From NCBI RefSeq assembly GCF_017086365.1, contig NZ_CP070969.1, forward strand, positions 3,348,001 to 3,412,000: a stretch of DNA of 64,000 nt, in the 5' to 3' direction. This DNA comes from Paenibacillus tianjinensis. GTDB taxonomy: Bacteria > Bacillota > Bacilli > Paenibacillales > Paenibacillaceae. The notes below the pieces were generated by a model. The model did no database searches and had not been told where the DNA came from. It worked only from the letters and a program-made list of their open reading frames with translations. Shown piece by piece: positions 1-64,000 of this stretch. How positions within the stretch are numbered: position 1 is the stretch's first letter; every line of letters begins with the position of its first letter. Position numbers and translations under genes: made by a program.

Positions 1-13
1 GTCCCCAAAAAGA

Positions 14-808
14 TTAGATTGCGACCGGAGCTTTAATTCCCGGATGGTATACATAATTCTCAAACTCGAAATCTTCAAAAGTATAGTCAAAAATACTCTC
101 CGGCTTTCTGCGAATATTCAGCTTCGGCAACGGATGCGGTTCCCTGGACAATTGGGTAGCCACCTGTTCCAGATGATTTGTATAAATGTGCACATCGCCG
201 CCGGACCAAATGAAGTCGCCAACCTCTAATCCCGTCTGCTGCGCTACCATATGTGTAAGCAGTGCGTAGCTGGCAATATTAAAGGGCAGTCCAAGGAAGG
301 TATCTACAGACCGCATGGTCAGCATGCAGGAGAGCTTGCCGTCCGCTACATAGAACTGGAAGACAAAGTGGCAAGGCGGCAGCTTCATCTCCTCAATCTC
401 GCCTACATTCCAGGCACTGACGATATGGCGGCGGGAGTCCGGGTTGTGCTTGATCGATTCGATCACTGCGGAAATCTGGTCAATCGTCCGGCCATCCTTA
501 CTCTCCCAGGCACGCCACTGCGAACCGTACACCGGTCCCAGCTCACCGTTCTCGTCGGCCCATTCATCCCAGATGGAGACACCGTTCTCCTTCAGGTACG
601 AAGTATTTGTATCTCCCTTTAAGAACCACAGGAGCTCGTATACTACTGATTTCAGATGGATTCGCTTGGTTGTAACCAGCGGGAACCCTTCGGACAGATC
701 AAAGCGAAGCTGACGCCCAAATACGGAAATTGTGCCGGTTCCTGTGCGGTCGCTTTTTGTCGTGCCATGATCGAGTACATCCTGAAGTAAATCCAAATAT
801 TTACGCAA
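14..808 (-). CDS. thyA: Thymidylate synthase
   Basis: Converts dUMP to dTMP using methylenetetrahydrofolate, in the cytosol. The start chosen is the TTG at 808, 7-9 nt after a strong AGGGGAGGGG ribosome binding site. It gives 264 residues, the length of E. coli ThyA, and puts the catalytic cysteine of [12 protein letters not shown] at residue 146, the classical position. Further ThyA signatures are [12 protein letters not shown] near residues 20-31 (phosphate loop), [10 protein letters not shown] near 125-134 and a C-terminus ending in PVAI. A longer open frame to 895 exists but its extra N-terminus is not ThyA-like. The gene lies at the window edge, so a downstream partner such as dihydrofolate reductase cannot be seen. 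Confidence 0.97.
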
Positions 809-875
809 GGTATTCGCTCCCCTCCCCTTTTTTTCTTCTCCCAGTTTACCATGACCTGACCGCCCTTGTAACTTC

Positions 876-1019
876 CTAAAGCGCAGAAAATGCAATTTCC
901 TGATGATCCCTCACGGTCACCCGCACAGCGATTGCCTCTTCCTGTAAATAGTGGAAACCACGCTGCTTATAAAATCCAATTCCGCCAATTTCAGCTACTC
1001 CCAGATCTTCAGCTCCACA
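876..1019 (-). pseudogene. Possible C-terminal remnant of a GNAT acetyltransferase
   Basis: Between the S66 peptidase stop and thyA, a minus-strand frame ending in TAG at 876-878 reads IGGIGFYKQRGFHYLQEEAI and then [10 protein letters not shown]. The FYKQRGF box followed by an acidic stretch is how the last strands of GNAT acetyltransferases look. It runs out of frame through the last codons of the peptidase gene and has no start or ribosome binding site, so it would be a decayed tail rather than a gene. The match rests on one short motif and may be chance. Confidence 0.4.
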
Positions 1020-2059
1020 CGTCCCTCTTCAGCGATCAGCTTAGCCTGTCCTCCTATCGGAAAAGTGATCAGCGGCGAGGTGTGTCCAAAATTCACGTCG
1101 GCGATGACCGGCAGCTGCTGCAGCTCCTTTTTACTCCTAATGATCGTAGACAGTAAATCCGGCGTTATCCGCGATGCCCTTTGAAATCTGCCGACTACCA
1201 GCCCTCTGACCTGCTCAAAGCCCGGCTGATGAATCAGAGATTGCAGATCCCGGTCGAAGGTTTCCGGACTGGATTCAAAGTCATCCTCCAGAAACAGAAT
1301 TGCATCCTTAAGGCTTGGCATAAACTCCGTACCTTGAAGCAAATTCAACGTACACAGATTGCCGCCGATAATGATTCCTTCCGCAGATCCTGGATAGATC
1401 GTAACCGGACCAGCATTAGGCTCAAACGTACGATTTTCCTGATCCAAGAACCAAGCATCGTCACTCCACTGTGCAGAGGGTTGTACAAGGATCTCCACGT
1501 CCTCCGTCATCATCTGGATAAAGTGCCGGATCGTATATTCATTCCCGTACTGCATGGCTAACGTCGAAAAATGAGGACCCGAATACGTAATCAGTCCGGT
1601 TCGGGTGTATATCGCACTTCCTAGCGCAGTAATATCCGAGTATCCGCAGAGACGTTTGGGATTAGCGGCAATCAGCTCATAATCAAGCTCACGCAGCAGC
1701 TGGTTACAGTTGTGGCCCCCCAGGGTGGTCAGTATCCCCTTAACCTTAGGGTCACGAAAAGCCTCATGGATATCCTCTACTCTGGAGCTGACAGAAGAGG
1801 ATGAGAACACATCCAACTCATAAGCATGTTCGGCAAAAGAAACCGTGAACCCGAGCCCCTGGAGCAGCCCTTTAGATGCCTCAATTTGTTCAGGGGCTAT
1901 GATTCCAAGACTATTGGATGGTGAAATGATGCGGATTTCGTCTCCTGCTTTCAGTTTAGCTGCTTTCATAGCTTTCAAACTGCGCTCTCCGCTATCCAGA
2001 AGGTCGTGTTTCGTTTCACTGCCGAAAGTACGGGCTTCTTGTTCAGAAATTCTTTGCAT
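995..2059 (-). CDS. LD-carboxypeptidase / MccF-like S66 peptidase
   Basis: Family S66 serine peptidases (LdcA, MccF) cut L-D bonds in muropeptides or microcin C-type adenylates. Visible family signatures are DEIRIISPSNSLG at the N-terminus, LGGHNCNQLL, the nucleophile elbow CGYSDITAL (catalytic Ser), the acidic LFLEDDFESS, and the histidine box FGHTSPL near the C-terminus, giving a Ser-Glu-His triad. The start at 2059 is preceded by GGAGGG at 8 nt. An alternative TTG/ATG pair about 90 nt downstream (MKAAKLKAGDEI) also has GGAGAG upstream and would match the usual family N-terminus, so the first ~28 residues are uncertain. Cannot tell peptidoglycan recycling from microcin immunity by sequence. 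Confidence 0.88.
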   Translation of the reverse strand: MQRISEQEARTFGSETKHDLLDSGERSLKAMKAAKLKAGDEIRIISPSNSLGIIAPEQIEASKGLLQGLGFTVSFAEHAYELDVFSSSSVSSRVEDIHEAFRDPKVKGILTTLGGHNCNQLLRELDYELIAANPKRLCGYSDITALGSAIYTRTGLITYSGPHFSTLAMQYGNEYTIRHFIQMMTEDVEILVQPSAQWSDDAWFLDQENRTFEPNAGPVTIYPGSAEGIIIGGNLCTLNLLQGTEFMPSLKDAILFLEDDFESSPETFDRDLQSLIHQPGFEQVRGLVVGRFQRASRITPDLLSTIIRSKKELQQLPVIADVNFGHTSPLITFPIGGQAKLIAEEGRVELKIWE

Positions 2060-2093
2060 TCATTAAGCCCTCCAAAATAAAAGTATAATTCTC

Positions 2094-2139
2094 AAAAAAG
2101 GGACTCCCTCCGCCATTATTATGACATTGGAAGTCCCTT
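2094..2139 (-). terminator. Terminator of the pdh operon
   Basis: On the minus strand, arms AAGGGACTTCC and GGAGGGAGTCCCTT flank a loop and are followed by six T. It lies about 35 nt after the pdhD stop and before the S66 peptidase, closing the pdhABCD transcript. Confidence 0.85.
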
Positions 2140-2172
2140 CTATGATGTGTCGCTTAAGCAGATGGTGATTTA

Positions 2173-3585
2173 TTATTTCACAACGTGGATTGGGTGGCCT
2201 TCAACCAGCTCAGCCGCTTCCATGACAATTTCGCCAAGGGTAGGATGCGCGTGGATTGTCAAAGCGATGTCTTCGAGCGTAGCGCCCATTTCAATCGCCA
2301 GACCCAGCTCAGCAATTAGGTTGGATGCTTCAATACCGACGATTTGTGCGCCCAGTACGAGGTTGTTCTCGCTGTTAGCCACAATCTTGATGAAGCCTTC
2401 CGGAGCGTTCAAGGAAACCGCACGGCCATTGCCCGCGAACGGGAATTTGCCGGCTTTTACTTTGTAGCCCTTGTCTTTAGCTTCTTTTTCAGTCAGACCT
2501 ACGCTGGAGCATTCAGGATCGGTAAATACAACCGCCGGAATGACTTTGTAGTCGACAACTGATTTGTGGCCGGAAATCGCTTCTGCAGCGATCTTGCCTT
2601 CATAGGAAGCTTTGTGTGCCAGGGCCAGCCCTGGAACGATATCGCCGATAGCATAGATGTTAGGAATATTAGTGCGGCCTTGGTGGTCAACTTTGATCAG
2701 ACCGCGTTCATCAAGCTCTACACCGATCAGATCAAGACCTAGTTCGCCATCTGTGTTTGGACGGCGTCCTACAGTAACGAGCAGGTAATCCGCTGTAATC
2801 TCTTTGGACTCGCCGCCCACGGAGTACTTCACGGTTACTTCCTTGTCGTTCTGAACAGCGCTTTCCGCTTTGGCATTCGTTACGATCTCAATGCCTGTCT
2901 TCGCCATGTTCTTGGCAACCAGACGGGTCATATCTTTATCGAAGCCTGGAAGTACAGTATCCAGACCTTCAATGATCGTTACTTTAGTACCGAATTTGGA
3001 GTACATCTGGCCAAGCTCGGCACCGATGTAGCCGCCGCCGATAACGATCATGCTCTTAGGGATCTCAGGCAGATCCAGAGCTTCTGTCGAGGACAGGATA
3101 CGTCCGCCGAACGGGAAAGGCTTCAGTTCAATCGGACGGGAACCTGTCGCGATGATGCAGTTATTGAATTTGTAGCGCGGGGATTCATGCTCATTGAACA
3201 AACGGGCTTCGTTTGTGCTGATGAACATAGCTTCTCCGCTAAATACTTCGATTTTGTTACCCTTCATCAGGCTGGTAACACCGGTAGTCATTCTTTTCAC
3301 GACACCGTTTTTGAATTCCATAGTTTTGGACCAGTCTACCTTTACGTTCTCAGCAGTTACACCGAAAACTTCGCCGTGCTGCGCAGCTTCATATTGATGG
3401 GCTGCAGAGATCAGGGCTTTGGACGGAATACATCCGCGGTTCAAGCAGACACCGCCGAGCTCCGATTTATCCACGATCAGTACCTTCTGGCCGAGCTGGG
3501 CGGCACGAATTGCCGCCACATACCCGCCGGGACCTGCACCAATTACCAATGTGTCGATTTCGATTGAAGCGTCTCCGACTACCAT
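2173..3585 (-). CDS. pdhD: Dihydrolipoamide dehydrogenase (E3)
   Basis: FAD-dependent E3 subunit of pyruvate dehydrogenase. It reoxidises the dihydrolipoyl groups carried by E2 and passes electrons to NAD+. The 470-residue protein has the FAD-binding VIGAGPGGYVAAIRAAQLG near residue 14, the redox disulphide box GGVCLNRGCIPSKAL near 43-57, the NAD-binding VIGGGYIGAELGQ near 180, and the C-terminal dimer-interface histidine box HAHPTLGEIVMEA. Start ATG at 3585 follows GGAGGTG. It lies 3 nt after pdhC and is the last gene of the operon, followed by a strong terminator. Confidence 0.97.
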   Translation of the reverse strand: MVVGDASIEIDTLVIGAGPGGYVAAIRAAQLGQKVLIVDKSELGGVCLNRGCIPSKALISAAHQYEAAQHGEVFGVTAENVKVDWSKTMEFKNGVVKRMTTGVTSLMKGNKIEVFSGEAMFISTNEARLFNEHESPRYKFNNCIIATGSRPIELKPFPFGGRILSSTEALDLPEIPKSMIVIGGGYIGAELGQMYSKFGTKVTIIEGLDTVLPGFDKDMTRLVAKNMAKTGIEIVTNAKAESAVQNDKEVTVKYSVGGESKEITADYLLVTVGRRPNTDGELGLDLIGVELDERGLIKVDHQGRTNIPNIYAIGDIVPGLALAHKASYEGKIAAEAISGHKSVVDYKVIPAVVFTDPECSSVGLTEKEAKDKGYKVKAGKFPFAGNGRAVSLNAPEGFIKIVANSENNLVLGAQIVGIEASNLIAELGLAIEMGATLEDIALTIHAHPTLGEIVMEAAELVEGHPIHVVK

Positions 3586-3588
3586 TTA

Positions 3589-5256
3589 TTACACCTCCAT
3601 AACTAACATATCAGGATTTGCAAGCAGGGTCTTAATGTAATTCATGAAGTTCTGGGCTGTTGCACCATCGATAATCCGGTGGTCAAAGCTCAAGGACAGG
3701 GCCATTACAGGAGCTGCTACGATTTCGCCGTTCTTAACAACCGGTTTCTCAGTGATACGTCCGGTACCCAGAATGGCAACTTCAGGGAAGTTGATAATCG
3801 GAGTGAAGAACATACCGCCGGCGGAGCCGATGTTACTGATGGAGATCGTGCTGCCTTTCATTTCATTAGGAGCCAGTTTGCCGTCGCGTCCGCGAACAGC
3901 CAGATCAGTGATGGCACTAGCGATCATCCAGATGCTCTTACGGTCAGCATCCTTGATAACCGGAACAATCAGGCCGTTGTCTGTATCTGTTGCGATACCG
4001 ATGTTGTAGTATTTCTTGTAGACAATTTCGTTAGTGGTTTCGTCAATCATCGCATTAAGCGCAGGGAATTGACGGGAAGCTGCAACCAGTGCTTTGACGA
4101 TGAACGGAAGGTAAGTAACCTTCACGCCTTTCTTCTCGGCAACAGGCTTCATGCGGGCACGGAAGGCTACCAGCTCGGTAACATCCACTTCGTCCATGAT
4201 CGTAACATGCGGTGCAGTGTAAGCCGATTTAACCATAGCATTAGCGATAGCTTTACGGATACCCTTGAATGGTACGCGTTCTTCTTCCAGGCTCACATTG
4301 CCGGATGCTGCAGCTGGAGCTGCTGCTTTTGCTGCAGGCGCTGCTGCCGCTGGAGCCGTAGTTGCTGCCACAGATGCTGCAGGTGCTGCCGCTGCTGGTG
4401 CCGCCGCAGATGCTGCGGAGCCGCCCTTCAGGAAGGCTTCAACATCTTCGTGAGTGATCTTGCCGTTCTTGCCGGAGCCATTCACTTTGGAGATGTCAAC
4501 GCTTTGGTCACGGGCGAATTTGCGTACACTTGGTGTAGCCAGAATGTCACGGTTAGGCGCTGGAGCAGCAGCCGGTGCAGCAGCTGGTGCCGGTGCAGCT
4601 TCCTGGGCTGCAGGAGCTTCAGCGTGGCCGCCTTCCTGCTGTGGAACTTCGCCTTCAGCAGCAATAATTGCTACAACTTCGCCTACGCGGCATACCTGTC
4701 CGTCTTTCACACGCACTTCAAGGACAGTACCGTTGACCGGGCAAGGAACCTCTACTACTGCCTTATCATTCTGCACTTCCATTACGATATCGTCGTCAGT
4801 TACTTTATCGCCGACTTTGATATGCATTTTGATGATTTCGCCTTCGTGCAGACCTTCACCCAATTCAGGGAAACGGTATTCAAAGTTCACAGCGCCGCCG
4901 TTTGCCGGGGTGCTTGTTGCAGGAGAAGAAGTAGTATCCGCTCCGCCTTTAGCTGCATCTGCCTCTTGAGTGGACTGCGGTTCTGCATGGCTTGGTTCCT
5001 GCTCAGGAACATCGCCTTCTGCATCGATAATTGCCACAACTTCACCTACGCGGCAGACTTGACCGTCTTTAGTGAAGACTTCAAGCACTGTGCCGTTGAC
5101 CGGGCAAGGAACCTCTACTACTGCCTTGTCATTCTGAACTTCCATTACGATATCGTCATCGGTTACTTTATCGCCGGCTTTGATATGCATTTTGATAATT
5201 TCGCCCTCATGCAAACCTTCGCCCAGCTCAGGGAACCGGTACTCAAATTTTGCCAC
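3589..5256 (-). CDS. pdhC: Pyruvate dehydrogenase E2 with two lipoyl domains
   Basis: Dihydrolipoyl acetyltransferase core of the pyruvate dehydrogenase complex. Order: lipoyl domain 1 (about residues 3-80, lysine in QNDKAVVEV near 44), acid/Ala linker, lipoyl domain 2 (about 124-203, lysine near 165), Ala/Pro linker, peripheral subunit-binding domain ATPSVRKFARDQ...GKITHEDVEAF (about 240-280), a long Ala-rich linker, and the acyltransferase domain ending with SFDHRIIDGATAQ that carries the catalytic His-Asp. The 555-residue length reflects a duplicated lipoyl domain; Bacillus E2 typically has one. GTG start after GGGAGG. The 62-bp tandem repeat lies just upstream. Confidence 0.96.
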   Translation of the reverse strand: MAKFEYRFPELGEGLHEGEIIKMHIKAGDKVTDDDIVMEVQNDKAVVEVPCPVNGTVLEVFTKDGQVCRVGEVVAIIDAEGDVPEQEPSHAEPQSTQEADAAKGGADTTSSPATSTPANGGAVNFEYRFPELGEGLHEGEIIKMHIKVGDKVTDDDIVMEVQNDKAVVEVPCPVNGTVLEVRVKDGQVCRVGEVVAIIAAEGEVPQQEGGHAEAPAAQEAAPAPAAAPAAAPAPNRDILATPSVRKFARDQSVDISKVNGSGKNGKITHEDVEAFLKGGSAASAAAPAAAAPAASVAATTAPAAAAPAAKAAAPAAASGNVSLEEERVPFKGIRKAIANAMVKSAYTAPHVTIMDEVDVTELVAFRARMKPVAEKKGVKVTYLPFIVKALVAASRQFPALNAMIDETTNEIVYKKYYNIGIATDTDNGLIVPVIKDADRKSIWMIASAITDLAVRGRDGKLAPNEMKGSTISISNIGSAGGMFFTPIINFPEVAILGTGRITEKPVVKNGEIVAAPVMALSLSFDHRIIDGATAQNFMNYIKTLLANPDMLVMEV

Positions 5257-5274
5257 CTTGATAACCTCCCAAAA

Positions 5275-5398
5275 GTTTTGTTAGCATAAGCTTCCTGTAT
5301 TCACTCCGCAAAACTCGCTTCGAAAGCATACGCTTAGTTTTGTTAGCATCTGCTTCTTCGAATCACTCCGCAAAACTTGCTTCGAAAGCATCCGCCTA
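5275..5398. repeat. Tandem pair of a 62-bp intergenic repeat
   Basis: Two head-to-tail copies (5275-5336 and 5337-5398) differ at about 9 of 62 positions. Each begins GTTTTGTTAGCAT and contains CACTCCGCAAAACT and GCTTCGAAAGCAT. Within a unit AGTTTTG and CAAAACT can pair, so each copy may fold as RNA. The pair sits between pdhB and pdhC inside the operon. It has no coding capacity on either strand. It looks like a small dispersed non-coding repeat unit, but that needs a genome-wide search. Confidence 0.8.
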
Positions 5399-5430
5399 GT
5401 AAGTATCTTAAATGTATTGCAGAAACGGGT

Positions 5431-5452
5431 GCCGCCCTTAAATAAGGACGGC
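5431..5452 (-). other. Intercistronic hairpin after pdhB
   Basis: Minus-strand arms GCCGTCCTTA and TAAGGGCGGC form a 10-bp stem with one mismatch, about 15 nt after the pdhB stop. There is no T run after it, so it is unlikely to terminate efficiently. It could stabilise the 3' end of a processed pdhAB transcript or mark a processing site. Confidence 0.5.
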
Positions 5453-5466
5453 AGCTTGAAACTTAT

Positions 5467-6444
5467 TTAGAATTCCATTACTTTCTTCACGGCTGCAATG
5501 ACGCGTGCCGGTGTAGGAATCCAGGTATCCTCGATTTGTGCGAATGGATAGATGGTATCCGGACCTGCTACACGAAGAACAGGCGCTTCAAGATGCAGAA
5601 TTGCTTTTTCATTAATTTGAGCGATGACTTCGGCAGCAACGCCGGAGCTCTTTTGTGCTTCTTGAACTACAATGGCACGATTGGTCTTCTTCACAGAAGC
5701 AACAATGGTGTCGATGTCAATCGGGCTAACCGTACGCAGATCGATAATTTCAGCCTTGATGCCTTCCTTTTCAAGCTGATCAGCGGCTTTGGTGGCAGTA
5801 TGTACCATCAGACCGTAAGAGATAATAGTAACATCCGAACCTTCGCGGACAACGTTTGCTTTGCCCAGTTCGACGGTATACTCACCTTCCGGTACTTCTG
5901 CGCGGAACGCATGGTACAGGTTCAAGTGCTCCATGAAGAATACAGGGTCATTGTCGCGGATCGAAGCGATCATCAGTCCCTTGGCATCATACGGGTTAGA
6001 AGGAATAACAACTTTGATCCCCGGGCTTTGGGCAATCAGGCCTTCAAGAGAGTCAGTGTGAAGCTCAGCAGCTTTGACGCCGCCGCCAAAAGGAGTACGG
6101 AACACGACTGGAGCATTATATTTGCCGCCGGAACGGTAGCGCAGGCGTGCAGCCTGAATAACGATCTGGTCGAGGGCTTCAAAAATGAAGCCGACAAACT
6201 GGATTTCAGCGATTGGACGGAAGCCCTGTACCCCGAGACCAAATGCCAGACCGCCGATTGCGGACTCGGCAAGCGGTGTATCGAACACACGGTCTTCGCC
6301 AAATTCTTTCTGCAGCCCTTCTGTTACACGGAAAACGCCGCCTACATTACCAACGTCTTCTCCAAAGATCATAACATTAGGGTCACGATTCAGTTCAACG
6401 CGCATTGCGTCACGGATTGCTTCTTTCATATTCATTTGTGCCAT
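5467..6444 (-). CDS. pdhB: Pyruvate dehydrogenase E1 beta subunit
   Basis: Beta half of the thiamine-diphosphate-dependent E1 heterotetramer that decarboxylates pyruvate and acetylates the lipoyl groups of PdhC. At 325 residues it is the usual length. It contains [20 protein letters not shown] near residue 25, [18 protein letters not shown] near 54, the transketolase-like pyrimidine-binding core with EIQFVGF, and the C-terminal [17 protein letters not shown] at 6444 follows GGGGGATATC. It starts 15 nt after the pdhA stop, so the two subunits are co-translated. Confidence 0.97.
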
Positions 6445-6459
6445 TGCCTGATATCCCCC

Positions 6460-7557
<1,098 letters not shown>

Positions 7558-7567
7558 TCAGTGGTCT

Positions 7568-7681
7568 CTGTTATAGAATTATTATACACCTGTTTTATCT
7601 GTTTCGTCAAAGAAATACGCATAAAATTTATGTTTCCATAAATTATGTATGTATAACAGGTGATGAAATTCTCTATAACAG
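7568..7681. promoter_or_regulatory. Palindrome-rich control region upstream of pdhA
   Basis: An imperfect inverted repeat of about 30 bp has its left arm at 7568-7594 (CTGTTATAGA...ACCTGTT) and its right arm at 7651-7681 (AACAGGTGA...TCTATAACAG). Between them lie two smaller palindromes, CATAAAATTTATG at 7620-7632 and CATAAATTATG at 7638-7648. The region separates the divergent pdh operon and esterase gene, so it is a likely operator/promoter zone. No regulator can be named from the sequence. Confidence 0.6.
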
Positions 7682-7792
7682 ATTTGCTTTTTTCAAGCAG
7701 GTAAATGATTTTTGGCACATTTACCACTTGGGTAATTTTAACGCAAGCACACGGTTAATGCAAAATTCGACAAGAAAGGTGACGATTCAGTG

Positions 7793-8524
7793 ATGAGCGA
7801 ACCTGTTTTTCTGAAACGTACAATCGTTAAACAAACACTTTGGAGCGAACATCTGCAGGAAGAACGCAAGCTCCGGATTTATCTTCCCCCAGGCTATAAT
7901 GAAGTACTCAGCTATCCTGTTGTCTATTGCCAGGACGGAGAGGAATTCTTTAATTTCGGCCGGATCGCCACCCTCGCCGGGCAGCTCATTATAGAGGAAG
8001 ACATTGAGCCGTTCATCATCGTAGGCGTTGAAGTGAATGTCGCCGTCCGGACACAGGAGTATGCTCCCTTTGGCAGCCGGTTCAGACAATACCTTGCCTG
8101 CTTTGCCGAAGAGATTATTCCCTTCATTGAACATAATTATCCGGTCCGCCGTACCCCGGATGAACGGATCATTGCCGGAGACTCCCTGGGAGGCAGCGTT
8201 TCCCTGCACCTGGCCCTTGCCTACCCCCGTCTGTTCAACCGAGTCCTGAGCCTTTCAGGCGCCTATTATCCGGAGTCCCGCGACATCATCGCTCTGGAAG
8301 AGGATCTATCCTGGCTGGACATTAATATGGTAGTAGGACTGCAGGAGACAGATTATCAGACGGATACCGGAGTATACGATTTCGTCCAGATGAACCGGGA
8401 CACCAAGGCTCTGCTTGAATCCCGCGGTGCAACAGTTTCCTACCGTGAAAAGGACGGCAAGCATCTTTGGGGATTTTGGCAAAAAGAACTCCCAGAATCA
8501 TTACTCTATTTCTTTACCCCATGA
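7793..8524 (+). CDS. Alpha/beta-hydrolase esterase (PF00756-like)
   Basis: Resembles the putative-esterase (esterase D/Fes) branch of alpha/beta hydrolases, which hydrolyse small esters or siderophores. The nucleophile elbow is AGDSLGGSVSLHLA near residue 125, preceded by the RIRLYLPPGYN-like strand ERKLRIYLPPGYNE and VYCQDGEEFF, with a late catalytic histidine in DGKHLWGFW. About 243 residues, no signal peptide. ATG at 7793 follows AAAGGTGA; a GTG directly before it is less likely. Single gene, divergent from pdhA, closed by its own terminator. Confidence 0.88.
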   Translation: MSEPVFLKRTIVKQTLWSEHLQEERKLRIYLPPGYNEVLSYPVVYCQDGEEFFNFGRIATLAGQLIIEEDIEPFIIVGVEVNVAVRTQEYAPFGSRFRQYLACFAEEIIPFIEHNYPVRRTPDERIIAGDSLGGSVSLHLALAYPRLFNRVLSLSGAYYPESRDIIALEEDLSWLDINMVVGLQETDYQTDTGVYDFVQMNRDTKALLESRGATVSYREKDGKHLWGFWQKELPESLLYFFTP

Positions 8525-8603
8525 AACAGCATAAAAAGGCGAAAACGTGAACATTATGCCGGAGTATGTATATCCACAGCTTGTTTGCGCTTCCATTTTG
8601 CGG

Positions 8604-8631
8604 CGGGCACACGGTGCCCGTCCTCTTTTTT
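8604..8631 (+). terminator. Terminator of the esterase gene
   Basis: Perfect CGGGCAC-ACG-GTGCCCG stem followed by TCCTCTTTTTT. It ends the plus-strand esterase transcript before the convergent phosphatase gene. Confidence 0.85.
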
Positions 8632-8672
8632 AGGATGGCAGCCGGTTAAGCCCGTATTTCAGTGTACTATAG

Positions 8673-9146
8673 CTATAGCTTTTCTTTAATAATACGCTCC
8701 AGCAAAACATCGCAGCCGGCATTGATAAGGTCATAGACCTGCTCAAAATTTCCTGTAAAATAAGGATCCGGTACCTCACGCAGCTCTTCGTCCGGCAGCA
8801 AATCCATGAAAAACAGCAGCTCTGCCTTATCTCCGCCGGGAAGCTTGCGGACATTCACGCCATTGGAGTTGTCCATGCAGACGATATATTGAAACTTCTC
8901 AAAATCACCGCTGCTCACCAGACGTGCTGTCATATTCTCATAGCTAATCCCCTTCTGGTCGAGAATACGCCGGGTCCCTTCATGCGGCACTTTACCAATA
9001 TGCCAATCCCCTGTTCCTGCTGAATCTACACCGATACGCTCTGACAGATGGCGTTCTGCGATTTTGCTGCGGAGAACTGCCTCAGCCATAGGTGAACGGC
9101 AGATATTCCCCAGACATACGAATAACACATTTACGATTTCTCTCAC
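8673..9146 (-). CDS. Low-molecular-weight protein tyrosine phosphatase
   Basis: Family I cysteine phosphatase. The P-loop CLGNICRSPMAEA (nucleophile Cys then Arg, C-x5-R) lies at the N-terminus, and the general-acid motif DPYF at about residue 130 completes the active site; 157 residues is the family length. Such enzymes act on phosphotyrosine or phosphoarginine proteins; the P-loop residues alone do not decide between them. The start is uncertain: the GTG at 9146 overlaps its own GGGAGG ribosome binding site, and no other standard start codon lies at a normal distance in frame. Confidence 0.92.
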   Translation of the reverse strand: MREIVNVLFVCLGNICRSPMAEAVLRSKIAERHLSERIGVDSAGTGDWHIGKVPHEGTRRILDQKGISYENMTARLVSSGDFEKFQYIVCMDNSNGVNVRKLPGGDKAELLFFMDLLPDEELREVPDPYFTGNFEQVYDLINAGCDVLLERIIKEKL

Positions 9147-9308
9147 CTCCCGGAGATCTTTTTGGCCAGCTAAACTGTGCGGCTTCTATATAGAAGAAAC
9201 CCGCTCTATACATTTTACCGCTGCCTGGTCCAATTGTACAACTTTTCGATCTGCATTATACTTGTTCAGGATGACAAACTATACATCAGAAGAAGGAGGG
9301 GGATTGTT

Positions 9309-9950
9309 TTGCCATCCAAACGAGTTGTTATATTCGCCGGCGGTGCGCTGTCCGAGGACTTGCTGCACCAAATAGACGAAGATGATTTTATAATCGGTGC
9401 TGATCGCGGAGCTTTGTTCCTTGTCTCCCATGGTATTACACCGGATATTGCTGTTGGTGACTTTGATTCCGTCAGCCCGGAAGCGCTGGAACAGATTCAA
9501 GCAGGCAGTAAACAAACAATTACCTGCGACCCGATCGACAAGGATTTGACCGACAGTGAAATGGCGCTTGACCTGGCACTAGGCACCCAGCCTGAATCCA
9601 TCCTGCTGATGGGTGTAACAGGCACACGAATGGACCACACTCTGGCCGGCATCCAGATGATGACGAGAGCAATGCAGCGGCAGGTGAGCTGTTCTGTGAT
9701 GGATTCACATAATTATATCACCCTTACCGGGTCGCAAGCTCTTGTTCAGGAACGCGGATTCACCTATGTCTCCCTGCTCCCCTTGACACCGGAAGTAACA
9801 GGAATCACCCTGCAGGGCTTTCAATATCCTTTGGAGAATGCCACGCTGAAACTGGGCCAATCCCTGGCTGTCAGCAACCGGCTGATCGGGGAGTCCGGCA
9901 CGGTTACTATCCAAAGCGGACTGCTGCTGATCATCCAAAGCAGGGATTAA
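9309..9950 (+). CDS. thiN: Thiamine pyrophosphokinase
   Basis: Transfers pyrophosphate from ATP to thiamine, making the cofactor used by PdhA/PdhB. TTG at 9309 lies 9 nt after AAGGAGG and gives 213 residues, as in Bacillus ThiN. Motifs: VVIFAGGALSEDLL at the N-terminus, GADRGALFLVSHGITPDIAV, the substrate/metal box GDFDSVSPEA, then DKDLTDSEMALDLAL and GVTGTRMDHTLAGI. The reading frame stays open 130 nt further upstream but without a ribosome binding site. Confidence 0.95.
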   Translation: MPSKRVVIFAGGALSEDLLHQIDEDDFIIGADRGALFLVSHGITPDIAVGDFDSVSPEALEQIQAGSKQTITCDPIDKDLTDSEMALDLALGTQPESILLMGVTGTRMDHTLAGIQMMTRAMQRQVSCSVMDSHNYITLTGSQALVQERGFTYVSLLPLTPEVTGITLQGFQYPLENATLKLGQSLAVSNRLIGESGTVTIQSGLLLIIQSRD

Positions 9951-9996
9951 TACATAGAAATTCGGAGACATCGTTGTAACCTTTGTTTCAAAACCT

Positions 9997-10041
9997 AAAA
10001 ACCGGGAATCCCTTGCCAGCAAAGGAGTTTCCGGTTTTTTT
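9997..10041 (+). terminator. Terminator after thiN
   Basis: AAACCGGGAATCCC and GGAGTTTCCGGTTT form an imperfect stem followed by seven T, about 45 nt after the thiN stop. Confidence 0.8.
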
Positions 10042-10229
10042 GTGCTCATCAGACCGATAAATATTAATTTTTTGTAACTTTTAATGATTTTTTAATAAAA
10101 CGCTTCCAACCCATGCCCAGCTTGAATCTAAGACATTTATGGAAAAATATAGGCGTCAAATTAACTGATATACTACGAAACAGAGAAAGAAGAATACATG
10201 ATAGATACAAACCTGGGAGGTATTACAAC

Positions 10230-10736
10230 ATGAAAAAGCACCAATGGTTCAAACAAGCGATTATCGTGGGGATAAGCACTACAATTGGCCTGAGCACTCT
10301 GATGGCTACAGGAGCCGGCACAGCACCTGTTGCTGCCGCATCTGTATCGTCCTCTACTGGACAAAGCATTGTAAACTTAGGCAAAAAATACTTGGGTGTG
10401 CGTTATCAGTTCGGCGCATCTACTTCTACTACAAGATATTTTGACTGCTCCTCTTTTACTAAATATATCTTTGCCAAATATGGCATTAACCTGCCGCGTA
10501 CTTCTGTTGCTCAATCAAAAGTCGGAAAAGCCGTATCCAAAGCGAATCTCCGTGTTGGCGATCTGGTCTTCTTCTCCAGCGGCAGCAGAGCTAATGGTAA
10601 AAACGTGACCCACGTAGCAGTATACGCCGGCAACGGCAAGATTCTACACACGTACGGTTCCCCCGGCGTCACAGTGTCAAACCTGAATTCCGGCAACTGG
10701 AAAAGAACCTACCTGAAAGCACGCCGCGTACTGTAG
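10230..10736 (+). CDS. Secreted NlpC/P60 (C40) peptidoglycan hydrolase
   Basis: 168-residue exported cysteine peptidase expected to cut the stem peptide of peptidoglycan. ATG at 10230 follows GGGAGG. A signal peptide (KK, hydrophobic VGISTTIGLSTLMATGAG, cleavage near APVAAAS) is followed directly by the catalytic domain: YQFGASTSTTRYFDCSSFTK (catalytic Cys), RVGDLVFF, and VTHVAVYAGNGKILH (catalytic His). No LysM or SH3 targeting repeats are present, so it is a minimal single-domain form. It stands alone between terminators and a convergent regulator. Confidence 0.93.
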   Translation: MKKHQWFKQAIIVGISTTIGLSTLMATGAGTAPVAAASVSSSTGQSIVNLGKKYLGVRYQFGASTSTTRYFDCSSFTKYIFAKYGINLPRTSVAQSKVGKAVSKANLRVGDLVFFSSGSRANGKNVTHVAVYAGNGKILHTYGSPGVTVSNLNSGNWKRTYLKARRVL

Positions 10737-10758
10737 AACTTCTCCTTATTAAGGACAA

Positions 10759-11508
10759 TCAGCCTGTAGGGCCGCCTTCGGGCGCCCTCATGATATATCC
10801 GGTTCCGCGTACCGTATGAATCAGCTTATTGCGATGACCTTTATCAACCTTCATGCGGATATGTCTAATATAGACATCTACCACATTGGTGTCCGCAGGA
10901 AAGTGATACCCCCACACCTGCTTTAAGATTTCGTCCCGGGGACAAATTTCCCCTTGATGCAGAGCGAGATAATAGAGCAGATCAAATTCTTTGGGGGTCA
11001 GCATGAGCTCGATTCCATCCCGGCTGACCAGCCGGCGGCTGGAGTCCAGCAGTAGGCCATCGACCTTAAGCAGGGATTCAAGGCTGCGCCGTCGTCCCGT
11101 AAGCCAGAGCAGATTCATTACTCTGCATCTGAACTCACCTGTGTGCAGCGGCTGTTGCATATATTCATTTCCACCCGCTTCAAATACCCCAACGGCATCT
11201 TCGCCAGCACCTTCACTTGCAATTACCATCACCGGTAAAAAGGTCCCCTGTGCCCGGAACTCCGAAACGATGCTCCAACCGGCCCATTCCCCGGGATTCA
11301 GCAGCTCCGCCAGAAGCAGAACGGGATGAACTCTGGCTAACAATAAGCGAAGATCCTCGAGATCTTCGCTTATTGCTGTTTGCAGTCCAAGTTGGCCCAG
11401 TGCTTCTTCAATCTGCGAACGTACCTCTTCCCTATTACGGACGCTTTCCTTTGATTCACCGGCTTCACGGGCAGTCCCAGATATGTACCAGGCGATGATT
11501 TCGTTCAT
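10759..11508 (-). CDS. Orphan OmpR-family regulator with a degenerate receiver
   Basis: The C-terminal ~95 residues are a typical winged-helix output domain (LTPKEFDLLYYLALHQGE, then VDVYIRHIRMKVDKG and VRGTGYIMR). The N-terminal half aligns with a receiver domain but lacks its chemistry: the phospho-acceptor strand reads LLLAELLNPGEW, with Glu where Asp is expected, the early acidic pair is missing, and the conserved Lys loop reads QQPLH. It has no neighbouring histidine kinase. It probably works without phosphorylation, perhaps locked in an active-like state by the Glu. Start ATG after GGGGAG. Confidence 0.85.
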   Translation of the reverse strand: MNEIIAWYISGTAREAGESKESVRNREEVRSQIEEALGQLGLQTAISEDLEDLRLLLARVHPVLLLAELLNPGEWAGWSIVSEFRAQGTFLPVMVIASEGAGEDAVGVFEAGGNEYMQQPLHTGEFRCRVMNLLWLTGRRRSLESLLKVDGLLLDSSRRLVSRDGIELMLTPKEFDLLYYLALHQGEICPRDEILKQVWGYHFPADTNVVDVYIRHIRMKVDKGHRNKLIHTVRGTGYIMRAPEGGPTG

Positions 11509-11585
11509 GGATCTCCCCTCCCCGCATCATTATCAGCCTTGCGGCAGAATCCCGCCTCAGATCAAACTTAGAATTCCCCCAAAGC

Positions 11586-11613
11586 AAAAAGACCATTCCA
11601 GATGGGAATGGTC
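11586..11613 (-). terminator. Terminator after the MoeB/ThiF-like gene
   Basis: Minus-strand GACCATTCC-catct-GGAATGGTC stem followed by TTTTT, about 20 nt after the stop at 11635. Confidence 0.85.
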
Positions 11614-11634
11614 TTCACATTAAGTTCTACTACA

Positions 11635-12690
11635 TTATCCAAAATATCGGTGATATACGCTGCGGGCGGCGGCTACATCACTGGTCCCATGAATCAGAGC
11701 CCGCCCGTCTGCAAAAATCACCAGACGGTAAGGTTCCTCCGTAAAGGAAACGAGATAAGGATTACTCTCGACCCTTCCACTCCCCAACCTGGAGAGCCGG
11801 GCAGCCGTCTCCTGTAAATCCAGCTTTTGGCGGTGTGCCGGCCGGATTTGAACAGTATCCCTGCCGCACAGCACATCACTGCGTTCCGTATTGGCCGCGG
11901 TCAGGTAAGGATAAATCGCATGGCTGCCACAGGACGGGCAATCTTCCTTCTTAGCTGCCTTTACCCCAATCTCCTGGTGCTCATTGCGCCACACATCAAA
12001 GCTCAGCAGCTTGTCCCGCAGCTGGCCCTGCCGCCCCCCCAGCAATTTGAGCGCTTCAGCAGTTCCGTTAGCCGTAACTAGCTGCACCGCCTGCGGCAGA
12101 ATGCCTGCAGTGTCACAGGTATCTCCACCTAACGGAACCGTTCCCAGCAGACAGTTCAGACAAGGTGTCTCTCCCGGCAAAATCGTGTAGGTTATTCCGT
12201 AACTGCCTACACATGCTCCATAAATCCAGGGAATTCCGTGTTTCTGAGCCATATCATTGATTATCAGCCGTGTATCAAAGTTATCTGTGCCGTCCATAAT
12301 GAGATCCACTCCGGGCAGCAGGCCTTCCAGCTCTTCCGCACGAACATCCAACACATGGGCCTCGATCACGATCCCGGAATTAATCTGCTCCAGCCGCGCT
12401 TTTGCAGCCTCAGCCTTAGGCATTCTGCTGCTGGCATCTGCTTCTGTATACAGCTGCTGCCGCTGTAGATTACTCCACTCCACATAGTCCCGGTCGGCAA
12501 GAATCAGTCTTCCGACACCGCAGCGGGCGAGCGTCTCAGCAATGCCGGTACCGAGCGCACCTGCACCGATGATTAACACACTCGAACGGGCGAGGCCCGC
12601 CTGCCCCTCTGCCCCAAACGGCGTAAAGCGGACTTGGCGCGAATATCGGCCGTCTCTACCTGAACTATTGATATCTTCACTATGGCTCAT
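11635..12690 (-). CDS. MoeB/ThiF-family adenylyltransferase
   Basis: E1-like enzyme that adenylates the C-terminus of a sulphur-carrier protein (ThiS or MoaD) for thiamine or molybdopterin synthesis. Features: RYSRQVRFTPFGAEGQ at the N-terminus, nucleotide loop LIIGAGALGTGIAETLAR, DYVEWSNLQRQ, DGTDNFDTRLIIND, and two zinc-binding CxxC pairs (CLNC, CPSC). The C-terminal ~100 residues extend past the core, ending FADGRALIHGTSD, as in MoeB-like proteins with a remnant rhodanese-like tail. The start used (12690) has GGGGGA 9 nt upstream; an ATG at 12747 gives 19 extra residues. Its carrier partner is not in the window, so thiamine versus molybdopterin remains open. Confidence 0.88.
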   Translation of the reverse strand: MSHSEDINSSGRDGRYSRQVRFTPFGAEGQAGLARSSVLIIGAGALGTGIAETLARCGVGRLILADRDYVEWSNLQRQQLYTEADASSRMPKAEAAKARLEQINSGIVIEAHVLDVRAEELEGLLPGVDLIMDGTDNFDTRLIINDMAQKHGIPWIYGACVGSYGITYTILPGETPCLNCLLGTVPLGGDTCDTAGILPQAVQLVTANGTAEALKLLGGRQGQLRDKLLSFDVWRNEHQEIGVKAAKKEDCPSCGSHAIYPYLTAANTERSDVLCGRDTVQIRPAHRQKLDLQETAARLSRLGSGRVESNPYLVSFTEEPYRLVIFADGRALIHGTSDVAAARSVYHRYFG

Positions 12691-12766
12691 CCCTAACAAT
12701 CCCCCCATATTGAAAAGCCCGGAAATAGCAGCTGGTCCACTGCCCATCCCCGGATTTTAAATTAAA

Positions 12767-14326
12767 CTATACCGTCTGTACCTGTGCTGACCACTGCTCA
12801 ACATCCCAAATCTTCGTGACCCAATCCTCGTAGAAATCAGGTTCATGAGAGACAAGCAGAATCGTGCCTTTATACTCCTGCAATGCCCGCTTCAGCTCCG
12901 CCTTGGCAACGATGTCCAGATGGTTCGTAGGTTCATCGAACAGAACCCAGTTGCTCTCCCGCATCATCAGCTTGCAAAGACGCACCTTAGCCTGCTCCCC
13001 CCCGCTCAGCATGCTCAGCGGACGGGTAATATGCTCGTTTTTCAGACCGCAGCGGGCCAGATGGCCGCGCACTTCATTCTGAGTAAGACTGGAAAATTCG
13101 TTCCACACGTCATCTATCGGTGTAATATTGGCTGCCTTAACCTCCTGCTGGAAGTAGGCTGCATTCAGATAATCACCTAAGTAAGTTTTACCGCTGTATA
13201 CCGGAATTACGCCCAGAATCGACTTCAGCAGCGTGGATTTACCTACACCATTGCAACCGACAATCGCAATCTTGTCCCCGCGTTCAATCGTCATATTCAG
13301 CTTAGGCAGCAGCGGACGGTCATAGCCGATTTCGAAGTCAATGCCCTCGAATACGGTTTTGCCGCTGGAGCGGCTCTCTTTGAACGAGAAACTAGGCTTC
13401 GCTGCCTCCTCCGGCCGGTCAATCCGCTCAATGCGGTCAAGCTGCTTTTCACGGCTTTTCGCCCGGCCAGAAGTGGAAGCACGCGCTTTGTTTCGCTGGA
13501 TGAAATCCTCCTGCTTCTTGATGTAATCCCGCTGCTTCTCATATGCCTCGATATGCTGGGCCTTGTTCATTTCCGCCATATCCAGAAATTTCTCATAGTT
13601 CGCCGTATAACGGGTCAGCTTGGCGAATTCCAGATGGTACACCACATTAACGACTTTATTCATAAACTCTGTATCATGAGAAATCAGCAAAAAAGCATAA
13701 GGATATTGCTTCAGGTAGTTCGTCAGCCAATCGATGTGCTCGACATCCAAGTAGTTGGTAGGCTCATCAAGCAGTAACACATTCGGTTTCTCCAGCAGCA
13801 GCTTGGCCAGCAGAACCTTGGTCCGTTGTCCCCCGCTTAAGGAAGCTACATCCCGATCGAGTCCGATTGCCGACAAACCCAGACCGTTGCCCATTTCCTC
13901 GACTTTTACATCAATCAGATAGAAATCTCCCATATCCAGCTGTTCCTGAATTTCACCCATTTGCTCCAGCAGCAGCTCGAGCTCTTCCGGCGAGACATCG
14001 CCCATTTTGCCGGTAATCTCCATCATTTCACTCTCCAGCTCAAGCAGCGGCAGGAAAGCATCCTTCAGCACGTCACGCACCGTTTTTCCAGGTGTAAGGT
14101 TCGTGTGCTGATCCAGATAACCGTAGCGCACTCTCGGTGTCCATTCTACTTTTCCGCTATCCTTCAGCAGGGTTCCGGTCAAAATATTCATCAGCGTCGA
14201 TTTGCCGACGCCATTCGCTCCCACCAGTCCAACATGCTCGCCGGCCAGCAGGCGAAACGACACATTCGTGAATAACTGCCGTTCTCCAAAGTTGTGGGAA
14301 ACGTCTTCTACTGTAAGTAAACTCAT
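12767..14326 (-). CDS. ABC-F family ATPase
   Basis: Soluble protein with two ABC cassettes and no membrane domain, acting on the ribosome (translation factor or antibiotic protection type). Cassette 1: GANGVGKST near residue 36, LSGGQ, DEPTNYLD. Cassette 2: GCNGVGKST, LSGGEQAK, DEPTNHLD. Between them is the charged linker YEKQRDYIKKQEDFIQRNKA typical of ABC-F. At 519 residues it is closest in organisation to YbiT/YkpA-like members rather than to known resistance types, although this cannot be settled by eye. The ribosome binding site before ATG 14326 is weak. Confidence 0.93.
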   Translation of the reverse strand: MSLLTVEDVSHNFGERQLFTNVSFRLLAGEHVGLVGANGVGKSTLMNILTGTLLKDSGKVEWTPRVRYGYLDQHTNLTPGKTVRDVLKDAFLPLLELESEMMEITGKMGDVSPEELELLLEQMGEIQEQLDMGDFYLIDVKVEEMGNGLGLSAIGLDRDVASLSGGQRTKVLLAKLLLEKPNVLLLDEPTNYLDVEHIDWLTNYLKQYPYAFLLISHDTEFMNKVVNVVYHLEFAKLTRYTANYEKFLDMAEMNKAQHIEAYEKQRDYIKKQEDFIQRNKARASTSGRAKSREKQLDRIERIDRPEEAAKPSFSFKESRSSGKTVFEGIDFEIGYDRPLLPKLNMTIERGDKIAIVGCNGVGKSTLLKSILGVIPVYSGKTYLGDYLNAAYFQQEVKAANITPIDDVWNEFSSLTQNEVRGHLARCGLKNEHITRPLSMLSGGEQAKVRLCKLMMRESNWVLFDEPTNHLDIVAKAELKRALQEYKGTILLVSHEPDFYEDWVTKIWDVEQWSAQVQTV

Positions 14327-14471
14327 AAATTCTCAGTAAGCTCCTATCTATTTTTAACATGAGGCCAATATTCTGTCAGTACATATAACGACCATTTTAA
14401 CACAAGTCAGGGCCCCACTTAAATAAAGATTTACCTGTTCCGCGCCTCCTAAGAAAATTAATTTGATATTT

Positions 14472-15971
14472 TTACATTTTTTTCTGAAATAATCCGCTGC
14501 GTTTTGCAGGAATAGGAAGTCTGCCAGTCTCCGCCAGAAGCTGTCCAAGCGCTTGAACCAGCCTCCCGTTATGCTGAAAAGGGTCCTGTTGCAGTGGCAG
14601 GCTACCCACCTTCACCTGTCCGCCCAATGCTGAACTCAGCAGCTCCGCTGCTGCGCCACCAGCCAGCGGCAGGCAAATCTGCCAGTTCGCATGAACCGGA
14701 AGTCTGCTCCGACGCAGCCAGTGCAGCGTATCCTCCAGCCGCCAGGTGGATCCGGAAGCCAGCAGCAGCGGTATATCACTGCCTGTAAACTCTTCAAGTG
14801 CCCCTGCGTATCCGCCGGTTCCGAGATCCAGCACGAGGTATGTATAGTTTTTATTTAGCAGGTCTGTTAAATCACCCTGCACCGGACGCCGCCAGTAATC
14901 AATTCCTTTCCAGCTAAGCGGTGCCTCAGGCAGGCCCGGTTGCCCTGGATGTACCGGATAATCAAGCAGGCTGCAGATCCGGTCATACACGGAAGATTCC
15001 GGGCTGAAGTCAACCCATGCGGTGGTCCCCTTTCGGGCCAGCCCGCTGCTTACTGCCAGAGAGGTATGCGTCGTTCCAAGACCAGCGGATACGCCGAGCA
15101 GTGCAACAACAGCAGTGTGGCGCTTTACGGATAATGCCGGCCGCATCCCGCTTTTAGACGGTTCATCTACAGAATCTGTAAGAGGCTCAAGCGCCTGTAA
15201 TACTTCTTCCGCGCTTTGAAATCTTTCCTCCGGATGATAGCGCAGAAGCCGCCGGATAACAGGAATTAAGGCCTCCGGAATTTTGGCGTTTAGCCTGGCT
15301 TCCATTCCCGGCACCCAGCGGCTGTACAACCCGCCGGAAACCATATACAGCATAATCGCTCCCAGGCCGTACAGATCCGACGAAGGTCCGCTCTGCCCGC
15401 TGCCGTATTGCTCGGGAGCCGCGAAACCGGCGGTACCTAGCTTCTCTGTATCCTCTCCGGCTCCCTTTCTATAGCTGCGGGCGATTCCGAAGTCTATCAG
15501 CATCAGCCCGCCTGCTCCGGTCAGCATAATATTAGCCGGCTTCAGATCGCGGTATATAATCGGCGGCTGCTGCCCGTGCAAGAACGCAAGCACTTCCAGC
15601 AGCTGGCGGGTATAGGAAATAATACGTCCCGCATCCATCGGCTCTGTATTTGCCTTTATAGCTTCCGCCAGCGTCACCCCCTCAATATAATCCATGATCA
15701 TATACCAGTAGCCTTCTTCATCCGGCGCAAAAAAATCGGCAACTCTCGGAAGCAGACGGTGGTTCAAAGAGATCAGCAGCTCCGCCTCCGCCTCCACAGC
15801 TCCCGCTGTCTTATGATGGCTGATGCTTTCCTTCACCGCCCACCGCTGCCCTGGCAGCCGCGTATCCTCGGCCAGATAAACATGGCTCATTCCGCCGGAG
15901 CCGATCAGGCTCATAATCCGGTACCGCTCTCCAATTAACTGTCCGGGTGCCAGTTTTGTTTGAAAGATCAT
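14472..15971 (-). CDS. Hanks-type Ser/Thr kinase fused to a P-loop-like domain
   Basis: Residues ~20-275 are a Hanks kinase: glycine loop IGSGGMSHVYLAED, ATP lysine in RWAVKES, catalytic loop IIYRDLKPANIML (YRD in place of HRD), LIDFGIARS and FAAPEQYG. Residues ~305-495 are a different domain starting VVALLGVSAGLGTTHTSLAV, which resembles the deviant Walker A of MinD/ParA-type ATPases but keeps no lysine in the loop, followed by WVDFSPESS and YLVLDLGTGG. No transmembrane helix or PASTA repeats, so it is cytosolic, unlike PrkC. Start ATG at 15971, 9 nt after AGGGGG. Substrate and signal unknown. Confidence 0.88.
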   Translation of the reverse strand: MIFQTKLAPGQLIGERYRIMSLIGSGGMSHVYLAEDTRLPGQRWAVKESISHHKTAGAVEAEAELLISLNHRLLPRVADFFAPDEEGYWYMIMDYIEGVTLAEAIKANTEPMDAGRIISYTRQLLEVLAFLHGQQPPIIYRDLKPANIMLTGAGGLMLIDFGIARSYRKGAGEDTEKLGTAGFAAPEQYGSGQSGPSSDLYGLGAIMLYMVSGGLYSRWVPGMEARLNAKIPEALIPVIRRLLRYHPEERFQSAEEVLQALEPLTDSVDEPSKSGMRPALSVKRHTAVVALLGVSAGLGTTHTSLAVSSGLARKGTTAWVDFSPESSVYDRICSLLDYPVHPGQPGLPEAPLSWKGIDYWRRPVQGDLTDLLNKNYTYLVLDLGTGGYAGALEEFTGSDIPLLLASGSTWRLEDTLHWLRRSRLPVHANWQICLPLAGGAAAELLSSALGGQVKVGSLPLQQDPFQHNGRLVQALGQLLAETGRLPIPAKRSGLFQKKM

Positions 15972-16129
15972 CGTCAACATCCCCCTAATAAAACTCATAC
16001 AAAACCCTACTTTATAACAAAAAAGAGAAAGCACGCCGCTGTTGATACCATCCGGCACGAGGCCGGTGGTGCAGACAACGGGATACTTTCCCTTTAGGTG
16101 ATACAATTGAGTGATACTATTTCATTTGA

Positions 16130-17197
16130 TTAATATTTAATCATATAAAGTGTTATCTCGTCACGGTTATGAAACAGCTGCTTCGCCCGCTGAACCTGCA
16201 TCCGCTCACCTTCAAACATGGCGATAATCTCCTTAATTACAGCCAGTGGCTTCTTGTGCATCAGCTTCACTGTGACCACTGCTGTTCCGCCCGGTGAAAG
16301 GCTGTGGAGCAGGCCGGTGACCAGCTTCGCCATCAGCTTGGGACTCCAGCTCATATCACAGACCAGCAGATCAAATTCATTATCCCGGAATTTGACTTCC
16401 CCGGCATTTTTGCGCAGGATCTTCAGTCCGGGCAGATTGCGGAGCGACTCATGCATCAGCGCAGGATCAACCGCCGTTACCTTGAGACCGCGTTCCAGCA
16501 GGAATGAGGTCCATCCGCCGGGTGAAGCACCAATATCAACAGCATTGCGGAAGTTTGAGAACGGAATGGCAAATTCCTTCTCCGCCTCCATCAGCTTGAA
16601 TTTTGCCCGCGAGATCTGTCCGTCTTCCTTGCGGAAACGGATCATGCCGCCGTTCCAGCTGGACAGATTGTCCTCAGGCCGGGACACCCCGGCATACAGC
16701 GCATCTCCGTCCGCATAGACGGAAATCACCCAGGCAGGGTCCTGTACGGTGAAATCAGCCTCCAGGCTCTGCAGCCGCTCCTGCAGCCACTCGCGCAGCT
16801 CACCAGGGCTGTCCTGCCAGAACGAGGCTGCTCCCTTGCGGACATGCAGCGACACCTTCTCACCTTCCAGTTCACTGCGGCGGCTTAAATATACGGCCAA
16901 CCGGTCCAGCGCCGAGAGATCTCCCTGATCCTGAAACTGTACCGGCTGAATATGCCGCAGGAAGATCGGCAGATTCGCGCTAAGCACCCGTGATACCTCT
17001 TCCGGTTCACCTTCCAGCGTGGCCAGGAAAATCTCCCCCGGCAGCAGCAGCGTGCTTTTCACCGCCCCGAACAGGCGGCGAAGCTCTTCCTGAGCGTATG
17101 GGGCAAAGCCGTGATTGGCCGTGCAGATATAACGTGAAAGAATCTTTTCTTCCGGAGCAGCAGCCTGCTCTCCGGTTGTTTGTGTTAAATCGTTCAA
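16130..17197 (-). CDS. RlmM/FtsJ-like SAM-dependent RNA methyltransferase
   Basis: Class I methyltransferase resembling RlmM (2'-O-methylation of 23S rRNA). The SAM motif AVDIGASPGGWTSFLLERG is near residue 225; other motifs are VTAVDPALM, FDLLVCDMSWSP (catalytic Asp) and VVTVKLMHKK (catalytic Lys). The N-terminal ~150 residues form a divergent THUMP-like RNA-binding part. The TTG at 17197 is chosen because GGAGG lies 7 nt upstream and it begins 1 nt after the upstream stop, meaning translational coupling. 355 residues. Last gene of the mutM-nfo operon. Confidence 0.85.
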   Translation of the reverse strand: MNDLTQTTGEQAAAPEEKILSRYICTANHGFAPYAQEELRRLFGAVKSTLLLPGEIFLATLEGEPEEVSRVLSANLPIFLRHIQPVQFQDQGDLSALDRLAVYLSRRSELEGEKVSLHVRKGAASFWQDSPGELREWLQERLQSLEADFTVQDPAWVISVYADGDALYAGVSRPEDNLSSWNGGMIRFRKEDGQISRAKFKLMEAEKEFAIPFSNFRNAVDIGASPGGWTSFLLERGLKVTAVDPALMHESLRNLPGLKILRKNAGEVKFRDNEFDLLVCDMSWSPKLMAKLVTGLLHSLSPGGTAVVTVKLMHKKPLAVIKEIIAMFEGERMQVQRAKQLFHNRDEITLYMIKY

Positions 17198-17198
17198 A

Positions 17199-17975
17199 TC
17201 ATCTGCCTCCAGGTCTGATTTTAATCCAGGGACGACCGTTATCCCATTCAACATCGACGGGAATATCAAAAGTAGCCAAGATCATATCTTTCGTTAACAC
17301 TTCTTCTTTGGGGCCTGAGCCCGCCAGCTTTCCGTCACGGATCAGCGCCACATGGGAGAAAAGCGGTACGATTTCCTCAACATGATGCGTGACATAGACT
17401 ACCGAAACATTGCGCTGCTTCAGCTTATCAATCTCCGCAAGCATTTTCTCACGTTCGTACAGATCAAGTCCGGCACAAGGCTCGTCCATGATGAGCAGCT
17501 TAGGGTTGGCCATCAGGCATCTCGCCAGCATTGCCTTTTTGCGTTCACCCTGAGACAGGGTACCGAACGGATGATAGGCCAGCTCGCCCAGATTCATCTC
17601 TTCAAGCAGCATAACCGCCTGCTCTTGTACCTGCTGCGGAATCGCCTGATAGAAGCGAAGATAGGCATAGGCGCCGGTGGCAACCACTTCCCATACAGGA
17701 TCGCTGAGCGACAGCTTTTCCATCAGCGAAGGGCCGATGTAACCAATCTCCTTGCGTACCTCACGCAGATCGCACTGGCCGTATTTATAACCGAGCACCT
17801 CAACGGAGCCGCTGCTCGGGAACAAATATCCGGTAATCATCTCCAGAATAGTAGTCTTTCCGGAACCGTTGCGCCCAAGAATGACCCAGTTCTCGCCCTG
17901 CTTCATTTCCAGTGATACATCATCAAGAATCAGGCTTTGTTCTCTCCGCAGCGTTAGATGTTGTAATGATATCAT
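17199..17975 (-). CDS. ABC transporter ATP-binding protein (YlmA-like)
   Basis: Single ABC cassette of 258 residues with Walker A LGRNGSGKTTILE, Q-loop region, signature LSQGERKK, Walker B LLIMDEPCAGLD and the switch histidine in YVTHHVEEIVP. No permease gene is adjacent, and the family of YlmA-like orphan ATPases has no firmly known substrate. ATG 17975 directly abuts the stop of the thioredoxin-like gene, with AAGGAG upstream, so it is co-translated in the operon. Confidence 0.88.
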   Translation of the reverse strand: MISLQHLTLRREQSLILDDVSLEMKQGENWVILGRNGSGKTTILEMITGYLFPSSGSVEVLGYKYGQCDLREVRKEIGYIGPSLMEKLSLSDPVWEVVATGAYAYLRFYQAIPQQVQEQAVMLLEEMNLGELAYHPFGTLSQGERKKAMLARCLMANPKLLIMDEPCAGLDLYEREKMLAEIDKLKQRNVSVVYVTHHVEEIVPLFSHVALIRDGKLAGSGPKEEVLTKDMILATFDIPVDVEWDNGRPWIKIRPGGR

Positions 17976-18308
17976 TTATGAGGTCACTCTCCTTATGTAT
18001 TCCAGCATCCGTTCTACAGAGCCCATTGAATAATAGATTTCCGGTTCAGCAATCCGGTCAGCAGGGGCTACCAGAAGTGCAGGAACGCTGGATATACGGT
18101 ACTGGCTGACCAGACCCGGCAGCAAATTTATATTAGCCTCAGCTATAACTAGTTCGGCCGGCAGCAGATGGGACGCAACCTCCAGCATGCGCCGGGCGGC
18201 CTTGCAGGTACCGCACAGCGGTGTATGCAGGAATACAACCAAGGGATCACCGGACTGTAGCAGGGCCTTCATCAGCTCCTGCTCGTTCAAGCTCTTAAAT
18301 TCTGTCAT
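17976..18308 (-). CDS. Thioredoxin-like protein
   Basis: 110 residues with the thioredoxin fold motif VVFLHTPLCGTCKAARRML; CGTC replaces the classical CGPC, and the cis-proline strand SSVPALLVA is present. Likely a redox or thiol-handling protein rather than general thioredoxin, because the conserved WCGPC tryptophan is missing. The ATG overlaps the stop of the preceding gene (ATGA). Confidence 0.88.
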   Translation of the reverse strand: MTEFKSLNEQELMKALLQSGDPLVVFLHTPLCGTCKAARRMLEVASHLLPAELVIAEANINLLPGLVSQYRISSVPALLVAPADRIAEPEIYYSMGSVERMLEYIRRVTS

Positions 18309-18649
18309 TTGCCGGCCGCTCCTGCAGCGATTCCGGCAAGCACTTCAACACTAATCGGGCCATTATACAATTCGGTTCCCACTGGTCTTGCGGTATAGAG
18401 AAGCTCATACATTTCTTTGCGGCCCCAGCTACTGGAGGTATGCAGATAGATTTGGCGCGGAAACAGCCCCTCAAGCACCATACGTCTGCATACCTCATCC
18501 CCGCTGTAATCATCAGGCCCCATGTCATAATCGAGCGACAATATATTAACCTCGCACTCACGCAAGAGCAGCAGGCATTCTTCAGTTGTTCTTGCCAGCG
18601 TAAAACCCCGCGGCAGCTTGCGGCAATCGTCCATAAATATATTAATCAA
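18305..18649 (-). CDS. Small receiver-like protein (cREC-type)
   Basis: 114 residues starting INIFMDDCRKLPRGFTLAR and continuing with NILSLDYDMGPDDYSGDEV. Paired acidic residues after the first and third strands, separated by a receiver-like layout, match the cyclic-phosphate-processing receiver family (PF20274), proposed to act on nucleotide or RNA cyclic phosphates. This is a family recognition from memory. TTG start 6 nt after GGAGGAG, 3 nt after the nfo stop. Its place next to two DNA repair genes is suggestive but not explained. Confidence 0.65.
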   Translation of the reverse strand: MINIFMDDCRKLPRGFTLARTTEECLLLLRECEVNILSLDYDMGPDDYSGDEVCRRMVLEGLFPRQIYLHTSSSWGRKEMYELLYTARPVGTELYNGPISVEVLAGIAAGAAGK

Positions 18650-18652
18650 CGG

Positions 18653-19510
18653 CTACTCCTCCGCTTCATACCATTTCAGTACGGCTGCAATTTCCTGACG
18701 GTGGCTGCCGTCAGGCCCTTTGGCGGTCTCCAAGGCAACAACCGCATGACGGATGGGCTCTGAGAGCAGCAGCTCCCGCAGGCTGTACTCCCCGATATAC
18801 CCCTCCCCGACCCCGGCATGCCTGTCCCTCCGCAAACCGAAGGGAAATAATGAATCGTTCAGATGAACTGCAGTAAGATTACGCCAATAATCCAGTTCAG
18901 TTCCCCACTGCAGCAGCTTCGCTGTCTGGTCCGGATTCCAGATCCCGGCGGCAAAAGCATGGCATGTGTCGAAGCAGAACCCGATCTTCTCCGGAAAGCG
19001 GCTAAGCTCACGGACTTTGACCAGTTCTTCCAGTGTCATGCCTTCACTTCCGTGATTACCGGCCTGATTCTCAATCAGCAGCTTTGCCCGGCCATCCCAG
19101 GAGCTAAGGGTATCATTCATACATTGTATAATATTTTGGTAGCCTTGTAACGGCTCCATTCCGGCAAAATGTCCAAAATGCACTACAATACCAAGCGAGC
19201 CGCAAGCCTCAGCAATCTCCAGATCATTGCGCAGTGACGCCACCATTACCGATCTGGATGCAGCACCAGTTGTATCAGCCGCCATATTAGTCGGATAAGG
19301 GGTGTGGGCAATGGAGACCATATTGTGCTTGCGGCAAAAGGCGGCGCAGTCCTCCGCATCCCGCCTATCAAGCGGTTTCGGCTTCAGACTGCGCGGATTT
19401 TTCGGAAAATATTGAAAGCATGCCGCACCGCTCTCCCAGGCAAAACGGGCCGCTCGGCCGTATCCGCCGCGGATGCTGACATGAGCCCCGATTTTGGGGC
19501 TACCCTTCAT
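18653..19510 (-). CDS. nfo: Endonuclease IV (AP endonuclease)
   Basis: Zinc-dependent endonuclease that cuts 5' of abasic sites. Metal ligands are recognisable: IGAHVSIRGG at the N-terminus, SIAHTPYPTNMA, VVHFGH, LLIENQAGN, GFCFDTCHAFAAG, AVHLNDSLF and DRHAGVGEGYIG, then the final VALETAKGPDG. 285 residues, normal for the family. Its start lies inside the mutM 3' end (11-nt overlap), so glycosylase and AP endonuclease are made together, a logical base-excision pair. Confidence 0.95.
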   Translation of the reverse strand: MKGSPKIGAHVSIRGGYGRAARFAWESGAACFQYFPKNPRSLKPKPLDRRDAEDCAAFCRKHNMVSIAHTPYPTNMAADTTGAASRSVMVASLRNDLEIAEACGSLGIVVHFGHFAGMEPLQGYQNIIQCMNDTLSSWDGRAKLLIENQAGNHGSEGMTLEELVKVRELSRFPEKIGFCFDTCHAFAAGIWNPDQTAKLLQWGTELDYWRNLTAVHLNDSLFPFGLRRDRHAGVGEGYIGEYSLRELLLSEPIRHAVVALETAKGPDGSHRQEIAAVLKWYEAEE

Positions 19511-20315
19511 GCTGGCAGTCCGGGCAATAGAACACCTTGCGTCCGGTCAGCTCTGTTTTGACAATGGTTCCCCCGCCGCGCAGGCATGGTTCGCCTTCCC
19601 GGTCATATACTTTACACTGATCATTATACGAGCCGGTAACGGTATCGCCGGCCATAAACGGCATCTCCATGTAGCCGCCGATTTCGGTTGCTTCCGTCAG
19701 TACTTTGCGCATACTCTCGTATAAGCGGGTGACGGCCTCCGGCGACAGATTCTGCACCAGCGTGGAAGGCAGCAGTCTGGCTTCAAAAGCAATCTCATCC
19801 GCGTAGCAGTTGCCGATACCGGCCATAACCTGCTGATTCACAAGCAGACTTTTTAGCGCCCCTCTCCGGCCCTTCAGCAGCGCAGCGAATCGCTCCGCGG
19901 TCATCCGGCGGTCCAGCAGCTCAGGTCCCAGCTTGCCCATGGCCGCTTCACTTTCCTTCACCGACAACAGATGCAGGTAACCCAGACGCAGCCCCATGAA
20001 GTATAGAATATGGTCACCAAATGCCAATTCCACCTGTGTGCTCCGTTCAGGACGCTCCTCTTCCGTGCCGTAATACAATATGCCGCCCAGCATCAGGTGA
20101 AGCAGTAATCTGCGCCCGTCATGCAGGTGGAACAGAATATGCTTCGCCCGGCGTTCCACAAAAACGATACGGGCACCCAGTAATGCGTTCTTAAAGTCCC
20201 CGGCCTCCATGTTGATGGTTTTCTCTCTGTTCACGGTCACACCTGTAATCGGAACATTTATAAGATGCTGACTGAGCAGCTTTCTGTAATTCTCCATTTC
20301 CGGCAGTTCCGGCAT
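19500..20315 (-). CDS. mutM: Formamidopyrimidine/endonuclease VIII-type DNA glycosylase
   Basis: Base-excision glycosylase/AP lyase. The N-terminus PELPEMENY supplies the catalytic proline and glutamate after Met removal. ERRAKHILFHLHDG holds the conserved lysine, and the C-terminal zinc finger is formed by CKVYDREGEPC and FYCPDCQ. The helix-two-turn-helix region AGIGNCYADEIAF is present. 271 residues. Whether it is the main Fpg or a second, Nei-like paralogue cannot be told here. First gene of a coupled operon with nfo. Confidence 0.93.
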   Translation of the reverse strand: MPELPEMENYRKLLSQHLINVPITGVTVNREKTINMEAGDFKNALLGARIVFVERRAKHILFHLHDGRRLLLHLMLGGILYYGTEEERPERSTQVELAFGDHILYFMGLRLGYLHLLSVKESEAAMGKLGPELLDRRMTAERFAALLKGRRGALKSLLVNQQVMAGIGNCYADEIAFEARLLPSTLVQNLSPEAVTRLYESMRKVLTEATEIGGYMEMPFMAGDTVTGSYNDQCKVYDREGEPCLRGGGTIVKTELTGRKVFYCPDCQHEG

Positions 20316-20361
20316 TGTTCATCGTCCCTTCTAGGTTGGTAAAAAACTCACACCTTTGCCA

Positions 20362-21150
20362 TTATACACCGAGCATCGATATAAGTTCAGCTAAATCGCT
20401 GCAAATTACATCCGGTGTCACGCCGGTGACCGTCTTATAGTGTTCAAGATTGTCCTGTGTAGTCAAGCCTGTCAGCACAAGGATCGTCCGGCAGCCCGCA
20501 TTGGCCCCCGCTGAAATATCCGTCCGCATGTTATCGCCGACCACAACAGCCTCATGCTGCTTAATACCCAGCATCGACACGGCATAATTGATCAGGTATG
20601 ATTCCGGTTTGCCGATAACTACTGGCGACACACCGCTTGCAGCTTCGATGGCAGCACCAAGCGTTCCCGCCCCCGGCATTACTCCGTCATCCGACGGCAG
20701 CATCAGATCCGGATTGGTCAGCACAAATTTCGCTCCGCCCATGATCCAGCGTGAAGCCTGTGCCAGTGAATCATATGTAAAAGATCTGTAGATGCCCTGT
20801 ACAACATATTGCGGGTCATCTGTGACAATCGTCAAGCCAGCTGCGGTGCAGGCTTCGATAAGGCCCTCTTCTCCAAGTATCGCCACCCTTGCTTCCGGTG
20901 ATTCCTCAGCGATATAGCGTGCAGCTGCCAGCGAGGAAGTGCAGACTTCCTCCGCCTTGGCTTCAATGCCCATTCCGCTCAGATGTGCGGCTACATTAGC
21001 GGGTGTCCGCGAAGAATTGTTCGTTACGAACAAAAAAGGTACACCTGCCGCACGAAGCCCTGTTATCAATTTATCAGCGCCGGGGATCATCCGGCCACCG
21101 TGAAATAAAGTTCCGTCCAGATCAATGAGTAAGCCTCCGAAATCCTTCAT
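20362..21150 (-). CDS. HAD-IIA family phosphatase (NagD/YutF-like)
   Basis: Haloacid dehalogenase phosphatase with motif I GLLIDLDGTLFHGG, motif II LFVTNNSSRTP, and motifs III/IV with IGKPESYL and VVGDNMRTDISAGAN. The 262-residue length and cap position fit subclass IIA (NagD, YutF), which dephosphorylate small sugar- or nucleotide-phosphates. Start ATG 21150 has GGAGGGG upstream. It lies 46 nt before mutM and could be the first gene of that operon. Confidence 0.92.
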   Translation of the reverse strand: MKDFGGLLIDLDGTLFHGGRMIPGADKLITGLRAAGVPFLFVTNNSSRTPANVAAHLSGMGIEAKAEEVCTSSLAAARYIAEESPEARVAILGEEGLIEACTAAGLTIVTDDPQYVVQGIYRSFTYDSLAQASRWIMGGAKFVLTNPDLMLPSDDGVMPGAGTLGAAIEAASGVSPVVIGKPESYLINYAVSMLGIKQHEAVVVGDNMRTDISAGANAGCRTILVLTGLTTQDNLEHYKTVTGVTPDVICSDLAELISMLGV

Positions 21151-21498
21151 AATCCCCCTCCAGTTCCTCCGGATATTTAATTAATGCTATTAATAAGTAA
21201 TCTCATTAATTTTAAAAAACAGCTTTTATTACCGCTCTAATTTCAGCTGTGCCGTTACAGAACACAGGCTTATATGTTGTTAAGAGGCAGGATAATCCGT
21301 CCTCATTTCGCCATATTCTCCCCTGCTTCTTAGGTTTACCAAGGTTGTTTTAATTAAAATTTAACATACTTAGTCGAACGATAGCGAACCGCTGCAGAGC
21401 CGGGCTATTTTTGACACTCCCCTGTCATTTCCTGCGCTTTCCCGGAAAATAATTTGATTTCCTCAGCCATTTCCCCGGGGATTTCCCAGCTTCTCTGC
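21151..21498. other. Intergenic region between HAD gene and rnz
   Basis: About 350 nt without an acceptable reading frame. It should contain the HAD promoter and the 3' end of rnz. A small dyad TTCCCCGGGGA near 21471 is the only local structure noticed, and no T run follows it on the minus strand. No riboswitch or RNA gene recognised. Confidence 0.5.
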
Positions 21499-22428
21499 TT
21501 ACTTTCTCCGGTATACAGGGAAGGTGCAGAACTCTTCCGCAAGCAGGGTTTGAGGGAAGATCGCCTGTGCTTCTTCCAGTAATGGAGTCAGCTCCTCCTG
21601 TGAAACGTAACGCGAACTGAAGTGAGTCAGCAACAGTTCACGGCCTTCCGCTTCCCGGGCCAGTTCTGCCGCCTGGACAGCAGTGCTGTGGTGATATTGG
21701 TAAGCCATCTCCGCCAGATCATGGGCAAAGGTTGCTTCATGGATAATCAGATCAGCCTCCTGCGCCAGCGGCAGACTCCCCGGGCAGGGTCTGGTATCCC
21801 CAAGTATGGTTACGATGCGCCCTTTTTTGGGCTCATGGACCACTTCGGAAGCCCGGATTACTACTCCGCTCTCCGTAGTCACATCTTCGCCCTTCTTGAG
21901 CTTGCCATATAACGGGCCAGGCTTAAGTCCATAGCTCTGGAGCAGCTCCGTGTTCAGACTGCCCGGGCTGTCTTTCTCGGTTACCCGGTATCCATAGCTG
22001 TCAATCCGGTGCTCCAGCAGACCCGCCTCAACCTTAAAGGTTTCATCCTCAAATACCAGCCCGCCGGTATGCTCCACAATCTCAAGCTTGTAAGGCATGC
22101 GTGATTGGCTTACGGACAAGGAAACATCCAGGAAAGCCTTCAGTCCCGGAGGACCATACACTGTCAGCGGAGCCGTACCGCCCTGATACCCCCGGCTGGA
22201 CAGCAGCCCCGGCAAGCCGAAAAGATGATCACCATGCAAATGGGTAATAAACAGCTTCTCCAGCTTGCCCAGCCGCAGCGGTGAACGCAGCACCTGATGC
22301 TGTGTCCCTTCTCCGCAATCGAACATCCAGAAGCTGCGGCGTTCCTCCATCAGTCTGAGGGCAATCGAGGTTACATTGCGCTGCAGTGTGGGAACACCGG
22401 CATTCGTGCCGAGAAAATAAATTTCCAT
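21499..22428 (-). CDS. rnz: Ribonuclease Z
   Basis: Metallo-beta-lactamase nuclease that trims tRNA 3' ends. Start ATG 22428 follows AAGGAGG at 7 nt, giving 309 residues. Signatures: EIYFLGTNAGVPTLQRN, DCGEGTQHQ, the zinc motif ITHLHGDHLFGLPG, GDTRPC, and HEATFAHD with the later LLTHFSSRY. This is the short RNase Z form. A longer frame to 22464 would place the ribosome binding site inside the gene. Confidence 0.96.
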   Translation of the reverse strand: MEIYFLGTNAGVPTLQRNVTSIALRLMEERRSFWMFDCGEGTQHQVLRSPLRLGKLEKLFITHLHGDHLFGLPGLLSSRGYQGGTAPLTVYGPPGLKAFLDVSLSVSQSRMPYKLEIVEHTGGLVFEDETFKVEAGLLEHRIDSYGYRVTEKDSPGSLNTELLQSYGLKPGPLYGKLKKGEDVTTESGVVIRASEVVHEPKKGRIVTILGDTRPCPGSLPLAQEADLIIHEATFAHDLAEMAYQYHHSTAVQAAELAREAEGRELLLTHFSSRYVSQEELTPLLEEAQAIFPQTLLAEEFCTFPVYRRK

Positions 22429-22563
22429 CCTAAATCCTCCTTTCCTTTTTTTTCGAATGAACACGCGGCCTTTGCCGCTGCATCTCTGAAATGAATTTTA
22501 CCCTTTTTGGGAGAGGAAATCATCTTTACCTGTATCCTTCCCCAAATAACTTCATGCTCCAGC

Positions 22564-22614
22564 AAAAAACCTCCCTGTACGGGAGGTCCGCTAGGAAGGG
22601 GTTCTCCCCCTTCC
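22564..22614 (-). terminator. Double hairpin terminator after metH
   Basis: Downstream of the metH stop, the minus strand has a GGAAGGGGGAGAACCCCTTCC stem-loop (plus 22594-22614, shown here only by its arms GGAAGGGG/CCCCTTCC) followed by ACCTCCC-gtaca-GGGAGGT with six T (22564-22587). The second is a classical intrinsic terminator. Confidence 0.85.
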
Positions 22615-22640
22615 GATCAGTTGTGTATCCTCAAGAGAGT

Positions 22641-25600
22641 CTATAGCTTCTCCACATTAAAATACTGTGCTTCCGGATGGGCAAAGACCATTGCCGATAC
22701 TGAAGCTTCCGGCTCCATCATGAAGCCTTCAGTCAGATGAACGCCGATATCCTCCGGAGAGAGGAGCTTAAACAGCGGCCCCTGATCCTCAAGATCCGGA
22801 CAAGCCGGATAACCGAAGGATACGCGGATTCCCTGGTAGCGTGCACCATGTCTCTGCTTCATGGTCATATCGGCAGGATCAGGGAAGCCCCAGGTATCCC
22901 GCATCATATGATGGACCCGCTCGGCCAGGCCTTCGGCAACCTCCAGCGCCACGGCCTGCAAGGCATGGGAGCGGAGATAGTCGCCTTTTTCCTTCAGCTC
23001 TGTCGACATTTCACGGACCCCATGGCCCGCGGTCACGACCAGGAACCCGACGTAGTCCATGATGCCGCTGTCCACCGATTTCAGGAAATCGGCGAGGCAA
23101 AGGTAAGGCTCAACGTTCTGCCGCGGAAACGTAAAGGTATGCAGAATGTTGGCGGTGTTCTGCGGATCGTAGATCAGAATATCATTGCCCCGGGATTGTG
23201 CCGGAAAGAACTGGTACATCGCATGCGGCGTAATCGTACCTTCAAGAATTGCCTGATGCAGAATATCGTCCACCGTTTCCTTAAGCTCTACCGTACGCGG
23301 ATCCCCGGCCGCAAGCTGGGCTTCCACTGAACCGCGCAGACCCAGGTGATGGCCAAGCAGCATCTGCATATTCACATAAGGAACAATATGGCCCAGCGGA
23401 TAGCTGCGCAGTACATGGCGTTCCAGATCCGGCGGGGTGAACACAGGCGCGTCTGCTGAGATCTTCGAACGGACAGCCCGGGTCAGGACCGGAAGCTCCT
23501 GCTGCGGAGCCACAGCGACAGCCGCCTCTGCTTCCTGGCGCACTTCTTCCTCAATCTTGACCCGTTCCTCCGGATTCATCAGCCGGTTAGCGATATCCAA
23601 TCCATCCATAGCATCCTTGGCGTACAGGACAAGGCCATCATATTCCGGGCGGATGCGTGTTTTGGTGAATTTACGTGTCAGCGCCGCACCGCCTACCATA
23701 ATCGGCACATCAATTCCTGCAGAACGCAGATCCTGAGCGGTTGTAACCATCTGCTGCGCTGATTTGACCAAGAGGCCCGAGAGCCCGATCGCATCGGCCT
23801 TTTCCCGCCGGAATGCTTCAATGATATTCTCCGGTGGTACCTTTATACCCAGATTGATGATCTCATAACCGTTGTTGGACAGGATAATCTCCACCAGATT
23901 TTTGCCGATATCATGCACATCCCCTTTGACGGTGGCCAGCATAATCTTCCCCTTCACAGAGGTCTCATCCTTCTGCATAAATTGCTCCAGATGTCCGACA
24001 GAAGCCTTCATCACTTCAGCGCTTTGCAGCACCTCAGCGACGATCAATTCATTGTTATTAAACAGTCTGCCAACCTCAGACATTCCGGCCATCAGCGGAC
24101 CATTAATGATCTCTAGCGGGCCGCTTTTCGTCAAGGCTTCATTCAGGTCAGGAATCAAACCTTCCTTGGTACCTTCTACAACGTAAGAGGCGAGCCGTTC
24201 CTCCAGTGAAAGATTGGATATCTTCTCTTTCTTCTCCACTTTCTTCTCACGAAAAGCAGCAACGAACGCCGCCAGCGTCTCGTCATTGGTGTTGTAGATC
24301 AATTCCTCGGCCAGATGGCGCTCTTCTTCCGGAATGGAGGCATACCGTTCAACCTTCTCCGTATTTACAATCGCATAATCCAGTCCGGCCTTGGTGCATT
24401 CATACAGAAAGACTGAGTTCAGGACCTCGCGTCCAGCTTCCGGAAGCCCGAACGAAACGTTACTGATCCCCAGAATCGTATGCACTGCAGGTAAAGCTTC
24501 CTTGATCAGGCGGATGCCATCAATCGTTTCTTTGGCGGAGCCGATATACTGCTCATCTCCGGTACCCACAGGAAACACTAGCGTATCAAAGATCAGATCC
24601 TCTGCAGCCAGTCCGTACTTGTTCACCAGCAGATCATAGGAGCGTTTGGCAACCTCTAGCTTGTCTGACGCTTTGATCGCCTGTCCGGTTTCATCAATCG
24701 TCCCAACGACAATTGCCGCCCCGTATTTATGGATCAGCGGAGTTACCAGCTCGAACTTTTCTTCACCATCTTCAAGGTTAATGGAGTTAATAATCACCTT
24801 TCCCTGGCAATATTGCAGCGCAAGATCGATCACCTTGGGATCGGTGGTATCGATCATCAGCGGAACCTTTACCTTTTTGACTACCAGTTCCAGAAATTGC
24901 TTAATGTCTTCGCTCTCATCGCGGTCCGGGTCCTGCACACAGACATCGATCACCTGCGCACCGCTCTTAACCTGAGCACGGGCTATTTCCGAAGCTTCCT
25001 CATATTTGCCTTCCACGATCAGACGTTTGAATTTCCGCGAGCCCAGCACGTTCGTGCGTTCACCGACCATGTAAGGACGATTGTCACTCTCTACATACAC
25101 AGGCTCAATCCCTGACAATGCCGGAGGGTGAGATCCATCCAGCTTGCGGGGTTCGTAGGTAGTTAGCAGCTCGGCCATTGCCCGGATATGATCCGGAGTT
25201 GTTCCGCAGCAGCCCCCGGCGATGTTCAGCCAGCCCTTTTCAGCAAAGCCTGCCAGCTTACGGGCCAGCGAATCCGGAGATTCGTGATAGTTCCCGTTCT
25301 CATCCGGTAATCCGGCATTCGGATAACAGCTCACAGCCGCCGAAGAAATCGCTGACAGTGAGCGGATATGATCGCGCATGAACTCCGGTCCTGTCGCACA
25401 GTTAAGTCCGATGGAGATCGGCTTCAGGTGCTCAAGCGAGATGTAAAAGGCTTCAATATTCTGACCCGCCAGGGTTGTTCCCATGGGTTCAATCGTTCCC
25501 GAGATCATAACAGGCAGTGTAATTCCCGTCTGCTCAAAAGCATTTTTGATCCCGATACTGCCTGCCTTCACATTTAATGTATCCTGGGAAGTCTCCAGCA

Positions 25601-26078
25601 GCAGAGCATCCACTTTCCCGTCAATAAGTGCAACAGCCTGCTCCTGATAGCTGCTAACCAGCTCTTGAAAAGTCACACCTCCGGTCACGGAGAGCGTCTT
25701 CGTGGTTGGCCCCATTGCGCCGATCACATAACGGGGATGTTCAGGCGTATCGTATTTGTCTACGGCGTTCCGGGCAAGTCTTGCTGCCTCCAGATTAATC
25801 TCCCGTGCCCGCTGAGGAATATCATATTCAGCAAGCACCACAGAAGTCGCCCCAAATGTGTTTGTCTCGATTAGATCCGCGCCGGCTTCAAGATATTTCT
25901 CATGAATATCCTGAATCACCTCAGGACGAGTAAGCACCAGCATTTCATTACAGCCATCCAAGTCTTCTCCGCCAAAATCCTCACCGGTAAGGGGCACTTG
26001 TTGAATCATTGTACCCATTGCTCCATCTAAAATCAGTATGCGCTGCTGCAAGCTTTCAGCAAGTGTATATTTAGCCAC
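22641..26078 (-). CDS. metH: Cobalamin-dependent methionine synthase
   Basis: Transfers a methyl group from methyltetrahydrofolate to homocysteine through B12. 1145 residues, in order: homocysteine/zinc domain (GLNCATGPEFM and GGCCGTTPDHI give the three Cys ligands), pterin-binding domain (VGERTNVLGSRKF, then VIDVCVQDPD), B12 cap plus cobalamin domain (KGDVHDIGKNLVEIIL with the axial histidine; SGLLVKS; VGGAALTRKF), and the C-terminal reactivation domain with REMSTELK and RYQGIRVSFGYPACPD. GTG start 26078 after GGGGGG. The 117-nt leader is too short for a B12 or SAM riboswitch and shows none. Confidence 0.96.
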   Translation of the reverse strand: MAKYTLAESLQQRILILDGAMGTMIQQVPLTGEDFGGEDLDGCNEMLVLTRPEVIQDIHEKYLEAGADLIETNTFGATSVVLAEYDIPQRAREINLEAARLARNAVDKYDTPEHPRYVIGAMGPTTKTLSVTGGVTFQELVSSYQEQAVALIDGKVDALLLETSQDTLNVKAGSIGIKNAFEQTGITLPVMISGTIEPMGTTLAGQNIEAFYISLEHLKPISIGLNCATGPEFMRDHIRSLSAISSAAVSCYPNAGLPDENGNYHESPDSLARKLAGFAEKGWLNIAGGCCGTTPDHIRAMAELLTTYEPRKLDGSHPPALSGIEPVYVESDNRPYMVGERTNVLGSRKFKRLIVEGKYEEASEIARAQVKSGAQVIDVCVQDPDRDESEDIKQFLELVVKKVKVPLMIDTTDPKVIDLALQYCQGKVIINSINLEDGEEKFELVTPLIHKYGAAIVVGTIDETGQAIKASDKLEVAKRSYDLLVNKYGLAAEDLIFDTLVFPVGTGDEQYIGSAKETIDGIRLIKEALPAVHTILGISNVSFGLPEAGREVLNSVFLYECTKAGLDYAIVNTEKVERYASIPEEERHLAEELIYNTNDETLAAFVAAFREKKVEKKEKISNLSLEERLASYVVEGTKEGLIPDLNEALTKSGPLEIINGPLMAGMSEVGRLFNNNELIVAEVLQSAEVMKASVGHLEQFMQKDETSVKGKIMLATVKGDVHDIGKNLVEIILSNNGYEIINLGIKVPPENIIEAFRREKADAIGLSGLLVKSAQQMVTTAQDLRSAGIDVPIMVGGAALTRKFTKTRIRPEYDGLVLYAKDAMDGLDIANRLMNPEERVKIEEEVRQEAEAAVAVAPQQELPVLTRAVRSKISADAPVFTPPDLERHVLRSYPLGHIVPYVNMQMLLGHHLGLRGSVEAQLAAGDPRTVELKETVDDILHQAILEGTITPHAMYQFFPAQSRGNDILIYDPQNTANILHTFTFPRQNVEPYLCLADFLKSVDSGIMDYVGFLVVTAGHGVREMSTELKEKGDYLRSHALQAVALEVAEGLAERVHHMMRDTWGFPDPADMTMKQRHGARYQGIRVSFGYPACPDLEDQGPLFKLLSPEDIGVHLTEGFMMEPEASVSAMVFAHPEAQYFNVEKL

Positions 26079-26195
26079 TTCATATCCCCCCAGAAAAACG
26101 TTAGAGTAAGTTTAGCAGAATAAAGCAAAATCGGAAAGCCTTCCTTTCCACTCTGCATAATTGTTATTATTTGTAGGCTATCCTCTTGAACATTA

Positions 26196-26618
26196 TCAAG
26201 GTAATACAGTGAGTTCTTTACTCGGCATGGAATGCTGTGTGCGGGCCGTTACATGCGATGTAACGCTATATTCGCCCTCTTGAGCAAAGCTGCCTTCAGC
26301 CTCATATGTACCGCTCCCGGAGGATGTTCCTTTCAGCTCCAGCTTTATAGATCCATCGTTTGTGTTCACGATTTCAAAGAGCACTTCTTTGGCATCATCT
26401 ACCGCTTCACCCGCCTGCGTCACCACCGCTTTAAAGCTCACCGGCTCATTTACCTTGCCTTGCTCCGGACTCCAGCTCAGCTCGACCTTAATGGGCTCCA
26501 TAGAGACATTGTCTGCAGCGTGCATATGGTTATGCTCTGCACTGTTTTCGGAACATCCTCCTAGTGTTGACATCATAACAATAAATAATATTGCAATGAA
26601 CTGCTTAGGTTTGATCAT
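26196..26618 (-). CDS. YtkA-like lipoprotein
   Basis: 140 residues with a signal peptide ending in the lipobox STLGGC, so it is exported and lipid-anchored. The mature part begins with a His-rich stretch (EHNHMHAADN) and continues with a beta-sandwich-like domain (KVNEPVSFKAVVTQAG, SGTYEAEGSFAQEGEYSV) like YtkA/FixH-type extracellular domains (PF13115). The His stretch suggests metal binding but this is inference. Start at 26618 has GGAGG at 8 nt; a longer frame to 26696 lacks support. Confidence 0.82.
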   Translation of the reverse strand: MIKPKQFIAILFIVMMSTLGGCSENSAEHNHMHAADNVSMEPIKVELSWSPEQGKVNEPVSFKAVVTQAGEAVDDAKEVLFEIVNTNDGSIKLELKGTSSGSGTYEAEGSFAQEGEYSVTSHVTARTQHSMPSKELTVLP

Positions 26619-26889
26619 CGGGCATCCTCCAGTCGGATAGTCGGGTTCCTTATGAAGCTTACAGCGCGAGTAATCCATTCTTTCTCTATTATACACATAT
26701 GTTTAACGTGTGACCTGGCATAAACCAATATAAAAAGAGTAATCATTTTTGCTGCCTATGGACATTAACTAGCCATTTTTATCACTCAATATAAAGCGTT
26801 GGAAATCATTGTAGTGATTTTTTTGTGATTTCATTATCCAAAATCACATAACAAAATTCAGATCCAATTCATCTTCTTCTATATAAGTG

Positions 26890-27132
26890 CTAAATCTTCG
26901 GGATCCTCCCCGTCAACCTCAGCACCTCCAACTTTCGCTGCAATTCCAACTGCCACTCATGATCATGTGTCACACTCGCCAGTCTAGACTGGTTATCGAT
27001 CATCAGGCAGTCCCAGCAATACTTGGCATTCTCTCGCAGGCAATACTGCAACTCCTTGGCCTCCTCCAGTGTAAGGGGACCAGCCATGTTAATATGAAAG
27101 ATTTCTGCCAATCGTAAATGTACGGGCAACAT
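26890..27132 (-). CDS. Small conserved Paenibacillus/phage protein
   Basis: 80 residues starting MLPVHLRLAEIFHINMAGPL, with GGGAG 9 nt upstream of ATG 27132. It has the helical pattern LTLEEAKELQYCLRENAKYC. It resembles small proteins annotated as DUF7667 in Paenibacillus and its phages; this is from memory and no function is known. It lies divergent to the Xre gene and may be the first accessory gene left of the prophage. Confidence 0.65.
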   Translation of the reverse strand: MLPVHLRLAEIFHINMAGPLTLEEAKELQYCLRENAKYCWDCLMIDNQSRLASVTHDHEWQLELQRKLEVLRLTGRIPKI

Positions 27133-27209
27133 CTTAATCACTCCCTGTATTATCTTCCTAATACATTGTATGCGAAGTGTATCAGAATGTTGATTCATGT
27201 ATGAGCTAG

Positions 27210-27238
27210 TTGATACATTTATTTTGCTGCTGTATACT
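27210..27238 (+). promoter_or_regulatory. Sigma-A promoter of the Xre gene
   Basis: TTGATA (27210-27215), a 17-nt spacer and TATACT (27233-27238), one mismatch from consensus in each box, 21 nt before the Xre start codon at 27260. One of the strongest promoters visible in the window. Confidence 0.8.
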
Positions 27239-27259
27239 TCTGGTAAAGGAGGTTTGTCC

Positions 27260-27481
27260 GTGATCGTTAATCATGTCAAAGAGATAATGGATCAGCAAAG
27301 GAAGACCATCCGGGGAGTCGCTCGGGAAACGGGGCTTGCCATAAATACAGTTTCGGGGCTATATCACGATACCTCCAAGAGAGTGGATGTGGAGACGCTG
27401 GACAAGCTCTGCAAGCTTTTGAAGGTCAACATCGGAGAATTACTTGAATACATAGAAGATGAAGAATCCCCGACGGTTTAG
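27260..27481 (+). CDS. Xre/Cro-type small repressor
   Basis: 73-residue single-domain helix-turn-helix protein. GTG 27260 follows AAAGGAGG. The HTH is visible in TIRGVARETGLAINTVSGLY, followed by VETLDKLCKLLKVNIGELLEY, a pattern typical of Xre regulators without a dimerisation or cleavage domain. It has its own strong promoter and terminator, so it is a monocistronic unit. Confidence 0.9.
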   Translation: MIVNHVKEIMDQQRKTIRGVARETGLAINTVSGLYHDTSKRVDVETLDKLCKLLKVNIGELLEYIEDEESPTV

Positions 27482-27495
27482 TCCGTCGGGGATTT
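27465..27495 (+). terminator. Terminator overlapping the Xre stop
   Basis: AATCCCCGACGG and CCGTCGGGGATT form a 12-bp perfect stem with a 6-nt loop, followed by TATTAT. The Xre stop codon is inside the hairpin loop. It separates the Xre gene from the convergent 27514 gene. Confidence 0.8.
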
Positions 27496-27513
27496 ATTAT
27501 GTAGGTCATTGCC

Positions 27514-27996
27514 TCACTTTAATGAAGCTTCTTTTAATATCGTTCCCAGCTCAGTCGTGTACTTGGTTAACCGCAGGCTGATCTCTGACCTCATCACATC
27601 ACGCGTCAGCCCGAATCGCTCTTGGTAACCGCGGTAAAAGATTTTGTAGTACGAGATAAAGTCATCTTGCTCATCAGCTATAAACCGTACATTCCGCTGC
27701 TTCAGTTCCTTTTGCAGTTGGTAGGTGTCCTTCATCACTTGGTTTTGGATATACCGTCCGGTCATCAAGTACATCTTGCTGAGCACATTTCCCGACTGCT
27801 CTATTTCCTTAATGCTCTTATCGACCATTGTATCTATGTAAGGCAGCAAAATGAGATCCCGGACCATAGTACGTTCCAAGGTTGTGAGCATCTTACTGCC
27901 GCTATCCTCTTCCTGTCGCTGCTGCTCATACTGCTCCACATGATCGGTTAATAGCATCTTATTTTGCCATCGATTATTGCCGTCCAATTTAGTCAC
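27514..27996 (-). CDS. Helical protein of unknown function, last gene of the SOS-box operon
   Basis: 160 residues, not recognised. Predicted mostly helical with charged segments (EQYEQQRQEEDSG, QKELKQRNVRFIADEQDDF). No cysteines, signal peptide or membrane segment. GTG start at 27996 lies 8 nt after AAGGAG and 12 nt after the preceding stop. It is the fourth gene of an operon coding for small DNA-binding-like proteins, so a role in phage or SOS regulation is possible but unsupported by any motif. Confidence 0.7.
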   Translation of the reverse strand: MTKLDGNNRWQNKMLLTDHVEQYEQQRQEEDSGSKMLTTLERTMVRDLILLPYIDTMVDKSIKEIEQSGNVLSKMYLMTGRYIQNQVMKDTYQLQKELKQRNVRFIADEQDDFISYYKIFYRGYQERFGLTRDVMRSEISLRLTKYTTELGTILKEASLK

Positions 27997-28008
27997 TGTG
28001 ACCACTCC

Positions 28009-28308
28009 TTAATGGTAAAGCCAATAATCTATGTTATTCCCATCCTTGCCCCTGTGTACGCCCTGCTGCGGCGAAATATCATAAGGTATGTCCCTTTCCC
28101 ACCCCGTGATAATAAAGGCTGTCTCTATGGGCTCTGTCGTGTTCCATTGTATGTAATTTTCTGCGGCCAGAGCCTTGAATCCCTTGTAGATATCCGCAGG
28201 GCGTCGACCGCTCAATCTCCCCAACTCCTTGATGTTAGGCATTCGTTTAAAATGGTACTGGAACTGAAATATGATCCGTAGCAGCTTCCGGGGAGTGTCC
28301 TCAAGCAC
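28009..28308 (-). CDS. Winged-helix protein, LexA N-domain-like
   Basis: 99 residues from GTG 28308, which lies inside the end of the preceding gene and has AAGGTG 7 nt upstream. LLRIIFQFQYHFKRMPNIKE and KGFKALAAENYIQW follow the same helix-turn-helix-wing plan as the LexA N-terminal domain, then a short C-terminal strand region. No protease or sensor domain. A longer open frame up to 28380 runs antiparallel through a neighbour and is rejected. Second of two adjacent LexA-like proteins. Confidence 0.7.
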   Translation of the reverse strand: MLEDTPRKLLRIIFQFQYHFKRMPNIKELGRLSGRRPADIYKGFKALAAENYIQWNTTEPIETAFIITGWERDIPYDISPQQGVHRGKDGNNIDYWLYH

Positions 28309-28519
28309 GGCGCAGCACCTTAAGCGCCCGCGGAGAGCTCTCCTTTCGTTCAATGTATCCCTTCTCCTCCAGTTTCTCAATATAACGGAATGTCGTTGAA
28401 ACCGAGGACAGACCCATTTCTACGCCTATCTCCCTGATTGTCGGTGAATACTTTAATTGATCATATAGGCTAATAATCGCATTGAGTGCATCCTGTTCTC
28501 TTTTGGTTAATTCCATCAT
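28301..28519 (-). CDS. LexA-like DNA-binding domain protein without peptidase
   Basis: 72 residues: MELTKREQDALNAIISLYDQ then YSPTIREIGVEMGLSSVSTT and GYIERKESSPRALKVL. This is the LexA winged-helix domain almost from end to end (SPTIREIGVEMGLSS is the recognition-helix signature), but the protein stops where the autocleavage domain would begin. Such a protein could bind LexA-type sites without being inactivated by RecA. Its ATG overlaps the upstream stop (ATGA). Confidence 0.85.
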   Translation of the reverse strand: MMELTKREQDALNAIISLYDQLKYSPTIREIGVEMGLSSVSTTFRYIEKLEEKGYIERKESSPRALKVLRRA

Positions 28520-28713
28520 GCTACAACACCCCTCTTTACAAGTCGCCAAGCGAGGATATTATCAGCAAGGAATACCCGCGGAGCATCGGAAGTCAGACAA
28601 GTCGCTCGAATGCGACCGTCACGGATACCAAGGATCTCAATCTTGCGTTGTGTGATCTTACCGTCTTTCGCCTGATAAACGATTTCTACTGTCTGCCCGA
28701 TGCCCATTTTCAT
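28516..28713 (-). CDS. Small WYL-like protein
   Basis: 65 residues with VEIVYQAKDGKITQRKIEIL, IRDGRIRATC and FLADNILAWRLV. This is the beta-barrel-like pattern of WYL domains, ligand-sensing parts of bacterial regulators, here free-standing. ATG 28713 follows AGGAGGCG. First gene of the four-gene operon; the next gene starts within its stop codon. WYL assignment is by pattern only. Confidence 0.65.
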   Translation of the reverse strand: MKMGIGQTVEIVYQAKDGKITQRKIEILGIRDGRIRATCLTSDAPRVFLADNILAWRLVKRGVVA

Positions 28714-28733
28714 GATGATCGCCTCCTAAAATA

Positions 28734-28778
28734 AGAACGTTTGTTTGTATTATATGTCCAATGCTCAATATTTAGCAA
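28734..28778 (-). promoter_or_regulatory. Sigma-A promoter overlapped by a LexA-type SOS box
   Basis: On the minus strand TTGCTA (28773-28778), an 18-nt spacer and a perfect TATAAT (28749-28754) are followed at once by CAAACAAACGTTCT (28734-28747). This matches 12 of 14 positions of the Firmicute LexA operator CGAACRNRYGTTYC. Repressor bound there would cover the transcription start of the WYL-like/LexA-like operon. Confidence 0.72.
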
Positions 28779-28799
28779 TGGAGTGATTTCCCAAACAAC

Positions 28800-28837
28800 A
28801 AAAAAGAACCTATTTTCCATTATCGGAAAATAGGTTC
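28800..28837 (-). terminator. Terminator of the GNAT toxin-antitoxin-like unit
   Basis: GAACCTATTTTCC and GGAAAATAGGTTC form a 13-bp perfect stem followed on the minus strand by six T. It ends the 29658-28865 transcript. Confidence 0.88.
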
Positions 28838-28864
28838 TCGCTACCATGTCAAACAGATATGTAC

Positions 28865-29485
28865 TCACACACGAGAAGGGTTATGTACTTTTAATAATTG
28901 CACTAAAAAATCGCCTTTAATTATTCCGTCTTCATTCGGTTCTTTGTCTCTCTCTGCAAATTGTACAAATCCATTTTGAGTATAAAATTCTAATAAACGA
29001 GGTTCATTCTCACATTCGATATAAACGATTTTCCCACCGAGATAGAATTGTGCAGCCGCTATTCTATCCAATGCCATCTTTAGTAATTCAGCACCCGACA
29101 ACTGTTCATTTAATTTATCGGTAAAGTTTTTTCCTAACTGCGCTATTAAAGGCGCCGGGATAACATATCCTTTGTTTGAGGTATCACGAGTCCCAAATTT
29201 ACTTATTCTCTTCCGTAATGATTTGGATAATCCTGAATCTTTAACGGATATCGACTTAGTGGTAAGGGAATAATAACCCGCAAGACGAACTTCTTGTTTA
29301 TACTGTAAGAAAACCAGTTGAGTCTGCGTAATGCTCTGCTTAGCAAATTCAATTGCTCGGCTTTTTAGAAAATATTCTACATCTTCGCCTTTAGGACATG
29401 AAAAATCAGAGAGGATTTGTTTTGTTTGCTCCTCTCCTAATTGTTGTATCATATCAAGCAAGGGGACTTCGACGAAGCCTTTCAT
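28865..29485 (-). CDS. GNAT-fold acetyltransferase, possible toxin
   Basis: 206 residues. The C-terminal half carries the GNAT plan: AGYYSLTTKSISV (central strands), then LLKMALDRIAAAQFYLGGKI and ECENEPRLLEFYTQNGFVQF, the acetyl-CoA-side helix and FYxxxGF box. AT-rich relative to the chromosomal genes. Its ATG overlaps the stop of a 57-codon gene (TAATG), a typical toxin-antitoxin layout; tRNA-acetylating GNAT toxins (TacT, AtaT) are the known precedent. It could also be an ordinary protein acetyltransferase. Confidence 0.72.
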   Translation of the reverse strand: MKGFVEVPLLDMIQQLGEEQTKQILSDFSCPKGEDVEYFLKSRAIEFAKQSITQTQLVFLQYKQEVRLAGYYSLTTKSISVKDSGLSKSLRKRISKFGTRDTSNKGYVIPAPLIAQLGKNFTDKLNEQLSGAELLKMALDRIAAAQFYLGGKIVYIECENEPRLLEFYTQNGFVQFAERDKEPNEDGIIKGDFLVQLLKVHNPSRV

Positions 29486-29658
29486 TATCGCGGTTTAAAT
29501 ATCTCCTTAATTTTATCTCCTCTTATTTCACTATGCGCTTTAGAATAAGAAACTTTTTTGCTCCGTTTCCCGTCCGCATTTTCAAGCGCTGAAATCAACT
29601 GTTGGCTTCCTTTTTTATCCCTGATGACAATATTTTGTGTGATACTGCTAGTCGCCAT
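29485..29658 (-). CDS. 57-residue partner of the GNAT protein, antitoxin-like
   Basis: Short gene: ATG 29658 after AAGGAGG, stop overlapping the GNAT start. Sequence starts MATSSITQNIVIRDKKGSQQ and ends with a basic tail (RGDKIKEIFKPR). A beta-strand-like N-terminus plus charged helix is compatible with a small antitoxin, but it is not a recognisable ribbon-helix-helix. Upstream on the minus strand a TATAAT (about 29690) may be its -10 box. No function is claimed beyond the operon structure. Confidence 0.72.
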   Translation of the reverse strand: MATSSITQNIVIRDKKGSQQLISALENADGKRSKKVSYSKAHSEIRGDKIKEIFKPR

Positions 29659-30088
29659 AACTGTTGACCTCCTTTCTGTCGTTAGTTATTATATGCAGCA
29701 TCCCTTGCTTTATGTACCTTATTATAGCTTCACTACGCTGAAAGTAAACAGGATATGCCACTAAATTTGACTATTTTGTGAAGGGCGAATTATCCATAAC
29801 TGTATGTAGTAGAACGATGTATTAAAAAATCAATATATAGATAAACTAATTTTAAGTAATCCGAACTCCTCCTTCTAACTTAGAGTATACATAATCGCGC
29901 CTCCAATTCCCAATTACCATGAACAGCTAAAATAGTTACCGGATCTATAGCTTCGTTCATCTTACAGGGTTGTTTAATTAAAGAATCTTCGACAAGTAAG
30001 AATAAAAACCCTTTTTGTAGCAACTTGAATTAATTCGTATTTATAAATATAGGGCAAACACTAGACAAGTTAACAACCACGAGAACAA
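29659..30088. other. AT-rich gene-free interval, possible accessory-region junction
   Basis: About 430 nt with no reading frame having a ribosome binding site on either strand. More AT-rich than its surroundings. The upstream promoter of the 57-residue gene is at its left edge. An attachment site or insertion junction could lie here, but no direct repeat with another part of the window was recognised. Confidence 0.4.
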
Positions 30089-30118
30089 GAAAATGCCACC
30101 AGCCGAAGCCAGTGGGCA
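30089..30118 (-). terminator. Terminator of the membrane-protein moron
   Basis: Minus-strand GCCCACTGGCT-tc-GGCTGGTGGC stem followed by ATTTTCTT. Nearly the same sequence as the terminator at 30824-30856 after the holin gene. Confidence 0.7.
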
Positions 30119-30149
30119 GAATGAGATTCATTGCATTTTATGTATGATA

Positions 30150-30620
30150 TTATGCCAGCAACATCCTAAACTCAAACTCTCCACGAAGATAATAAGCATC
30201 TGCGATCTTCACGCTTTCCCTACTCCATTTCCGGACCGGTCCACCATAATCAACAATGCAGCCAGCCAGATCCCCACAGGTCTCAAATATGGTAACCCGT
30301 TTCTGGCTTAATGCAGCAGCAAGAAATTCCGCATCTGTTTTTAATACTTTGTATGCATTACTCAAAAATAATTCACTCCCAAAAAAGAATGTTAATAGAA
30401 CTATTCCTAAAACAATAACTCCTACTATCATCATCACAATCCCTTTTCTGTTTTTCAAATAGTAATATCCCCCAATAGATAAAAGCGCCCCACCCATCAT
30501 TGCCATGATTACTGATTGTCTCTGATCCCCACCATCATAATCATCAGTTAATAAAGATATGCCTAGAATAATAGCTGCTGCACTTAAATGGACACCCAAG
30601 GCTCTTAAGGTTTTTTTCAT
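30150..30620 (-). CDS. Membrane protein of unknown function (moron)
   Basis: 156 residues with three hydrophobic segments: near 8-24 (LGVHLSAAAIILGISLL), 36-54 (VIMAMMGGALLSIGGYYYL) and 60-85 (GIVMMIVGVIVLGIVLLTFF), then a soluble ~70-residue C-terminal part. Not recognised. Start ATG with AAGGAGTG. It has its own promoter (30658-30686) and terminator, and lies beyond the lysis genes, as lysogenic-conversion morons often do. Superinfection exclusion is a possible role, but only from position. Confidence 0.7.
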   Translation of the reverse strand: MKKTLRALGVHLSAAAIILGISLLTDDYDGGDQRQSVIMAMMGGALLSIGGYYYLKNRKGIVMMIVGVIVLGIVLLTFFFGSELFLSNAYKVLKTDAEFLAAALSQKRVTIFETCGDLAGCIVDYGGPVRKWSRESVKIADAYYLRGEFEFRMLLA

Positions 30621-30657
30621 CGTTACACTCCTTAAGATAAACTACCCACCCCACTGT

Positions 30658-30686
30658 ATAGTATCGGTGATTACGTATTACCCCAA
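30658..30686 (-). promoter_or_regulatory. Promoter of the membrane-protein moron
   Basis: Minus strand TTGGGG (30681-30686), 17-nt spacer, TACTAT (30658-30663), about 35 nt before the ATG. The -10 is good; the -35 matches only the first three bases. Confidence 0.5.
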
Positions 30687-30823
30687 TATAATCCATTTTC
30701 CACATTATGTATGTGACGATTAGGAAAATTTTCCTGAACGCAAAGAAATACCATACCCTTACCGGCAGGGTACGGTGCTTCCGTTGCCTTTATATTACCG
30801 GATGCTATTGTGTCTGTAAACGA

Positions 30824-30856
30824 CAAAAAAAGCCCACCAGCTGGAGCCAGTGGGCA
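30824..30856 (-). terminator. Terminator after the holin
   Basis: CTGCCCACTGGCT and AGCTGGTGGGC form an 11-bp stem with a short loop, followed by seven T, directly after the holin stop. Likely end of the late transcript. Confidence 0.88.
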
Positions 30857-30860
30857 GTTA

Positions 30861-31223
30861 TTACTGTTTTGTCAGAACTGTCGCTTTGTATTTGAGATAC
30901 GCATTTTCAATCGCAGCACGGATTTCCTCTTTAGAAACCTTAATACCTCGCACATTCAACTGATCAGAAGCATACGCCAAAGCCTGCTGTAGCTTATCCT
31001 CCCCGCCCAATTCCTTGTAGACCGTCTGTGCATAGGCGAATCCCTCCGTGGCAATCTTATGCAGCAGCTCCCGCTGAGACACCGACAGCTTAGCATCAAA
31101 CCAAGTATCTGCCTTTACCTGTAGTAGTGCTACTGCCCGCAGGATCACTGCGGCCAAAATGCCGACAACGGCCAGCACAACGGTTGTGATGTACGGCTGG
31201 GCTTGATCAATTACAGTTTGCAT
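30861..31223 (-). CDS. Phage holin, LL-H family
   Basis: 120 residues with one N-terminal transmembrane helix (ITTVVLAVVGILAAVILRAVA) followed by a charged helical cytoplasmic part with KLSVSQRELLHKIATEGFAY and ELGGEDKLQQALAYA. This matches LL-H-type holins (PF09682), which make the membrane lesion that releases the endolysin. ATG after GGAGAGG. It lies 13 nt after the amidase stop, the expected lysis pair. Confidence 0.88.
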   Translation of the reverse strand: MQTVIDQAQPYITTVVLAVVGILAAVILRAVALLQVKADTWFDAKLSVSQRELLHKIATEGFAYAQTVYKELGGEDKLQQALAYASDQLNVRGIKVSKEEIRAAIENAYLKYKATVLTKQ

Positions 31224-31235
31224 ATTAAACCTCTC

Positions 31236-32162
31236 CTATTCTTTGGGCATTCCTGCAGCTGCCCGCAGGTGATTTGCCGTATTGTTGTAATAAGCCATTG
31301 CCGTCTTATCGCCCTTCACCTTTGCCGCAGTCCAGCCCGGTGAAAGCCACCTAAACACGAGCTCCTGGACGTTGCTCTTAGGCAGTTGTGTGAACGGTGC
31401 TAACGATCCTGGTTGTAAGGGTATCCTAGCAGCCAGCCGCAGGTTATTCGCCAGGTTGTGCAAATGTAGGGCGCCCGCCGAGTCGCCAGCCTTCCTGGCT
31501 GCGTACCATGCCGGAGATACATGCTCATCAATAAGTATCTGAGCGACATTGGCTGGCAGCTGCACAGCAGCAGGAGCAACGATTACGGTAGGTTCCCACT
31601 GCATTTCTTTGACCACGTCATACAGCAGATCCTTGAGCGTCTTGCCGGCAGTCTTCAACGCCTGGTCAATATCACTTTTACGTGTTGGGTCCAGCTGCTT
31701 GTGCGATGGAATATGCGTAAGAGGGTTCAGCCCCCACTTGTCACAGCAATAAGCCAGATACCACACTATGCGGTTGTATGCTTCGGTAAAGTCGATCTCT
31801 CCGCCGAAACACAGCTCCACACCCAGTGCGATGTCATTGGCGTCATCACCGTATAACTTATTATCCGCGGTCACGTTGTAGATCACATGCCAAGCTTTCT
31901 CGGCCGGATCCGTCCCAGTTCCTGTCGGGATAATCTCCAGGATCTTCGTGTCGTCAATAAAAACTTGAGCTGAGGCAGAACGGTCCTTCAGGTTTTGGAA
32001 ATAGGTGAAATGATTATCCGCTGTTGCCCCGGGGTTTCCGGTATCATGAGCAACTAAAAAGCCCGGCGTGCCGGATACTAACCGGGTGCCGGGCCGAACG
32101 TTTTGGCGCTTGTCAATGTAACGCCGTTCGATGGAGTATTTATCTTTGATCATTTTCTTCAA
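31236..32162 (-). CDS. Endolysin: N-acetylmuramoyl-L-alanine amidase with wall-binding repeats
   Basis: 308 residues. The N-terminal ~180 residues are an amidase-2 (PGRP-like) domain: FLVAHDTGNPGATADNHFTY (first zinc His), KAWHVIYNVT, ALGVELCFGG, and HIPSHKQLDPTRKSDID with the later zinc His and catalytic Lys region. Two ~40-residue repeats follow, VSPAWYAARKAGDSAGAL and LSPGWTAAKVKGDKTAMAY, each continuing into an N-N/H-LR-AA stretch; they probably bind the wall. Start TTG at 32162 (GAGG 6 nt upstream) or ATG 9 nt later. Confidence 0.92.
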   Translation of the reverse strand: MKKMIKDKYSIERRYIDKRQNVRPGTRLVSGTPGFLVAHDTGNPGATADNHFTYFQNLKDRSASAQVFIDDTKILEIIPTGTGTDPAEKAWHVIYNVTADNKLYGDDANDIALGVELCFGGEIDFTEAYNRIVWYLAYCCDKWGLNPLTHIPSHKQLDPTRKSDIDQALKTAGKTLKDLLYDVVKEMQWEPTVIVAPAAVQLPANVAQILIDEHVSPAWYAARKAGDSAGALHLHNLANNLRLAARIPLQPGSLAPFTQLPKSNVQELVFRWLSPGWTAAKVKGDKTAMAYYNNTANHLRAAAGMPKE

Positions 32163-32523
32163 TATCCCCCTCTCGCTTTACTGCCGGAAAGGACAAGAAC
32201 AAGTCCTGCCGCTTGGTGTACATAAGCACCGTCAAGATTACGAGTCCCAGAGTAGTGCCGACCTGAGCAGTTGCCCATGCTTGAGATTTAAGAGCCGCGA
32301 ATACAGAATCACCGGCAGTTACATCACTAAAGCGAATCCAGAAGGCCACAGCCATTTTCACCGTATAGGCTCCCAAAAAGAAGAACGCCGCCAACATGAA
32401 CAGGCTCACCACCCGGGCGCGGAATCTTTTCCGGAAGTATAAAAAAAGCGCAGCTATAAGCAACAGCGCACAGATAAACGATATTCCATAAGCAATCAGC
32501 AGTAAGATATCAATGCCCCCCAT
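32140..32523 (-). CDS. Membrane protein in the lysis region
   Basis: 127 residues with three hydrophobic helices (ILLLIAYGISFICALLLIAA, VSLFMLAAFFFLGAYTV, ATAQVGTTLGLVILTVL) and a charged C-terminal tail ending GDIEENDQR. Holin-like topology, so it may be an auxiliary holin or pinholin, but there is no recognised family. ATG 32523 after GAGGTG. It overlaps the amidase start. Confidence 0.72.
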   Translation of the reverse strand: MGGIDILLLIAYGISFICALLLIAALFLYFRKRFRARVVSLFMLAAFFFLGAYTVKMAVAFWIRFSDVTAGDSVFAALKSQAWATAQVGTTLGLVILTVLMYTKRQDLFLSFPAVKREGDIEENDQR

Positions 32524-32707
32524 GATTAACACCTCGATCATAAATTAAGAATTCGGCAAAGCCATTATTCCGAATCTCTTCCTGGATCTCTTTGGACGCA
32601 TCTTTATAACGCCGTATTGAGACCGTGACCCGGCCGGATGCTCTATTCAGCTCCTGCTCTTTTTCTCTATGCCGGGGTGATAGCCGTTTGATCCAATTAC
32701 TCAGCAC
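32510..32707 (-). CDS. Small basic phage protein
   Basis: 65 residues from GTG 32707, which has GGGGAGG 5 nt upstream. Very charged (KRLSPRHREKEQELNRASGR, IRRYKDASKEIQEEI). No family recognised. It overlaps both neighbours by a few nucleotides, so it is part of the coupled lysis/tail-end operon. Confidence 0.7.
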   Translation of the reverse strand: MLSNWIKRLSPRHREKEQELNRASGRVTVSIRRYKDASKEIQEEIRNNGFAEFLIYDRGVNHGGH

Positions 32708-32708
32708 G

Positions 32709-33008
32709 TTATCCTCCCCTATCCTCATCATTGCCGCTGCTGGCAGCATGATCAATTTTGAGCCTTTGCAGCACTTCGAGTGTCGGAGCCATAAAGTCGG
32801 CCCGCTCTTTATCTAGGATCGCCTGCAGCCGATCCCGGTCTTCTTCCGCTCGATCGAGAAGCTCCCGCGGCACCAAATCACCACGGGAAATTGCCCTCAG
32901 AAAGTAAATTACGATGAAGAGCAGGACCAGCGCTACAATGTAGGCCAGGCCGTACCTATCCGCCAGCGGCAGCAGTTCCTTGATATTCGTTACATCAGTG
33001 CTATTCAT
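32709..33008 (-). CDS. Single-span membrane protein with coiled coil (spanin/holin-like)
   Basis: 99 residues: short N-terminus, one strong transmembrane helix (YIVALVLLFIVIYFLRAI) and a helical charged region (LLDRAEEDRDRLQAILDKER). This topology is seen in phage holin-like or spanin-like accessory proteins, but Gram-positive phages do not need spanins, so the function is open. Confidence 0.68.
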   Translation of the reverse strand: MNSTDVTNIKELLPLADRYGLAYIVALVLLFIVIYFLRAISRGDLVPRELLDRAEEDRDRLQAILDKERADFMAPTLEVLQRLKIDHAASSGNDEDRGG

Positions 33009-33030
33009 TCCCCCGCGCTCCCTTCTCTCT

Positions 33031-33264
33031 CTATTTAATTGGTACGCTTAAATCTGCTTCCACCTTAGCGTCTGCTGCCTTCTTGCGGGCTTCGTCTAGT
33101 GCCGCCAGCGCTTCACCGATCTGCATGTCGATCTGCTGAAGCAGCTCATGCTGCCGGCCGGGATGTGAGTTGACAAGGAGCAATACAACTTCCACCGCCT
33201 CCTGCACTGGATGAGTGAGGTCAATGGATACATCGAGCTTGGTTACTTTAGCCAGAGGGATCAC
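33031..33264 (-). CDS. Small phage protein with an unusual start region
   Basis: 77 residues if read from GTG 33264: IPLAKVTKLDVSIDLTHPVQ then a helical C-terminal half (QIGEALAALDEARKKAADAK). The AAAGGAGG ribosome binding site overlaps the GTG directly and is instead 8 nt before a CTG (33255), giving 74 residues. No in-frame ATG, GTG or TTG lies at a normal distance. Function not recognised. Confidence 0.62.
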   Translation of the reverse strand: MIPLAKVTKLDVSIDLTHPVQEAVEVVLLLVNSHPGRQHELLQQIDMQIGEALAALDEARKKAADAKVEADLSVPIK

Positions 33265-33280
33265 CTCCTTTCAAGGGAAT

Positions 33281-33314
33281 AAAAAAGAGCCTTGCCGGAA
33301 GCAAGACTCTTTTC
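33281..33314 (-). terminator. Terminator after the stalk-domain gene
   Basis: AAGAGTCTTGC and GCAAGGCTCTT pair around TTCCG and are followed by TTTTTT on the minus strand, 10 nt after the stop at 33324. Confidence 0.85.
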
Positions 33315-33323
33315 AATAAATAA

Positions 33324-33866
33324 TTATTTTAGAAGCTCGGCAATCTTTGCATCGATATCAACCAACTGTTTGTTGTAAGTAACCAATTCGGCTTTCATCT
33401 GTTCGATCTGCTGTTTAAGAGATTCTACTAACTGCAGCTGCTGTTGCCCCAGCGTGCCATTGTTGGCAAGCTCTTTAGCCAGCTGCTCATGCGTTGGTAT
33501 CACATCCGATTGGATGTTTTGAATACCAGCTTCTCTTTTTGCAATCTCTCTAACAATTTGATCTCTCTGGCTGTTTAGATTTAACAGCAGTGCTGATTTT
33601 GGTGTAACACTTGTATTTTCATTCTCGCTCATAATTATTTTCTTTCCTTCCACTGTCAGCTCTACGCCTGCTGCCTGCGATACGGCCCGTACAGGAGCAT
33701 AGGCTGAACCATTTATAATGCCTGCCTCTGCGATTGATTTACCGCCCTGCACCACGGTGTAAATCCCTGTTACTTTTTTTCCGATTATCCCTACCGAATC
33801 TGCAAAAGCTGAAGCACTAGCAAATATCAGTACCCCGACGATAACCCCTACGAAAAATTTCTTCAA
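33324..33866 (-). CDS. Secreted stalk-domain protein (copper amine oxidase N-like)
   Basis: 180 residues. Signal peptide (KKFFVGVIVGVLIFASASAF, cleavage near FADS), then a copper-amine-oxidase-N/stalk domain (GGKSIAEAGIINGSAYAPVR then VELTVEGKKIIM), a surface-display module typical of Paenibacillaceae, then a ~90-residue coiled coil (QQLQLVESLKQQIEQMKAEL). TTG start after GGGAGG at 10 nt. A host-type surface domain between tail and lysis genes; it may be exported to the lysogen surface or decorate the virion. It has its own terminator. Confidence 0.85.
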   Translation of the reverse strand: MKKFFVGVIVGVLIFASASAFADSVGIIGKKVTGIYTVVQGGKSIAEAGIINGSAYAPVRAVSQAAGVELTVEGKKIIMSENENTSVTPKSALLLNLNSQRDQIVREIAKREAGIQNIQSDVIPTHEQLAKELANNGTLGQQQLQLVESLKQQIEQMKAELVTYNKQLVDIDAKIAELLK

Positions 33867-33939
33867 AATTATCAAACCTCCCAATCTTTTTACCCAATAA
33901 TACCATACGCTAGGAGATTAAGGAGGCTTGTTTTGTCTA

Positions 33940-35946
33940 TCAAACCCACGGTTCACTTGCGAGATAAGTCCAAATAGCATCTACAGATGACTGGAGCGAT
34001 GAAATTTGAGATTGAAGATTTGAAAGCTCGGATTGCAGCGTAGTTAGAGAAGATTGACTGTACAAACTGCTCCATGATGTGATTCTTACATAACCGCTTG
34101 TCGCAAAGAGATCGACATTCTGTCCTGATATGGTCGCATTTCCAAACGCACTCAATGCTAGACCAACCCCGGGAGAGTTATATATAGTAGATTCATTTCC
34201 ATTGGCTAAGAACCTAATCTTGCTTGCGCCCCCATCATACGCTGGAATCAGAATTCCGCTGTCTGGATCTGCATATACCCCGAACGCAATACTTGACGGA
34301 TCAATTTCTACACGCGGATATATTCCAGAGTCTGCCGTCCGAATAAGTGAGCCTGTAATTGTCCCGGCTACAATATCCGAATAAGTCATTGTGCTCTCTT
34401 CAATTAACCCGGTCAGTGTAATCGACCTCGCCACGACATTCCCGGCCATATCCACCCGGAACGGAGCGCTGTTGAAGTCTGCATGCCCCGAGCTGATCCC
34501 GTTCGTGTTGATCTTGGTGATGTTGTTCCCGCTGCCGATCTCCATGGAAACGAAATTACCTAACACCCCCGCAATAACTTCAGCTGATATCCCTCTACCT
34601 GTCATGGCCGTTCGTGCCGTGACCCCACCGTCCTCTGTGATGATAATCCCGCGGGATGTCATGACCATTTGCACATTCGGATGATCCACTTCTTGCAGGA
34701 CGATCCCCCGGCTGTCGTAAATAATCTCGCTCTTGGATGCATTGATATCGATGACAGCCTGCTTAGCAAACTCCTCGAAGGCTGCTGCTCGCACCCGGCC
34801 TCCGGACAGGAGATCATTCAAGATCTGCTTGCTGCGCTCCAGATCGGCCAGTACCTGCGTGTCATCCCGCATTTGGTAGTTGGACAGTGTGACCTGGCTG
34901 TGCTGCTCCATAGAGAACGGATACTCCGTAATCTCCATCACCCTACAACTCACACGCTGCAACTCCATTTCCGGGTCATACGCATAAACCGTGTCTCCTA
35001 GCCCCGCCTGTTGCTCATCTGGATCAATCTTGTAAATGTCCGCCGCGCTGACGCTGATCTCAAACTCCGGCATTTCCCTCTTACGGAGTGCTTCACGGGT
35101 AGCGATCAGCAGCTCTTCCGGATCCTCGATGTTTTGGTCGATTAGTTCCCCGTCGTAGAAGGTGTTCACATTGTTGGTCCAATACTGAGCATACGGAGAG
35201 ATCAGGTAATTGACGACCAGTTTGTTATCGATGATGGCGCCTGGAACAGAATCCAGCAGGCTGCGCTCCTCTGTGGTTAGGAATTCGGCGGACAAACCGA
35301 TGAACGTCCGGCCGTCTTTCATCTGGCTGAATAGCCGGGTTGTCAGGTTAGAAGCATCATCCTTGAAGCTATCACTGATTATGTTCTTTCGGAACCTGTA
35401 TTCAAAGCCGTCATTGCTGCCAATCCGCTTGTAAAGGTGGATTACGGTGTTATCCGGCTCGATTTCGCAGCCGTAAAGGTTCACGGCATCCTGCAGGGCT
35501 GCCAGTGCCGTGGTCGCTCCCCAGTCCTTAATGTCCCGGAGATCGAAGCTGTCATGCGTGACGAAGGTGTACACGCCGCCGGTTGCTGCGCTGATCTTGT
35601 CCAGCAGCACGCTGATGTGGACGCCGTATGCCTCATCAATGTAATCCCCATACGGCATTTTGAAGTCCACCATTTTGAACATGATGTGAGTACAGATGAC
35701 CTGGGCGCTGATAACCTTGTTGCTGCGATCCCGGGCACGCGACTGGATGATATAAAACTGGCCACGCTCGTCTTGAACGTGGCCTTTTGGGATAATCTTC
35801 TCTTTGTAGTCGTCACTGGTCATCGGGACCGTAAAAGATATTTCGTAGTCGCTGTTCAGCCGGCGGCGGCGCTGGACGTCGGTGGATGCGACCAGCAGGC
35901 CGGTGGGTGAACGGTTGCGATCGAAAGATTTCAGGTGTTTTTGCAT
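33940..35946 (-). CDS. Tail endopeptidase / tail-tip protein (Tal-like)
   Basis: 668 residues. The N-terminal ~350 residues match the phage minor structural protein/prophage tail endopeptidase family: FDRNRSPTGLLVASTDVQ, RRRLNSDYEISFTVPMTSDD, IIPKGHVQDERGQFYIIQ, then EALRKREMPEFEISVSAADI and AGLGDTVYAYDPE. The C-terminal half is repetitive beta-rich (GRGIISE-type strands) ending in a coiled coil LQSELSNLQSQISSLQSSVD, a trimerising end. Start ATG 35946 follows GAGAGGAG. Normally this gene follows the distal tail gene; here it follows the integrase after only 16 nt. Confidence 0.88.
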   Translation of the reverse strand: MQKHLKSFDRNRSPTGLLVASTDVQRRRRLNSDYEISFTVPMTSDDYKEKIIPKGHVQDERGQFYIIQSRARDRSNKVISAQVICTHIMFKMVDFKMPYGDYIDEAYGVHISVLLDKISAATGGVYTFVTHDSFDLRDIKDWGATTALAALQDAVNLYGCEIEPDNTVIHLYKRIGSNDGFEYRFRKNIISDSFKDDASNLTTRLFSQMKDGRTFIGLSAEFLTTEERSLLDSVPGAIIDNKLVVNYLISPYAQYWTNNVNTFYDGELIDQNIEDPEELLIATREALRKREMPEFEISVSAADIYKIDPDEQQAGLGDTVYAYDPEMELQRVSCRVMEITEYPFSMEQHSQVTLSNYQMRDDTQVLADLERSKQILNDLLSGGRVRAAAFEEFAKQAVIDINASKSEIIYDSRGIVLQEVDHPNVQMVMTSRGIIITEDGGVTARTAMTGRGISAEVIAGVLGNFVSMEIGSGNNITKINTNGISSGHADFNSAPFRVDMAGNVVARSITLTGLIEESTMTYSDIVAGTITGSLIRTADSGIYPRVEIDPSSIAFGVYADPDSGILIPAYDGGASKIRFLANGNESTIYNSPGVGLALSAFGNATISGQNVDLFATSGYVRITSWSSLYSQSSLTTLQSELSNLQSQISSLQSSVDAIWTYLASEPWV

Positions 35947-35962
35947 GTTGACACTCCTCTCA

Positions 35963-36955
35963 CTATTGAACCAGGTACCGCTTGTGCTGCTCGCGTTTAC
36001 GTTCCTCCGTGATTCGAGCATATCTTAGTGTTGTTTGGGGGTCTGAATGACCCATCAATTCCTGCACTGCTACTAGCTCCGCACCATTATTAAGGGTCAA
36101 TGTAGCGAAGGTATGCCGCAGCACGTGCGGGCTCACTTTATCCTGCAAACCAGCAGCCCGGGCGATGACTGCGATCTCCCTCTGGATGCCTCGCTTGGTC
36201 AGGCGCCGGTGCGGCTTCCGCTCAGTCACCATCAGCGCTTCGCAGTCATCTGCCCGCGATTTCAGATATTTCGTCAAATGGTACATTGCCTTGAAACTGA
36301 AATACACCTCGCGTTCCTTATTGCCTTTACCAATAACACGGCAGCTCATGGACTGGTGATTGATCGCGTCCCGGTCCATACCATAGACTTCTGACAGCCG
36401 GCAGCCAGTAGCATACATGATTTCGATAAATGCCCGCTGCCGGACTGTTTTGCAAGCCTCGCGCAGCATCTCCAGCTCAGGGATCGTCAGCGCCTTAGGC
36501 AGCCGCTTCTCCAACTTCGGAGTCTTCAGCTTTGCGGACGGGTCCCTCGGCAGGATTTCTTCCGCAGTCAGCCAGCCGAAGAAGCTTTTCAACACGGACA
36601 GCTTCTTGCCGATGGTGCTCATTTTGAGCTTATCAAACTTCCCTAGATAGGCCCGGATGTCTGCCGCTGTGACAGCGTCTGTGCGCTTGCGTACATGGCA
36701 GAAGAATATATCTAAGTCTAAGGCGTATCCATCAAGCGTAAGAGGGCTCAACCCTTCTAGCCGCTTCGATGAAAGGAACATACGGACCTTCTCTTCGGCG
36801 TCAGGATGTGGTTCGTCTTCTTCAACTCTTTGGATATGGTATTTTGCAACGACTGCTGAAAGGACTGATTTCGTCCGCTCTGCGTTCAGGTCTGGATATG
36901 ATTCGTATATGACGGCCACGACATCGGACAATAGTTGCTCACTCACATTATTCAT
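35963..36955 (-). CDS. Tyrosine recombinase / phage integrase
   Basis: 330 residues with a SAM-like core-binding domain (MFLSSKRLEGLSPLTLDGYA) and a complete catalytic domain: Arg in ATGCRLSEVYG, Lys in IGKGNKERE, His-x-x-Arg in SPHVLRHTFATL, His in LMGHSDPQTT, and nucleophile Tyr in TLRYARI. All six residues are present, so it should be active. It lies inside the tail cluster, co-directional with the tail endopeptidase and divergent from an Xre repressor. Promoter TTGTTA-17 nt-TATTAT (about 36997-37025, minus strand) is covered by repressor-type operators. Confidence 0.94.
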   Translation of the reverse strand: MNNVSEQLLSDVVAVIYESYPDLNAERTKSVLSAVVAKYHIQRVEEDEPHPDAEEKVRMFLSSKRLEGLSPLTLDGYALDLDIFFCHVRKRTDAVTAADIRAYLGKFDKLKMSTIGKKLSVLKSFFGWLTAEEILPRDPSAKLKTPKLEKRLPKALTIPELEMLREACKTVRQRAFIEIMYATGCRLSEVYGMDRDAINHQSMSCRVIGKGNKEREVYFSFKAMYHLTKYLKSRADDCEALMVTERKPHRRLTKRGIQREIAVIARAAGLQDKVSPHVLRHTFATLTLNNGAELVAVQELMGHSDPQTTLRYARITEERKREQHKRYLVQ

Positions 36956-36967
36956 GTTGTCCTCCTA

Positions 36968-37051
36968 TTGTTACGAAATTCGTTATCACATCCCCATAAT
37001 ACAATGTTACTATTTACGTAACAATGGGATAATGGTACTATTTTCGTAACA
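36968..37051. promoter_or_regulatory. Lysogeny-type switch: three 19-bp operators between int and xre
   Basis: Three related dyads share TGTTAC-n7-CGTAACA: site 1 at 36969-36987 (TGTTACGAAATTCGTTATC), site 2 at 37005-37023 (TGTTACTATTTACGTAACA) and site 3 at 37033-37051 (TGGTACTATTTTCGTAACA). Site 2 lies in the 17-nt spacer of the integrase promoter. The Xre protein at 37072 is the obvious ligand. A GATAAT at 37028-37033 may be the Xre -10. Confidence 0.78.
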
Positions 37052-37071
37052 ACCATCAGGAGGCGATTAAT

Positions 37072-37284
37072 GTGATTCTTATTAAGCTTGATGACTTGCT
37101 AAAGTTAAAAAACATCTCACAGCGTGAGATCGCTAGAAGAACTGGTATTAGGCATCCGACCATAAGTGAGATGTGCCTCAACAAATCAAAGTCATTACCG
37201 GTAGAGAACCTGGACAAAATCTGTAGCGAATTGGACTGCGAATTGTCCGATATCATTGAGTACAAAAAAGAGCCGCTGGATTAA
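37072..37284 (+). CDS. Xre/Cro-type repressor beside the integrase
   Basis: 70 residues. GTG 37072 after AGGAGG. HTH in ISQREIARRTGIRHPTISEM, then VENLDKICSELDCELSDIIE. No effector, cleavage or dimerisation domain. Divergent from int with the three operators between, so it probably controls the integrase promoter and its own. Paralogous in layout to the 27260 repressor. Confidence 0.9.
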   Translation: MILIKLDDLLKLKNISQREIARRTGIRHPTISEMCLNKSKSLPVENLDKICSELDCELSDIIEYKKEPLD

Positions 37285-37301
37285 TCCGGCAGCTCTTTTT
37301 T
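37264..37301 (+). terminator. Terminator of the integrase-side Xre gene
   Basis: AAAGAGCCGCTGGA and TCCGGCAGCTCTTTT pair (two bulges) across the Xre stop codon, followed by a T run. Confidence 0.8.
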
Positions 37302-37422
37302 AATGCTCATTTTCAGTTGTCCGGTAGTGCGCAGTATGGTCCTTGATTTTTTTAATAGTAAAAATCCTCCAATCCCTATAGAATGGACATGCGTTGTCAT
37401 TTTATGGAGAGGAGGAACGATT

Positions 37423-37644
37423 TTGGAAAAAATAACCGAAATACAGATTCTATGTCTGAATTACAAATGTGTTAAGTGGTTCAGATCGCCTATTTTCTTT
37501 GGTGATATGGAAAGTCTAATGTCATCAACGCTTATTGGAAATAAAGCTCAATGTCCTCATTGTGGTCAAATGACACCATGCAATAAAGAAAACATGCGTG
37601 TACGATCCGTCGATGGCGGGTTCCGTGGATTAGATACTTTTTAA
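37423..37644 (+). CDS. Small zinc-ribbon protein
   Basis: 73 residues from TTG 37423, which has GAGGAGG upstream. Two Cys pairs (LCLNYKCVKWF and CPHCGQMTPC) make a Com/zinc-ribbon-like fold with FFGDMESLMSSTLIG between. Related in appearance to Mu Com-like or small phage zinc-ribbon regulators. The open frame continues 120 nt upstream without a ribosome binding site. Confidence 0.72.
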   Translation: MEKITEIQILCLNYKCVKWFRSPIFFGDMESLMSSTLIGNKAQCPHCGQMTPCNKENMRVRSVDGGFRGLDTF

Positions 37645-37650
37645 ACTGGC

Positions 37651-37681
37651 GAAGCCGCTACTCAGAATAGCGGCTTCATTC
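37651..37681 (+). terminator. Terminator of the zinc-ribbon gene
   Basis: GAAGCCGCTA and TAGCGGCTTC form a perfect 10-bp stem with a 7-nt loop, followed by ATTCT. It also sits at the 3' side of the convergent 50-codon gene. Confidence 0.75.
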
Positions 37682-37683
37682 TA

Positions 37684-37836
37684 CTAAATGAAAGGTTCTC
37701 TTTTCCATCTTACGCCATCGGCCATAAAGGAGAACCAGACTCCTGCATTATTCATCTTCACTACCCACTCAACGGGATAAGTCCCATCCTCGCTTCTAGC
37801 TGATTCAATCTCTCTTTCGATTTCTTGATCGTTCAT
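37684..37836 (-). CDS. 50-residue phage protein
   Basis: ATG 37836 after AAAGGAGCG, stop TAG at 37684. It reads MNDQEIEREIESARSEDGTY and ends MADGVRWKREPFI. Helical N-terminus then a beta-rich part with several Trp. No family recognised; the good ribosome binding site and codon pattern support it being real. Confidence 0.65.
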   Translation of the reverse strand: MNDQEIEREIESARSEDGTYPVEWVVKMNNAGVWFSFMADGVRWKREPFI

Positions 37837-37873
37837 GTAAATCGCTCCTTTTTATGGGTCGTTTAGAACATAA

Positions 37874-37911
37874 AAAGAGCTGCCGATTAACTTATTACGG
37901 AGCTCTTTTCA
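37874..37911. terminator. Bidirectional terminator-like hairpin
   Basis: AAAAAGAGCT and AGCTCTTTT (8-bp core) surround an 18-nt region with further pairing (GCCG/CGG). T runs on both strands. It probably ends the Tad2 transcript on the minus strand. The rest of 37912-38033 holds no gene. Confidence 0.65.
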
Positions 37912-38033
37912 CAACGTTTATTCAGTTTGGCTATTGAACAGTATGGTCCGTCTCCCTGACATATCCATAAACGTTGATATATCAGCATTTATTGGCACTT
38001 ATAAGGGTGAATAATTACTACTGCGCATTAAAA

Positions 38034-38324
38034 TTAGACGTTTACCCAATCCTCAGCCAGCATGTCGGTTTGTGACGCAAGCCATCCGACTACAATCGAA
38101 CCGTCAGCCGCCTTCATATCGATATGCGAGTTGATCGTTACTACTCCGGTATGATCTCCGCATGAATCGCAATCCTTCAGATGTGTGTACGCCTCATTGC
38201 GCAAACGGTCCTTGTCAACCAATGTTCCATGGACCATATAAACAAACATCCCCTTACCGTTCCACCCCGCCCTAGCGACTTTCTTGCCTGCCTTCAATGC
38301 TTCTATTGCTTGACCAAAATTCAT
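38034..38324 (-). CDS. tad2: Tad2-type (DUF2829) protein, candidate anti-Thoeris
   Basis: 96 residues with the DUF2829 signature from end to end: MNFGQAIEALKAGKKVARAG then WNGKGMFVYM, a middle loop with a CDSCG pair, IDMKAADGSIVVGWLASQTD and MLAEDWVNV. Proteins of this family (Tad2, e.g. from SPO1-like phages) sequester the ADP-ribose-type signal of Thoeris immunity. The CDSCGDH insert in the middle loop is not a constant family feature. ATG after AGGAGGAG. It lies among accessory genes inside the tail cluster. Activity is inferred from family only. Confidence 0.87.
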   Translation of the reverse strand: MNFGQAIEALKAGKKVARAGWNGKGMFVYMVHGTLVDKDRLRNEAYTHLKDCDSCGDHTGVVTINSHIDMKAADGSIVVGWLASQTDMLAEDWVNV

Positions 38325-38362
38325 GGATTACTCCTCCTAAAATAAAATAAAAGAAGCACCCA

Positions 38363-38530
38363 TTATGAGCGCTTCTTCCGGAACTCCTCAATCATCTTCT
38401 CTTCTTCAATGAACTCTTTCATTTGTTGGTTAACCCAGGTTGAAATCTTAATACCTTTCTTTCCAGCATATCTACAAAACTCTTCGTAAACTTCTGGATC
38501 TAGTGTGATGTTGTGTCTGGACGTAGCCAA
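38363..38530 (-). CDS. Small ribbon-helix-helix protein
   Basis: 55 residues. TTG 38530 lies 7 nt after AGGAGG. RHNITLDPEVYEEFCRYAGK shows the beta-strand then two helices of ribbon-helix-helix (Arc/CopG-type) DNA-binding proteins, then KISTWVNQQMKEF. Short acidic/basic tail. Possibly an autoregulated small regulator; no toxin gene partner is adjacent. Confidence 0.75.
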   Translation of the reverse strand: MATSRHNITLDPEVYEEFCRYAGKKGIKISTWVNQQMKEFIEEEKMIEEFRKKRS

Positions 38531-38619
38531 TACCCCACCTCCTAATGTATAGGAGTATTGTCCAATATCCACCAGTAAAGATCAATACACATCAATACAC
38601 ACTAGTACGCAGTAGGGTC

Positions 38620-38787
38620 CTACTCTGAATCAAGAATGGATTTAAACCGTAGTTTGTAGTTATCAATCTTTACCTGCAGCAAGATATTATCCTCAAAACA
38701 ACCTCTATCGTGAATTACTATGCCTTCCGAAAATTCAAAATCTTCTAAGAGTTCAAAGAAAATCTTTTCCAAATCTTCTTTATTCAT
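38620..38787 (-). CDS. Small phage protein of unknown function
   Basis: 55 residues from ATG 38787 (AAGGGA upstream): DLEKIFFELLEDFEFSEGIV then QVKIDNYKLRFKSIL. Acidic and mixed alpha/beta. No family recognised. It is divergent to the AT-rich plus-strand gene at 38830, with only about 40 nt between the start codons. Confidence 0.62.
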   Translation of the reverse strand: MNKEDLEKIFFELLEDFEFSEGIVIHDRGCFEDNILLQVKIDNYKLRFKSILDSE

Positions 38788-38829
38788 TGTCTTCAGTCCC
38801 TTATTATTAAAGTAAAGGAGATGATTTCT

Positions 38830-39546
38830 ATGACTACACCAGAACATATATTTATGATGAATGATGCTCGTGATATACTTCACAGGGTACAAAATTCTTA
38901 TCAAAAACTAATTCGAGCCGAAGATATCCCCCGTTCACTATTAAATGATGTAAGGAACTTTTTGAATAACATTGAATCAGCATTAGACTACATAGCATTT
39001 GAAGTTTTCAATAAATATTGTTTGATGACAATAACCGATCCAGCAAAAATAGAATCTGCCAAAAGGGCTGTTAATTTCCCACTTCACAAGGAAACTGAGT
39101 TTACCAGAAAAATTGATAAGGTATTTCCAGATTTGCGAACAAACAATCCGGATATAATTGATGTTTTTGAGAAGTGCCAACCCTATAATCATCCAGGTGA
39201 GTATTGGTTACCTTTATTTAATAAATTAGTGAACAATAATAAACACCGAGAACTGGAAAAGCAAAGAATATCTTCTACATCAACAATTCACAATATGATC
39301 GATGCAAATGGAAATACATTCACCAATGTGACATTCCAGGGATTCAGCGCTGATATGAAAATTGATGGTAATGAAGTCAATCTCAGAACGTTTAATAATC
39401 ATCCTCATATACGTTTTCTTGATGCAACAGTTAGAGTGGATTTTATTTTTAAATCTCTTAATACTCCGGTTCTTCCAGCTCTAACATCAATATACATAGG
39501 GGCAAACTCAGTAGTGAATGAGATCAATATGTTATTGAATAAATAG
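38830..39546 (+). CDS. AT-rich accessory protein of the SALDY...NKHR type
   Basis: 238 residues, clearly more AT-rich than its neighbours and on the opposite strand to the tail genes. ATG 38830 follows AAAGGAGATG. The pattern NFLNNIESALDYIAFEVFNK, VNFPLHKETEF and FNKLVNNNKHRELEK resembles a widespread uncharacterised bacterial family with RSALDYLA and NIDKHR-like motifs, helical and HEPN-like in arrangement. No enzymatic residue can be confirmed. Likely a recently acquired moron. Confidence 0.72.
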   Translation: MTTPEHIFMMNDARDILHRVQNSYQKLIRAEDIPRSLLNDVRNFLNNIESALDYIAFEVFNKYCLMTITDPAKIESAKRAVNFPLHKETEFTRKIDKVFPDLRTNNPDIIDVFEKCQPYNHPGEYWLPLFNKLVNNNKHRELEKQRISSTSTIHNMIDANGNTFTNVTFQGFSADMKIDGNEVNLRTFNNHPHIRFLDATVRVDFIFKSLNTPVLPALTSIYIGANSVVNEINMLLNK

Positions 39547-39563
39547 CAATCATTCCATTCAAA

Positions 39564-39842
39564 TTAACAATCCACAGCCTGAATGTACTTGTCAAGAATC
39601 TTCAAATGCTCGTATCCCTGCTTCAGATTGTTGTCAGAATTGTCTGACAAGTCAGGCTCAAACATAACCATGTCACGATCTATAACAATTATCTGAGTCT
39701 CATCGTAAGCCGTAACACTAATCTTTTGAGTTTTTGTGGGGGTAGTTGCTTCGATAACTGAGTTCGTTATTTTTACATAACAGTTTTCGAAAGTAACTAC
39801 CTCACCTTGGACGGTTCTTGATATGTTCATTTTCAGCGCCAT
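39564..39842 (-). CDS. Phage protein following the fibre gene
   Basis: 92 residues: MALKMNISRTVQGEVVTFEN, then VIEATTPTKTQKISVTAYDE and an acidic stretch FEPDLSDNSDNNL. Beta-rich, cytosolic or virion-associated. ATG follows AGGAGG. Located 12 nt after the fibre stop, so it is probably co-expressed with it. Possibly a tail-fibre accessory or chaperone, not recognised. Confidence 0.65.
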   Translation of the reverse strand: MALKMNISRTVQGEVVTFENCYVKITNSVIEATTPTKTQKISVTAYDETQIIVIDRDMVMFEPDLSDNSDNNLKQGYEHLKILDKYIQAVDC

Positions 39843-39853
39843 TCGGCATCCTC

Positions 39854-41611
39854 CTACAATTTTATTATTTCTACGATGCTGTGATACCCATTTACCGTGC
39901 CGGCCGGTGTATCTTCCGACTTTAAAATCAAATTGAATTGCCCTTCACTTGTAACCTCGAAAACATTCGAAAACCGGATATTCTTTTCAGAAACATCGAC
40001 ATCAAAATATCTACTATCGTAGCCAGACCCTCCAGCACTCACCGCAACCCCCGGCGTAGTCACACCCGTTGTATTGATCTCAAGGCGACATGTCCCTCCA
40101 GCCGTTAAAGCAACTGTGTTAAGGCTCGTTCTTAGCATATACCTGCCTCTTCCTAACCATATCGCTGATAACTGCTTGATCGTCGTTCCAGCTGCGATGA
40201 TAGATGATTGAGAGATAGGTGACCATTGGTGCTCTTGAGAATTATTTGTTAAATTCCCGTTCACCGCATATTCAAAGTAAAACGGATACGCTAAGTTGTC
40301 GGCATTCGGTACATTACTAAGCGAGACATCGTGGGCTAAGCCTTTGCACTGCACGTAGCTTTCATAATAGCGGAAATTAGCATTGTTGATATTCACGTAA
40401 CTGTTCTGATTCTCAAGTACGATGCCGATGTGAGTGCCCGTTATGTCGCTATCAAAGTGGAGGTCACTCATGACGATATCTTGTACCCAAGGGTGCATCA
40501 TGATAGTTGTTCCGGCTTTTTGCAGCTGAAAATGAATGCCATTAAAGCTTGATCGGTATGATTGTGGAGACGTAGGTCCGATATGCCCAAACTCCATTCC
40601 CAACGTATATATCCATACGTTATTAAATTTGAGACCGTCAATTTTTTCATTTCGATCAACCAAGAGAGGCAAGCACCCCACGCCTCCGCAGTCGAAATAA
40701 ACATTACTGAACATACCTATGAATAGATCATTGATCTGGTAATTGCGCTCGAAATGGTAGAACAGCGTATTACTGAGCACAAGGCCCTCCGGATAGTGTG
40801 TCCCATTTGCGATTGCATACAGTCCCTTAGTGCCTGTCCGTGACTGTGCTTCATCATTTACAAAGTAAGAGTTTGTTATATTAACTTCTGCAGATTTGTC
40901 AGTATAATAAATCCCATTTGCGGCATATGAATTGATTTGGTTAAACGTAGATTTGCGTAGGCATTTGCAATAGGCGAACCACGTATAGTTGTTGGCTACA
41001 ATATTTTCAATAAAGACATCTTTAATAGATGTGGCGTAGCTCGTATTTTCGCCGTCGATGTAAAATACATGTGTCGTACCGCTTCTGACGTTATTAAGCG
41101 TAATATTGATAATTGTTGGTTTTTGCGTACCGGATGCGAAGTAAAATACTCTACTTGTATTTGTAATAATCTCTGCATTTTGGCCGTCAAGGTAGGCATT
41201 ACTGGGAACGGTAATGATCGAATTAAAATGAAACGATCCTGCATCTTTCGCAAGTGCTACCTTACGGCCTAGATTAAGGAGTATTTGCACAAGTGCTGCG
41301 TCATCGCCACCGCTGGGCTTAAGCGTCACTATATCCGCCAACTGCGCACTAACCGCGCCATGCTCCGTGTCCAGCCGTTCCCGCAGCGTTGTATAATCCT
41401 CGCGTGCATCAACGATCTCCAGGTTACTTTCGCCGCTACTCGCTACAATATTATCAACACGACCGTCCAGCGTATTAATATTGGTTTCCGCTGTACTGAT
41501 CCGGCCGCGATGCTCAGTCAGATCCGTTTCGATATCTGCAAAGTTGTCATTATGCCGCTGAAGATTCAACAGATCCAGCGTCTTTGTTATAACTCTCCGT
41601 GCAAAAGCCAT
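39854..41611 (-). CDS. Tail fibre/spike with right-handed beta-helix
   Basis: 585 residues. N-terminus: coiled-coil like LTEHRGRISTAETNINTLDG, then the phage-fibre motif ESNLEIVDAREDYTTLRERL typical of baseplate/BppU-like adsorption proteins. The middle (about 115-430) has short repeating strands rich in N, V, F and G (SFHFNSIITVPSNAYLDGQN, IVANNYTWFAYCKCLR), the pectate-lyase-type beta-helix, followed by a beta-sandwich C-terminus. Receptor binding or glycan degradation is expected. It directly follows the distal tail gene. Confidence 0.83.
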   Translation of the reverse strand: MAFARRVITKTLDLLNLQRHNDNFADIETDLTEHRGRISTAETNINTLDGRVDNIVASSGESNLEIVDAREDYTTLRERLDTEHGAVSAQLADIVTLKPSGGDDAALVQILLNLGRKVALAKDAGSFHFNSIITVPSNAYLDGQNAEIITNTSRVFYFASGTQKPTIINITLNNVRSGTTHVFYIDGENTSYATSIKDVFIENIVANNYTWFAYCKCLRKSTFNQINSYAANGIYYTDKSAEVNITNSYFVNDEAQSRTGTKGLYAIANGTHYPEGLVLSNTLFYHFERNYQINDLFIGMFSNVYFDCGGVGCLPLLVDRNEKIDGLKFNNVWIYTLGMEFGHIGPTSPQSYRSSFNGIHFQLQKAGTTIMMHPWVQDIVMSDLHFDSDITGTHIGIVLENQNSYVNINNANFRYYESYVQCKGLAHDVSLSNVPNADNLAYPFYFEYAVNGNLTNNSQEHQWSPISQSSIIAAGTTIKQLSAIWLGRGRYMLRTSLNTVALTAGGTCRLEINTTGVTTPGVAVSAGGSGYDSRYFDVDVSEKNIRFSNVFEVTSEGQFNLILKSEDTPAGTVNGYHSIVEIIKL

Positions 41612-41626
41612 CTCTTTCTCTCCTCT

Positions 41627-42421
41627 CTAAAATAGATATTTATATCGATAAATAATCTCCAGCGTAAATGACGGAGATGTGGCGTTGATCGTGAAGGTCG
41701 TTGCGCCAGGCGGAAGCTCAAAGAATACCCCATTACTACGGGAATAAGCATTTGCTCCATTCAAGCGCACTGTACATTTGTCTGGATCACAATCAATTTC
41801 CAGAACATCATTCGCACCGATGCTGCCAGAGAACGTGAAGCTATGGGTACTGTCACTGATCGACAGGTCTGTGAACGAACCGGTGATACGGATCAACGGG
41901 TAAGCCGTTTCAGAACCAATATTGTCGACTGTGACGGTCTGGCCGCTCGCAATAATCGGGAAAGAGGAATCCGAGATATAAAAATAGCCTTCCCCGAAGG
42001 AAAGGCCAGCTCCGTATTCATGCTGCTCCGTGTTCTGCACCGACTCCACCCATGGATCATCCATCTTTAAGGGTACACTGATCAACCGGTTGCCTGTCGA
42101 AGTATCGAATGACATAGACCCGCGATATTCTGCGATGTACCGCTTATCCGGCCTGTCGTCAAAGATAATAACCAAGGGTCCTCGTCGGATGTTGAACAAA
42201 GCTGCCAGCTTCGCCACAGTGCCGTCGTAATCATCACCCATGATAAATAAACCCAGGCCGATTGTCCGGGCCGCGTAGGTGCTGCCAAAGTTCTTGACGC
42301 CGTCCCTGCCGGCGATCTTGACCGTGTTCTCCTCTGTATCCGGTAATGCCGGAATTTCCCGGCTCACTAGCAGAATATCCAGCGTCGATAGCCACACCCC
42401 ATTTACAGACACGTCATTCAT
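41627..42421 (-). CDS. Distal tail protein (Dit-like)
   Basis: 264 residues of the phage tail family that caps the siphovirus tail tube and anchors the tip. N-terminal domain: VNGVWLSTLDILLVSREIPA, KIAGRDGVKNFGSTYAARTI, FNIRRGPLVIIFDDRPDKRY and FDTSTGNRLISVPLKMDDPW. The C-terminal part is a galectin-like sandwich. Its ATG overlaps the tape-measure stop (ATGA). Confidence 0.88.
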   Translation of the reverse strand: MNDVSVNGVWLSTLDILLVSREIPALPDTEENTVKIAGRDGVKNFGSTYAARTIGLGLFIMGDDYDGTVAKLAALFNIRRGPLVIIFDDRPDKRYIAEYRGSMSFDTSTGNRLISVPLKMDDPWVESVQNTEQHEYGAGLSFGEGYFYISDSSFPIIASGQTVTVDNIGSETAYPLIRITGSFTDLSISDSTHSFTFSGSIGANDVLEIDCDPDKCTVRLNGANAYSRSNGVFFELPPGATTFTINATSPSFTLEIIYRYKYLF

Positions 42422-45400
42422 CCGGATTTCACTCCCATCGTCTGTAGCCTGCGGGCTGACTTCTCGCGCTCAGTATACAGAATTTCTGTGTCTGCCCGGT
42501 CTTCTAAGGTGATTCCATTTACGGACATATCGATGTGATTCTCTACCTTGGTCTCGGACTTTGCAACGGCGGCAGCCCCTCCGAGCAGGTTTGGATTGTC
42601 CAAAATACGGAACAAGCCGTTCAGCTGAGTAGTATTGAAGATCGCTTCCTCGCCATGAGCTATGATTGGAACAGGCATCCCAGCAGGACCAGGGATAATG
42701 CCGCCGACATCAAAGCTCTGCAACTTCTGTCCAGTGTCCTTGTCAATCCCGTACAGATCGCGAAGCGCCTGATTTCGGGCGGCCAGCCGCTGCATCTCCG
42801 CACGGTTGCCCGCGGCAGCAGCTGTGGCGTAAGCGTCCTTGTTGGCATTGTACTCGGCGAGATCCGCATCCTTCTTGGCTGCTTCCTTGGCAGCGCTGAT
42901 AGCGGACATCTTCGACTGGTACTGTACAATAAAGGCGTCTAGCTCAGTAAGAATCTGAGTGTTGGCAGTGCCGGCGGATGATACCCTGAAATCGGCGATA
43001 CCCGCTTCGATAACCTTAATATCGTCCGAATAGCTATCGAAGGCCTCCTTCAAATCATCATAATGGGCTTCGGTGGCGTCCTTCTCATCCTCAAATGCCT
43101 GAAGTTTAGTATCCTTTTCATTCTGAAGGGCATCCTTCTGCGAAGTGAGTTCCCGCTTCCGAAGCTCCCGCTCATGATCAAGAACGAATTTGTCGCGCTC
43201 CTCGATCAATTTCTTCCGCTCTTCCCGGCCTGAATTACCTACAGCAGAGGAAAGCAGATCAATGCGGGCGTTCTTCTTGGCGAGTTCTTCCTCGTAATCC
43301 AGGTCCTCATTCGCTTCAGCTTCCTTCGCTAGAAGAACGTCAATCGCCTTGATCTTCGCATCCTGTGCGGATACATAAGCATCCTTGCGGACCTCAATGG
43401 CAGCCAACTCTGCTTTCTGCGCTTCCTCAATGCGATCCTTCTCAGCATCGACAAGCTCCTTGGTCATATCCAGAGTTTTGTCCGTCAGGTCCTTCCGGGA
43501 CTGATAGAGCTCCTGGTCAGCCTGCTCATAGTATTTCGTATCAACGGCGTATTGATTTCGCAGCCCAGTCCAAGCCTTAACTTTATAAGCAGCGATGTCC
43601 GCTTCGGCTGCACCAGACTCCTCTAGCCGGCGGACTTCCTTATCGATAAGCTTAGTGCGCTTGTCGTATAGTTCACTAATCTCATTCTCTGTCTCAGTTG
43701 CAACATCCTTGCGTGATTGACGAACCTGATCGTCTGCGGCCTTATACTGCTCGGAGTCCTTCTGATATCGATCTCGCAGGCGGGTCCAGGAATCCAGCTT
43801 CATCTGCGCAATCTGCAGTTCTGACTTCCCGTTGTCTTCCATCCGTTTAGACTCAGCATCGATCCAGGTAGCGCTGAAATCATACCGTGACTTGACCGAA
43901 TCCTCTCCCAGCCGCTTGAGCTGTAATTGCAGCGTACGGGCATCATCCACTGACTCACTCAGGAACTTAGCGTGTTTTTTTCGAAGAGCCTCGTATTTTT
44001 CCATCTGCTTATCAGCTGTGAGGTCGTAATAGTCCGCCTGGAACTGAATTGTTTTCAAATCCGCTTCATACGCAGCTTTCCGGGCTTCGGCAGCCAATTC
44101 AGCGGCTGTTTTCCCTTCTTTCTCTTTTTTTGTTTTGGTTGGATCTGTCAGATCAATCGGGTCGCCTTTATTTGCACCAAGGGTGAAGTCTCCCGAAGAT
44201 AATGAAGCCGCTGCTTTTTCAATCTCCTTCTGTTTCTCAGCAATAGCCCTTTGCTCAGTAGTTAATTTGTTGAGTTCGCTTTCTGCCTGAGCCTGTGCAG
44301 TGTTTGTCACAATGTCTATTACACTTGGAGTTTTACCACTCATACGCGCCTGGCCTTGTTTGACCGAATCAGCAAAGGTAGAAGCTTTAGCTCCGTTAAC
44401 TGCGGCCATCGCATCCAGCAGCCTACTATAATTCTTGATCTGAGCTTCCACGGAAGTCCTTTGCGCATCAGCTTCTGCAGCCAGGTTATCAATTCGAGTT
44501 TGAGCGTTGGCGGCTGCATTTGCGGTCATGGTCTTATCTGCAGATATTTGATCTTCGATAAAACCTACATTTAGGATACGGATCCTACCATCTTCTTCCT
44601 GCATTGCATTAAGACCGGGATACTCCCGCTTCAGTATATTAGTTACATCGACCATTTCCTGCAGCTGTTCCCGGTTGAGTTTCTGGGAAGACGAGAGCTT
44701 TTTGTATGAGGCAAGTGCAGTCTCCATGGACTTCACCTTCTGATTCTTAGCAGCCAGATCTGCCACTTCTGCCTTCTGCTCGTCAAAGAGTGCGCTGATC
44801 GATTGTCTGACCGCCTTATTCATTTCCTCAAGCTTAGCAGTTGCGACCTCGACACCATCAAAACCCATACTTCGCAACTTCTTGTCAATCTTCTCTAGTT
44901 GTTCATTGATATCCATTGCTTCGGACATCATTTGTGGAGTACCTTCACTCTTATCCCATGCAGCCTGGAACTTATTTAAACGCTCCTGTAACAGCGCACG
45001 TTCATGGAGTGTCTTCGTTAACTCCTCCGTTTTCGTACGAAGATCCGTTAACTCATCGGCGGTTCTTTTTACCGGCGAATCGTTCAATGTGTCATTAAGT
45101 GCCTTCTGTGCTTCCTCGAAATTTTTGGTTGCTTCCTTGCTCTCTTTATACTTGCTGATTAGAAATGAAGCTCCTGCCGCAACTGCTCCAATTGCCAATG
45201 CTATCGCCCCAAGAATTGGTATCGTTGACTGAGCTATTCGACCTGCCAAGACTGCTGCATCAATCGATGCTTTTACTGCATCGATGGCTTTTTTGAGCGC
45301 GAATGCGGTAGTCGCGGCACCAAGCAAGAGCGGAGGCAACGCTGTGAATGTGAGAATAGCAGCCTGCGTCGGCTTGTCGAGCTCCGTGAATCCGTTTAGC

Positions 45401-46893
45401 AGCGTCGTAACTCCCTCGACTGCCTCACGAACCGCTGGCAAAAACATATCCCCAATAACAATGCCTGCGGATTCAAAAGCACTGCTCATGTTGTCTGCAG
45501 CGCCTTTCAGCGTATCCATTTGCGTACCAGCTACACGTTCAGCTGTGCCTCCTGCATTTTTTAGGGACTCCGTATAATTATCGAGTGTCCCCTGCCCTTG
45601 CTGAATTAGCGTAATAAATCCGCTCGCGGCCTCACGACCCACCAGCGTTGCTGCTACATCAGCTTGCTGCGCTTCGGTTAAACGGCTCCATACTGTGGTA
45701 AACTGTCCAATCAGATTTGACAACGGTACGATATTACCCGCGCTATCCTTAATGCTGACACCTAAGCGCTGCATGTAAAATGCCGCTTCCTTTGACGGAG
45801 AAGCGAGTGCGAGCAGGATAGCCCGAAGTGACGTACCCGCAGTCTCACCCTTCATTCCTGCATTACTCAATTCCCCTATTGCCGCTGTTGCTTCCTCGAT
45901 TGATAATCCCATGGCAGCAGCTACTGGAGCCACATACTTCATGGATAGGCCGAGATCTTGCACGTCAGCGTTAGTGTCAATGCTGGATTTTGCAAGAACG
46001 TCGACTACTCGGGAAGTTTCCGTAGCTGCGATTCCAAAACCTCGCAAAATGGATGATGCGATGTCTGCCGTTGTTGCGAGGTCAACGTTGCCTGCCGCTG
46101 CCAGCGCAAGCACGCCAGGCATTGCAGCAATGATCTCTTTCGTGTCAAAACCTGCCTGTCCAAGTTCTGCCATCGCATCCGCAGCCTGGGAAGCAGAAAA
46201 TACCGTCTGTGCCCCAAGCTTAATCGCATTTAACCTTAAGGCTTCGAAATCCTCACCGACGGCTTCTGTTATGGCCTTAACGTTCTGCATGGCCTGTTCA
46301 AATTCTGCTGCGGTTTGTATAGACTTACCAATAGTCGCACCAACTGCGATTGCCATGGCAGCATAGGCGGCACCCATTGATTCGAGCTCGACTTCGACTC
46401 CGCTTGTAGCATCGGTCAACTCGCGCATACGTTCAATAATGTCATCTATCGCTGATCCGCTTACGCCAAGATTTTCAAGCTCTGTGCGCACGCTTGAGAG
46501 TTGCTGTTCGAGGATTTCGGGATTCGCCCTTCGAATAGATTCATTAATTGCCTCAATGCTTTTAGAGTTGGCGCCGACATCCTGCAATGCCATATTCAAC
46601 TTCATAAAGCTGCCTGTCGCCTCATGAGCATGATTGCCCATTTTTTTTGCAGCATCAGATGCAATATTCGTACTCTTCGTCGCTTGAGCCATTGCTTGAT
46701 TGATGTTGCTGATTTGCTCTGCACTTAATCCGGCATCGGCCAGGGCCTTATTTAGCTTCTGCATATCTTCGGCCGTTTGCTTTGCCTGCGTGCCCATGTC
46801 GGTGAAATCTTTTTTCACATTCTTGATTTCTCGTTTTATCCCGTTGGCATCAGCTGTAAGCCGGGCTTTCAATTCTCCAAGATTCCCTGCCAC
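42418..46893 (-). CDS. Tape measure protein
   Basis: 1491 residues. N-terminal coiled coil (LKARLTADANGIKREIKNVK), then the TP901/lambda-like core with EFEQAMQNVKAITEAVGEDF, LAAAGNVDLATTADIASSIL, GLSIEEATAAIGELSNAGMK and GETAGTSLRAILLALASPSK. Hydrophobic segments near 550-640 (AALGAIALAIGAVAAGASFLI-type stretch), then a long charged coiled coil. It sets tail length; at about 1.5 angstrom per residue, a tail near 220 nm is expected. GTG start at 46893, 4 nt after the chaperone stop, ribosome binding site GGGAGGGGG. No contractile sheath gene is present, supporting a siphovirus. Confidence 0.94.
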   Translation of the reverse strand: MAGNLGELKARLTADANGIKREIKNVKKDFTDMGTQAKQTAEDMQKLNKALADAGLSAEQISNINQAMAQATKSTNIASDAAKKMGNHAHEATGSFMKLNMALQDVGANSKSIEAINESIRRANPEILEQQLSSVRTELENLGVSGSAIDDIIERMRELTDATSGVEVELESMGAAYAAMAIAVGATIGKSIQTAAEFEQAMQNVKAITEAVGEDFEALRLNAIKLGAQTVFSASQAADAMAELGQAGFDTKEIIAAMPGVLALAAAGNVDLATTADIASSILRGFGIAATETSRVVDVLAKSSIDTNADVQDLGLSMKYVAPVAAAMGLSIEEATAAIGELSNAGMKGETAGTSLRAILLALASPSKEAAFYMQRLGVSIKDSAGNIVPLSNLIGQFTTVWSRLTEAQQADVAATLVGREAASGFITLIQQGQGTLDNYTESLKNAGGTAERVAGTQMDTLKGAADNMSSAFESAGIVIGDMFLPAVREAVEGVTTLLNGFTELDKPTQAAILTFTALPPLLLGAATTAFALKKAIDAVKASIDAAVLAGRIAQSTIPILGAIALAIGAVAAGASFLISKYKESKEATKNFEEAQKALNDTLNDSPVKRTADELTDLRTKTEELTKTLHERALLQERLNKFQAAWDKSEGTPQMMSEAMDINEQLEKIDKKLRSMGFDGVEVATAKLEEMNKAVRQSISALFDEQKAEVADLAAKNQKVKSMETALASYKKLSSSQKLNREQLQEMVDVTNILKREYPGLNAMQEEDGRIRILNVGFIEDQISADKTMTANAAANAQTRIDNLAAEADAQRTSVEAQIKNYSRLLDAMAAVNGAKASTFADSVKQGQARMSGKTPSVIDIVTNTAQAQAESELNKLTTEQRAIAEKQKEIEKAAASLSSGDFTLGANKGDPIDLTDPTKTKKEKEGKTAAELAAEARKAAYEADLKTIQFQADYYDLTADKQMEKYEALRKKHAKFLSESVDDARTLQLQLKRLGEDSVKSRYDFSATWIDAESKRMEDNGKSELQIAQMKLDSWTRLRDRYQKDSEQYKAADDQVRQSRKDVATETENEISELYDKRTKLIDKEVRRLEESGAAEADIAAYKVKAWTGLRNQYAVDTKYYEQADQELYQSRKDLTDKTLDMTKELVDAEKDRIEEAQKAELAAIEVRKDAYVSAQDAKIKAIDVLLAKEAEANEDLDYEEELAKKNARIDLLSSAVGNSGREERKKLIEERDKFVLDHERELRKRELTSQKDALQNEKDTKLQAFEDEKDATEAHYDDLKEAFDSYSDDIKVIEAGIADFRVSSAGTANTQILTELDAFIVQYQSKMSAISAAKEAAKKDADLAEYNANKDAYATAAAAGNRAEMQRLAARNQALRDLYGIDKDTGQKLQSFDVGGIIPGPAGMPVPIIAHGEEAIFNTTQLNGLFRILDNPNLLGGAAAVAKSETKVENHIDMSVNGITLEDRADTEILYTEREKSARRLQTMGVKSG

Positions 46894-46896
46894 CTG

Positions 46897-47280
46897 TCAT
46901 CCCCCTCCCTTCATGCGTGCGAGTTGTGCCTGGTATTGTTCTTCTGCTGTCAACTGCTTCGGTACCGGTGCCTTAGGAAGTCGACGGACATACCGCTGCA
47001 GAATATCCGTTCGAACCTCCTTGTCCATGATGTGCGGATAAGATTCAGCTTCCAATTGCTCGATCATTTCGGTTGCATGCCTCCGCTCCTCCAGCAGCAG
47101 GAGCTCGGGAAGGTCGACGAAGTAGTATTCGTTCTCCACCTCATGCTGGGTCTTCCCCAACGCCACACAGCACCGGAGCACGAATTCATCATGGGTTAAT
47201 CCACGGCCTGACCCATCCGCTGCGCGATGCTGGTCACGAACTGCTGTGCCATCGGTGGAATCAGGCCGCTCAAGTTTTTT
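46897..47280 (-). CDS. Frameshifted C-terminal part of the tail assembly chaperone (gpT-like)
   Basis: About 127 codons in the -1 frame relative to the gpG-like gene, joined to it through the slippery heptamer at 47274-47280. After slippage it reads KKLERPDSTDGTAVRDQHRA, then the typical gpT segment HDEFVLRCCVALGKTQHEVE, YYFVDLPELLLLEERRHATE and a C-terminus ending QLARMKGGG. There is no ribosome binding site or start codon of its own. The fusion protein probably loads onto the tape measure, as with lambda gpGT. Confidence 0.88.
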   Translation of the reverse strand, partial: KKLERPDSTDGTAVRDQHRAADGSGRGLTHDEFVLRCCVALGKTQHEVENEYYFVDLPELLLLEERRHATEMIEQLEAESYPHIMDKEVRTDILQRYVRRLPKAPVPKQLTAEEQYQAQLARMKGGG

Positions 47281-47603
47281 AGTGCTGCATTCATGTCGTT
47301 CTTGGACCAGGTTAAATTCAGGTACTCGGTACACTCAGCCAGACTTGCCTGCTCGCTGAGTTCATCTATGTCGATGTCGCTGAGCAGTGAGGTTAGCTCG
47401 TAAATCTCGTCGATCATAACTTCCGCGCCGGCAACAATCATTACAGACCGGTCAACCGCCGGAACAAGAAATACTTTAACGAGTAGATCCCCGATCGTGC
47501 CGATGTGATCCGTCAGTCTCTTCAAGCGATTACGCGTCAGCTTCGGAACAGATACCGTCCTGTTGCCGAGCTTTAACTTCTCTTTTTTGGTAAGTGGAAA
47601 CAT
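47196..47603 (-). CDS. Tail assembly chaperone, gpG-like
   Basis: 135 residues when no frameshift occurs. ATG 47603 after GAGGGG. It reads MFPLTKKEKLKLGNRTVSVP, RLKRLTDHIGTIGDLLVKVF, a helical middle, and TEYLNLTWSKNDMNAALK followed by NLSGLIPPMAQQFVTSI, ending with VD at 47196. Lies between the major tail protein and tape measure genes, the invariant place of this chaperone in siphoviruses. Contains the -1 frameshift site near codon 110. Confidence 0.9.
   Translation of the reverse strand: MFPLTKKEKLKLGNRTVSVPKLTRNRLKRLTDHIGTIGDLLVKVFLVPAVDRSVMIVAGAEVMIDEIYELTSLLSDIDIDELSEQASLAECTEYLNLTWSKNDMNAALKNLSGLIPPMAQQFVTSIAQRMGQAVD
47274..47280 (-). other. Programmed -1 ribosomal frameshift heptamer A AAA AAC
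   Basis: In the gpG frame the codons CTA AAA AAC TTG occur at this point, giving exactly X XXY YYZ. Slipping back one base joins the frame CTT GAG CGG CCT that encodes the gpT-like part without any stop. Position, sequence and gene context all match tail-chaperone frameshift sites. Confidence 0.93.
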
Positions 47604-47633
47604 GTAACTTCCCCTCTCATACTTTGGAATACG

Positions 47634-47664
47634 AAAAAAGGGAGAAGGCAAAATGCCCTCTCCC
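47634..47664 (-). terminator. Terminator between major tail protein and chaperone
   Basis: GGGAGAGGGCA and TTGCCTTCTCCC pair (9 bp plus a bulge) and six T follow on the minus strand, about 25 nt after the major tail protein stop. Confidence 0.85.
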
Positions 47665-47688
47665 TGAATGGTTCTATTCATTTATTTG

Positions 47689-48240
47689 TTACGCTGTGGC
47701 TGTGATGTCTCCCCAGGTATAAAGCAGACCCCTCGGTGTTGCATTAAGGTCCGGATATGCTGTTGCTGAGATCGGGAAGCGCAGGTTGTTATCCAAAACA
47801 AATGCTGCGTTCACGTCAAATTTAATTGCTGTGGATTCTAGGTAAATGAATCTGCTCGGATCTGTTACGCCCAAAGGCTTAATCACGGAGCGCTTTTTCG
47901 GCAGCTTCTTACCAGCCAAACCTGTCACTTGGTATTTGACCTTTGTCGCATCAACTCCATCAACAACCTTTGTGGCATTGGGATTAAAACTGACTACCTT
48001 CTCAAAGTCAGTGTCAGGAGTTTCAAAGGTAACAGCACCGGTAGTGCCTGTAACGATGGAATCAACCGGAGCCGTACCTGTCTGATCCGTAGTCGGTTCG
48101 TAGTAAGTTGTCGTCGTGGTGAAGTTAATCCCTCCTTGCGTCAAGTCGATTGTAATTGCATCGGGCTCCTCGACACCATTCTCATCAACGCCCCAGATGA
48201 AAATTCCGGGACCCGCATAGATCTTATTTACATCACTCAT
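47689..48240 (-). CDS. Major tail tube protein
   Basis: 183 residues: KIYAGPGIFIWGVDENGVEE, GGINFTTTTTYYEPTTDQTG, TTGAVTFETPDTDFEKVVSF, and YPDLNATPRGLLYTWGD at the C-terminus. Such a strand pattern and the position before the tail chaperone identify the tube subunit. ATG after AAGGAG. Followed by a terminator, so its message can be made in excess. Confidence 0.85.
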   Translation of the reverse strand: MSDVNKIYAGPGIFIWGVDENGVEEPDAITIDLTQGGINFTTTTTYYEPTTDQTGTAPVDSIVTGTTGAVTFETPDTDFEKVVSFNPNATKVVDGVDATKVKYQVTGLAGKKLPKKRSVIKPLGVTDPSRFIYLESTAIKFDVNAAFVLDNNLRFPISATAYPDLNATPRGLLYTWGDITATA

Positions 48241-48259
48241 ATTCTATTCACTCCTTATA

Positions 48260-48595
48260 TTATGATTGCAGGCTGAGAACACCCACCAAAATATCAGCAC
48301 TTACTGAAAAATCGACAAGGACATAACCAGCTTGATTGTACAATTCAGGATCAAACGGTCCGATGAATCGTTGTTCGCCCGCCGGCACAGCAATAACCTT
48401 CTGTCCGGTACGACCATATTTGTCGGCGGCCATCGGAATTGTCACGTTAACCGCACTGCCAGATCCATTATCAACATAAAGCAGTTGGCTCCCGTTATTT
48501 TGAAATTGCATATCATCGGCCGAATTTGCCGCTTGAGTAGCCAACTCCACACTCGCTAAGCTAGCGGTTGATCTCGTTATGGTTGCTCTTGCCAC
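48260..48595 (-). CDS. Virion structural protein, probably tail or head accessory
   Basis: 111 residues, GTG start after GGAGGAG. Beta-rich (NNGSQLLYVDNGSGSAVNVT, KVIAVPAGEQRFIGPFDPEL) like small capsid- or tail-decorating sandwich domains of the form found just before the tube gene. No named family recognised. Confidence 0.72.
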   Translation of the reverse strand: MARATITRSTASLASVELATQAANSADDMQFQNNGSQLLYVDNGSGSAVNVTIPMAADKYGRTGQKVIAVPAGEQRFIGPFDPELYNQAGYVLVDFSVSADILVGVLSLQS

Positions 48596-48598
48596 GAT

Positions 48599-49000
48599 TT
48601 ACTCCTCCTTCGTGTAAAACTCAAAATTGGTTGAATACATGGGATGATTATAGGTGTCTTGTCCTAAATAAATCGGCGGCATAGCTTCGGTGCTGGAAAA
48701 GACATGGGTGCTGCCAATCATATAGTTCGATTTGCGGTGCAGCAGCTTCCCCAAGGTCTTGGCCAACGCCTCAGTTGCAGCCATGTTCGCGGGCAGAGTC
48801 TTGTAAGACTTGCCCTTGACGATGATCTGGTAGGAGGGCCGCTCCGTCGGAACGTAGTCATGTGGTGGGCGGCCTCCAGAATCCATTACAAACAGACAAG
48901 GCAGCTTGGTTTCGGGCATATCGGCCGGAATATAATTGGCATCCGGATAGACGGTGTATCCGGTAGCGGTCAGGTAAGCAATCAATTCAGATGCAAGCAC
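48599..49000 (-). CDS. Tail terminator/completion protein (gpU-like position)
   Basis: 133 residues. GTG after AAAGGATGG. ELIAYLTATGYTVYPDANYI, PCLFVMDSGGRPPHDYVPTE, RPSYQIIVKGKSYKTLPANM and FYTKEE. Mixed alpha/beta plan and order (after the gp10-like gene, before the tube) match tail terminator / minor capsid proteins that end tube polymerisation. Confidence 0.72.
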   Translation of the reverse strand: MLASELIAYLTATGYTVYPDANYIPADMPETKLPCLFVMDSGGRPPHDYVPTERPSYQIIVKGKSYKTLPANMAATEALAKTLGKLLHRKSNYMIGSTHVFSSTEAMPPIYLGQDTYNHPMYSTNFEFYTKEE

Positions 49001-49004
49001 GGCA

Positions 49005-49457
49005 TCACCATCCTTTCAGGATCCCGGACAGCTCCTCCATAATCCATTTCTCATTCATCTTAATTGCATTCTCCAGAAACTTCTTCCCTGGGGAGTATCC
49101 GTTGTAATTACCTTTGCTAAGGGTCTTCTCACCGGGCTGCAGCTGCACAATGGCACCGGACGGTGTCTTGTTGAAGCCCTCATGCTGGATAACAGCATAA
49201 GCATTGACATCAGGTGTAGTCCCGAAATCAATGTATGCCAGCCCGATGAGATGCTTGACCTTATCAATCTCCAACGCCGCCTCTAAATCTCCTTCATCCA
49301 ATGGAGCCAATCGCCGTGCGTCATGAATGATTTTTAAAGCAATCTTGGTAAGTGTCTCGTCCAGCCGGCGGTCGAGATCATCTTCCAACTGATCCAGCCG
49401 GGCAATGACCGTCTCCAGCCCGGTCAAGTCTAAGGAGAATCCGCCTGTATTAGCCAT
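49005..49457 (-). CDS. HK97 gp10-like head-tail joining protein
   Basis: 150 residues with LDLTGLETVIARLDQLEDDL, DETLTKIALKIIHDARRLAP and LDEGDLEAALEID, the conserved HK97-gp10 pattern (helix, KI..DA+..AP-DtG-L). C-terminal GYSPGKKFLENAIKMNEKWI also fits the family. ATG overlaps the upstream gene end. Confidence 0.85.
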   Translation of the reverse strand: MANTGGFSLDLTGLETVIARLDQLEDDLDRRLDETLTKIALKIIHDARRLAPLDEGDLEAALEIDKVKHLIGLAYIDFGTTPDVNAYAVIQHEGFNKTPSGAIVQLQPGEKTLSKGNYNGYSPGKKFLENAIKMNEKWIMEELSGILKGW

Positions 49458-49767
49458 AGAGCACCACTTCCTTCACATCATCGGTGCCGAGGTACTTCCG
49501 GATCTCGTAATGCTTCACTTCAATCCGAATTTCGATGTCGAGAGCATTGGTGTACATAAGCCAGTCATCCATGCCGACAGCGTTGACACCCTCCAAGTAA
49601 ACGGTGTAAGCGACCTGAATGTCCTCTCCTCTGGCGTTCTTAACGAGCTTCTGCTCCTCGACCACCTTGGCATCCTTAACGACGGGATCGGCCGGGATAG
49701 GCCGCCCCCATTCATCCACGCCGGGGTGATAATGTGTCACCGTCGCCGGGTATCCGAAGAGACTCAT
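49450..49767 (-). CDS. Head closure/minor capsid protein
   Basis: 105 residues with FGYPATVTHYHPGVDEWGRP, VYLEGVNAVGMDDWLMYTNA and HYEIRKYLGTDD. Beta-barrel pattern and position between connector and gp10-like genes identify a head-completion (stopper) protein. ATGA overlap with the upstream gene. Confidence 0.72.
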   Translation of the reverse strand: MSLFGYPATVTHYHPGVDEWGRPIPADPVVKDAKVVEEQKLVKNARGEDIQVAYTVYLEGVNAVGMDDWLMYTNALDIEIRIEVKHYEIRKYLGTDDVKEVVLYG

Positions 49768-50147
49768 AACAAGTACCCGCCATACTGTTCCTGTAGGTCT
49801 GCTGCAGCCTCTTCATCCGCCAGTTCATCAGCAGTAGGGCCAAGCATGTCACGGACGTCAGGGGCAACAGCAGGCCGGGCTCCGTCTTTATAGCTGACGG
49901 ACTCCCCGTTGTCGGTTACCGTTTTGACATTGTGCTTTTGATATTTCAGCGCCGGATCGATGCCCTGCAGTTCCCAAATGGCTTGCATCCCCACCACCGG
50001 CACTGTCAGCACAATCGAAGGATACCAGCGAGTAAGGTTCCGCTCTGCCTGCGTGACGGCAACTGCCGGCTTCTTGGCTTTGTCCCAAGCCTCAGAGTCA
50101 AGCACGTTGACTGCGATCCATGCGCCGACCTCTTCGGGTGAAAACAT
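49764..50147 (-). CDS. Head-tail connector (YqbG/DUF3199-like)
   Basis: 127 residues from ATG 50147 (AGGTG 6 nt upstream). MFSPEEVGAWIAVNVLDSEA, WDKAKKPAVAVTQAERNLTR and DMLGPTADELADEEAAADLQ. This matches the YqbG/DUF3199 adaptor of skin/PBSX-type elements that sits between portal and tail. An ATG three codons upstream is less well placed. Confidence 0.8.
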   Translation of the reverse strand: MFSPEEVGAWIAVNVLDSEAWDKAKKPAVAVTQAERNLTRWYPSIVLTVPVVGMQAIWELQGIDPALKYQKHNVKTVTDNGESVSYKDGARPAVAPDVRDMLGPTADELADEEAAADLQEQYGGYLL

Positions 50148-50156
50148 GGCCATCAC

Positions 50157-50510
50157 CTACTTCTTTTCAGCTTCAGCGATCGCAGAAATCAGGTCCTCGA
50201 CTGATTTGTCTTCGGTGCCCTCAATTCCAAGCTCCGCTGCCTTCATCTGCAGATCGGAATGCTTCTCTGAGATACCCTCCAGCAGCTTTTCCTTCCCGAG
50301 ACGGCCTGCATTGGACACGCCGAGCAGTTTGGCCCGTTCGCGCAGCTCCTGCAGCTCTGCAGCATCATCATCCGGTAAAGCTTCGATTTCCTCGGCATAT
50401 CCTTGAGCAATCAGATCTTCGGCGATCTCATCATCCACTTTACGGATAATATCCCCTGGCTTCTTCCACTTACCACCGTTCTTTACGACGCCCTTCAGTT
50501 TGATATCCAC
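50157..50510 (-). CDS. Small phage protein, HeH/LEM-like (YqbF-type)
   Basis: 117 residues. IKLKGVVKNGGKWKKPGDII at the N-terminus resembles the barrel of YqbF-like proteins, followed by an acidic helical part with LGVSNAGRLGKEKLLEGI and LGIEGTEDKSVEDLISAI, two HeH/SAP-like helix pairs. The GTG at 50510 is preferred (AAAGG 9 nt upstream); one at 50519 overlaps the ribosome binding site. May bind nucleic acid or the capsid connector. Confidence 0.72.
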   Translation of the reverse strand: MDIKLKGVVKNGGKWKKPGDIIRKVDDEIAEDLIAQGYAEEIEALPDDDAAELQELRERAKLLGVSNAGRLGKEKLLEGISEKHSDLQMKAAELGIEGTEDKSVEDLISAIAEAEKK

Positions 50511-50537
50511 TTCATTCACCCTTTCTGTTCTGGTTAA

Positions 50538-50567
50538 AAGAAAAGGAGCCCCGGAAGGAGCTCCTTA
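50538..50567 (-). terminator. Terminator overlapping the major capsid stop
   Basis: AAGGAGC and GCTCCTT (7 bp, 10-nt loop) begin within the capsid stop codon and are followed on the minus strand by TTCTTTT. Confidence 0.78.
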
Positions 50568-51650
50568 GATAACGGTTGCCGACATTACACTATCTGCATA
50601 AGGGAATACAGGGAAGGCCAAGTTCACACCGACTGTACGCAGCCGCAGAGGATGTCTGCTGACCAAATCACGGAACACGTAGATGCCCATATCCCCAGTT
50701 AGTTCCGCTTCAATACCATCGACCATAGACTCTGTAGTCTCAGCCCATAGATAGTTACCCAGCGGACCATCCGGCAGCATGACGAAACGGTTCTGCGGCG
50801 CCATGCGTACATTCGAAAACGCCACCTTACCATCCGTAAGTGCATCATTTTCTGTCCGCGCCTGCGTATCATACGCAACAATTCGCGGAAGCTGTAACGA
50901 ATCAGTTACAGAATTCAGCTGAGCTTGAGTCAACTGTGGCGGGTTGGCGCTGCCCGACGGATCGCCATGGTATGCAATTCGAGCAGACTTATTCTGCAGC
51001 AACAAAGAGACAATCGCCTGAGTAGTGAAGGCGCGGGTCAAACTCACACCGCGATCTTTCTGATAATTAAACCATGTTTGAATATCTTCGAGCGGGCGGG
51101 AGTTTTCAGTGTCGCTCCAGCGATCTGTTCCAGAGAGCACAGGCTTTTGGTCGTTGACGAAACCATAATCCACACTGATCTTTACGTCGCCCTCCGCATA
51201 GGAAATAGCACCAACCGATACCGCCTGCATTGCGATCCACTCACGCCGAGCGCGGATCGCATCAACTGCATATTTGCCATCGTTCAGTTGTTCACGCACG
51301 ATGCGGGAAATTTCTTGACGTCTCAGCCCACCGCCTTGGTTGGCCTGCAACAAAAGGCGAATCAGTTTCTCATCCATCCAACGTCCGCGCTGAATTTTTG
51401 GAATCTCAACTTGCATTCCACTTACGCCTTCCCTGGATCCGTAACGAGTTTCGGTACCCAACTCGGCGATCTGCGCCATAACCGGCAGGCGGGATGATGC
51501 TTTAATGACTTCGACAGTCAGCTCATCTGTCTGTTGCGGCGGAAACAGCACGTTCTGCCAGTAATCATTCGGTACGGTGATGTTACTGGCATAAGTAAGG
51601 AGTTCCTCGCCAGACAACGCTTCTTCAAGTAACAATAATTCTTCATCCAT
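50565..51650 (-). CDS. Major capsid protein (lambda gpE type)
   Basis: 361 residues. ITVPNDYWQNVLFPPQQTDE at the N-terminus, GGLRRQEISRIVREQLNDGK, RARREWIAMQAVSVGAISYA and MLPDGPLGNYLWAETTESMV, then RDLVSRHPLRLRTVGVNLAF. This is the major capsid protein E family (PF03864), HK97-fold. ATG 51650 lies 10 nt after AAAGGA; a TTG two codons earlier is an alternative. It follows the decoration protein and is followed by a terminator. Confidence 0.88.
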   Translation of the reverse strand: MDEELLLLEEALSGEELLTYASNITVPNDYWQNVLFPPQQTDELTVEVIKASSRLPVMAQIAELGTETRYGSREGVSGMQVEIPKIQRGRWMDEKLIRLLLQANQGGGLRRQEISRIVREQLNDGKYAVDAIRARREWIAMQAVSVGAISYAEGDVKISVDYGFVNDQKPVLSGTDRWSDTENSRPLEDIQTWFNYQKDRGVSLTRAFTTQAIVSLLLQNKSARIAYHGDPSGSANPPQLTQAQLNSVTDSLQLPRIVAYDTQARTENDALTDGKVAFSNVRMAPQNRFVMLPDGPLGNYLWAETTESMVDGIEAELTGDMGIYVFRDLVSRHPLRLRTVGVNLAFPVFPYADSVMSATVI

Positions 51651-51675
51651 GTTCAATTCATCCTTTCAATTTGGT

Positions 51676-52053
51676 TTAGACAAAGACAATTTGCGGCATT
51701 TTTCCGCGCAGCGTAGCGTCCACTGTGACAGGGATACGTGCGGCGATAACCTTAGCGATTTCGTATCCGCCCACGACATGATCTCCGTCCTTAACGTTGA
51801 CAGTGCGCTTGAGGATAACAGTGGGGTTTTGGCTGCCGTCTGCACCGGCAGAGTTGTAAGGAACGAACTTCCCGGAAGCTGTCAGCTTCGCCATCGGCAT
51901 ACCTTTTTTGATGATCTTGTCACCATTCCCGTCAGCGGTAATTGCTGCCGAATCAATGGTAATGCCGTTATTTACTTCCCGCACCACTTCAAGAGATGCA
52001 AGGATTTCATAATCCGAATCGACTTCAAACCGGTTTCTCGGCTGTAATCTCAT
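51676..52053 (-). CDS. Head decoration protein (gpD-like)
   Basis: 125 residues: RNRFEVDSDYEILASLEVVR, GDKIIKKGMPMAKLTASGKF, VPYNSAGADG and HVVGGYEIAKVIAARIPVTV. Matches the head decoration family (PF02924) that forms trimers stabilising the capsid. ATG after AAGGAGAG; precedes the capsid gene by 26 nt. Confidence 0.87.
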   Translation of the reverse strand: MRLQPRNRFEVDSDYEILASLEVVREVNNGITIDSAAITADGNGDKIIKKGMPMAKLTASGKFVPYNSAGADGSQNPTVILKRTVNVKDGDHVVGGYEIAKVIAARIPVTVDATLRGKMPQIVFV

Positions 52054-52068
52054 GTGATTCCACTCTCC

Positions 52069-52740
52069 TTATCGTTTCCACGGGTCATTGCCCGTTTGAT
52101 TTGTAGTTCCCTCACCTTGAGCCAACTTCTTCATGCGTTCGAGACGATCTTTCTTGGAAGTTTCCGCACCATTGCCGCCAATGTCAGCTCCGAATTTCCC
52201 GCTGCCCTGCTTGGTCTTCAGCAGATGCGGCTTCTTCTTTGCTAGTGCCTCCAGCGCTTCCTTAACGCCCTCCAGCTCGCCCTTGTCGTTTTCCTTAACA
52301 CCGGTTAAGTCAGACAGCGCGGCAGCATCCTCCCAATCGGCAAACCCGATTTCGTTCGCCAGTACCTTCACCTCGGCATTGAGCAAGCGCTTGAAGGTTT
52401 TGTCGTTCTGCTCCTTCTCACGTGCCTTGATTTTGTCCTCGACCAGGCGGTCGACTTCTGCGGGATCAAGTTTCCCGTCTTTGTCCTTCTCCTTCGGCTT
52501 CAGGGCAGCCTGCATGGCTTCAACGGAGTCATAGCCCAAGTCTTTGGCAAGAGCCAGATTTGCAGCCTTCTCAGCACGGGAAAGGCGGGACTGAACTTTC
52601 GCGTCAAGTTCAGCCTGCGTAAAGGTTTTGCCCGGCGGATCGGCGGGCGGGTCTGCTGGTGGATCAGCAGGCGGGTCCTCTGCAAAGAACTGCAAGTCCA
52701 AAGGAAAACGTGATGCTTTTTTAGCGATATATTCTTTCAC
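52069..52740 (-). CDS. Scaffold protein (DUF4355-like)
   Basis: 223 residues from GTG 52740, 8 nt after AGGAGG; a longer frame to 52815 lacks this. N-terminal LDLQFFAEDP motif, then a DPPA repeat (four units), then charged helices (TQAELDAKVQSRLSRAEKAA, VEDKIKAREKEQNDKTFKRL). This is the DUF4355 scaffold plan of Firmicute siphophages, expected inside the procapsid and absent from mature heads. Confidence 0.85.
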   Translation of the reverse strand: MKEYIAKKASRFPLDLQFFAEDPPADPPADPPADPPGKTFTQAELDAKVQSRLSRAEKAANLALAKDLGYDSVEAMQAALKPKEKDKDGKLDPAEVDRLVEDKIKAREKEQNDKTFKRLLNAEVKVLANEIGFADWEDAAALSDLTGVKENDKGELEGVKEALEALAKKKPHLLKTKQGSGKFGADIGGNGAETSKKDRLERMKKLAQGEGTTNQTGNDPWKR

Positions 52741-52813
52741 GGTATTGACCTCCTGTTTTATGCCCGGGTAGGCTTCCTCGGTAGGCAGTTTAACGTCATG
52801 CCACGGTTTGGAC

Positions 52814-52842
52814 AAAAGAAAAGGCCGCTCTTTCGAGCGACC
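52814..52842 (-). terminator. Terminator before the scaffold gene
   Basis: GGTCGCTC-gaaa-GAGCGGCC stem (8 bp, GNRA-type loop) followed by TTTTCTTTT on the minus strand. It begins at the stop of the 52842 gene. Confidence 0.82.
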
Positions 52843-53072
52843 TACTCCCTCATTTGTTGCATTACATCATCCTTTCCACATTCCAACAGGCCAAGCGCTT
52901 CAGTGTTCTGAATATGACTCCAAACTGTCTGAATGCTTCCATCGGCCAGCTTTACTACGGCAACAAATGCTTCAATGCGCCCTTGCTCTGCTGCCTGCTG
53001 CAGACTACCTGCGCATGCCAGCGGAGTGACCTTGCCTGCGCGAAGGTCTCTCCGTTCCTTAATCTCATCCAC
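52842..53072 (-). CDS. Small conserved phage protein
   Basis: 76 residues from GTG 53072 (AGGAG 9 nt upstream). RDLRAGKVTPLACAGSLQQA then EAFVAVVKLADGSIQTVWSH and CGKDDVMQQMRE. The second half reads like a small alpha/beta domain with a VVKLADGSIQTVWS hairpin. No function known. Confidence 0.72.
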   Translation of the reverse strand: MDEIKERRDLRAGKVTPLACAGSLQQAAEQGRIEAFVAVVKLADGSIQTVWSHIQNTEALGLLECGKDDVMQQMRE

Positions 53073-53075
53073 GGA

Positions 53076-53207
53076 TCAGCGCTCCTTCCGTTTCGAAAGA
53101 ATGCTGCCAAGCACAACCACTACGATGATTCCCAGCCAGAGCGGCCAGTAATGCAGCAGCTTCTCGCCTTCCGTCATATGGATCATGTCATCCATAAATT
53201 CATCCAC
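53076..53207 (-). CDS. 43-residue single-span membrane protein
   Basis: From GTG 53207, overlapping the minor capsid stop (GTGGATGA): DEFMDDMIHMTEGEKLLHYW, then the transmembrane helix PLWLGIIVVVVLGSIL and a basic end SKRKER. Small hydrophobic phage protein; function not recognised. The longer frame to 53267 is antiparallel-free but lacks a ribosome binding site. Confidence 0.6.
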   Translation of the reverse strand: MDEFMDDMIHMTEGEKLLHYWPLWLGIIVVVVLGSILSKRKER

Positions 53208-54261
53208 TGGGTTCACCCGCTCTCTTGATCTCAATATTGACCTTCCGGTAAAGCTCCTGCAGCTCACCGTACTTCGCAGTCCCGCGTACCTTATTGCTAG
53301 CGAACTGCTTCAGATCAGGTGTATCGTTTGGCAGCACAGCCTTGTACCGGATCCACTGTTTGCGGGTCTCATTCTTCCGGGACTTTTCCCGCTGCAACTC
53401 ATCATAGCGCCGCATGTTGGCCTCGGTGCGATTATCCTTAAACGGTCGGTTGGAATCCTTGATAGTTTGCTCGATTTCAGCTGTCGGCGTATACTCCTCA
53501 ACCCATACAGACATGGAGTGCACACAATGGCTATGATACGGCGGACGCCGCTCCAACCTCGGGAAGCGCGAATCGTTTCCACTGATGCTGTAAACCCGCC
53601 CCTGATAGACTGCGCATATCGGACAGGTGATGCCGACGGAGTTGATATACACCAAGTCTTGCTTGTTCTGCACCGCCATGTTTTCTACACCAGTGACGTG
53701 AGCTTTCCGTTGATGGTACTGAACCACCCCGGCCATGTACTTGTCTGCAGGGATGCGGGAGCCATTCTTGGCGATCATGCCGGTGATGCCCTGCTTATTA
53801 ACAGCAGCGACAGCATTCTGTGTAGCCTGCCGGCGGCTGACTCCCTCGAGTAATGACTGCTCATTCGCAATCCTGACGGCATCTTCAATGCGCTGCTTTG
53901 AATCGCGGCTCATGTGTTCAGAAGCTTCAAGGATGCTGTAAAACCCCTCGTCTGAGATCGCCTGTGCCGCTCCCTGGTGAACAATTGCTTGCACAGTAAC
54001 ATCCAGCGCTTCCCGCGCGATCCCAGCAGCAATAAGCTGCTCAACAGCTGTAGTCGCTCCATTGCGGTACTCCTCGCCTATCAGAACGGCAAGGCCTTGC
54101 CCAGCATCATTTATCAGTTCGGCGATAATCATGTCCACCTGCTGCAGTAGCTGCTGTTTTCGACGATTGGAGATGTTCCCATCCTGCAGCGCTTGGACCA
54201 GATCACGCAGGCGCTGGTCCGTCTGGACATACAGAGCAATCAGTTCTTCTGCCGTAGCCAT
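53200..54261 (-). CDS. Phage minor capsid protein 2 / MuF-like
   Basis: 353 residues. Helical N-terminal half (EELIALYVQTDQRLRDLVQA) then NRIPADKYMAG-type strand and the conserved zinc-like core GITCPICAVYQGRVYSISG...RRPPYHSHCVHSM, the C-x2-C...H-x-H-C box of minor capsid protein 2 and MuF domains. Located after portal. Expected to enter the capsid with scaffold and take part in DNA ejection. ATG 54261, one nt before portal end. Confidence 0.87.
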   Translation of the reverse strand: MATAEELIALYVQTDQRLRDLVQALQDGNISNRRKQQLLQQVDMIIAELINDAGQGLAVLIGEEYRNGATTAVEQLIAAGIAREALDVTVQAIVHQGAAQAISDEGFYSILEASEHMSRDSKQRIEDAVRIANEQSLLEGVSRRQATQNAVAAVNKQGITGMIAKNGSRIPADKYMAGVVQYHQRKAHVTGVENMAVQNKQDLVYINSVGITCPICAVYQGRVYSISGNDSRFPRLERRPPYHSHCVHSMSVWVEEYTPTAEIEQTIKDSNRPFKDNRTEANMRRYDELQREKSRKNETRKQWIRYKAVLPNDTPDLKQFASNKVRGTAKYGELQELYRKVNIEIKRAGEPSG

Positions 54262-54262
54262 C

Positions 54263-55762
54263 CTACACCGTTACCCGGGGTGGCTGGGTGAATGTCGGGT
54301 TCAAGGTATCGACCGCTTTTTCATCCTGAATCTTCTGGATTTCAGCCTGAATTGCTTCCTCTGACCAATCAGGATGCAGGCGGCGGACGGTTGTCTCAAG
54401 CGACTGCACACCATCGACGTACTTCTTGCTTTCTTCCCCGTCTTTCTCCGATTCAGCTTTCGGCAGCATGTCGCCCCACTCTATAACTGGGTTTACTGGC
54501 TTAAGTGCTGCCCCGCTGATCGCATTCTCCAGCAGCATGCACTTCCGAATGGCATCCTTAATGGCAGCATCAAACTTATCCTTAATTGCTTCAGCCTTAA
54601 TAACGGACTGAATCCATAGGTACAGCAGTGCAATTCCGGTATCCCCTTTGGCATCCTCCAGTCCGGCCGCTTGGATGGATGTCTTTGAGACAGCAAGCAT
54701 ATACCGAATCAAGCGTTCGACATGTTTGAAGGACTGATCCGTCTTCGCGTCCCAGGTGATGTACTGCGGAACCGCTCCGGTTCTCTCATCGAATGAAACA
54801 ACTTCAAGATCAGCTCCGCGAACAAACCGAGCGCCATAATCCCGCTGGTTCTGGTTTGCGACCGTATCCCAAAGAGCACGGGGGATCGCAAGCTTCGGTT
54901 TCCCATGCTTGTCAAAGACAATGCTGTCCCGGGTGATTGTCCAGTTGATTTCCTCCTGGATAGTGTCAATGTTCCGCAGAGCCGAACGGCCCCGGGGATG
55001 CAGCAGGGTTTCATCGTTGATGACAAAGCCACAGAGCAGCTCAGTGACATCCTTCAGTGTCTCATTATCCGGAATCTCAATTTCATAAGCGGCAGCGTAC
55101 TGGTTGATATCGATCTCATCTCCTACAGTCTCGCCGTCCATTTTGAATACCATCTGCTGGATAACAAGGCCCTCATCACTCATCTCCTGCCGCTCCACCC
55201 GAAGGAACTTCAGTTTGCCGCCATTGCCATTGTCCCACTCTTCGATCCAAGCGAGATCAGCGCCGCCTCCATCCTCGTGTGGGAAGTATCGGTCAGCTGG
55301 CATCCACTCGAACCAGACCTTCCCCTTGACACTCCGCCGGATCCGGTAAGCGATCAGGCCATCGACTTGATGCTGCGTGACTGCGGCCCATATCTTGTCA
55401 TTCGGCTTCGAAGCTGTGACCACGGAGGAAACAAACTCCAACTCCGGACCTGATTCCACATCAGCAGACACGTTCCCGAGCGCCCGGTTAATTAGATCAG
55501 CTGGCACCTCAGCAACCAGGCTGGCGAAGTTGACAACAACATACTGATGCTCAGAAGTAATCTTGATGTCTGCGCTCATGCCTCGGCGGATTAACCCCGG
55601 CCGTGACCGCCGGATCACCCGCTCTGTAGTCTGGATGCTGCGAGCCCGCGGGAAGATCAAGTCATGATCGCCGTTGTACAAGTCACGGTAGTATTTCATG
55701 TCCTCGACTTCGGTGTCGTAGGGCGGCGGTGGGAAACGCTTCTTGCTGTAGATGATGGTCAC
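54263..55762 (-). CDS. Portal protein
   Basis: 499 residues of the SPP1 gp6/A118 portal family: YDTEVEDMKYYRDLYNGDHD, VVNFASLVAEVPADLINRAL, RYFPHEDGGGADLAWIEEWD, DTIQEEINWTITRDSIVFDK and KGDTGIALLYLWIQSVIKAE. It forms the 12-mer DNA entry ring at one capsid vertex. Acts with TerL/TerS upstream. ATG/GTG start at 55762 follows AGGAGG. Confidence 0.92.
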   Translation of the reverse strand: MTIIYSKKRFPPPPYDTEVEDMKYYRDLYNGDHDLIFPRARSIQTTERVIRRSRPGLIRRGMSADIKITSEHQYVVVNFASLVAEVPADLINRALGNVSADVESGPELEFVSSVVTASKPNDKIWAAVTQHQVDGLIAYRIRRSVKGKVWFEWMPADRYFPHEDGGGADLAWIEEWDNGNGGKLKFLRVERQEMSDEGLVIQQMVFKMDGETVGDEIDINQYAAAYEIEIPDNETLKDVTELLCGFVINDETLLHPRGRSALRNIDTIQEEINWTITRDSIVFDKHGKPKLAIPRALWDTVANQNQRDYGARFVRGADLEVVSFDERTGAVPQYITWDAKTDQSFKHVERLIRYMLAVSKTSIQAAGLEDAKGDTGIALLYLWIQSVIKAEAIKDKFDAAIKDAIRKCMLLENAISGAALKPVNPVIEWGDMLPKAESEKDGEESKKYVDGVQSLETTVRRLHPDWSEEAIQAEIQKIQDEKAVDTLNPTFTQPPRVTV

Positions 55763-55786
55763 GGTTCAGTCCTCCTTTCTGGGCAA

Positions 55787-55813
55787 TAAAAAAGACCGAT
55801 CATTTGTCGGTCA
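55787..55813 (-). terminator. Terminator between terminase and portal
   Basis: GACCGA-caaatga-TCGGTC stem followed by TTTTTT on the minus strand. Confidence 0.8.
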
Positions 55814-55898
55814 CCGTACAGGAATATGCTCTTACATTACCTTTGTTGTCAATACTGAAAGAGCCTACCTTAATGCCTTTCTTCTTCAATTCACTCAC
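55800..55898 (-). CDS. Possible 32-residue peptide after terminase
   Basis: GTG 55898 (or TTG 9 nt later, with AAGGTG 6 nt upstream) to TGA 55800: SELKKKGIKVGSFSIDNKGN then VRAYSCTVTDK. Short, but it has a plausible ribosome binding site and lies exactly between the terL stop and the terminator. It may equally be untranslated spacer. Confidence 0.35.
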   Translation of the reverse strand: MSELKKKGIKVGSFSIDNKGNVRAYSCTVTDK

Positions 55899-55905
55899 CT
55901 TCCTA

Positions 55906-57168
55906 TTACCAGCCTGAAGGCCGTTGATTTGTATAAATCAGCTCAGGACGACGCAGCGGCTCAGCCGAATAGCGAAGTGCAGCCATCGCATCATCGAACA
56001 CATTAACTGGCTCATCAAGATAAAGCCCTGTCTTCTTATCCTTCCGCCATGACCACTGCTGTATCTCTTTGATGGTATTGACGCAATCGGGATGAATATG
56101 AATCTTCCGCTGCTTCAAGTAATCAATCTGAGCCTGCACGCTGCCGGGCTCCTTCATGACACCGGAAGCATTGTAGCCAGCGTTCTGCCACATCTGAATG
56201 CGGTCAGGCTCGGCAGAATCGCAGTACATCGCCAGATACTTGCTGAGGCCCTGCCGATCAGCCAACTCAATGATCCCGTCTGTCGCCATCTCATGGACGT
56301 ATATCTCATTGCACACAAAAAACTCACCGTCTTTGACACCGACCGTGAGAATGGCATTTGCATGGTTGAAACCAAAGTCCTGCGCATGATGCATGCTGTC
56401 GAACATCCCGAAGGAAGTATCAAAGTCATGCACTATGAAATTTTTGAAAATCAGGCCGCCAAGCTCACCCCATTCTCCCAGGCCGTAAACCTCGTATCCT
56501 TCCGGATCCTGTTCCTTACGCATCATCATACGGCGATGGTAGGCTTCATCAATGAACCGGTTCTGTAGATACGTAGAATGGTGCGTGAGGATGTCCGGGC
56601 TCGAGTAATCGAAGTACTTCCTCTTAATCCAATGGGATGCCGACACAGGGTTGAAACTGAAGGTGATCTGATAATAGAGATATGGATTCAGCAAAACCCC
56701 GCGCAGCCGGTCATCCAGGATATCAACATCCGATTCCTGCAGCTCGGTTGCTTCCTCCACCCAGATCCAGACCAGCTTTCCCTTCGTGAAGGTGATGGAT
56801 TTGACCTTTTCACGGTCCCGCACATCATTCATACCGCGGAATATGATTTCATTGCCGGTTACCCGGCTGCGGATCATCAGCGGCGAACGAAGGACTTCCC
56901 AATATTCATCAGCTCGATCACCGTAAATCCGGTTGATCGCACCGACCAGCTCCGCATAGGTGCTGTTTCGGTTGGTCTCATTGACTTTCCGAACACACAG
57001 CAGGTTAGCGCCCTCATACTTTGGATCGCCAAGCTTCAATATGAAGTCCTGCGCTATATTAACGGATTTGCCAGATCCGGCGCTCCCACGCATAACCCGG
57101 TACCGATGCTTGGAACAGTTAATGATCTTGAAATGAGAATTGAACGCCACGACTACCGGGGCACTCAT
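55906..57168 (-). CDS. Terminase large subunit
   Basis: 420 residues of the PBSX-type terminase family. Walker A MRGSAGSGKSVNIAQ near residue 26, Walker B KLVWIWVEEATEL, motif III-like YYQITFSFNPVSASHWIKR, and nuclease acids in HHAQDFGFNHANAIL and DSAEPDRIQM. Motor and nuclease for headful or cos packaging. ATG overlaps the terS stop (ATGA). Confidence 0.93.
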   Translation of the reverse strand: MSAPVVVAFNSHFKIINCSKHRYRVMRGSAGSGKSVNIAQDFILKLGDPKYEGANLLCVRKVNETNRNSTYAELVGAINRIYGDRADEYWEVLRSPLMIRSRVTGNEIIFRGMNDVRDREKVKSITFTKGKLVWIWVEEATELQESDVDILDDRLRGVLLNPYLYYQITFSFNPVSASHWIKRKYFDYSSPDILTHHSTYLQNRFIDEAYHRRMMMRKEQDPEGYEVYGLGEWGELGGLIFKNFIVHDFDTSFGMFDSMHHAQDFGFNHANAILTVGVKDGEFFVCNEIYVHEMATDGIIELADRQGLSKYLAMYCDSAEPDRIQMWQNAGYNASGVMKEPGSVQAQIDYLKQRKIHIHPDCVNTIKEIQQWSWRKDKKTGLYLDEPVNVFDDAMAALRYSAEPLRRPELIYTNQRPSGW

Positions 57169-57983
57169 GATGCATCATCCCCATAATCAACGATGATGTG
57201 AAGAGGCGGCTTGCTTCCGTCGCTCGCGCCCTTCTGATCAAGCAGCGAGATCTCCTTCTTCAGCTTCTGTACACGCAGCTCCTGCTCTGTATCTGCTTTG
57301 CCCTGCCGGCACATCTCGTCATATTGACGGATAAGGTTCTGCAGCGTGGTCATGGCCCGGCTCTGCGCTGTTAAGAAGGAAGCCTGCTTATCCCAGGCGA
57401 ACTGAATCTCCCACTCGGTTTCCTCATTATCAGATTTCTCCGTAGTGACCAATTTGGATTTCTTCAATTCCTTTGTAAGATCATCCCGGTCCTTCACCAG
57501 CATGATCTGCTGCGCCCTGAGTATGGCAGCATACTGAATCGTGATCTGATCCCACATCATATCAATGGGAGAACGGGTTTCAAGCTGCTCCATGATCTCG
57601 GCAGTGTCGTCCGGTAGGAACTTACGAAAGAAGCCATGAGTGACGGCCTTATCGTTTCGATATGGGCCGCCATGGCCGCCCTTGTTACCCAGAGCATTCT
57701 TGCTGCCGGGAGGAGCGCCGCCACGGTTGCCGACGGCGTTTTTGTTGCCCTTTGGCGCGCCTTTCTTTCTTTTAGAACGTTCCGGTTTATTTGGAGCGTT
57801 CCCTTCATCAGTTTGGAGCGTTCCGTTTAATTGATCGGACCAGTTATCTTTACTCTTCCATCCCCGGACCGTTCCCGCAGATACATTTAGCTGAGCAGCA
57901 ATTTCTACAAGGTCGAGCTGACCGCCGCTGTCCAACCATAACTTTTCAGCTTCTGCCCTTTTTGGGTCTCTTTCTCTTGGCAT
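57165..57983 (-). CDS. Terminase small subunit (XtmA-like)
   Basis: 272 residues. N-terminal HTH (VEIAAQLNVSAGTVRGWKSK), a linker with the characteristic repeats KGAPKGNKNAVGNRGGAPPG and NALGNKGGHGGPYRN, then a helical region. The GAPKGNKNA(V/L)GN repeats are typical of XtmA-type small terminases. Recognises the packaging start site and regulates TerL. Confidence 0.9.
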   Translation of the reverse strand: MPRERDPKRAEAEKLWLDSGGQLDLVEIAAQLNVSAGTVRGWKSKDNWSDQLNGTLQTDEGNAPNKPERSKRKKGAPKGNKNAVGNRGGAPPGSKNALGNKGGHGGPYRNDKAVTHGFFRKFLPDDTAEIMEQLETRSPIDMMWDQITIQYAAILRAQQIMLVKDRDDLTKELKKSKLVTTEKSDNEETEWEIQFAWDKQASFLTAQSRAMTTLQNLIRQYDEMCRQGKADTEQELRVQKLKKEISLLDQKGASDGSKPPLHIIVDYGDDAS

Positions 57984-58002
57984 TTACATCTCACCACCCC
58001 CA

Positions 58003-58043
58003 AAAGAAAACGGACGTGATCGAAGGATCCGTCCGTTTTCTTT
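58003..58043. terminator. Strong bidirectional terminator between the HEPN-like gene and terS
   Basis: AAAGAAAACGGAC and GTCCGTTTTCTTT form a perfect 13-bp stem with a 15-nt loop and T-rich flanks on both strands. It ends the 58860-58042 gene, separating it from the packaging genes. Confidence 0.85.
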
Positions 58044-58860
58044 ATTCATAGTTTTGGAGCAATTTCAAAGTAGAAATAATTGAAATCAATCTATACGCAT
58101 CGATTTTTGTCCATTTTGAAGGATCATCTCTGCCGTGCAATATTCTATTGCGGTTGATCAATTGAGCACGGGGGCCAGTAATACCCCTTTCGAAGATTCC
58201 GTTCTCCAACAAAGTGAACAATGATGCTGCGATAATTGATGCTAGCTTGCCCTGTTCTTTTTCTTTCACCAAAGTTGACTGAACACTTCTGACCAGCGGC
58301 TTTCCAGATATATCTGCATCATTGCCATTAGTTAATTCATGTTCAACAGCCATCACAAGAGACGGAATCGCAACCATAATATTATTGTTTTCAACTGAGT
58401 CAAAACATTGTCTATAAAACTCAGACCAGGCACCGCTGCTTTCGTTTATAATATAATCCTTCTCTTCCTCATACAAATTGTGATTATTTTCCTCGAACAT
58501 TTTGGTAAATAGGTCATCTCGAACTTCTTGCCTATCTTCCGTACGACCAATTTTTCTGTAAGCTGCGAATGGCATGCAAGAAGAAATACACCAACCATAC
58601 TTAGCATTACTTTTACACTCTTCAGAAAAATTTTCGTAAAACTCTTCCCAATCAACTTCTAATAACTTCGGAAACTGAAACTTTGGGATTTCTATATTAG
58701 GAATTTTAATAGAACTGGCAACTTCACCAAGTCTTCTGGCCATTTCAAATGCTGGAGAAAGTGCCAACTGATTAATTTTATTAATATGAGTATAAGCATT
58801 GGAGAAACCCATCGCCGTTTTTTGCCATTCTTCTGAAATGCCGATTCCCTTAAATGTCAT
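58042..58860 (-). CDS. Accessory protein with a C-terminal HEPN-like motif
   Basis: 272 residues, AT-rich against its neighbours, ATG after GGAGGG. N-terminal half (KIPNIEIPKFQFPKLLEVDW) is probably a linker/helical part; the C-terminus has PSLVMAVEHELTNGNDADIS and then AQLINRNRILHGRDDPSKW. R-N-x3-H fits the Rx4-6H motif of HEPN ribonucleases, often in RNases of defence and toxin systems. It sits between terminators just before terS, an isolated moron position. Function is inferred from this motif only. Confidence 0.72.
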   Translation of the reverse strand: MTFKGIGISEEWQKTAMGFSNAYTHINKINQLALSPAFEMARRLGEVASSIKIPNIEIPKFQFPKLLEVDWEEFYENFSEECKSNAKYGWCISSCMPFAAYRKIGRTEDRQEVRDDLFTKMFEENNHNLYEEEKDYIINESSGAWSEFYRQCFDSVENNNIMVAIPSLVMAVEHELTNGNDADISGKPLVRSVQSTLVKEKEQGKLASIIAASLFTLLENGIFERGITGPRAQLINRNRILHGRDDPSKWTKIDAYRLISIISTLKLLQNYE

Positions 58861-59097
58861 TATTCCATCCCTCCATACCGAACATGCATTCTCTTATATT
58901 ATCGGTTACGGTACGACTATGGTCAAGGGTAAGCACCCTTGTTTATGTTATGTCGGTTTTGCGGCAGGGTCAGGCTCATATGCGCCAGCACACTGCATTG
59001 CTTGCTCCGCCCTGCCATTATCCAGCTCTGTCCTCACAAACGGACGCTCTAAATTCCAACGCCTTACATAGACTCACAGAAGGCCATTTATCGACAT
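58861..59097. other. Gene-free spacer upstream of the HEPN-like gene
   Basis: About 240 nt. It should hold the promoter of the HEPN-like gene; a minus-strand TATAAG-like hexamer near 58895 (RC of CTTATA) is a possible -10. Two short plus-strand frames here have no ribosome binding site and are rejected. Confidence 0.4.
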
Positions 59098-59118
59098 AAA
59101 AAAGCACCCGAAGGTGCT
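59098..59118 (-). terminator. Terminator after the 59117 gene
   Basis: AGCACC-ttcg-GGTGCT stem, UUCG-type tetraloop, followed by TTTTTT on the minus strand; it overlaps the stop codon. Confidence 0.85.
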
Positions 59119-59470
59119 AATCTCTTTTATACACTAATGTGCTCTTAACCTTTTTAGTTATTAAGTTGCGTAAGGCTCCTTCCAAGTCTTCAGGGAATCC
59201 AGGAATGAAATCTCCAATTACGTTTTGGGAGCCACCTTCAGCAAGGATGTCATCATATTCAATTTCAAATGTAATTCTGCCTACATTAGTAATCGATATT
59301 GCGATTGTCCACAATAAAGGAGCTAAGTTAGTTAATTCGACGGAGTAACCATAGCCCAGTGTAGAATATTTCAACTCACCAAGTACACTGTTTAATGCTG
59401 TTGTGACCTTGGTTTTTTCTCCTGCATAAGTTTCTACATGACTTTTAATCTCGTCTATCCAATCACTCAA
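59117..59470 (-). CDS. Phage protein of unknown function
   Basis: 117 residues from TTG 59470 (GGGAGG 8 nt upstream); GTG at 59479 overlaps the ribosome binding site. Helical start (DWIDEIKSHVETYAGEKTKV) then beta-rich LLWTIAISITNVGRITFEIE and a basic end. AT-rich. Not recognised. Confidence 0.65.
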   Translation of the reverse strand: MSDWIDEIKSHVETYAGEKTKVTTALNSVLGELKYSTLGYGYSVELTNLAPLLWTIAISITNVGRITFEIEYDDILAEGGSQNVIGDFIPGFPEDLEGALRNLITKKVKSTLVYKRD

Positions 59471-59505
59471 TACTTTCACCTCCCTTCGACATCACATTTC
59501 GACAT

Positions 59506-59655
59506 CTAGGAAGATTTTCCCTTCTGACAAACTGGCCTGCCACAAAACTGCCTTGTTCCTTCCCAACGCCCCCATATACAACGTGCACACTTCGCTGGCT
59601 GATTCGGATGCTCTTTTATCAATGGAGGCCGGATGCTATTCTTCTTTCTCGCCAT
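59506..59655 (-). CDS. 49-residue zinc-finger-like protein
   Basis: ATG 59655 after GGAAG, stop TAG at 59506. MARKKNSIRPPLIKEHPNQP, then CARCIWGRWEGTRQFCGRPV and CQKGKSS. Four cysteines in a C-x2-C...C-x4-C layout suggest a small zinc-binding fold of the kind common among phage early/middle genes. It overlaps the end of the 59636 gene in another frame. Confidence 0.72.
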   Translation of the reverse strand: MARKKNSIRPPLIKEHPNQPAKCARCIWGRWEGTRQFCGRPVCQKGKSS

Positions 59656-59992
59656 GATCGTCTTCCTTTCGTGAGAATAGATATACCCATTGGCTGAATT
59701 CGCGCTTGGATACTGAGCTATTTTTCAGTGCCGCTTCCAGATCTCGTTTCCATGCTTCAGAACCAACGGCATCTATTTTCCGCTCCAGCTGAGGCTTCGT
59801 CTTGGTGTATAAGGTGACAGGAGTGGTTTTAAGCGCTTTGCAGATATCGCCAATGTTCTTACTCTTGCTTTCATCCAGGAGATACGCGAGCAGGCGCTGC
59901 TCTTTCTTATTGAGCCTATAGGGTCCTGCAATTTCAGCCACAACCTCTTCACATGTCATTTCCAGATCACGAAGTTCTGCTGCTGTCTCCAA
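59636..59992 (-). CDS. Phage regulatory-type protein, helical
   Basis: 118 residues from TTG 59992 (AAAGG 9 nt upstream). ETAAELRDLEMTCEEVVAEI, KNIGDICKALKTTPVTLYTK shows a helix-turn-helix-like segment, then EREFSQWVYLF-like end. Possibly a DNA-binding middle gene upstream of packaging. Not recognised with certainty. Confidence 0.62.
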   Translation of the reverse strand: METAAELRDLEMTCEEVVAEIAGPYRLNKKEQRLLAYLLDESKSKNIGDICKALKTTPVTLYTKTKPQLERKIDAVGSEAWKRDLEAALKNSSVSKREFSQWVYLFSRKEDDHGEKEE

Positions 59993-60015
59993 TGAGATCA
60001 CCCTTTCGGCATAAT

Positions 60016-60041
60016 AAAAAAGCCGCCCAATAATGAGCGAC
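60016..60041 (-). terminator. Terminator after the small membrane protein
   Basis: GTCGCTC-attatt-GGGCGGC stem (7 bp with G-T pairs) followed by TTTTTT on the minus strand. Confidence 0.75.
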
Positions 60042-60054
60042 TTCGGAATATGTA

Positions 60055-60300
60055 TTATTTTGAACTACCTTGTTCTATACCCTCCTGTATTCTATCCAAC
60101 AAACCAGGGAAGCCGTGAGTAAATAAAAAGTAGAGTCCTACAAGCGCAACGGCGCCCATCAAGAACTTCACTGCTCCTCCATTAACACGGAATAACTTAA
60201 GAATCAAACCTACAGCGAACGTCGGCAAGACCATATACAGAGCAATTGATTTAATCACTGCCCAGATTGCGCCACTCATCATACCACCAATATCTGGCAT
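60055..60300 (-). CDS. Small membrane protein
   Basis: 81 residues from ATG 60300, after AGGAGG. Two hydrophobic segments (AIWAVIKSIALYMVLPTFAV and FLMGAVALVGLYFLF) and a short amphipathic tail (GLLDRIQEGIEQGSSK). Holin-like size, but it is far from the lysis genes. Function not recognised; possibly a middle-gene membrane protein of the phage. Confidence 0.66.
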   Translation of the reverse strand: MPDIGGMMSGAIWAVIKSIALYMVLPTFAVGLILKLFRVNGGAVKFLMGAVALVGLYFLFTHGFPGLLDRIQEGIEQGSSK

Positions 60301-60357
60301 AAAACACCTCCTGCCTCTGTATTTCGACAGAAGGAATAAAAATCCTGCAAACATAAA

Positions 60358-60415
60358 GGACGGCGTCCGCTCCGCATCCGCAGCAAATGCGCTGCGCTCT
60401 TTGCTTAAATCTTTA
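60358..60415. other. GC-rich dyad cluster before the small membrane protein
   Basis: GGACGGCGTCC (palindrome around one base) is followed by CGCTCCGCATCCGCAG and GCAGC-aaatgc-GCTGC, all within 58 nt, and far more GC-rich than the surrounding spacer. Could be a packaging (cos/pac) site, a binding site or an RNA fold. No evidence decides between these. Confidence 0.35.
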
Positions 60416-60552
60416 TCTCCATAGTTACAGAGGAGAACAAGACCATTTTACTGAGCTGGAGAAATCGGAGTCAAAGTAGCTGCAGACGATCACGGACGAT
60501 TCACTCCAGAAATTCTTATTCTCTCTCTTCAATGCTCACTTATTCGATAATA

Positions 60553-60619
60553 GCGGGGGCAGGGATTTGAACCCCGGCTTCGGCCCGGTTCTTGCTGGCG
60601 TTGCGTCCAGACACCCCGC
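60553..60619 (-). ncRNA. Truncated tRNA-like element
   Basis: A 67-nt minus-strand segment has a 6-bp acceptor-like stem (GCGGGG with CCCCGC), a perfect 4-bp D-like stem (CTGG/CCAG) at its canonical distance, and a canonical T arm with loop TTCAAAT closed by CGGGG/CCCTG. Only 18 nt remain between the D and T arms, too few for an anticodon arm plus variable loop; in their place is CCGG-GCCGAAG-CCGG, which competes with the T stem. The D loop lacks GG and no CCA is encoded. It is not a normal tRNA; it could be a decayed tRNA or a tRNA mimic. Confidence 0.6.
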
Positions 60620-60742
60620 ATAATAATCCGGCACTTACTCAGGCGGCCGGAAACCTCCACGATCCGAACTTTAACCGATGTGGTCACGGCTCTAGGGGAA
60701 CAAGGGAAATGACAAACCCACAAGAACGGAGTAAATAGAAAA

Positions 60743-60802
60743 GCGAGAGGAGGTACGCCCCGGTTAATGCTGCATTACTGCAGCCGTGCGTGTCACTCTC
60801 GC
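60743..60802 (-). ncRNA. Large structured hairpin downstream of the ArpU-like gene
   Basis: The minus strand folds into nested helices GCGAGAG/CTCTCGC, ACGC/GCGT, CGG/CCG and CTGCA/TGCAG over 60 nt, followed by TTTTCTATTT. It could be an elaborate intrinsic terminator or the 3' end of a small RNA from the ArpU transcript. Confidence 0.55.
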
Positions 60803-60892
60803 CTGATTTCCACGTTATCAATATACCATGGAGAAGTGCTAGTATGGTGCCTGACTTGTGCTGAATAATCGCTTGAAAAGTGCGATTTTATG

Positions 60893-61378
60893 CTAAAACT
60901 GATCATTGTCTAATTCGAAGAATCCAAGCAACCTCAAGTTATTTGCGATAGTGGCAATGCCCGTATCAATCCAGCCACGAATAGTGCTGCTTTTCTCGTC
61001 ATAACCGAAGAATAAACATGTTTCCTTAAGTGAGTGACCTTCCAGATACCTGAACCGAATCGCTTTCTTAATGTCATCACTGAGAATTAGAGAGTGAGCC
61101 CGTTGGAGTGAGTCTGTGTACAGCCGGTACTGTTCATAGACCCATCTTTGCTTATCGATCAGAATGACCGCATTGGCAGTCTTGTCCGCATGCAGTTCGT
61201 CCTGATCAATCCGGCGAGCTACTTCCCCATCAATGCCCACTTGCTGAAGGTCCTTGGTGTTTCTTTCATAATCCGCAATCAGCAATGTCATCACTTTATA
61301 TTTGCCGAGGAGGAATTTTGTACGCTTAAGTTCCTTCTTATCTGCCGTTGGAAACAGTTCATCCTGTGTGTATACCAT
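60893..61378 (-). CDS. ArpU-like late transcription regulator
   Basis: 161 residues from ATG 61378, 7 nt after GAGGGG. N-terminal helical part (KKELKRTKFLLGKYKVMTLL) and a C-terminal sigma-4-like HTH (DIKKAIRFRYLEGHSLKETC, SSTIRGWIDTGIATIANNLR). Matches the ArpU/RinA-type phage regulators that switch on late packaging and structural genes; it lies right at the border between early and late regions, the expected place. Confidence 0.82.
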   Translation of the reverse strand: MVYTQDELFPTADKKELKRTKFLLGKYKVMTLLIADYERNTKDLQQVGIDGEVARRIDQDELHADKTANAVILIDKQRWVYEQYRLYTDSLQRAHSLILSDDIKKAIRFRYLEGHSLKETCLFFGYDEKSSTIRGWIDTGIATIANNLRLLGFFELDNDQF

Positions 61379-61481
61379 CGCCATTCCCCTCATTCCCCTT
61401 TGTCATGTTATAATGTCGAGAGGAATGTTTAACCGTTTATGACCCCCGCCCCGGCCAAGGATATGGGGGTCTTTGCTTTGT

Positions 61482-61682
61482 TTACTGCTCGGAATCTTGT
61501 TTCTTAGCAGATGCCCAATGAAATGTAACGGTAAGATAAGATAAATTCATAGCATCGATCTTATTGAGCAGATCGTCATTGCCTACTTCCGATCTTACCA
61601 GTTCACTTTCGGATCCATCATCCGCTACCAACATAGCAACCAGCTTGCTACCTTCATGATTTTCATAAACATCAATTTTCAT
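61482..61682 (-). CDS. Small phage early/middle protein
   Basis: 66 residues, ATG after AAGGAG. KIDVYENHEGSKLVAMLVAD, SELVRSEVGNDDLLNKIDAM then LSYLTVTFHW. Acidic, alpha/beta, no recognised family. Confidence 0.66.
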   Translation of the reverse strand: MKIDVYENHEGSKLVAMLVADDGSESELVRSEVGNDDLLNKIDAMNLSYLTVTFHWASAKKQDSEQ

Positions 61683-61719
61683 CGTCTCAACTCCTTGATG
61701 GTATCTTCGGACAGCAATA

Positions 61720-61866
61720 CTAATTGTTCATTGTTTCGCTGATTTTAGCGCCTATAACAGTTCCAAACTCTTCTGCTTCTTGTATCGCTTGTTGAATCGT
61801 GTCGGCTTCAATTAAGTATCCGAACACCGAATGTCTTGATTTTTCTACAGAAACTTCCCAAACCAT
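61720..61866 (-). CDS. 48-residue phage protein
   Basis: ATG 61866 after AAAGGAGA, stop TAG at 61720. MVWEVSVEKSRHSVFGYLIE then ADTIQQAIQEAEEFGTVIG and AKISETMNN. A beta-hairpin followed by a helix, the size of a small dsRBD-like or ferredoxin-like fragment. Not recognised. Confidence 0.65.
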   Translation of the reverse strand: MVWEVSVEKSRHSVFGYLIEADTIQQAIQEAEEFGTVIGAKISETMNN

Positions 61867-61990
61867 AAACATTCTCCTTTCGTGCATTGTTTCTTCGTAC
61901 TGTGCATCAGCTATCGGGTATATTTATTTATGAATACATATGGATCAAGTAGGAGATATTATTGAAAACTTCTTGAGATGGGCGGTTATT

Positions 61991-62296
61991 ATGAAACAAT
62001 TAGTGATATTGATTTTAGTTATGCTCATGTTTCCCACTGCTTCAATAGAGGCTATGCCTGAATACGCAAAATGGGGTAAAATTGCAGTAGAGGAAACCCA
62101 AAAACATTATAAAGCAGCCATAATCGATTATAAGCACATCGGTCGTACTGAACTAACACCAAAAAAGTCTGAAGAGAAATTCAAACTATGGATTAGGAAC
62201 AAAGCAGGTAACGAATTTGGGGTTATTGTAACAATCCAATTTAACCCGTCAACTGAAATAGTTCAATCGATTCAGTTTTCTGAAACTAATCGATAG
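61991..62296 (+). CDS. DUF3889-like secreted protein (YqzG type)
   Basis: 101 residues with a signal peptide (MKQLVILILVMLMFPTASIE then AMPEYAKW), followed by GKIAVEETQKHYKAAIIDYK and EEKFKLWIRNKAGNEFGVIV, the DUF3889/YqzG pattern. It is the only plus-strand gene in this part of the prophage, AT-rich and with its own terminator, so it is a moron. The start could be 51 nt further upstream. Function unknown. Confidence 0.75.
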   Translation: MKQLVILILVMLMFPTASIEAMPEYAKWGKIAVEETQKHYKAAIIDYKHIGRTELTPKKSEEKFKLWIRNKAGNEFGVIVTIQFNPSTEIVQSIQFSETNR

Positions 62297-62337
62297 TTTA
62301 ATAAATCTAACGATAACGAGAAATGTCAGTTCAATAA

Positions 62338-62388
62338 CCAACAGTGGTCTAAGCATGTATAATTCAGCTAGACAACTGTTGGTTTTTA
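62338..62388 (+). terminator. Terminator of the DUF3889-like gene
   Basis: CCAACAGT and ACTGTTGG form an 8-bp stem around a 29-nt loop, followed by five T. The long loop makes it a weaker call. Confidence 0.6.
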
Positions 62389-62442
62389 TATCGGGATCCT
62401 AAAAGAGAACTCTCATGGAAAATGCTTGTGAGCAGTTTGCGT

Positions 62443-62763
62443 CTACTGCGGCGTACCCATAATCTCGCGCTTATGCAGCCTGTCCTTGATCTCCTCATAA
62501 GCATCTGTCCGGTCGTACAGGGCGTGATAACGGTGACTGGTATCATTTGTGCCCGCGCCGGCATTAGCAGAATACAGGAAAGCTGATGGCTTCTCGTGTC
62601 TATCTGCGAGGATAGGAACACCCAATTCCTTGCAGCGTGTCTTGCTCAGCAGCACCGCGAATGGATAAGTGGTTCCGTTCCATCTGCCGGTGCGCGGGAT
62701 GAAATACGGCAGCCCGCTTTCCAGCACCTCTTGACGGTTGAATCTCCCTTGTTCGTTTGGCAT
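62443..62763 (-). CDS. Phage protein of unknown function
   Basis: 106 residues, ATG after AAGGAGG. FNRQEVLESGLPYFIPRTGR, WNGTTYPFAVLLSKTRCKEL then SAFLYSANAGAGTNDTSHRY. A mixed fold without recognised motif; early region of the phage. Confidence 0.66.
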   Translation of the reverse strand: MPNEQGRFNRQEVLESGLPYFIPRTGRWNGTTYPFAVLLSKTRCKELGVPILADRHEKPSAFLYSANAGAGTNDTSHRYHALYDRTDAYEEIKDRLHKREIMGTPQ

Positions 62764-62781
62764 GTCATCCTCCTTATGGGC

Positions 62782-62937
62782 CTAAGCCCGCTCCTTGATT
62801 TTGTATTGCACCCTGCCAAATTTGGGCTTGCAGCGTCTCAGAATCTCAGTCTCAGCTGCTTCCCGCTCCCAGCGCCGGGCGTACTTATCTTGAAGGACTG
62901 TATATAGTTCTTGGTGGGTTGCTGTTCTCCAGTTCAA
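62782..62937 (-). CDS. 51-residue basic phage protein
   Basis: TTG 62937 lies 8 nt after AAGGAGG; stop TAG at 62782. NWRTATHQELYTVLQDKYAR then RWEREAAETEILRRCKPKFG and RVQYKIKERA. Very basic with a helical first half; could bind nucleic acid. Well supported by its ribosome binding site; followed closely by the 62763 gene start. Confidence 0.68.
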   Translation of the reverse strand: MNWRTATHQELYTVLQDKYARRWEREAAETEILRRCKPKFGRVQYKIKERA

Positions 62938-62972
62938 AGTAATAACCTCCTTCGGCTACCGCTCCGCTAGGA

Positions 62973-63506
62973 TTATTCTGTCGGTAAGATGGCGCTGCCG
63001 CGCAAAGAATCAAAATCAAATTCGCTCAAGATCTTCAAGAGCCTTTCCACCTTCGGCGCTCTCCAGGCTGTCATCGCATAAGTGTGAGCTTCATCGGTGT
63101 AGTGATAGTGGTTAGACTTGATATGCTGCTTGGCCTCAGCTTTGGTTAAGAACATGGTATTCTCTCGAATGAAATGTTCCTTCTTCTCAGGGTGGAGACT
63201 TGCTCCATCATCATAATGCTCCTGAATCCACTCGAAGGCACTATCCTCGCAGCTGATCTCTCCAAACTCTTCCAGGGCTTCTTCTGAAAGCTCCTCTTTG
63301 TCCAGAACATCAGTCAGAAAATAATTGATCTCGTACGATTCGCCGTCGTTCGGAAGATACACTGAATATCTTTCTGCATTGCCCTCATTACACTCCACCC
63401 AACGGTAATCTCCAACTGTCCAGAACCTAGGAGCTGCCTGAGAATCATTGTCCTGACTATTTAATTCCGCCTGAAGTTCCTTCAAAAACACAATATCAGT
63501 GCTCAT
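62973..63506 (-). CDS. Phage protein of unknown function
   Basis: 177 acidic residues, ATG after GGGGGAG. VGDYRWVECNEGNAERYSVY, DVLDKEELSEEALEEFGEIS and a C-terminal segment FLTKAEAKQHIKSNHYHYTD then AYAMTAWRAPKVERLL-like. The tail segment (KAEAKQHI...HTYAMTAWR) is seen in several Firmicute phage early proteins; function unknown. Confidence 0.7.
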   Translation of the reverse strand: MSTDIVFLKELQAELNSQDNDSQAAPRFWTVGDYRWVECNEGNAERYSVYLPNDGESYEINYFLTDVLDKEELSEEALEEFGEISCEDSAFEWIQEHYDDGASLHPEKKEHFIRENTMFLTKAEAKQHIKSNHYHYTDEAHTYAMTAWRAPKVERLLKILSEFDFDSLRGSAILPTE

Positions 63507-63521
63507 ATCCTCTTCTCCCCC

Positions 63522-63905
63522 TTATACCTCTAGTAGTTCTGGATTATCGCAGATGTTGCCGACAACTTCGATTTTTCCGGATCTTGTGCAATTAATGGGC
63601 CAGCTTTGATGCCTTGCCTCGATCTCGAATGTGCCTTCAAAGTACTGCACTTTACCAAACCAGCCTACTGCGTGTTTTACAATATCACCTTCGTATATTT
63701 CCTGGCCGTTGCGATCATTCAGGCCTGTGTATTGCATGACTTCTGCATCCCGTTCACTGCAATCAGATAATGCTCCAGCATAATAATCTTCCAGGCTGTC
63801 GTACCACTGAATGATCATTTCTGACCCCGGCCAAGTGAGTGCAACTTTATCAAGCATTCGCTTTTCGTTTTTTAACCACGCCCGGAACTTTATTTCTCTG
63901 CTCAT
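63522..63905 (-). CDS. YopX-family protein
   Basis: 127 residues of the YopX family (PF09643): SREIKFRAWLKNEKRMLDKV at the N-terminus, the signature VMQYTGLNDRNGQEIYEGDI, and IEVVGNICDNPELLEV at the end. Common in early regions of Firmicute phages such as SPbeta; role unknown. ATG at 63905 with AAGGAGC somewhat far upstream. Confidence 0.92.
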   Translation of the reverse strand: MSREIKFRAWLKNEKRMLDKVALTWPGSEMIIQWYDSLEDYYAGALSDCSERDAEVMQYTGLNDRNGQEIYEGDIVKHAVGWFGKVQYFEGTFEIEARHQSWPINCTRSGKIEVVGNICDNPELLEV

Positions 63906-63941
63906 ATTGCTTATCAGCTCCTTTATAAGGGAAGAGGGTGG

Positions 63942-64000
63942 TTAGCCCTCTGGGTACATTTCGATTGCTTCCAGGTGATCTGTGCACTCCTCGTCAGTCA
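63942..64000 (-). CDS. C-terminal end of a gene cut by the window edge
   Basis: An open minus-strand frame from the window edge to TAA at 63942-63944 reads TDEECTDHLEAIEMYPEG. It precedes the YopX gene and is probably another small early phage gene. Only 19 codons are visible. Confidence 0.45.
   Translation of the reverse strand, partial: TDEECTDHLEAIEMYPEG

What the first reader, a model, noticed from the sequence alone, without database searches (positions are those of the whole stretch)
35963..39842. Lysogeny and counter-defence block embedded inside the tail gene cluster
The distal tail (41627) and fibre (39854) genes and the tail endopeptidase (33940) normally form one uninterrupted late block. 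Here about 3.9 kb with a complete tyrosine integrase, a divergent Xre repressor and operators, a zinc-ribbon gene, a Tad2-type gene, a ribbon-helix-helix gene and an AT-rich gene lies between them, with three of its genes (37072, 37423 and 38830) on the opposite strand to the tail genes. An integrase in the middle is odd because integration needs its attachment site at a prophage end. Either a satellite or nested element has inserted here, or the recombinase does something other than prophage integration, such as rearranging the tail-fibre region.
Basis: partly seen in the sequence, partly recalled or inferred. Interest (0 to 1): 0.78.

Follow-up and report, generated by a model that had tools for sequence, protein, structure and literature searches.

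The report
Swappable phage tail-tip cassette with recombinase
In this bacterial virus the outer tip of the tail spike and the genes behind it lie between two kinds of short DNA marks at which related viruses abruptly stop and start matching, and a recombinase gene beside them is likely the tool with which viruses swap the whole packet, predicted to change which cells they grip and how an infected cell fends off rivals.

Summary
The genes reported at 35963-39842 are there, but they are neither the prophage's lysogeny module nor, by any sign found, a satellite. The prophage (56.1 kb) has another integrase at its outer end, 86 bp from a 13-bp att core; three relatives show the empty site. The block is the distal part of a cassette that begins inside the tail-spike gene. 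Two short sites bound it: a left site in frame inside the spike gene (TRNTGCGCAGTTGGCGGAW, here 41333-41351), and a right site after the cargo (WHGGACCATACTGCGCANYA, here at 38603, 37932, 37325) that shares an inverted arm with the left one. In 36 loci with both sites, 18 of 171 pairs match 60 bp before the left site, none at it or 60-400 bp past it; 17 match again 60 bp past the last right site. Two prophages of one IMG genome match 99.99% from the right site on and not at all between the sites. In 16 of 17 loci of this XerD-like recombinase a site-like sequence lies 203-639 bp upstream. Cargo elsewhere is mostly surface-glycan enzymes, here Tad2. Best reading: recombinase-driven exchange of tail tip plus cargo. 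Not proven: that this enzyme does it.

The parts
41333..41351 (+). Left site, inside the spike gene, inverted relative to the right sites: reads ATCCGCCAACTGCGCACTA on +, TAGTGCGCAGTTGGCGGAT on the coding strand, in frame (S-A-Q-L-A-D)
39854..41611 (-). Tail spike/fibre gene, 585 aa: the N-terminal part before the left site goes with the backbone, the tip after it with the cassette
   Evidence: G+C 0.505 vs 0.424
39564..39842 (-). Small fibre-associated gene (92 aa, phrog_18037); similar-looking genes follow several fibres in relatives
38830..39546 (+). Cargo gene, 238 aa, AT-rich, unknown function (phrog_13652)
38620..38787 (-). Small cargo ORF whose stop codon overlaps right site 3
38603..38620 (-). 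Right site 3 (GGACCCTACTGCGTACTA)
38363..38572 (-). RHH (Arc-like, weak match) gene; its cassette, bounded by sites, recurs in G064 C137, L355 and L356 with other neighbours
38034..38324 (-). Tad2-like (Thoeris anti-defence 2-like) gene, cargo
   Evidence: PF11195 E 1.1e-27
37932..37949 (-). Right site 2 (GGACCATACTGTTCAATA)
37684..37836 (-). ORF of 50 aa, possible cargo, no family match
37423..37644 (+). Cargo gene, 73 aa, possible zinc ribbon (weak)
37325..37342 (-). Right site 1 (GGACCATACTGCGCACTA, full consensus), 387 bp before the int start
37264..37301 (.). Terminator-like hairpin after xre
   Evidence: I2
37072..37284 (+). Xre-type repressor, predicted to control int
   Evidence: PF13443
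36963..37052 (.). Three operator-like copies (TTGTTACGWAAWT) between xre and int
   Evidence: (I5, I15)
35963..36955 (-). XerD-like tyrosine recombinase (330 aa), proposed cassette recombinase; not the prophage integrase
33940..35946 (-). Tail endopeptidase (Tal), backbone; likely start 35946
41627..42421 (-). Distal tail protein Dit, backbone
26687..26699 (.). Left copy of the 13-bp prophage att core TATTATACACATA; right copy at G000:C1:3430757, beside the other integrase

Best explanation
The stretch from a point inside the tail-spike gene to the site after the cargo is a cassette with two site-marked edges at which homology between related phages stops and restarts, and the XerD-like recombinase encoded next to it is likely the enzyme that exchanges such cassettes between phages. 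Shown: a left site in frame inside the spike gene and right sites after the cargo share an arm (ACTGCGCANYA) in inverted orientation; homology breaks sharply at both; in 16 of 17 loci the recombinase family sits directly downstream of a right-site-like sequence; cargo in relatives is mostly surface-glycan enzymes. Inferred: the recombinase binds the shared arm at both sites, and because the inner halves differ (TGGCGGAW against WHGGACCAT) recombination is expected left with left and right with right between two DNA molecules (prophage and incoming phage), which would swap spike tip plus cargo as one unit, like recombinase-mediated cassette exchange, rather than invert or delete it. Several right sites in tandem, as here, would let extra cargo (RHH-Tad2; the zinc-ribbon gene) be gained or lost separately. 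The Xre protein and its operators are predicted to keep the recombinase off. The likely benefit: a new receptor-binding tip arrives together with the gene that modifies the receptor or blocks a defence.
For: (1) Right site: exact 15-mer at 16 places in 14 of 100 genomes of the genus, 0 for the reversed control (two places, L116 and L118, lie in unlike, coding-looking surroundings); in 25 of the 40 loci listed it lies within 30 bp after, or overlaps, the end of a fibre or cargo ORF of 60 aa or more. (2) Left site: in 37 genes that I take for fibres by position and sequence, with xQLA at the N/C junction, Gln-Leu is CAG-TTG in 37 of 37 and the next Ala GCG in 35 of 37, although these codons make up 0.50, 0.19 and 0.26 of their kind in the same ORFs; 0 of 5 other xQLA rows in other genes use CAG-TTG-GCG. 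Half-site scan of 64 loci: 23 inverted hits in 218 kb upstream (21 distinct fibre-position genes, one other ORF, one duplicate), 0 direct; control 284 kb downstream 0 inverted, 2 direct. (3) Breakpoints: 57 left-site contexts, 125 HSPs, none runs through the site; of 62 in-register right ends within -200 to +300, 38 fall at +10 to +39; of 26 left ends, 15 at -20 to +9. Over 171 pairs: left -60 bp 18 pairs, site 0, +60 to +400 0; last right site -60 bp 0, +60 17, +1000 56. (4) L365/L367: 1 mismatch in 7226 bp starting at the right site, no HSP left of it until the fibre N-terminus, whose first 343 nt are identical and end just after ACCGCGCAGTTGGCACAAA. (5) One cassette (RHH) bounded by sites in four phages with different neighbours. 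(6) Recombinase: 16 of 17 family loci have an upstream site-like sequence scoring above every control window of the same locus; so do 10 of the 11 loci that gave no site to the matrix. (7) In the diverged recombinase clade both arms end in GGTA; L363 left and right arm both read AACTGTGCGGTA. (8) Cargo: 14 of 20 chosen genes match glycan-making or acyl-transfer/esterase families, 12 at or over the curated cut-off.
Against: No reaction was seen: no circular form, no mixed reads. Most loci with sites showed no such recombinase in the DNA held; in the 100 genomes of the genus only 4 carry a close relative (>=60%) while 14 carry the exact 15-mer, so it would have to act in trans, be lost often, or not be the enzyme. 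The right site has no inverted-repeat core like dif or lambda att (recalled types). L362 has no site within 700 bp and L384 (56%) none; G035, L362 and L270 lack a recognisable left site. HSP right ends show no excess at right sites (6 of 496 against 75 at other stop codons). A few pairs do match inside the cassette (up to 4 of 171, at 400 bp before the last right site). Only one pair besides L382/L383 shows both outer flanks by DNA (L168/L342). Six of the 17 recombinase loci had given sites to the matrix; L365/L367 share their right part and L363/L364 come from one IMG genome, so the 17 are not all independent. The identical 7.2 kb of L365/L367 could in part be an assembly effect.
Confidence: 0.7

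Rival explanations
1. The sites are conserved boundary sequences used by relaxed homologous recombination (Rad52-like or RecA), and the recombinase gene is just another passenger that settled beside the fibre.
For: Most site-bearing loci lack the recombinase nearby, and in the genus 14 of 100 genomes have the 15-mer but 4 of 100 a close recombinase; phage mosaics by relaxed homologous recombination are documented (PMC3945230, passages).
Against: The matching stretch is about 20 bp; the left site keeps synonymous codons in fibres with unlike N-termini; left and right arms change together with the recombinase clade; in 16 of 17 loci the recombinase lies just downstream of a right-site-like sequence.
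Confidence: 0.18
2. It is a DNA-inversion system (shufflon) for the tail tip, like Rin of bifidophages: the inverted left and right sites flip the cassette.
For: Left and right arms are inverted to each other; near functional analogues (Rin, PsrA) are tyrosine recombinases that invert (PMC6109161, PMC7096588, passages).
Against: No minus-strand HSP of 80 bp or more among 41 loci; no locus of 73 has right sites of 20 bits or more on both strands; inner halves of the two sites differ. Silent tips were not searched for one by one.
Confidence: 0.08
3. A satellite or nested mobile element carrying its own integrase and repressor inserted into the tail operon.
For: Integrase plus repressor plus a stretch of low G+C.
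Against: The same recombinase sits after fibre genes in phages of different tail type with different right neighbours; low G+C does not extend to the recombinase (0.52); cassette edges are at the two sites, one inside a gene that stays in frame.
Confidence: 0.02
4. The right site is a transcription element (terminator or antiterminator signal), not a recombination site.
For: Often followed by a terminator-like hairpin (by eye).
Against: In L161, L168, L170, L337 and L342 it is followed directly by a ribosome-binding site; homology breaks at it; its arm recurs inverted inside coding sequence.
Confidence: 0.02

Closest known systems
Rin shufflon of Bifidobacterium prophages (PMC6109161; abstract part and passages seen)
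   Same: XerD-like recombinase without arm-binding domain, distinct from the prophage integrase, beside the receptor-binding gene; short asymmetric repeated sites (11 bp); varies the RBP C-terminus after a constant N-terminus
   Different: Rin inverts several resident C-termini; here the variants were found in other phages, no inversion was seen, two different site types bound one cassette, and cargo genes travel with the tip
Serine-invertase tail-fibre systems Min/Cin/Gin and the inferred horizontal exchange of stf genes by them (named in passages of PMC6109161 and PMC3945230; original papers not read)
   Same: Site-specific recombination proposed to spread fibre genes between unrelated phages
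   Different: Serine recombinases and inversion; here a tyrosine recombinase family, right site beyond the cargo, other sequences
Pneumococcal TvrR excision-reintegration and PsrA inversion of hsdS (PMC6265443, PMC7096588; abstract parts and passages seen)
   Same: Local recombinase shuffling modules through short repeats; in tvr the recombinase gene is held down by its neighbours
   Different: Chromosomal restriction genes, exchange within one locus
Integrons in phages (PMC9892861; abstract, section list and one passage seen)
   Same: Recombinase plus array of site-tailed cargo
   Different: Integron integrases and attC/attI sites (sections on Vibrio, Shewanella and E. coli phages); the left site here lies inside a structural gene

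Membership tests
Prophage integrase (lysogeny module) | att core beside the integrase matching the outer prophage ends | tested here: not met
   13-bp core at window 26687 and G000:C1:3430757, 86 bp after the other integrase; empty site in L386, L387, L388
Tyrosine recombinases, XerD-like | Catalytic domain and N-terminal SAM-like domain over cut-off; nearest solved structure XerD | tested here: met
   PF00589 122.7 bits, PF02899 38 bits; 1a0p XerD E 6e-39
Rin-type tail-tip shufflon | Several resident alternative C-termini that invert | tested here: inconclusive
   0 minus-strand HSPs in 41 loci and no locus of 73 with right sites on both strands; silent tips not searched for one by one; no reads
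Rin-type tail-tip shufflon | Recombinase beside the fibre gene acting on short asymmetric sites | tested here: inconclusive
   Position and sites met; action not testable
Integron | IntI-type integrase | tested here: not met
   IntI4 is matched far more weakly than XerD (3.6e-14 over 66 residues against 6e-39 over 269)
Integron | Folded attC sites | not tested
   No attC model was run; the conserved stretch is about 20 bp with little conserved outside
Natural recombinase-mediated cassette exchange | Cassette exchanged between two molecules at two sites | tested here: inconclusive
   Breakpoints at both sites; reaction not seen
Phage satellite / nested element | Own ends and target duplication at block edges | tested here: not met
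   None among the repeats listed for 33-43 kb (a capped list); edges are the two sites
Tad2 (Thoeris anti-defence) | Pfam Tad2-like over cut-off | tested here: met
   PF11195 96.8 bits, cut-off 25; activity not tested

The most novel reading that the evidence does not exclude
Temperate phages of Paenibacillus and relatives share a natural recombinase-mediated cassette-exchange platform: unrelated tail types carry the same in-frame docking site inside the spike gene and the same closing site behind the cargo, so that any receptor-binding tip, with the gene that remodels its receptor or disarms a defence, can be traded as one packet, by a recombinase that may act in trans.
Probability: 0.5. Interest if true: 0.92.

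Novelty: new variant of a known kind. Interest (0 to 1): 0.85.

Why it matters
Phage host range changes by swapping tail tips, but how tips move between unrelated phages of Gram-positive bacteria is open. Here both edges of the moving unit and a candidate enzyme can be named to within a few bases, which makes the question directly testable. It would also explain why a tip and the gene that alters its receptor stay together, and it gives two short sequences by which receptor-binding tips and new cargo (surface enzymes, counter-defence) can be found in genomes.

Tried and rejected
Rejected: lysogeny block (other integrase, att and empty sites); satellite (and mosaic positions); inversion within held loci; RNA or terminator element (sites without terminator); tRNA target (none in the window). 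One search also gave an 18-bp T-rich repeat (window 26814, just at the end of the other integrase); the empty sites speak for the 13-bp one. Led nowhere: PADLOC gave weak matches only; named phages: one chance-level hit to the right site and only chance-level hits to the left one among 50,697 records, at that query's sensitivity. The repeat search showed no flanking repeats, but its family D1 was the lead to the right site. Human-gut relatives at 30-36% lie in other settings, three beside what look like hsdM/hsdS (my reading of the translations, no profile run) and show no such site in the 900 bp upstream. Terrisporobacter phage TPELB_ph1 has a 36% relative 207 bp after a fibre-like gene but no such site that I could see.

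Selection told: nine loci (L338, L339, L344, L346-L349, L351, L354) were dropped by eye as coding or chance; viral loci were picked by eye for intergenic, tail-linked sites; 79 loci were given, of which 6 had no site of 20 bits, leaving 73; 9 duplicates were dropped, one more, and two duplicate pairs. In one search, 5 of 42 rows in other genes were set aside by eye. In one search, 9 of 18 left-site loci with at least 4.5 kb downstream had a strict right site (0 of 18 on the opposite strand; 0 of the 18 loci with 4.5 kb upstream had one there), but 6 of these 9 were already known; of the 12 new loci 3 had a strict and 4 a variant right site (GGAYSAWWTAGCGCA type, judged by eye).

Papers: the rows listed by the 10 searches (most lists were capped) hold nothing that by title or abstract start describes these sites or this arrangement; of six papers I saw outline, abstract parts or passages.


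Full report
Setting. The window is G000:C1:3348001-3412000 of a 6.27-Mb single-contig genome. Its genus appears to be Paenibacillus: contig lengths of G006, G027, G038 and G092 equal those of records titled P. auburnensis, P. helianthi, Paenibacillus sp. VTT E-133291 and P. tengchongensis. Late genes lie on the - strand: terminase, portal, capsid, tape measure, Dit, spike, block, Tal, endolysin, holin.

The block is not the lysogeny module. The prophage continues past the window to a second tyrosine integrase at G000:C1:3429409-3430671 with Xre-like ORFs nearby (the Xre label is by eye). A 13-bp repeat TATTATACACATA lies at window 26687 and 86 bp beyond that integrase (which also lists an 18-bp T-rich repeat at 26814). 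In three relatives (G006, G029, G090; L386-L388) the two chromosomal flanks are contiguous, at 93.6-95.6% identity, overlapping by 13-17 bp at that repeat. The prophage is therefore G000:C1:3374687-3430769, 56,083 bp, and the window's recombinase is not its integrase.

The recombinase. It is XerD-like (PF00589; nearest solved structure 1a0p XerD). In 100 genomes of the genus close relatives (60% or more) occur only in G064 (two prophages, 92% and 91%), G035 (62%), G014 (in two pieces) and the window itself; the other genomes listed match at 36-38%. IMG/VR gave 13 loci at 59% or more, two of which appear to be the G064 loci, and the site searches gave L255 (the contig of L361), L270 and L330 (the contig of L357). 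In the loci I mapped it follows a fibre gene or its cargo, whatever comes next: Tal, a second fibre gene, or lysis genes.

The right site. Repeat family D1 is an 18-bp sequence present three times in the block. It recurs between fibre and Tal in relatives without the recombinase. From 34 sites the consensus is WHGGACCATACTGCGCANYA, with little conserved outside; in the 18 of these sites collected with the 15-mer alone the last A is 18 of 18. The exact 15-mer occurs at 16 places in 14 of 100 genomes of the genus, none for the reversed control. With one mismatch, 29 of 394 family genomes match (23 of them in the window's genus) against 3 for the control; nine of these places look like coding or chance. 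It starts within 30 bp of, or overlaps, the end of a fibre or cargo ORF in 25 of 40 loci, and no locus of 73 has such sites on both strands. Genome contigs gave 12 exact places, 7 in records titled Paenibacillus.

Link of site and recombinase. For 17 loci of the family (59% or more) the best site-like sequence within 700 bp upstream of the recombinase start beats every control window of the same locus in 16; L362 fails. Six of the 17 had contributed sites to the matrix; of the other 11, 10 pass. Diverged recombinases have diverged sites at the same place: L363 GGAAGAAACTGTGCGGTA, L364 GGAACATACTGTGCGGTA, L365 and L367 GGACGCTACTGTCTGGTA. Nine integrases outside the family (L368-L376) have none of 17 bits or more within 1500 bp (best 9.3); nor has L384 (56%).

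The left site. L365 and L367 (fetched again as L383 and L382) come from two contigs of one IMG genome id. They differ by 1 base in 7226 bp from the right site on, share no HSP just left of it, and match again at 95.4% over 3554 bp from the tape measure into the fibre N-terminus. The first 343 nt of the two fibre genes are identical and end just after ACCGCGCAGTTGGCACAAA, which contains the right site's arm in reverse. A scan of 64 loci found that arm, reversed, 23 times in 218 kb upstream of the right sites (21 distinct fibre-position genes, one other ORF, one duplicate), never direct; in 284 kb downstream 0 reversed and 2 direct. Fibre genes with quite different N-termini carry CAG-TTG-GC at this junction in 37 of 37, with GCG in 35; codon use in the same ORFs would give all three codons together in about 2.5%. 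An IMG/VR search with the left site alone gave 47 loci, 45 of them in frame in an open stretch as far as held.

Breakpoints. Among 57 distinct left-site contexts none of 125 HSPs passes through the site; 38 of 62 in-register right ends lie 10-39 bp after its start (the 15-mer ends at +15) and 15 of 26 left ends at -20 to +9. With both sites in view (36 loci, 171 pairs with any homology after removing two duplicate pairs) the number of pairs that match falls from 18 at -60 bp to 0 at the left site, stays 0 to +400 bp, is at most 4 inside (at -400 bp of the last right site), 0 at -60 bp of that site, 17 at +60 and 56 at +1000. Homology starts at right sites in 31 of 492 HSP left ends (1.1 sites per locus) against 19 at other stop codons (9.5 per locus); for right ends there is no excess over stop codons (6 against 75 of 496). 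The RHH cassette is bounded by sites, to within 12 bp before and 33 bp after their first base, in the window, G064 C137, L355 (also fetched as L136) and L356, with other neighbours. One further pair, L168/L342, shows both outer flanks matching and nothing inside.

Arms vary together. Besides TGCGCA the arm occurs as TGAACA (TTCA) and TACGCA (CGTA), in left and in right sites; within one locus the two need not be the same type. In the diverged clade (L363-L365, support 98/98) both end in GGTA, and in L363 both arms read AACTGTGCGGTA. Left sites are seen in 12 of 17 recombinase loci; in L359 and G014 the place is at or beyond the edge of the DNA held, in G035, L362 and L270 none was recognised.

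Cargo. Of 20 cassette genes that I chose, 14 match glycan-making or acyl-transfer/esterase families: Acyl_transf_3 in six, O-antigen polymerase or ligase in three (two of them under the cut-off), EpsG, a glycosyltransferase, GDSL esterase, hexapeptide transferase, PMT_2. In the window the cargo is Tad2-like, RHH, a possible zinc ribbon and a 238-aa gene of unknown function. G+C is 0.33-0.44 inside the cassette and at xre, and 0.50-0.52 in the spike N-terminus, Dit, recombinase and Tal.

Mechanism. The shared outer arm in inverted orientation, unlike inner halves, sharp breakpoints at both sites and clade-wise change of both arms fit recombinase-mediated exchange of the whole cassette between two phage genomes. 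Tandem right sites fit gain or loss of extra cargo. Recombinase action, its direction, its repression by Xre and action in trans are inferences. The enzyme's rarity relative to the sites is the main weakness.

Known relatives. Passages on Rin (PMC6109161), PsrA (PMC7096588) and TvrR (PMC6265443) describe recombinases that act on short repeats; PMC3945230 (passages) states that side-tail-fibre exchange among coliphages is most probably driven by invertases. In the P. larvae phage paper PMC4168068 the two passages found only list a XerC-type recombinase and fibre genes. Nothing in the rows listed by ten searches describes these sites. I file this as a new variant of site-specific tail-fibre variation, with a case for a new kind.

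Noticed in passing
L033 (PP197244.1) 15705-18640: Terrisporobacter phage TPELB_ph1 has a 36% relative of the recombinase 207 bp after a fibre-like gene and before the holin, plus other annotated integrases; no site of the Paenibacillus type seen.
   Followed up: partly
L378, L379, L380: Gut-phage contigs carry 31-33% relatives beside what look like type I restriction genes (hsdM/hsdS), as in hsdS shuffling systems; identification by eye only.
   Followed up: no
L243, L251, L261, L266, L268: A variant right site (GGACGATACTGCGCAAYA) followed by a terminator-like hairpin lies between short fibre-side genes and the next gene in another group of prophages; hosts not determined.
   Followed up: no
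L416, L421, L432, L444, L450: A possible second right-site type (GGAYSAWWTAGCGCARCA and close variants) downstream of the same left site.
   Followed up: no
window 36963-37052: Three operator-like copies between xre and the recombinase gene suggest tight repression.
   Followed up: no
L041 with L040 (G014), L360: Recombinase in two frames in G014 and without an open frame in my map of L360: apparently decayed copies still beside a right site.
   Followed up: partly
window 38830-39546: AT-rich 238-aa cargo gene on the opposite strand, matching phrog_13652 (unknown function).
   Followed up: no
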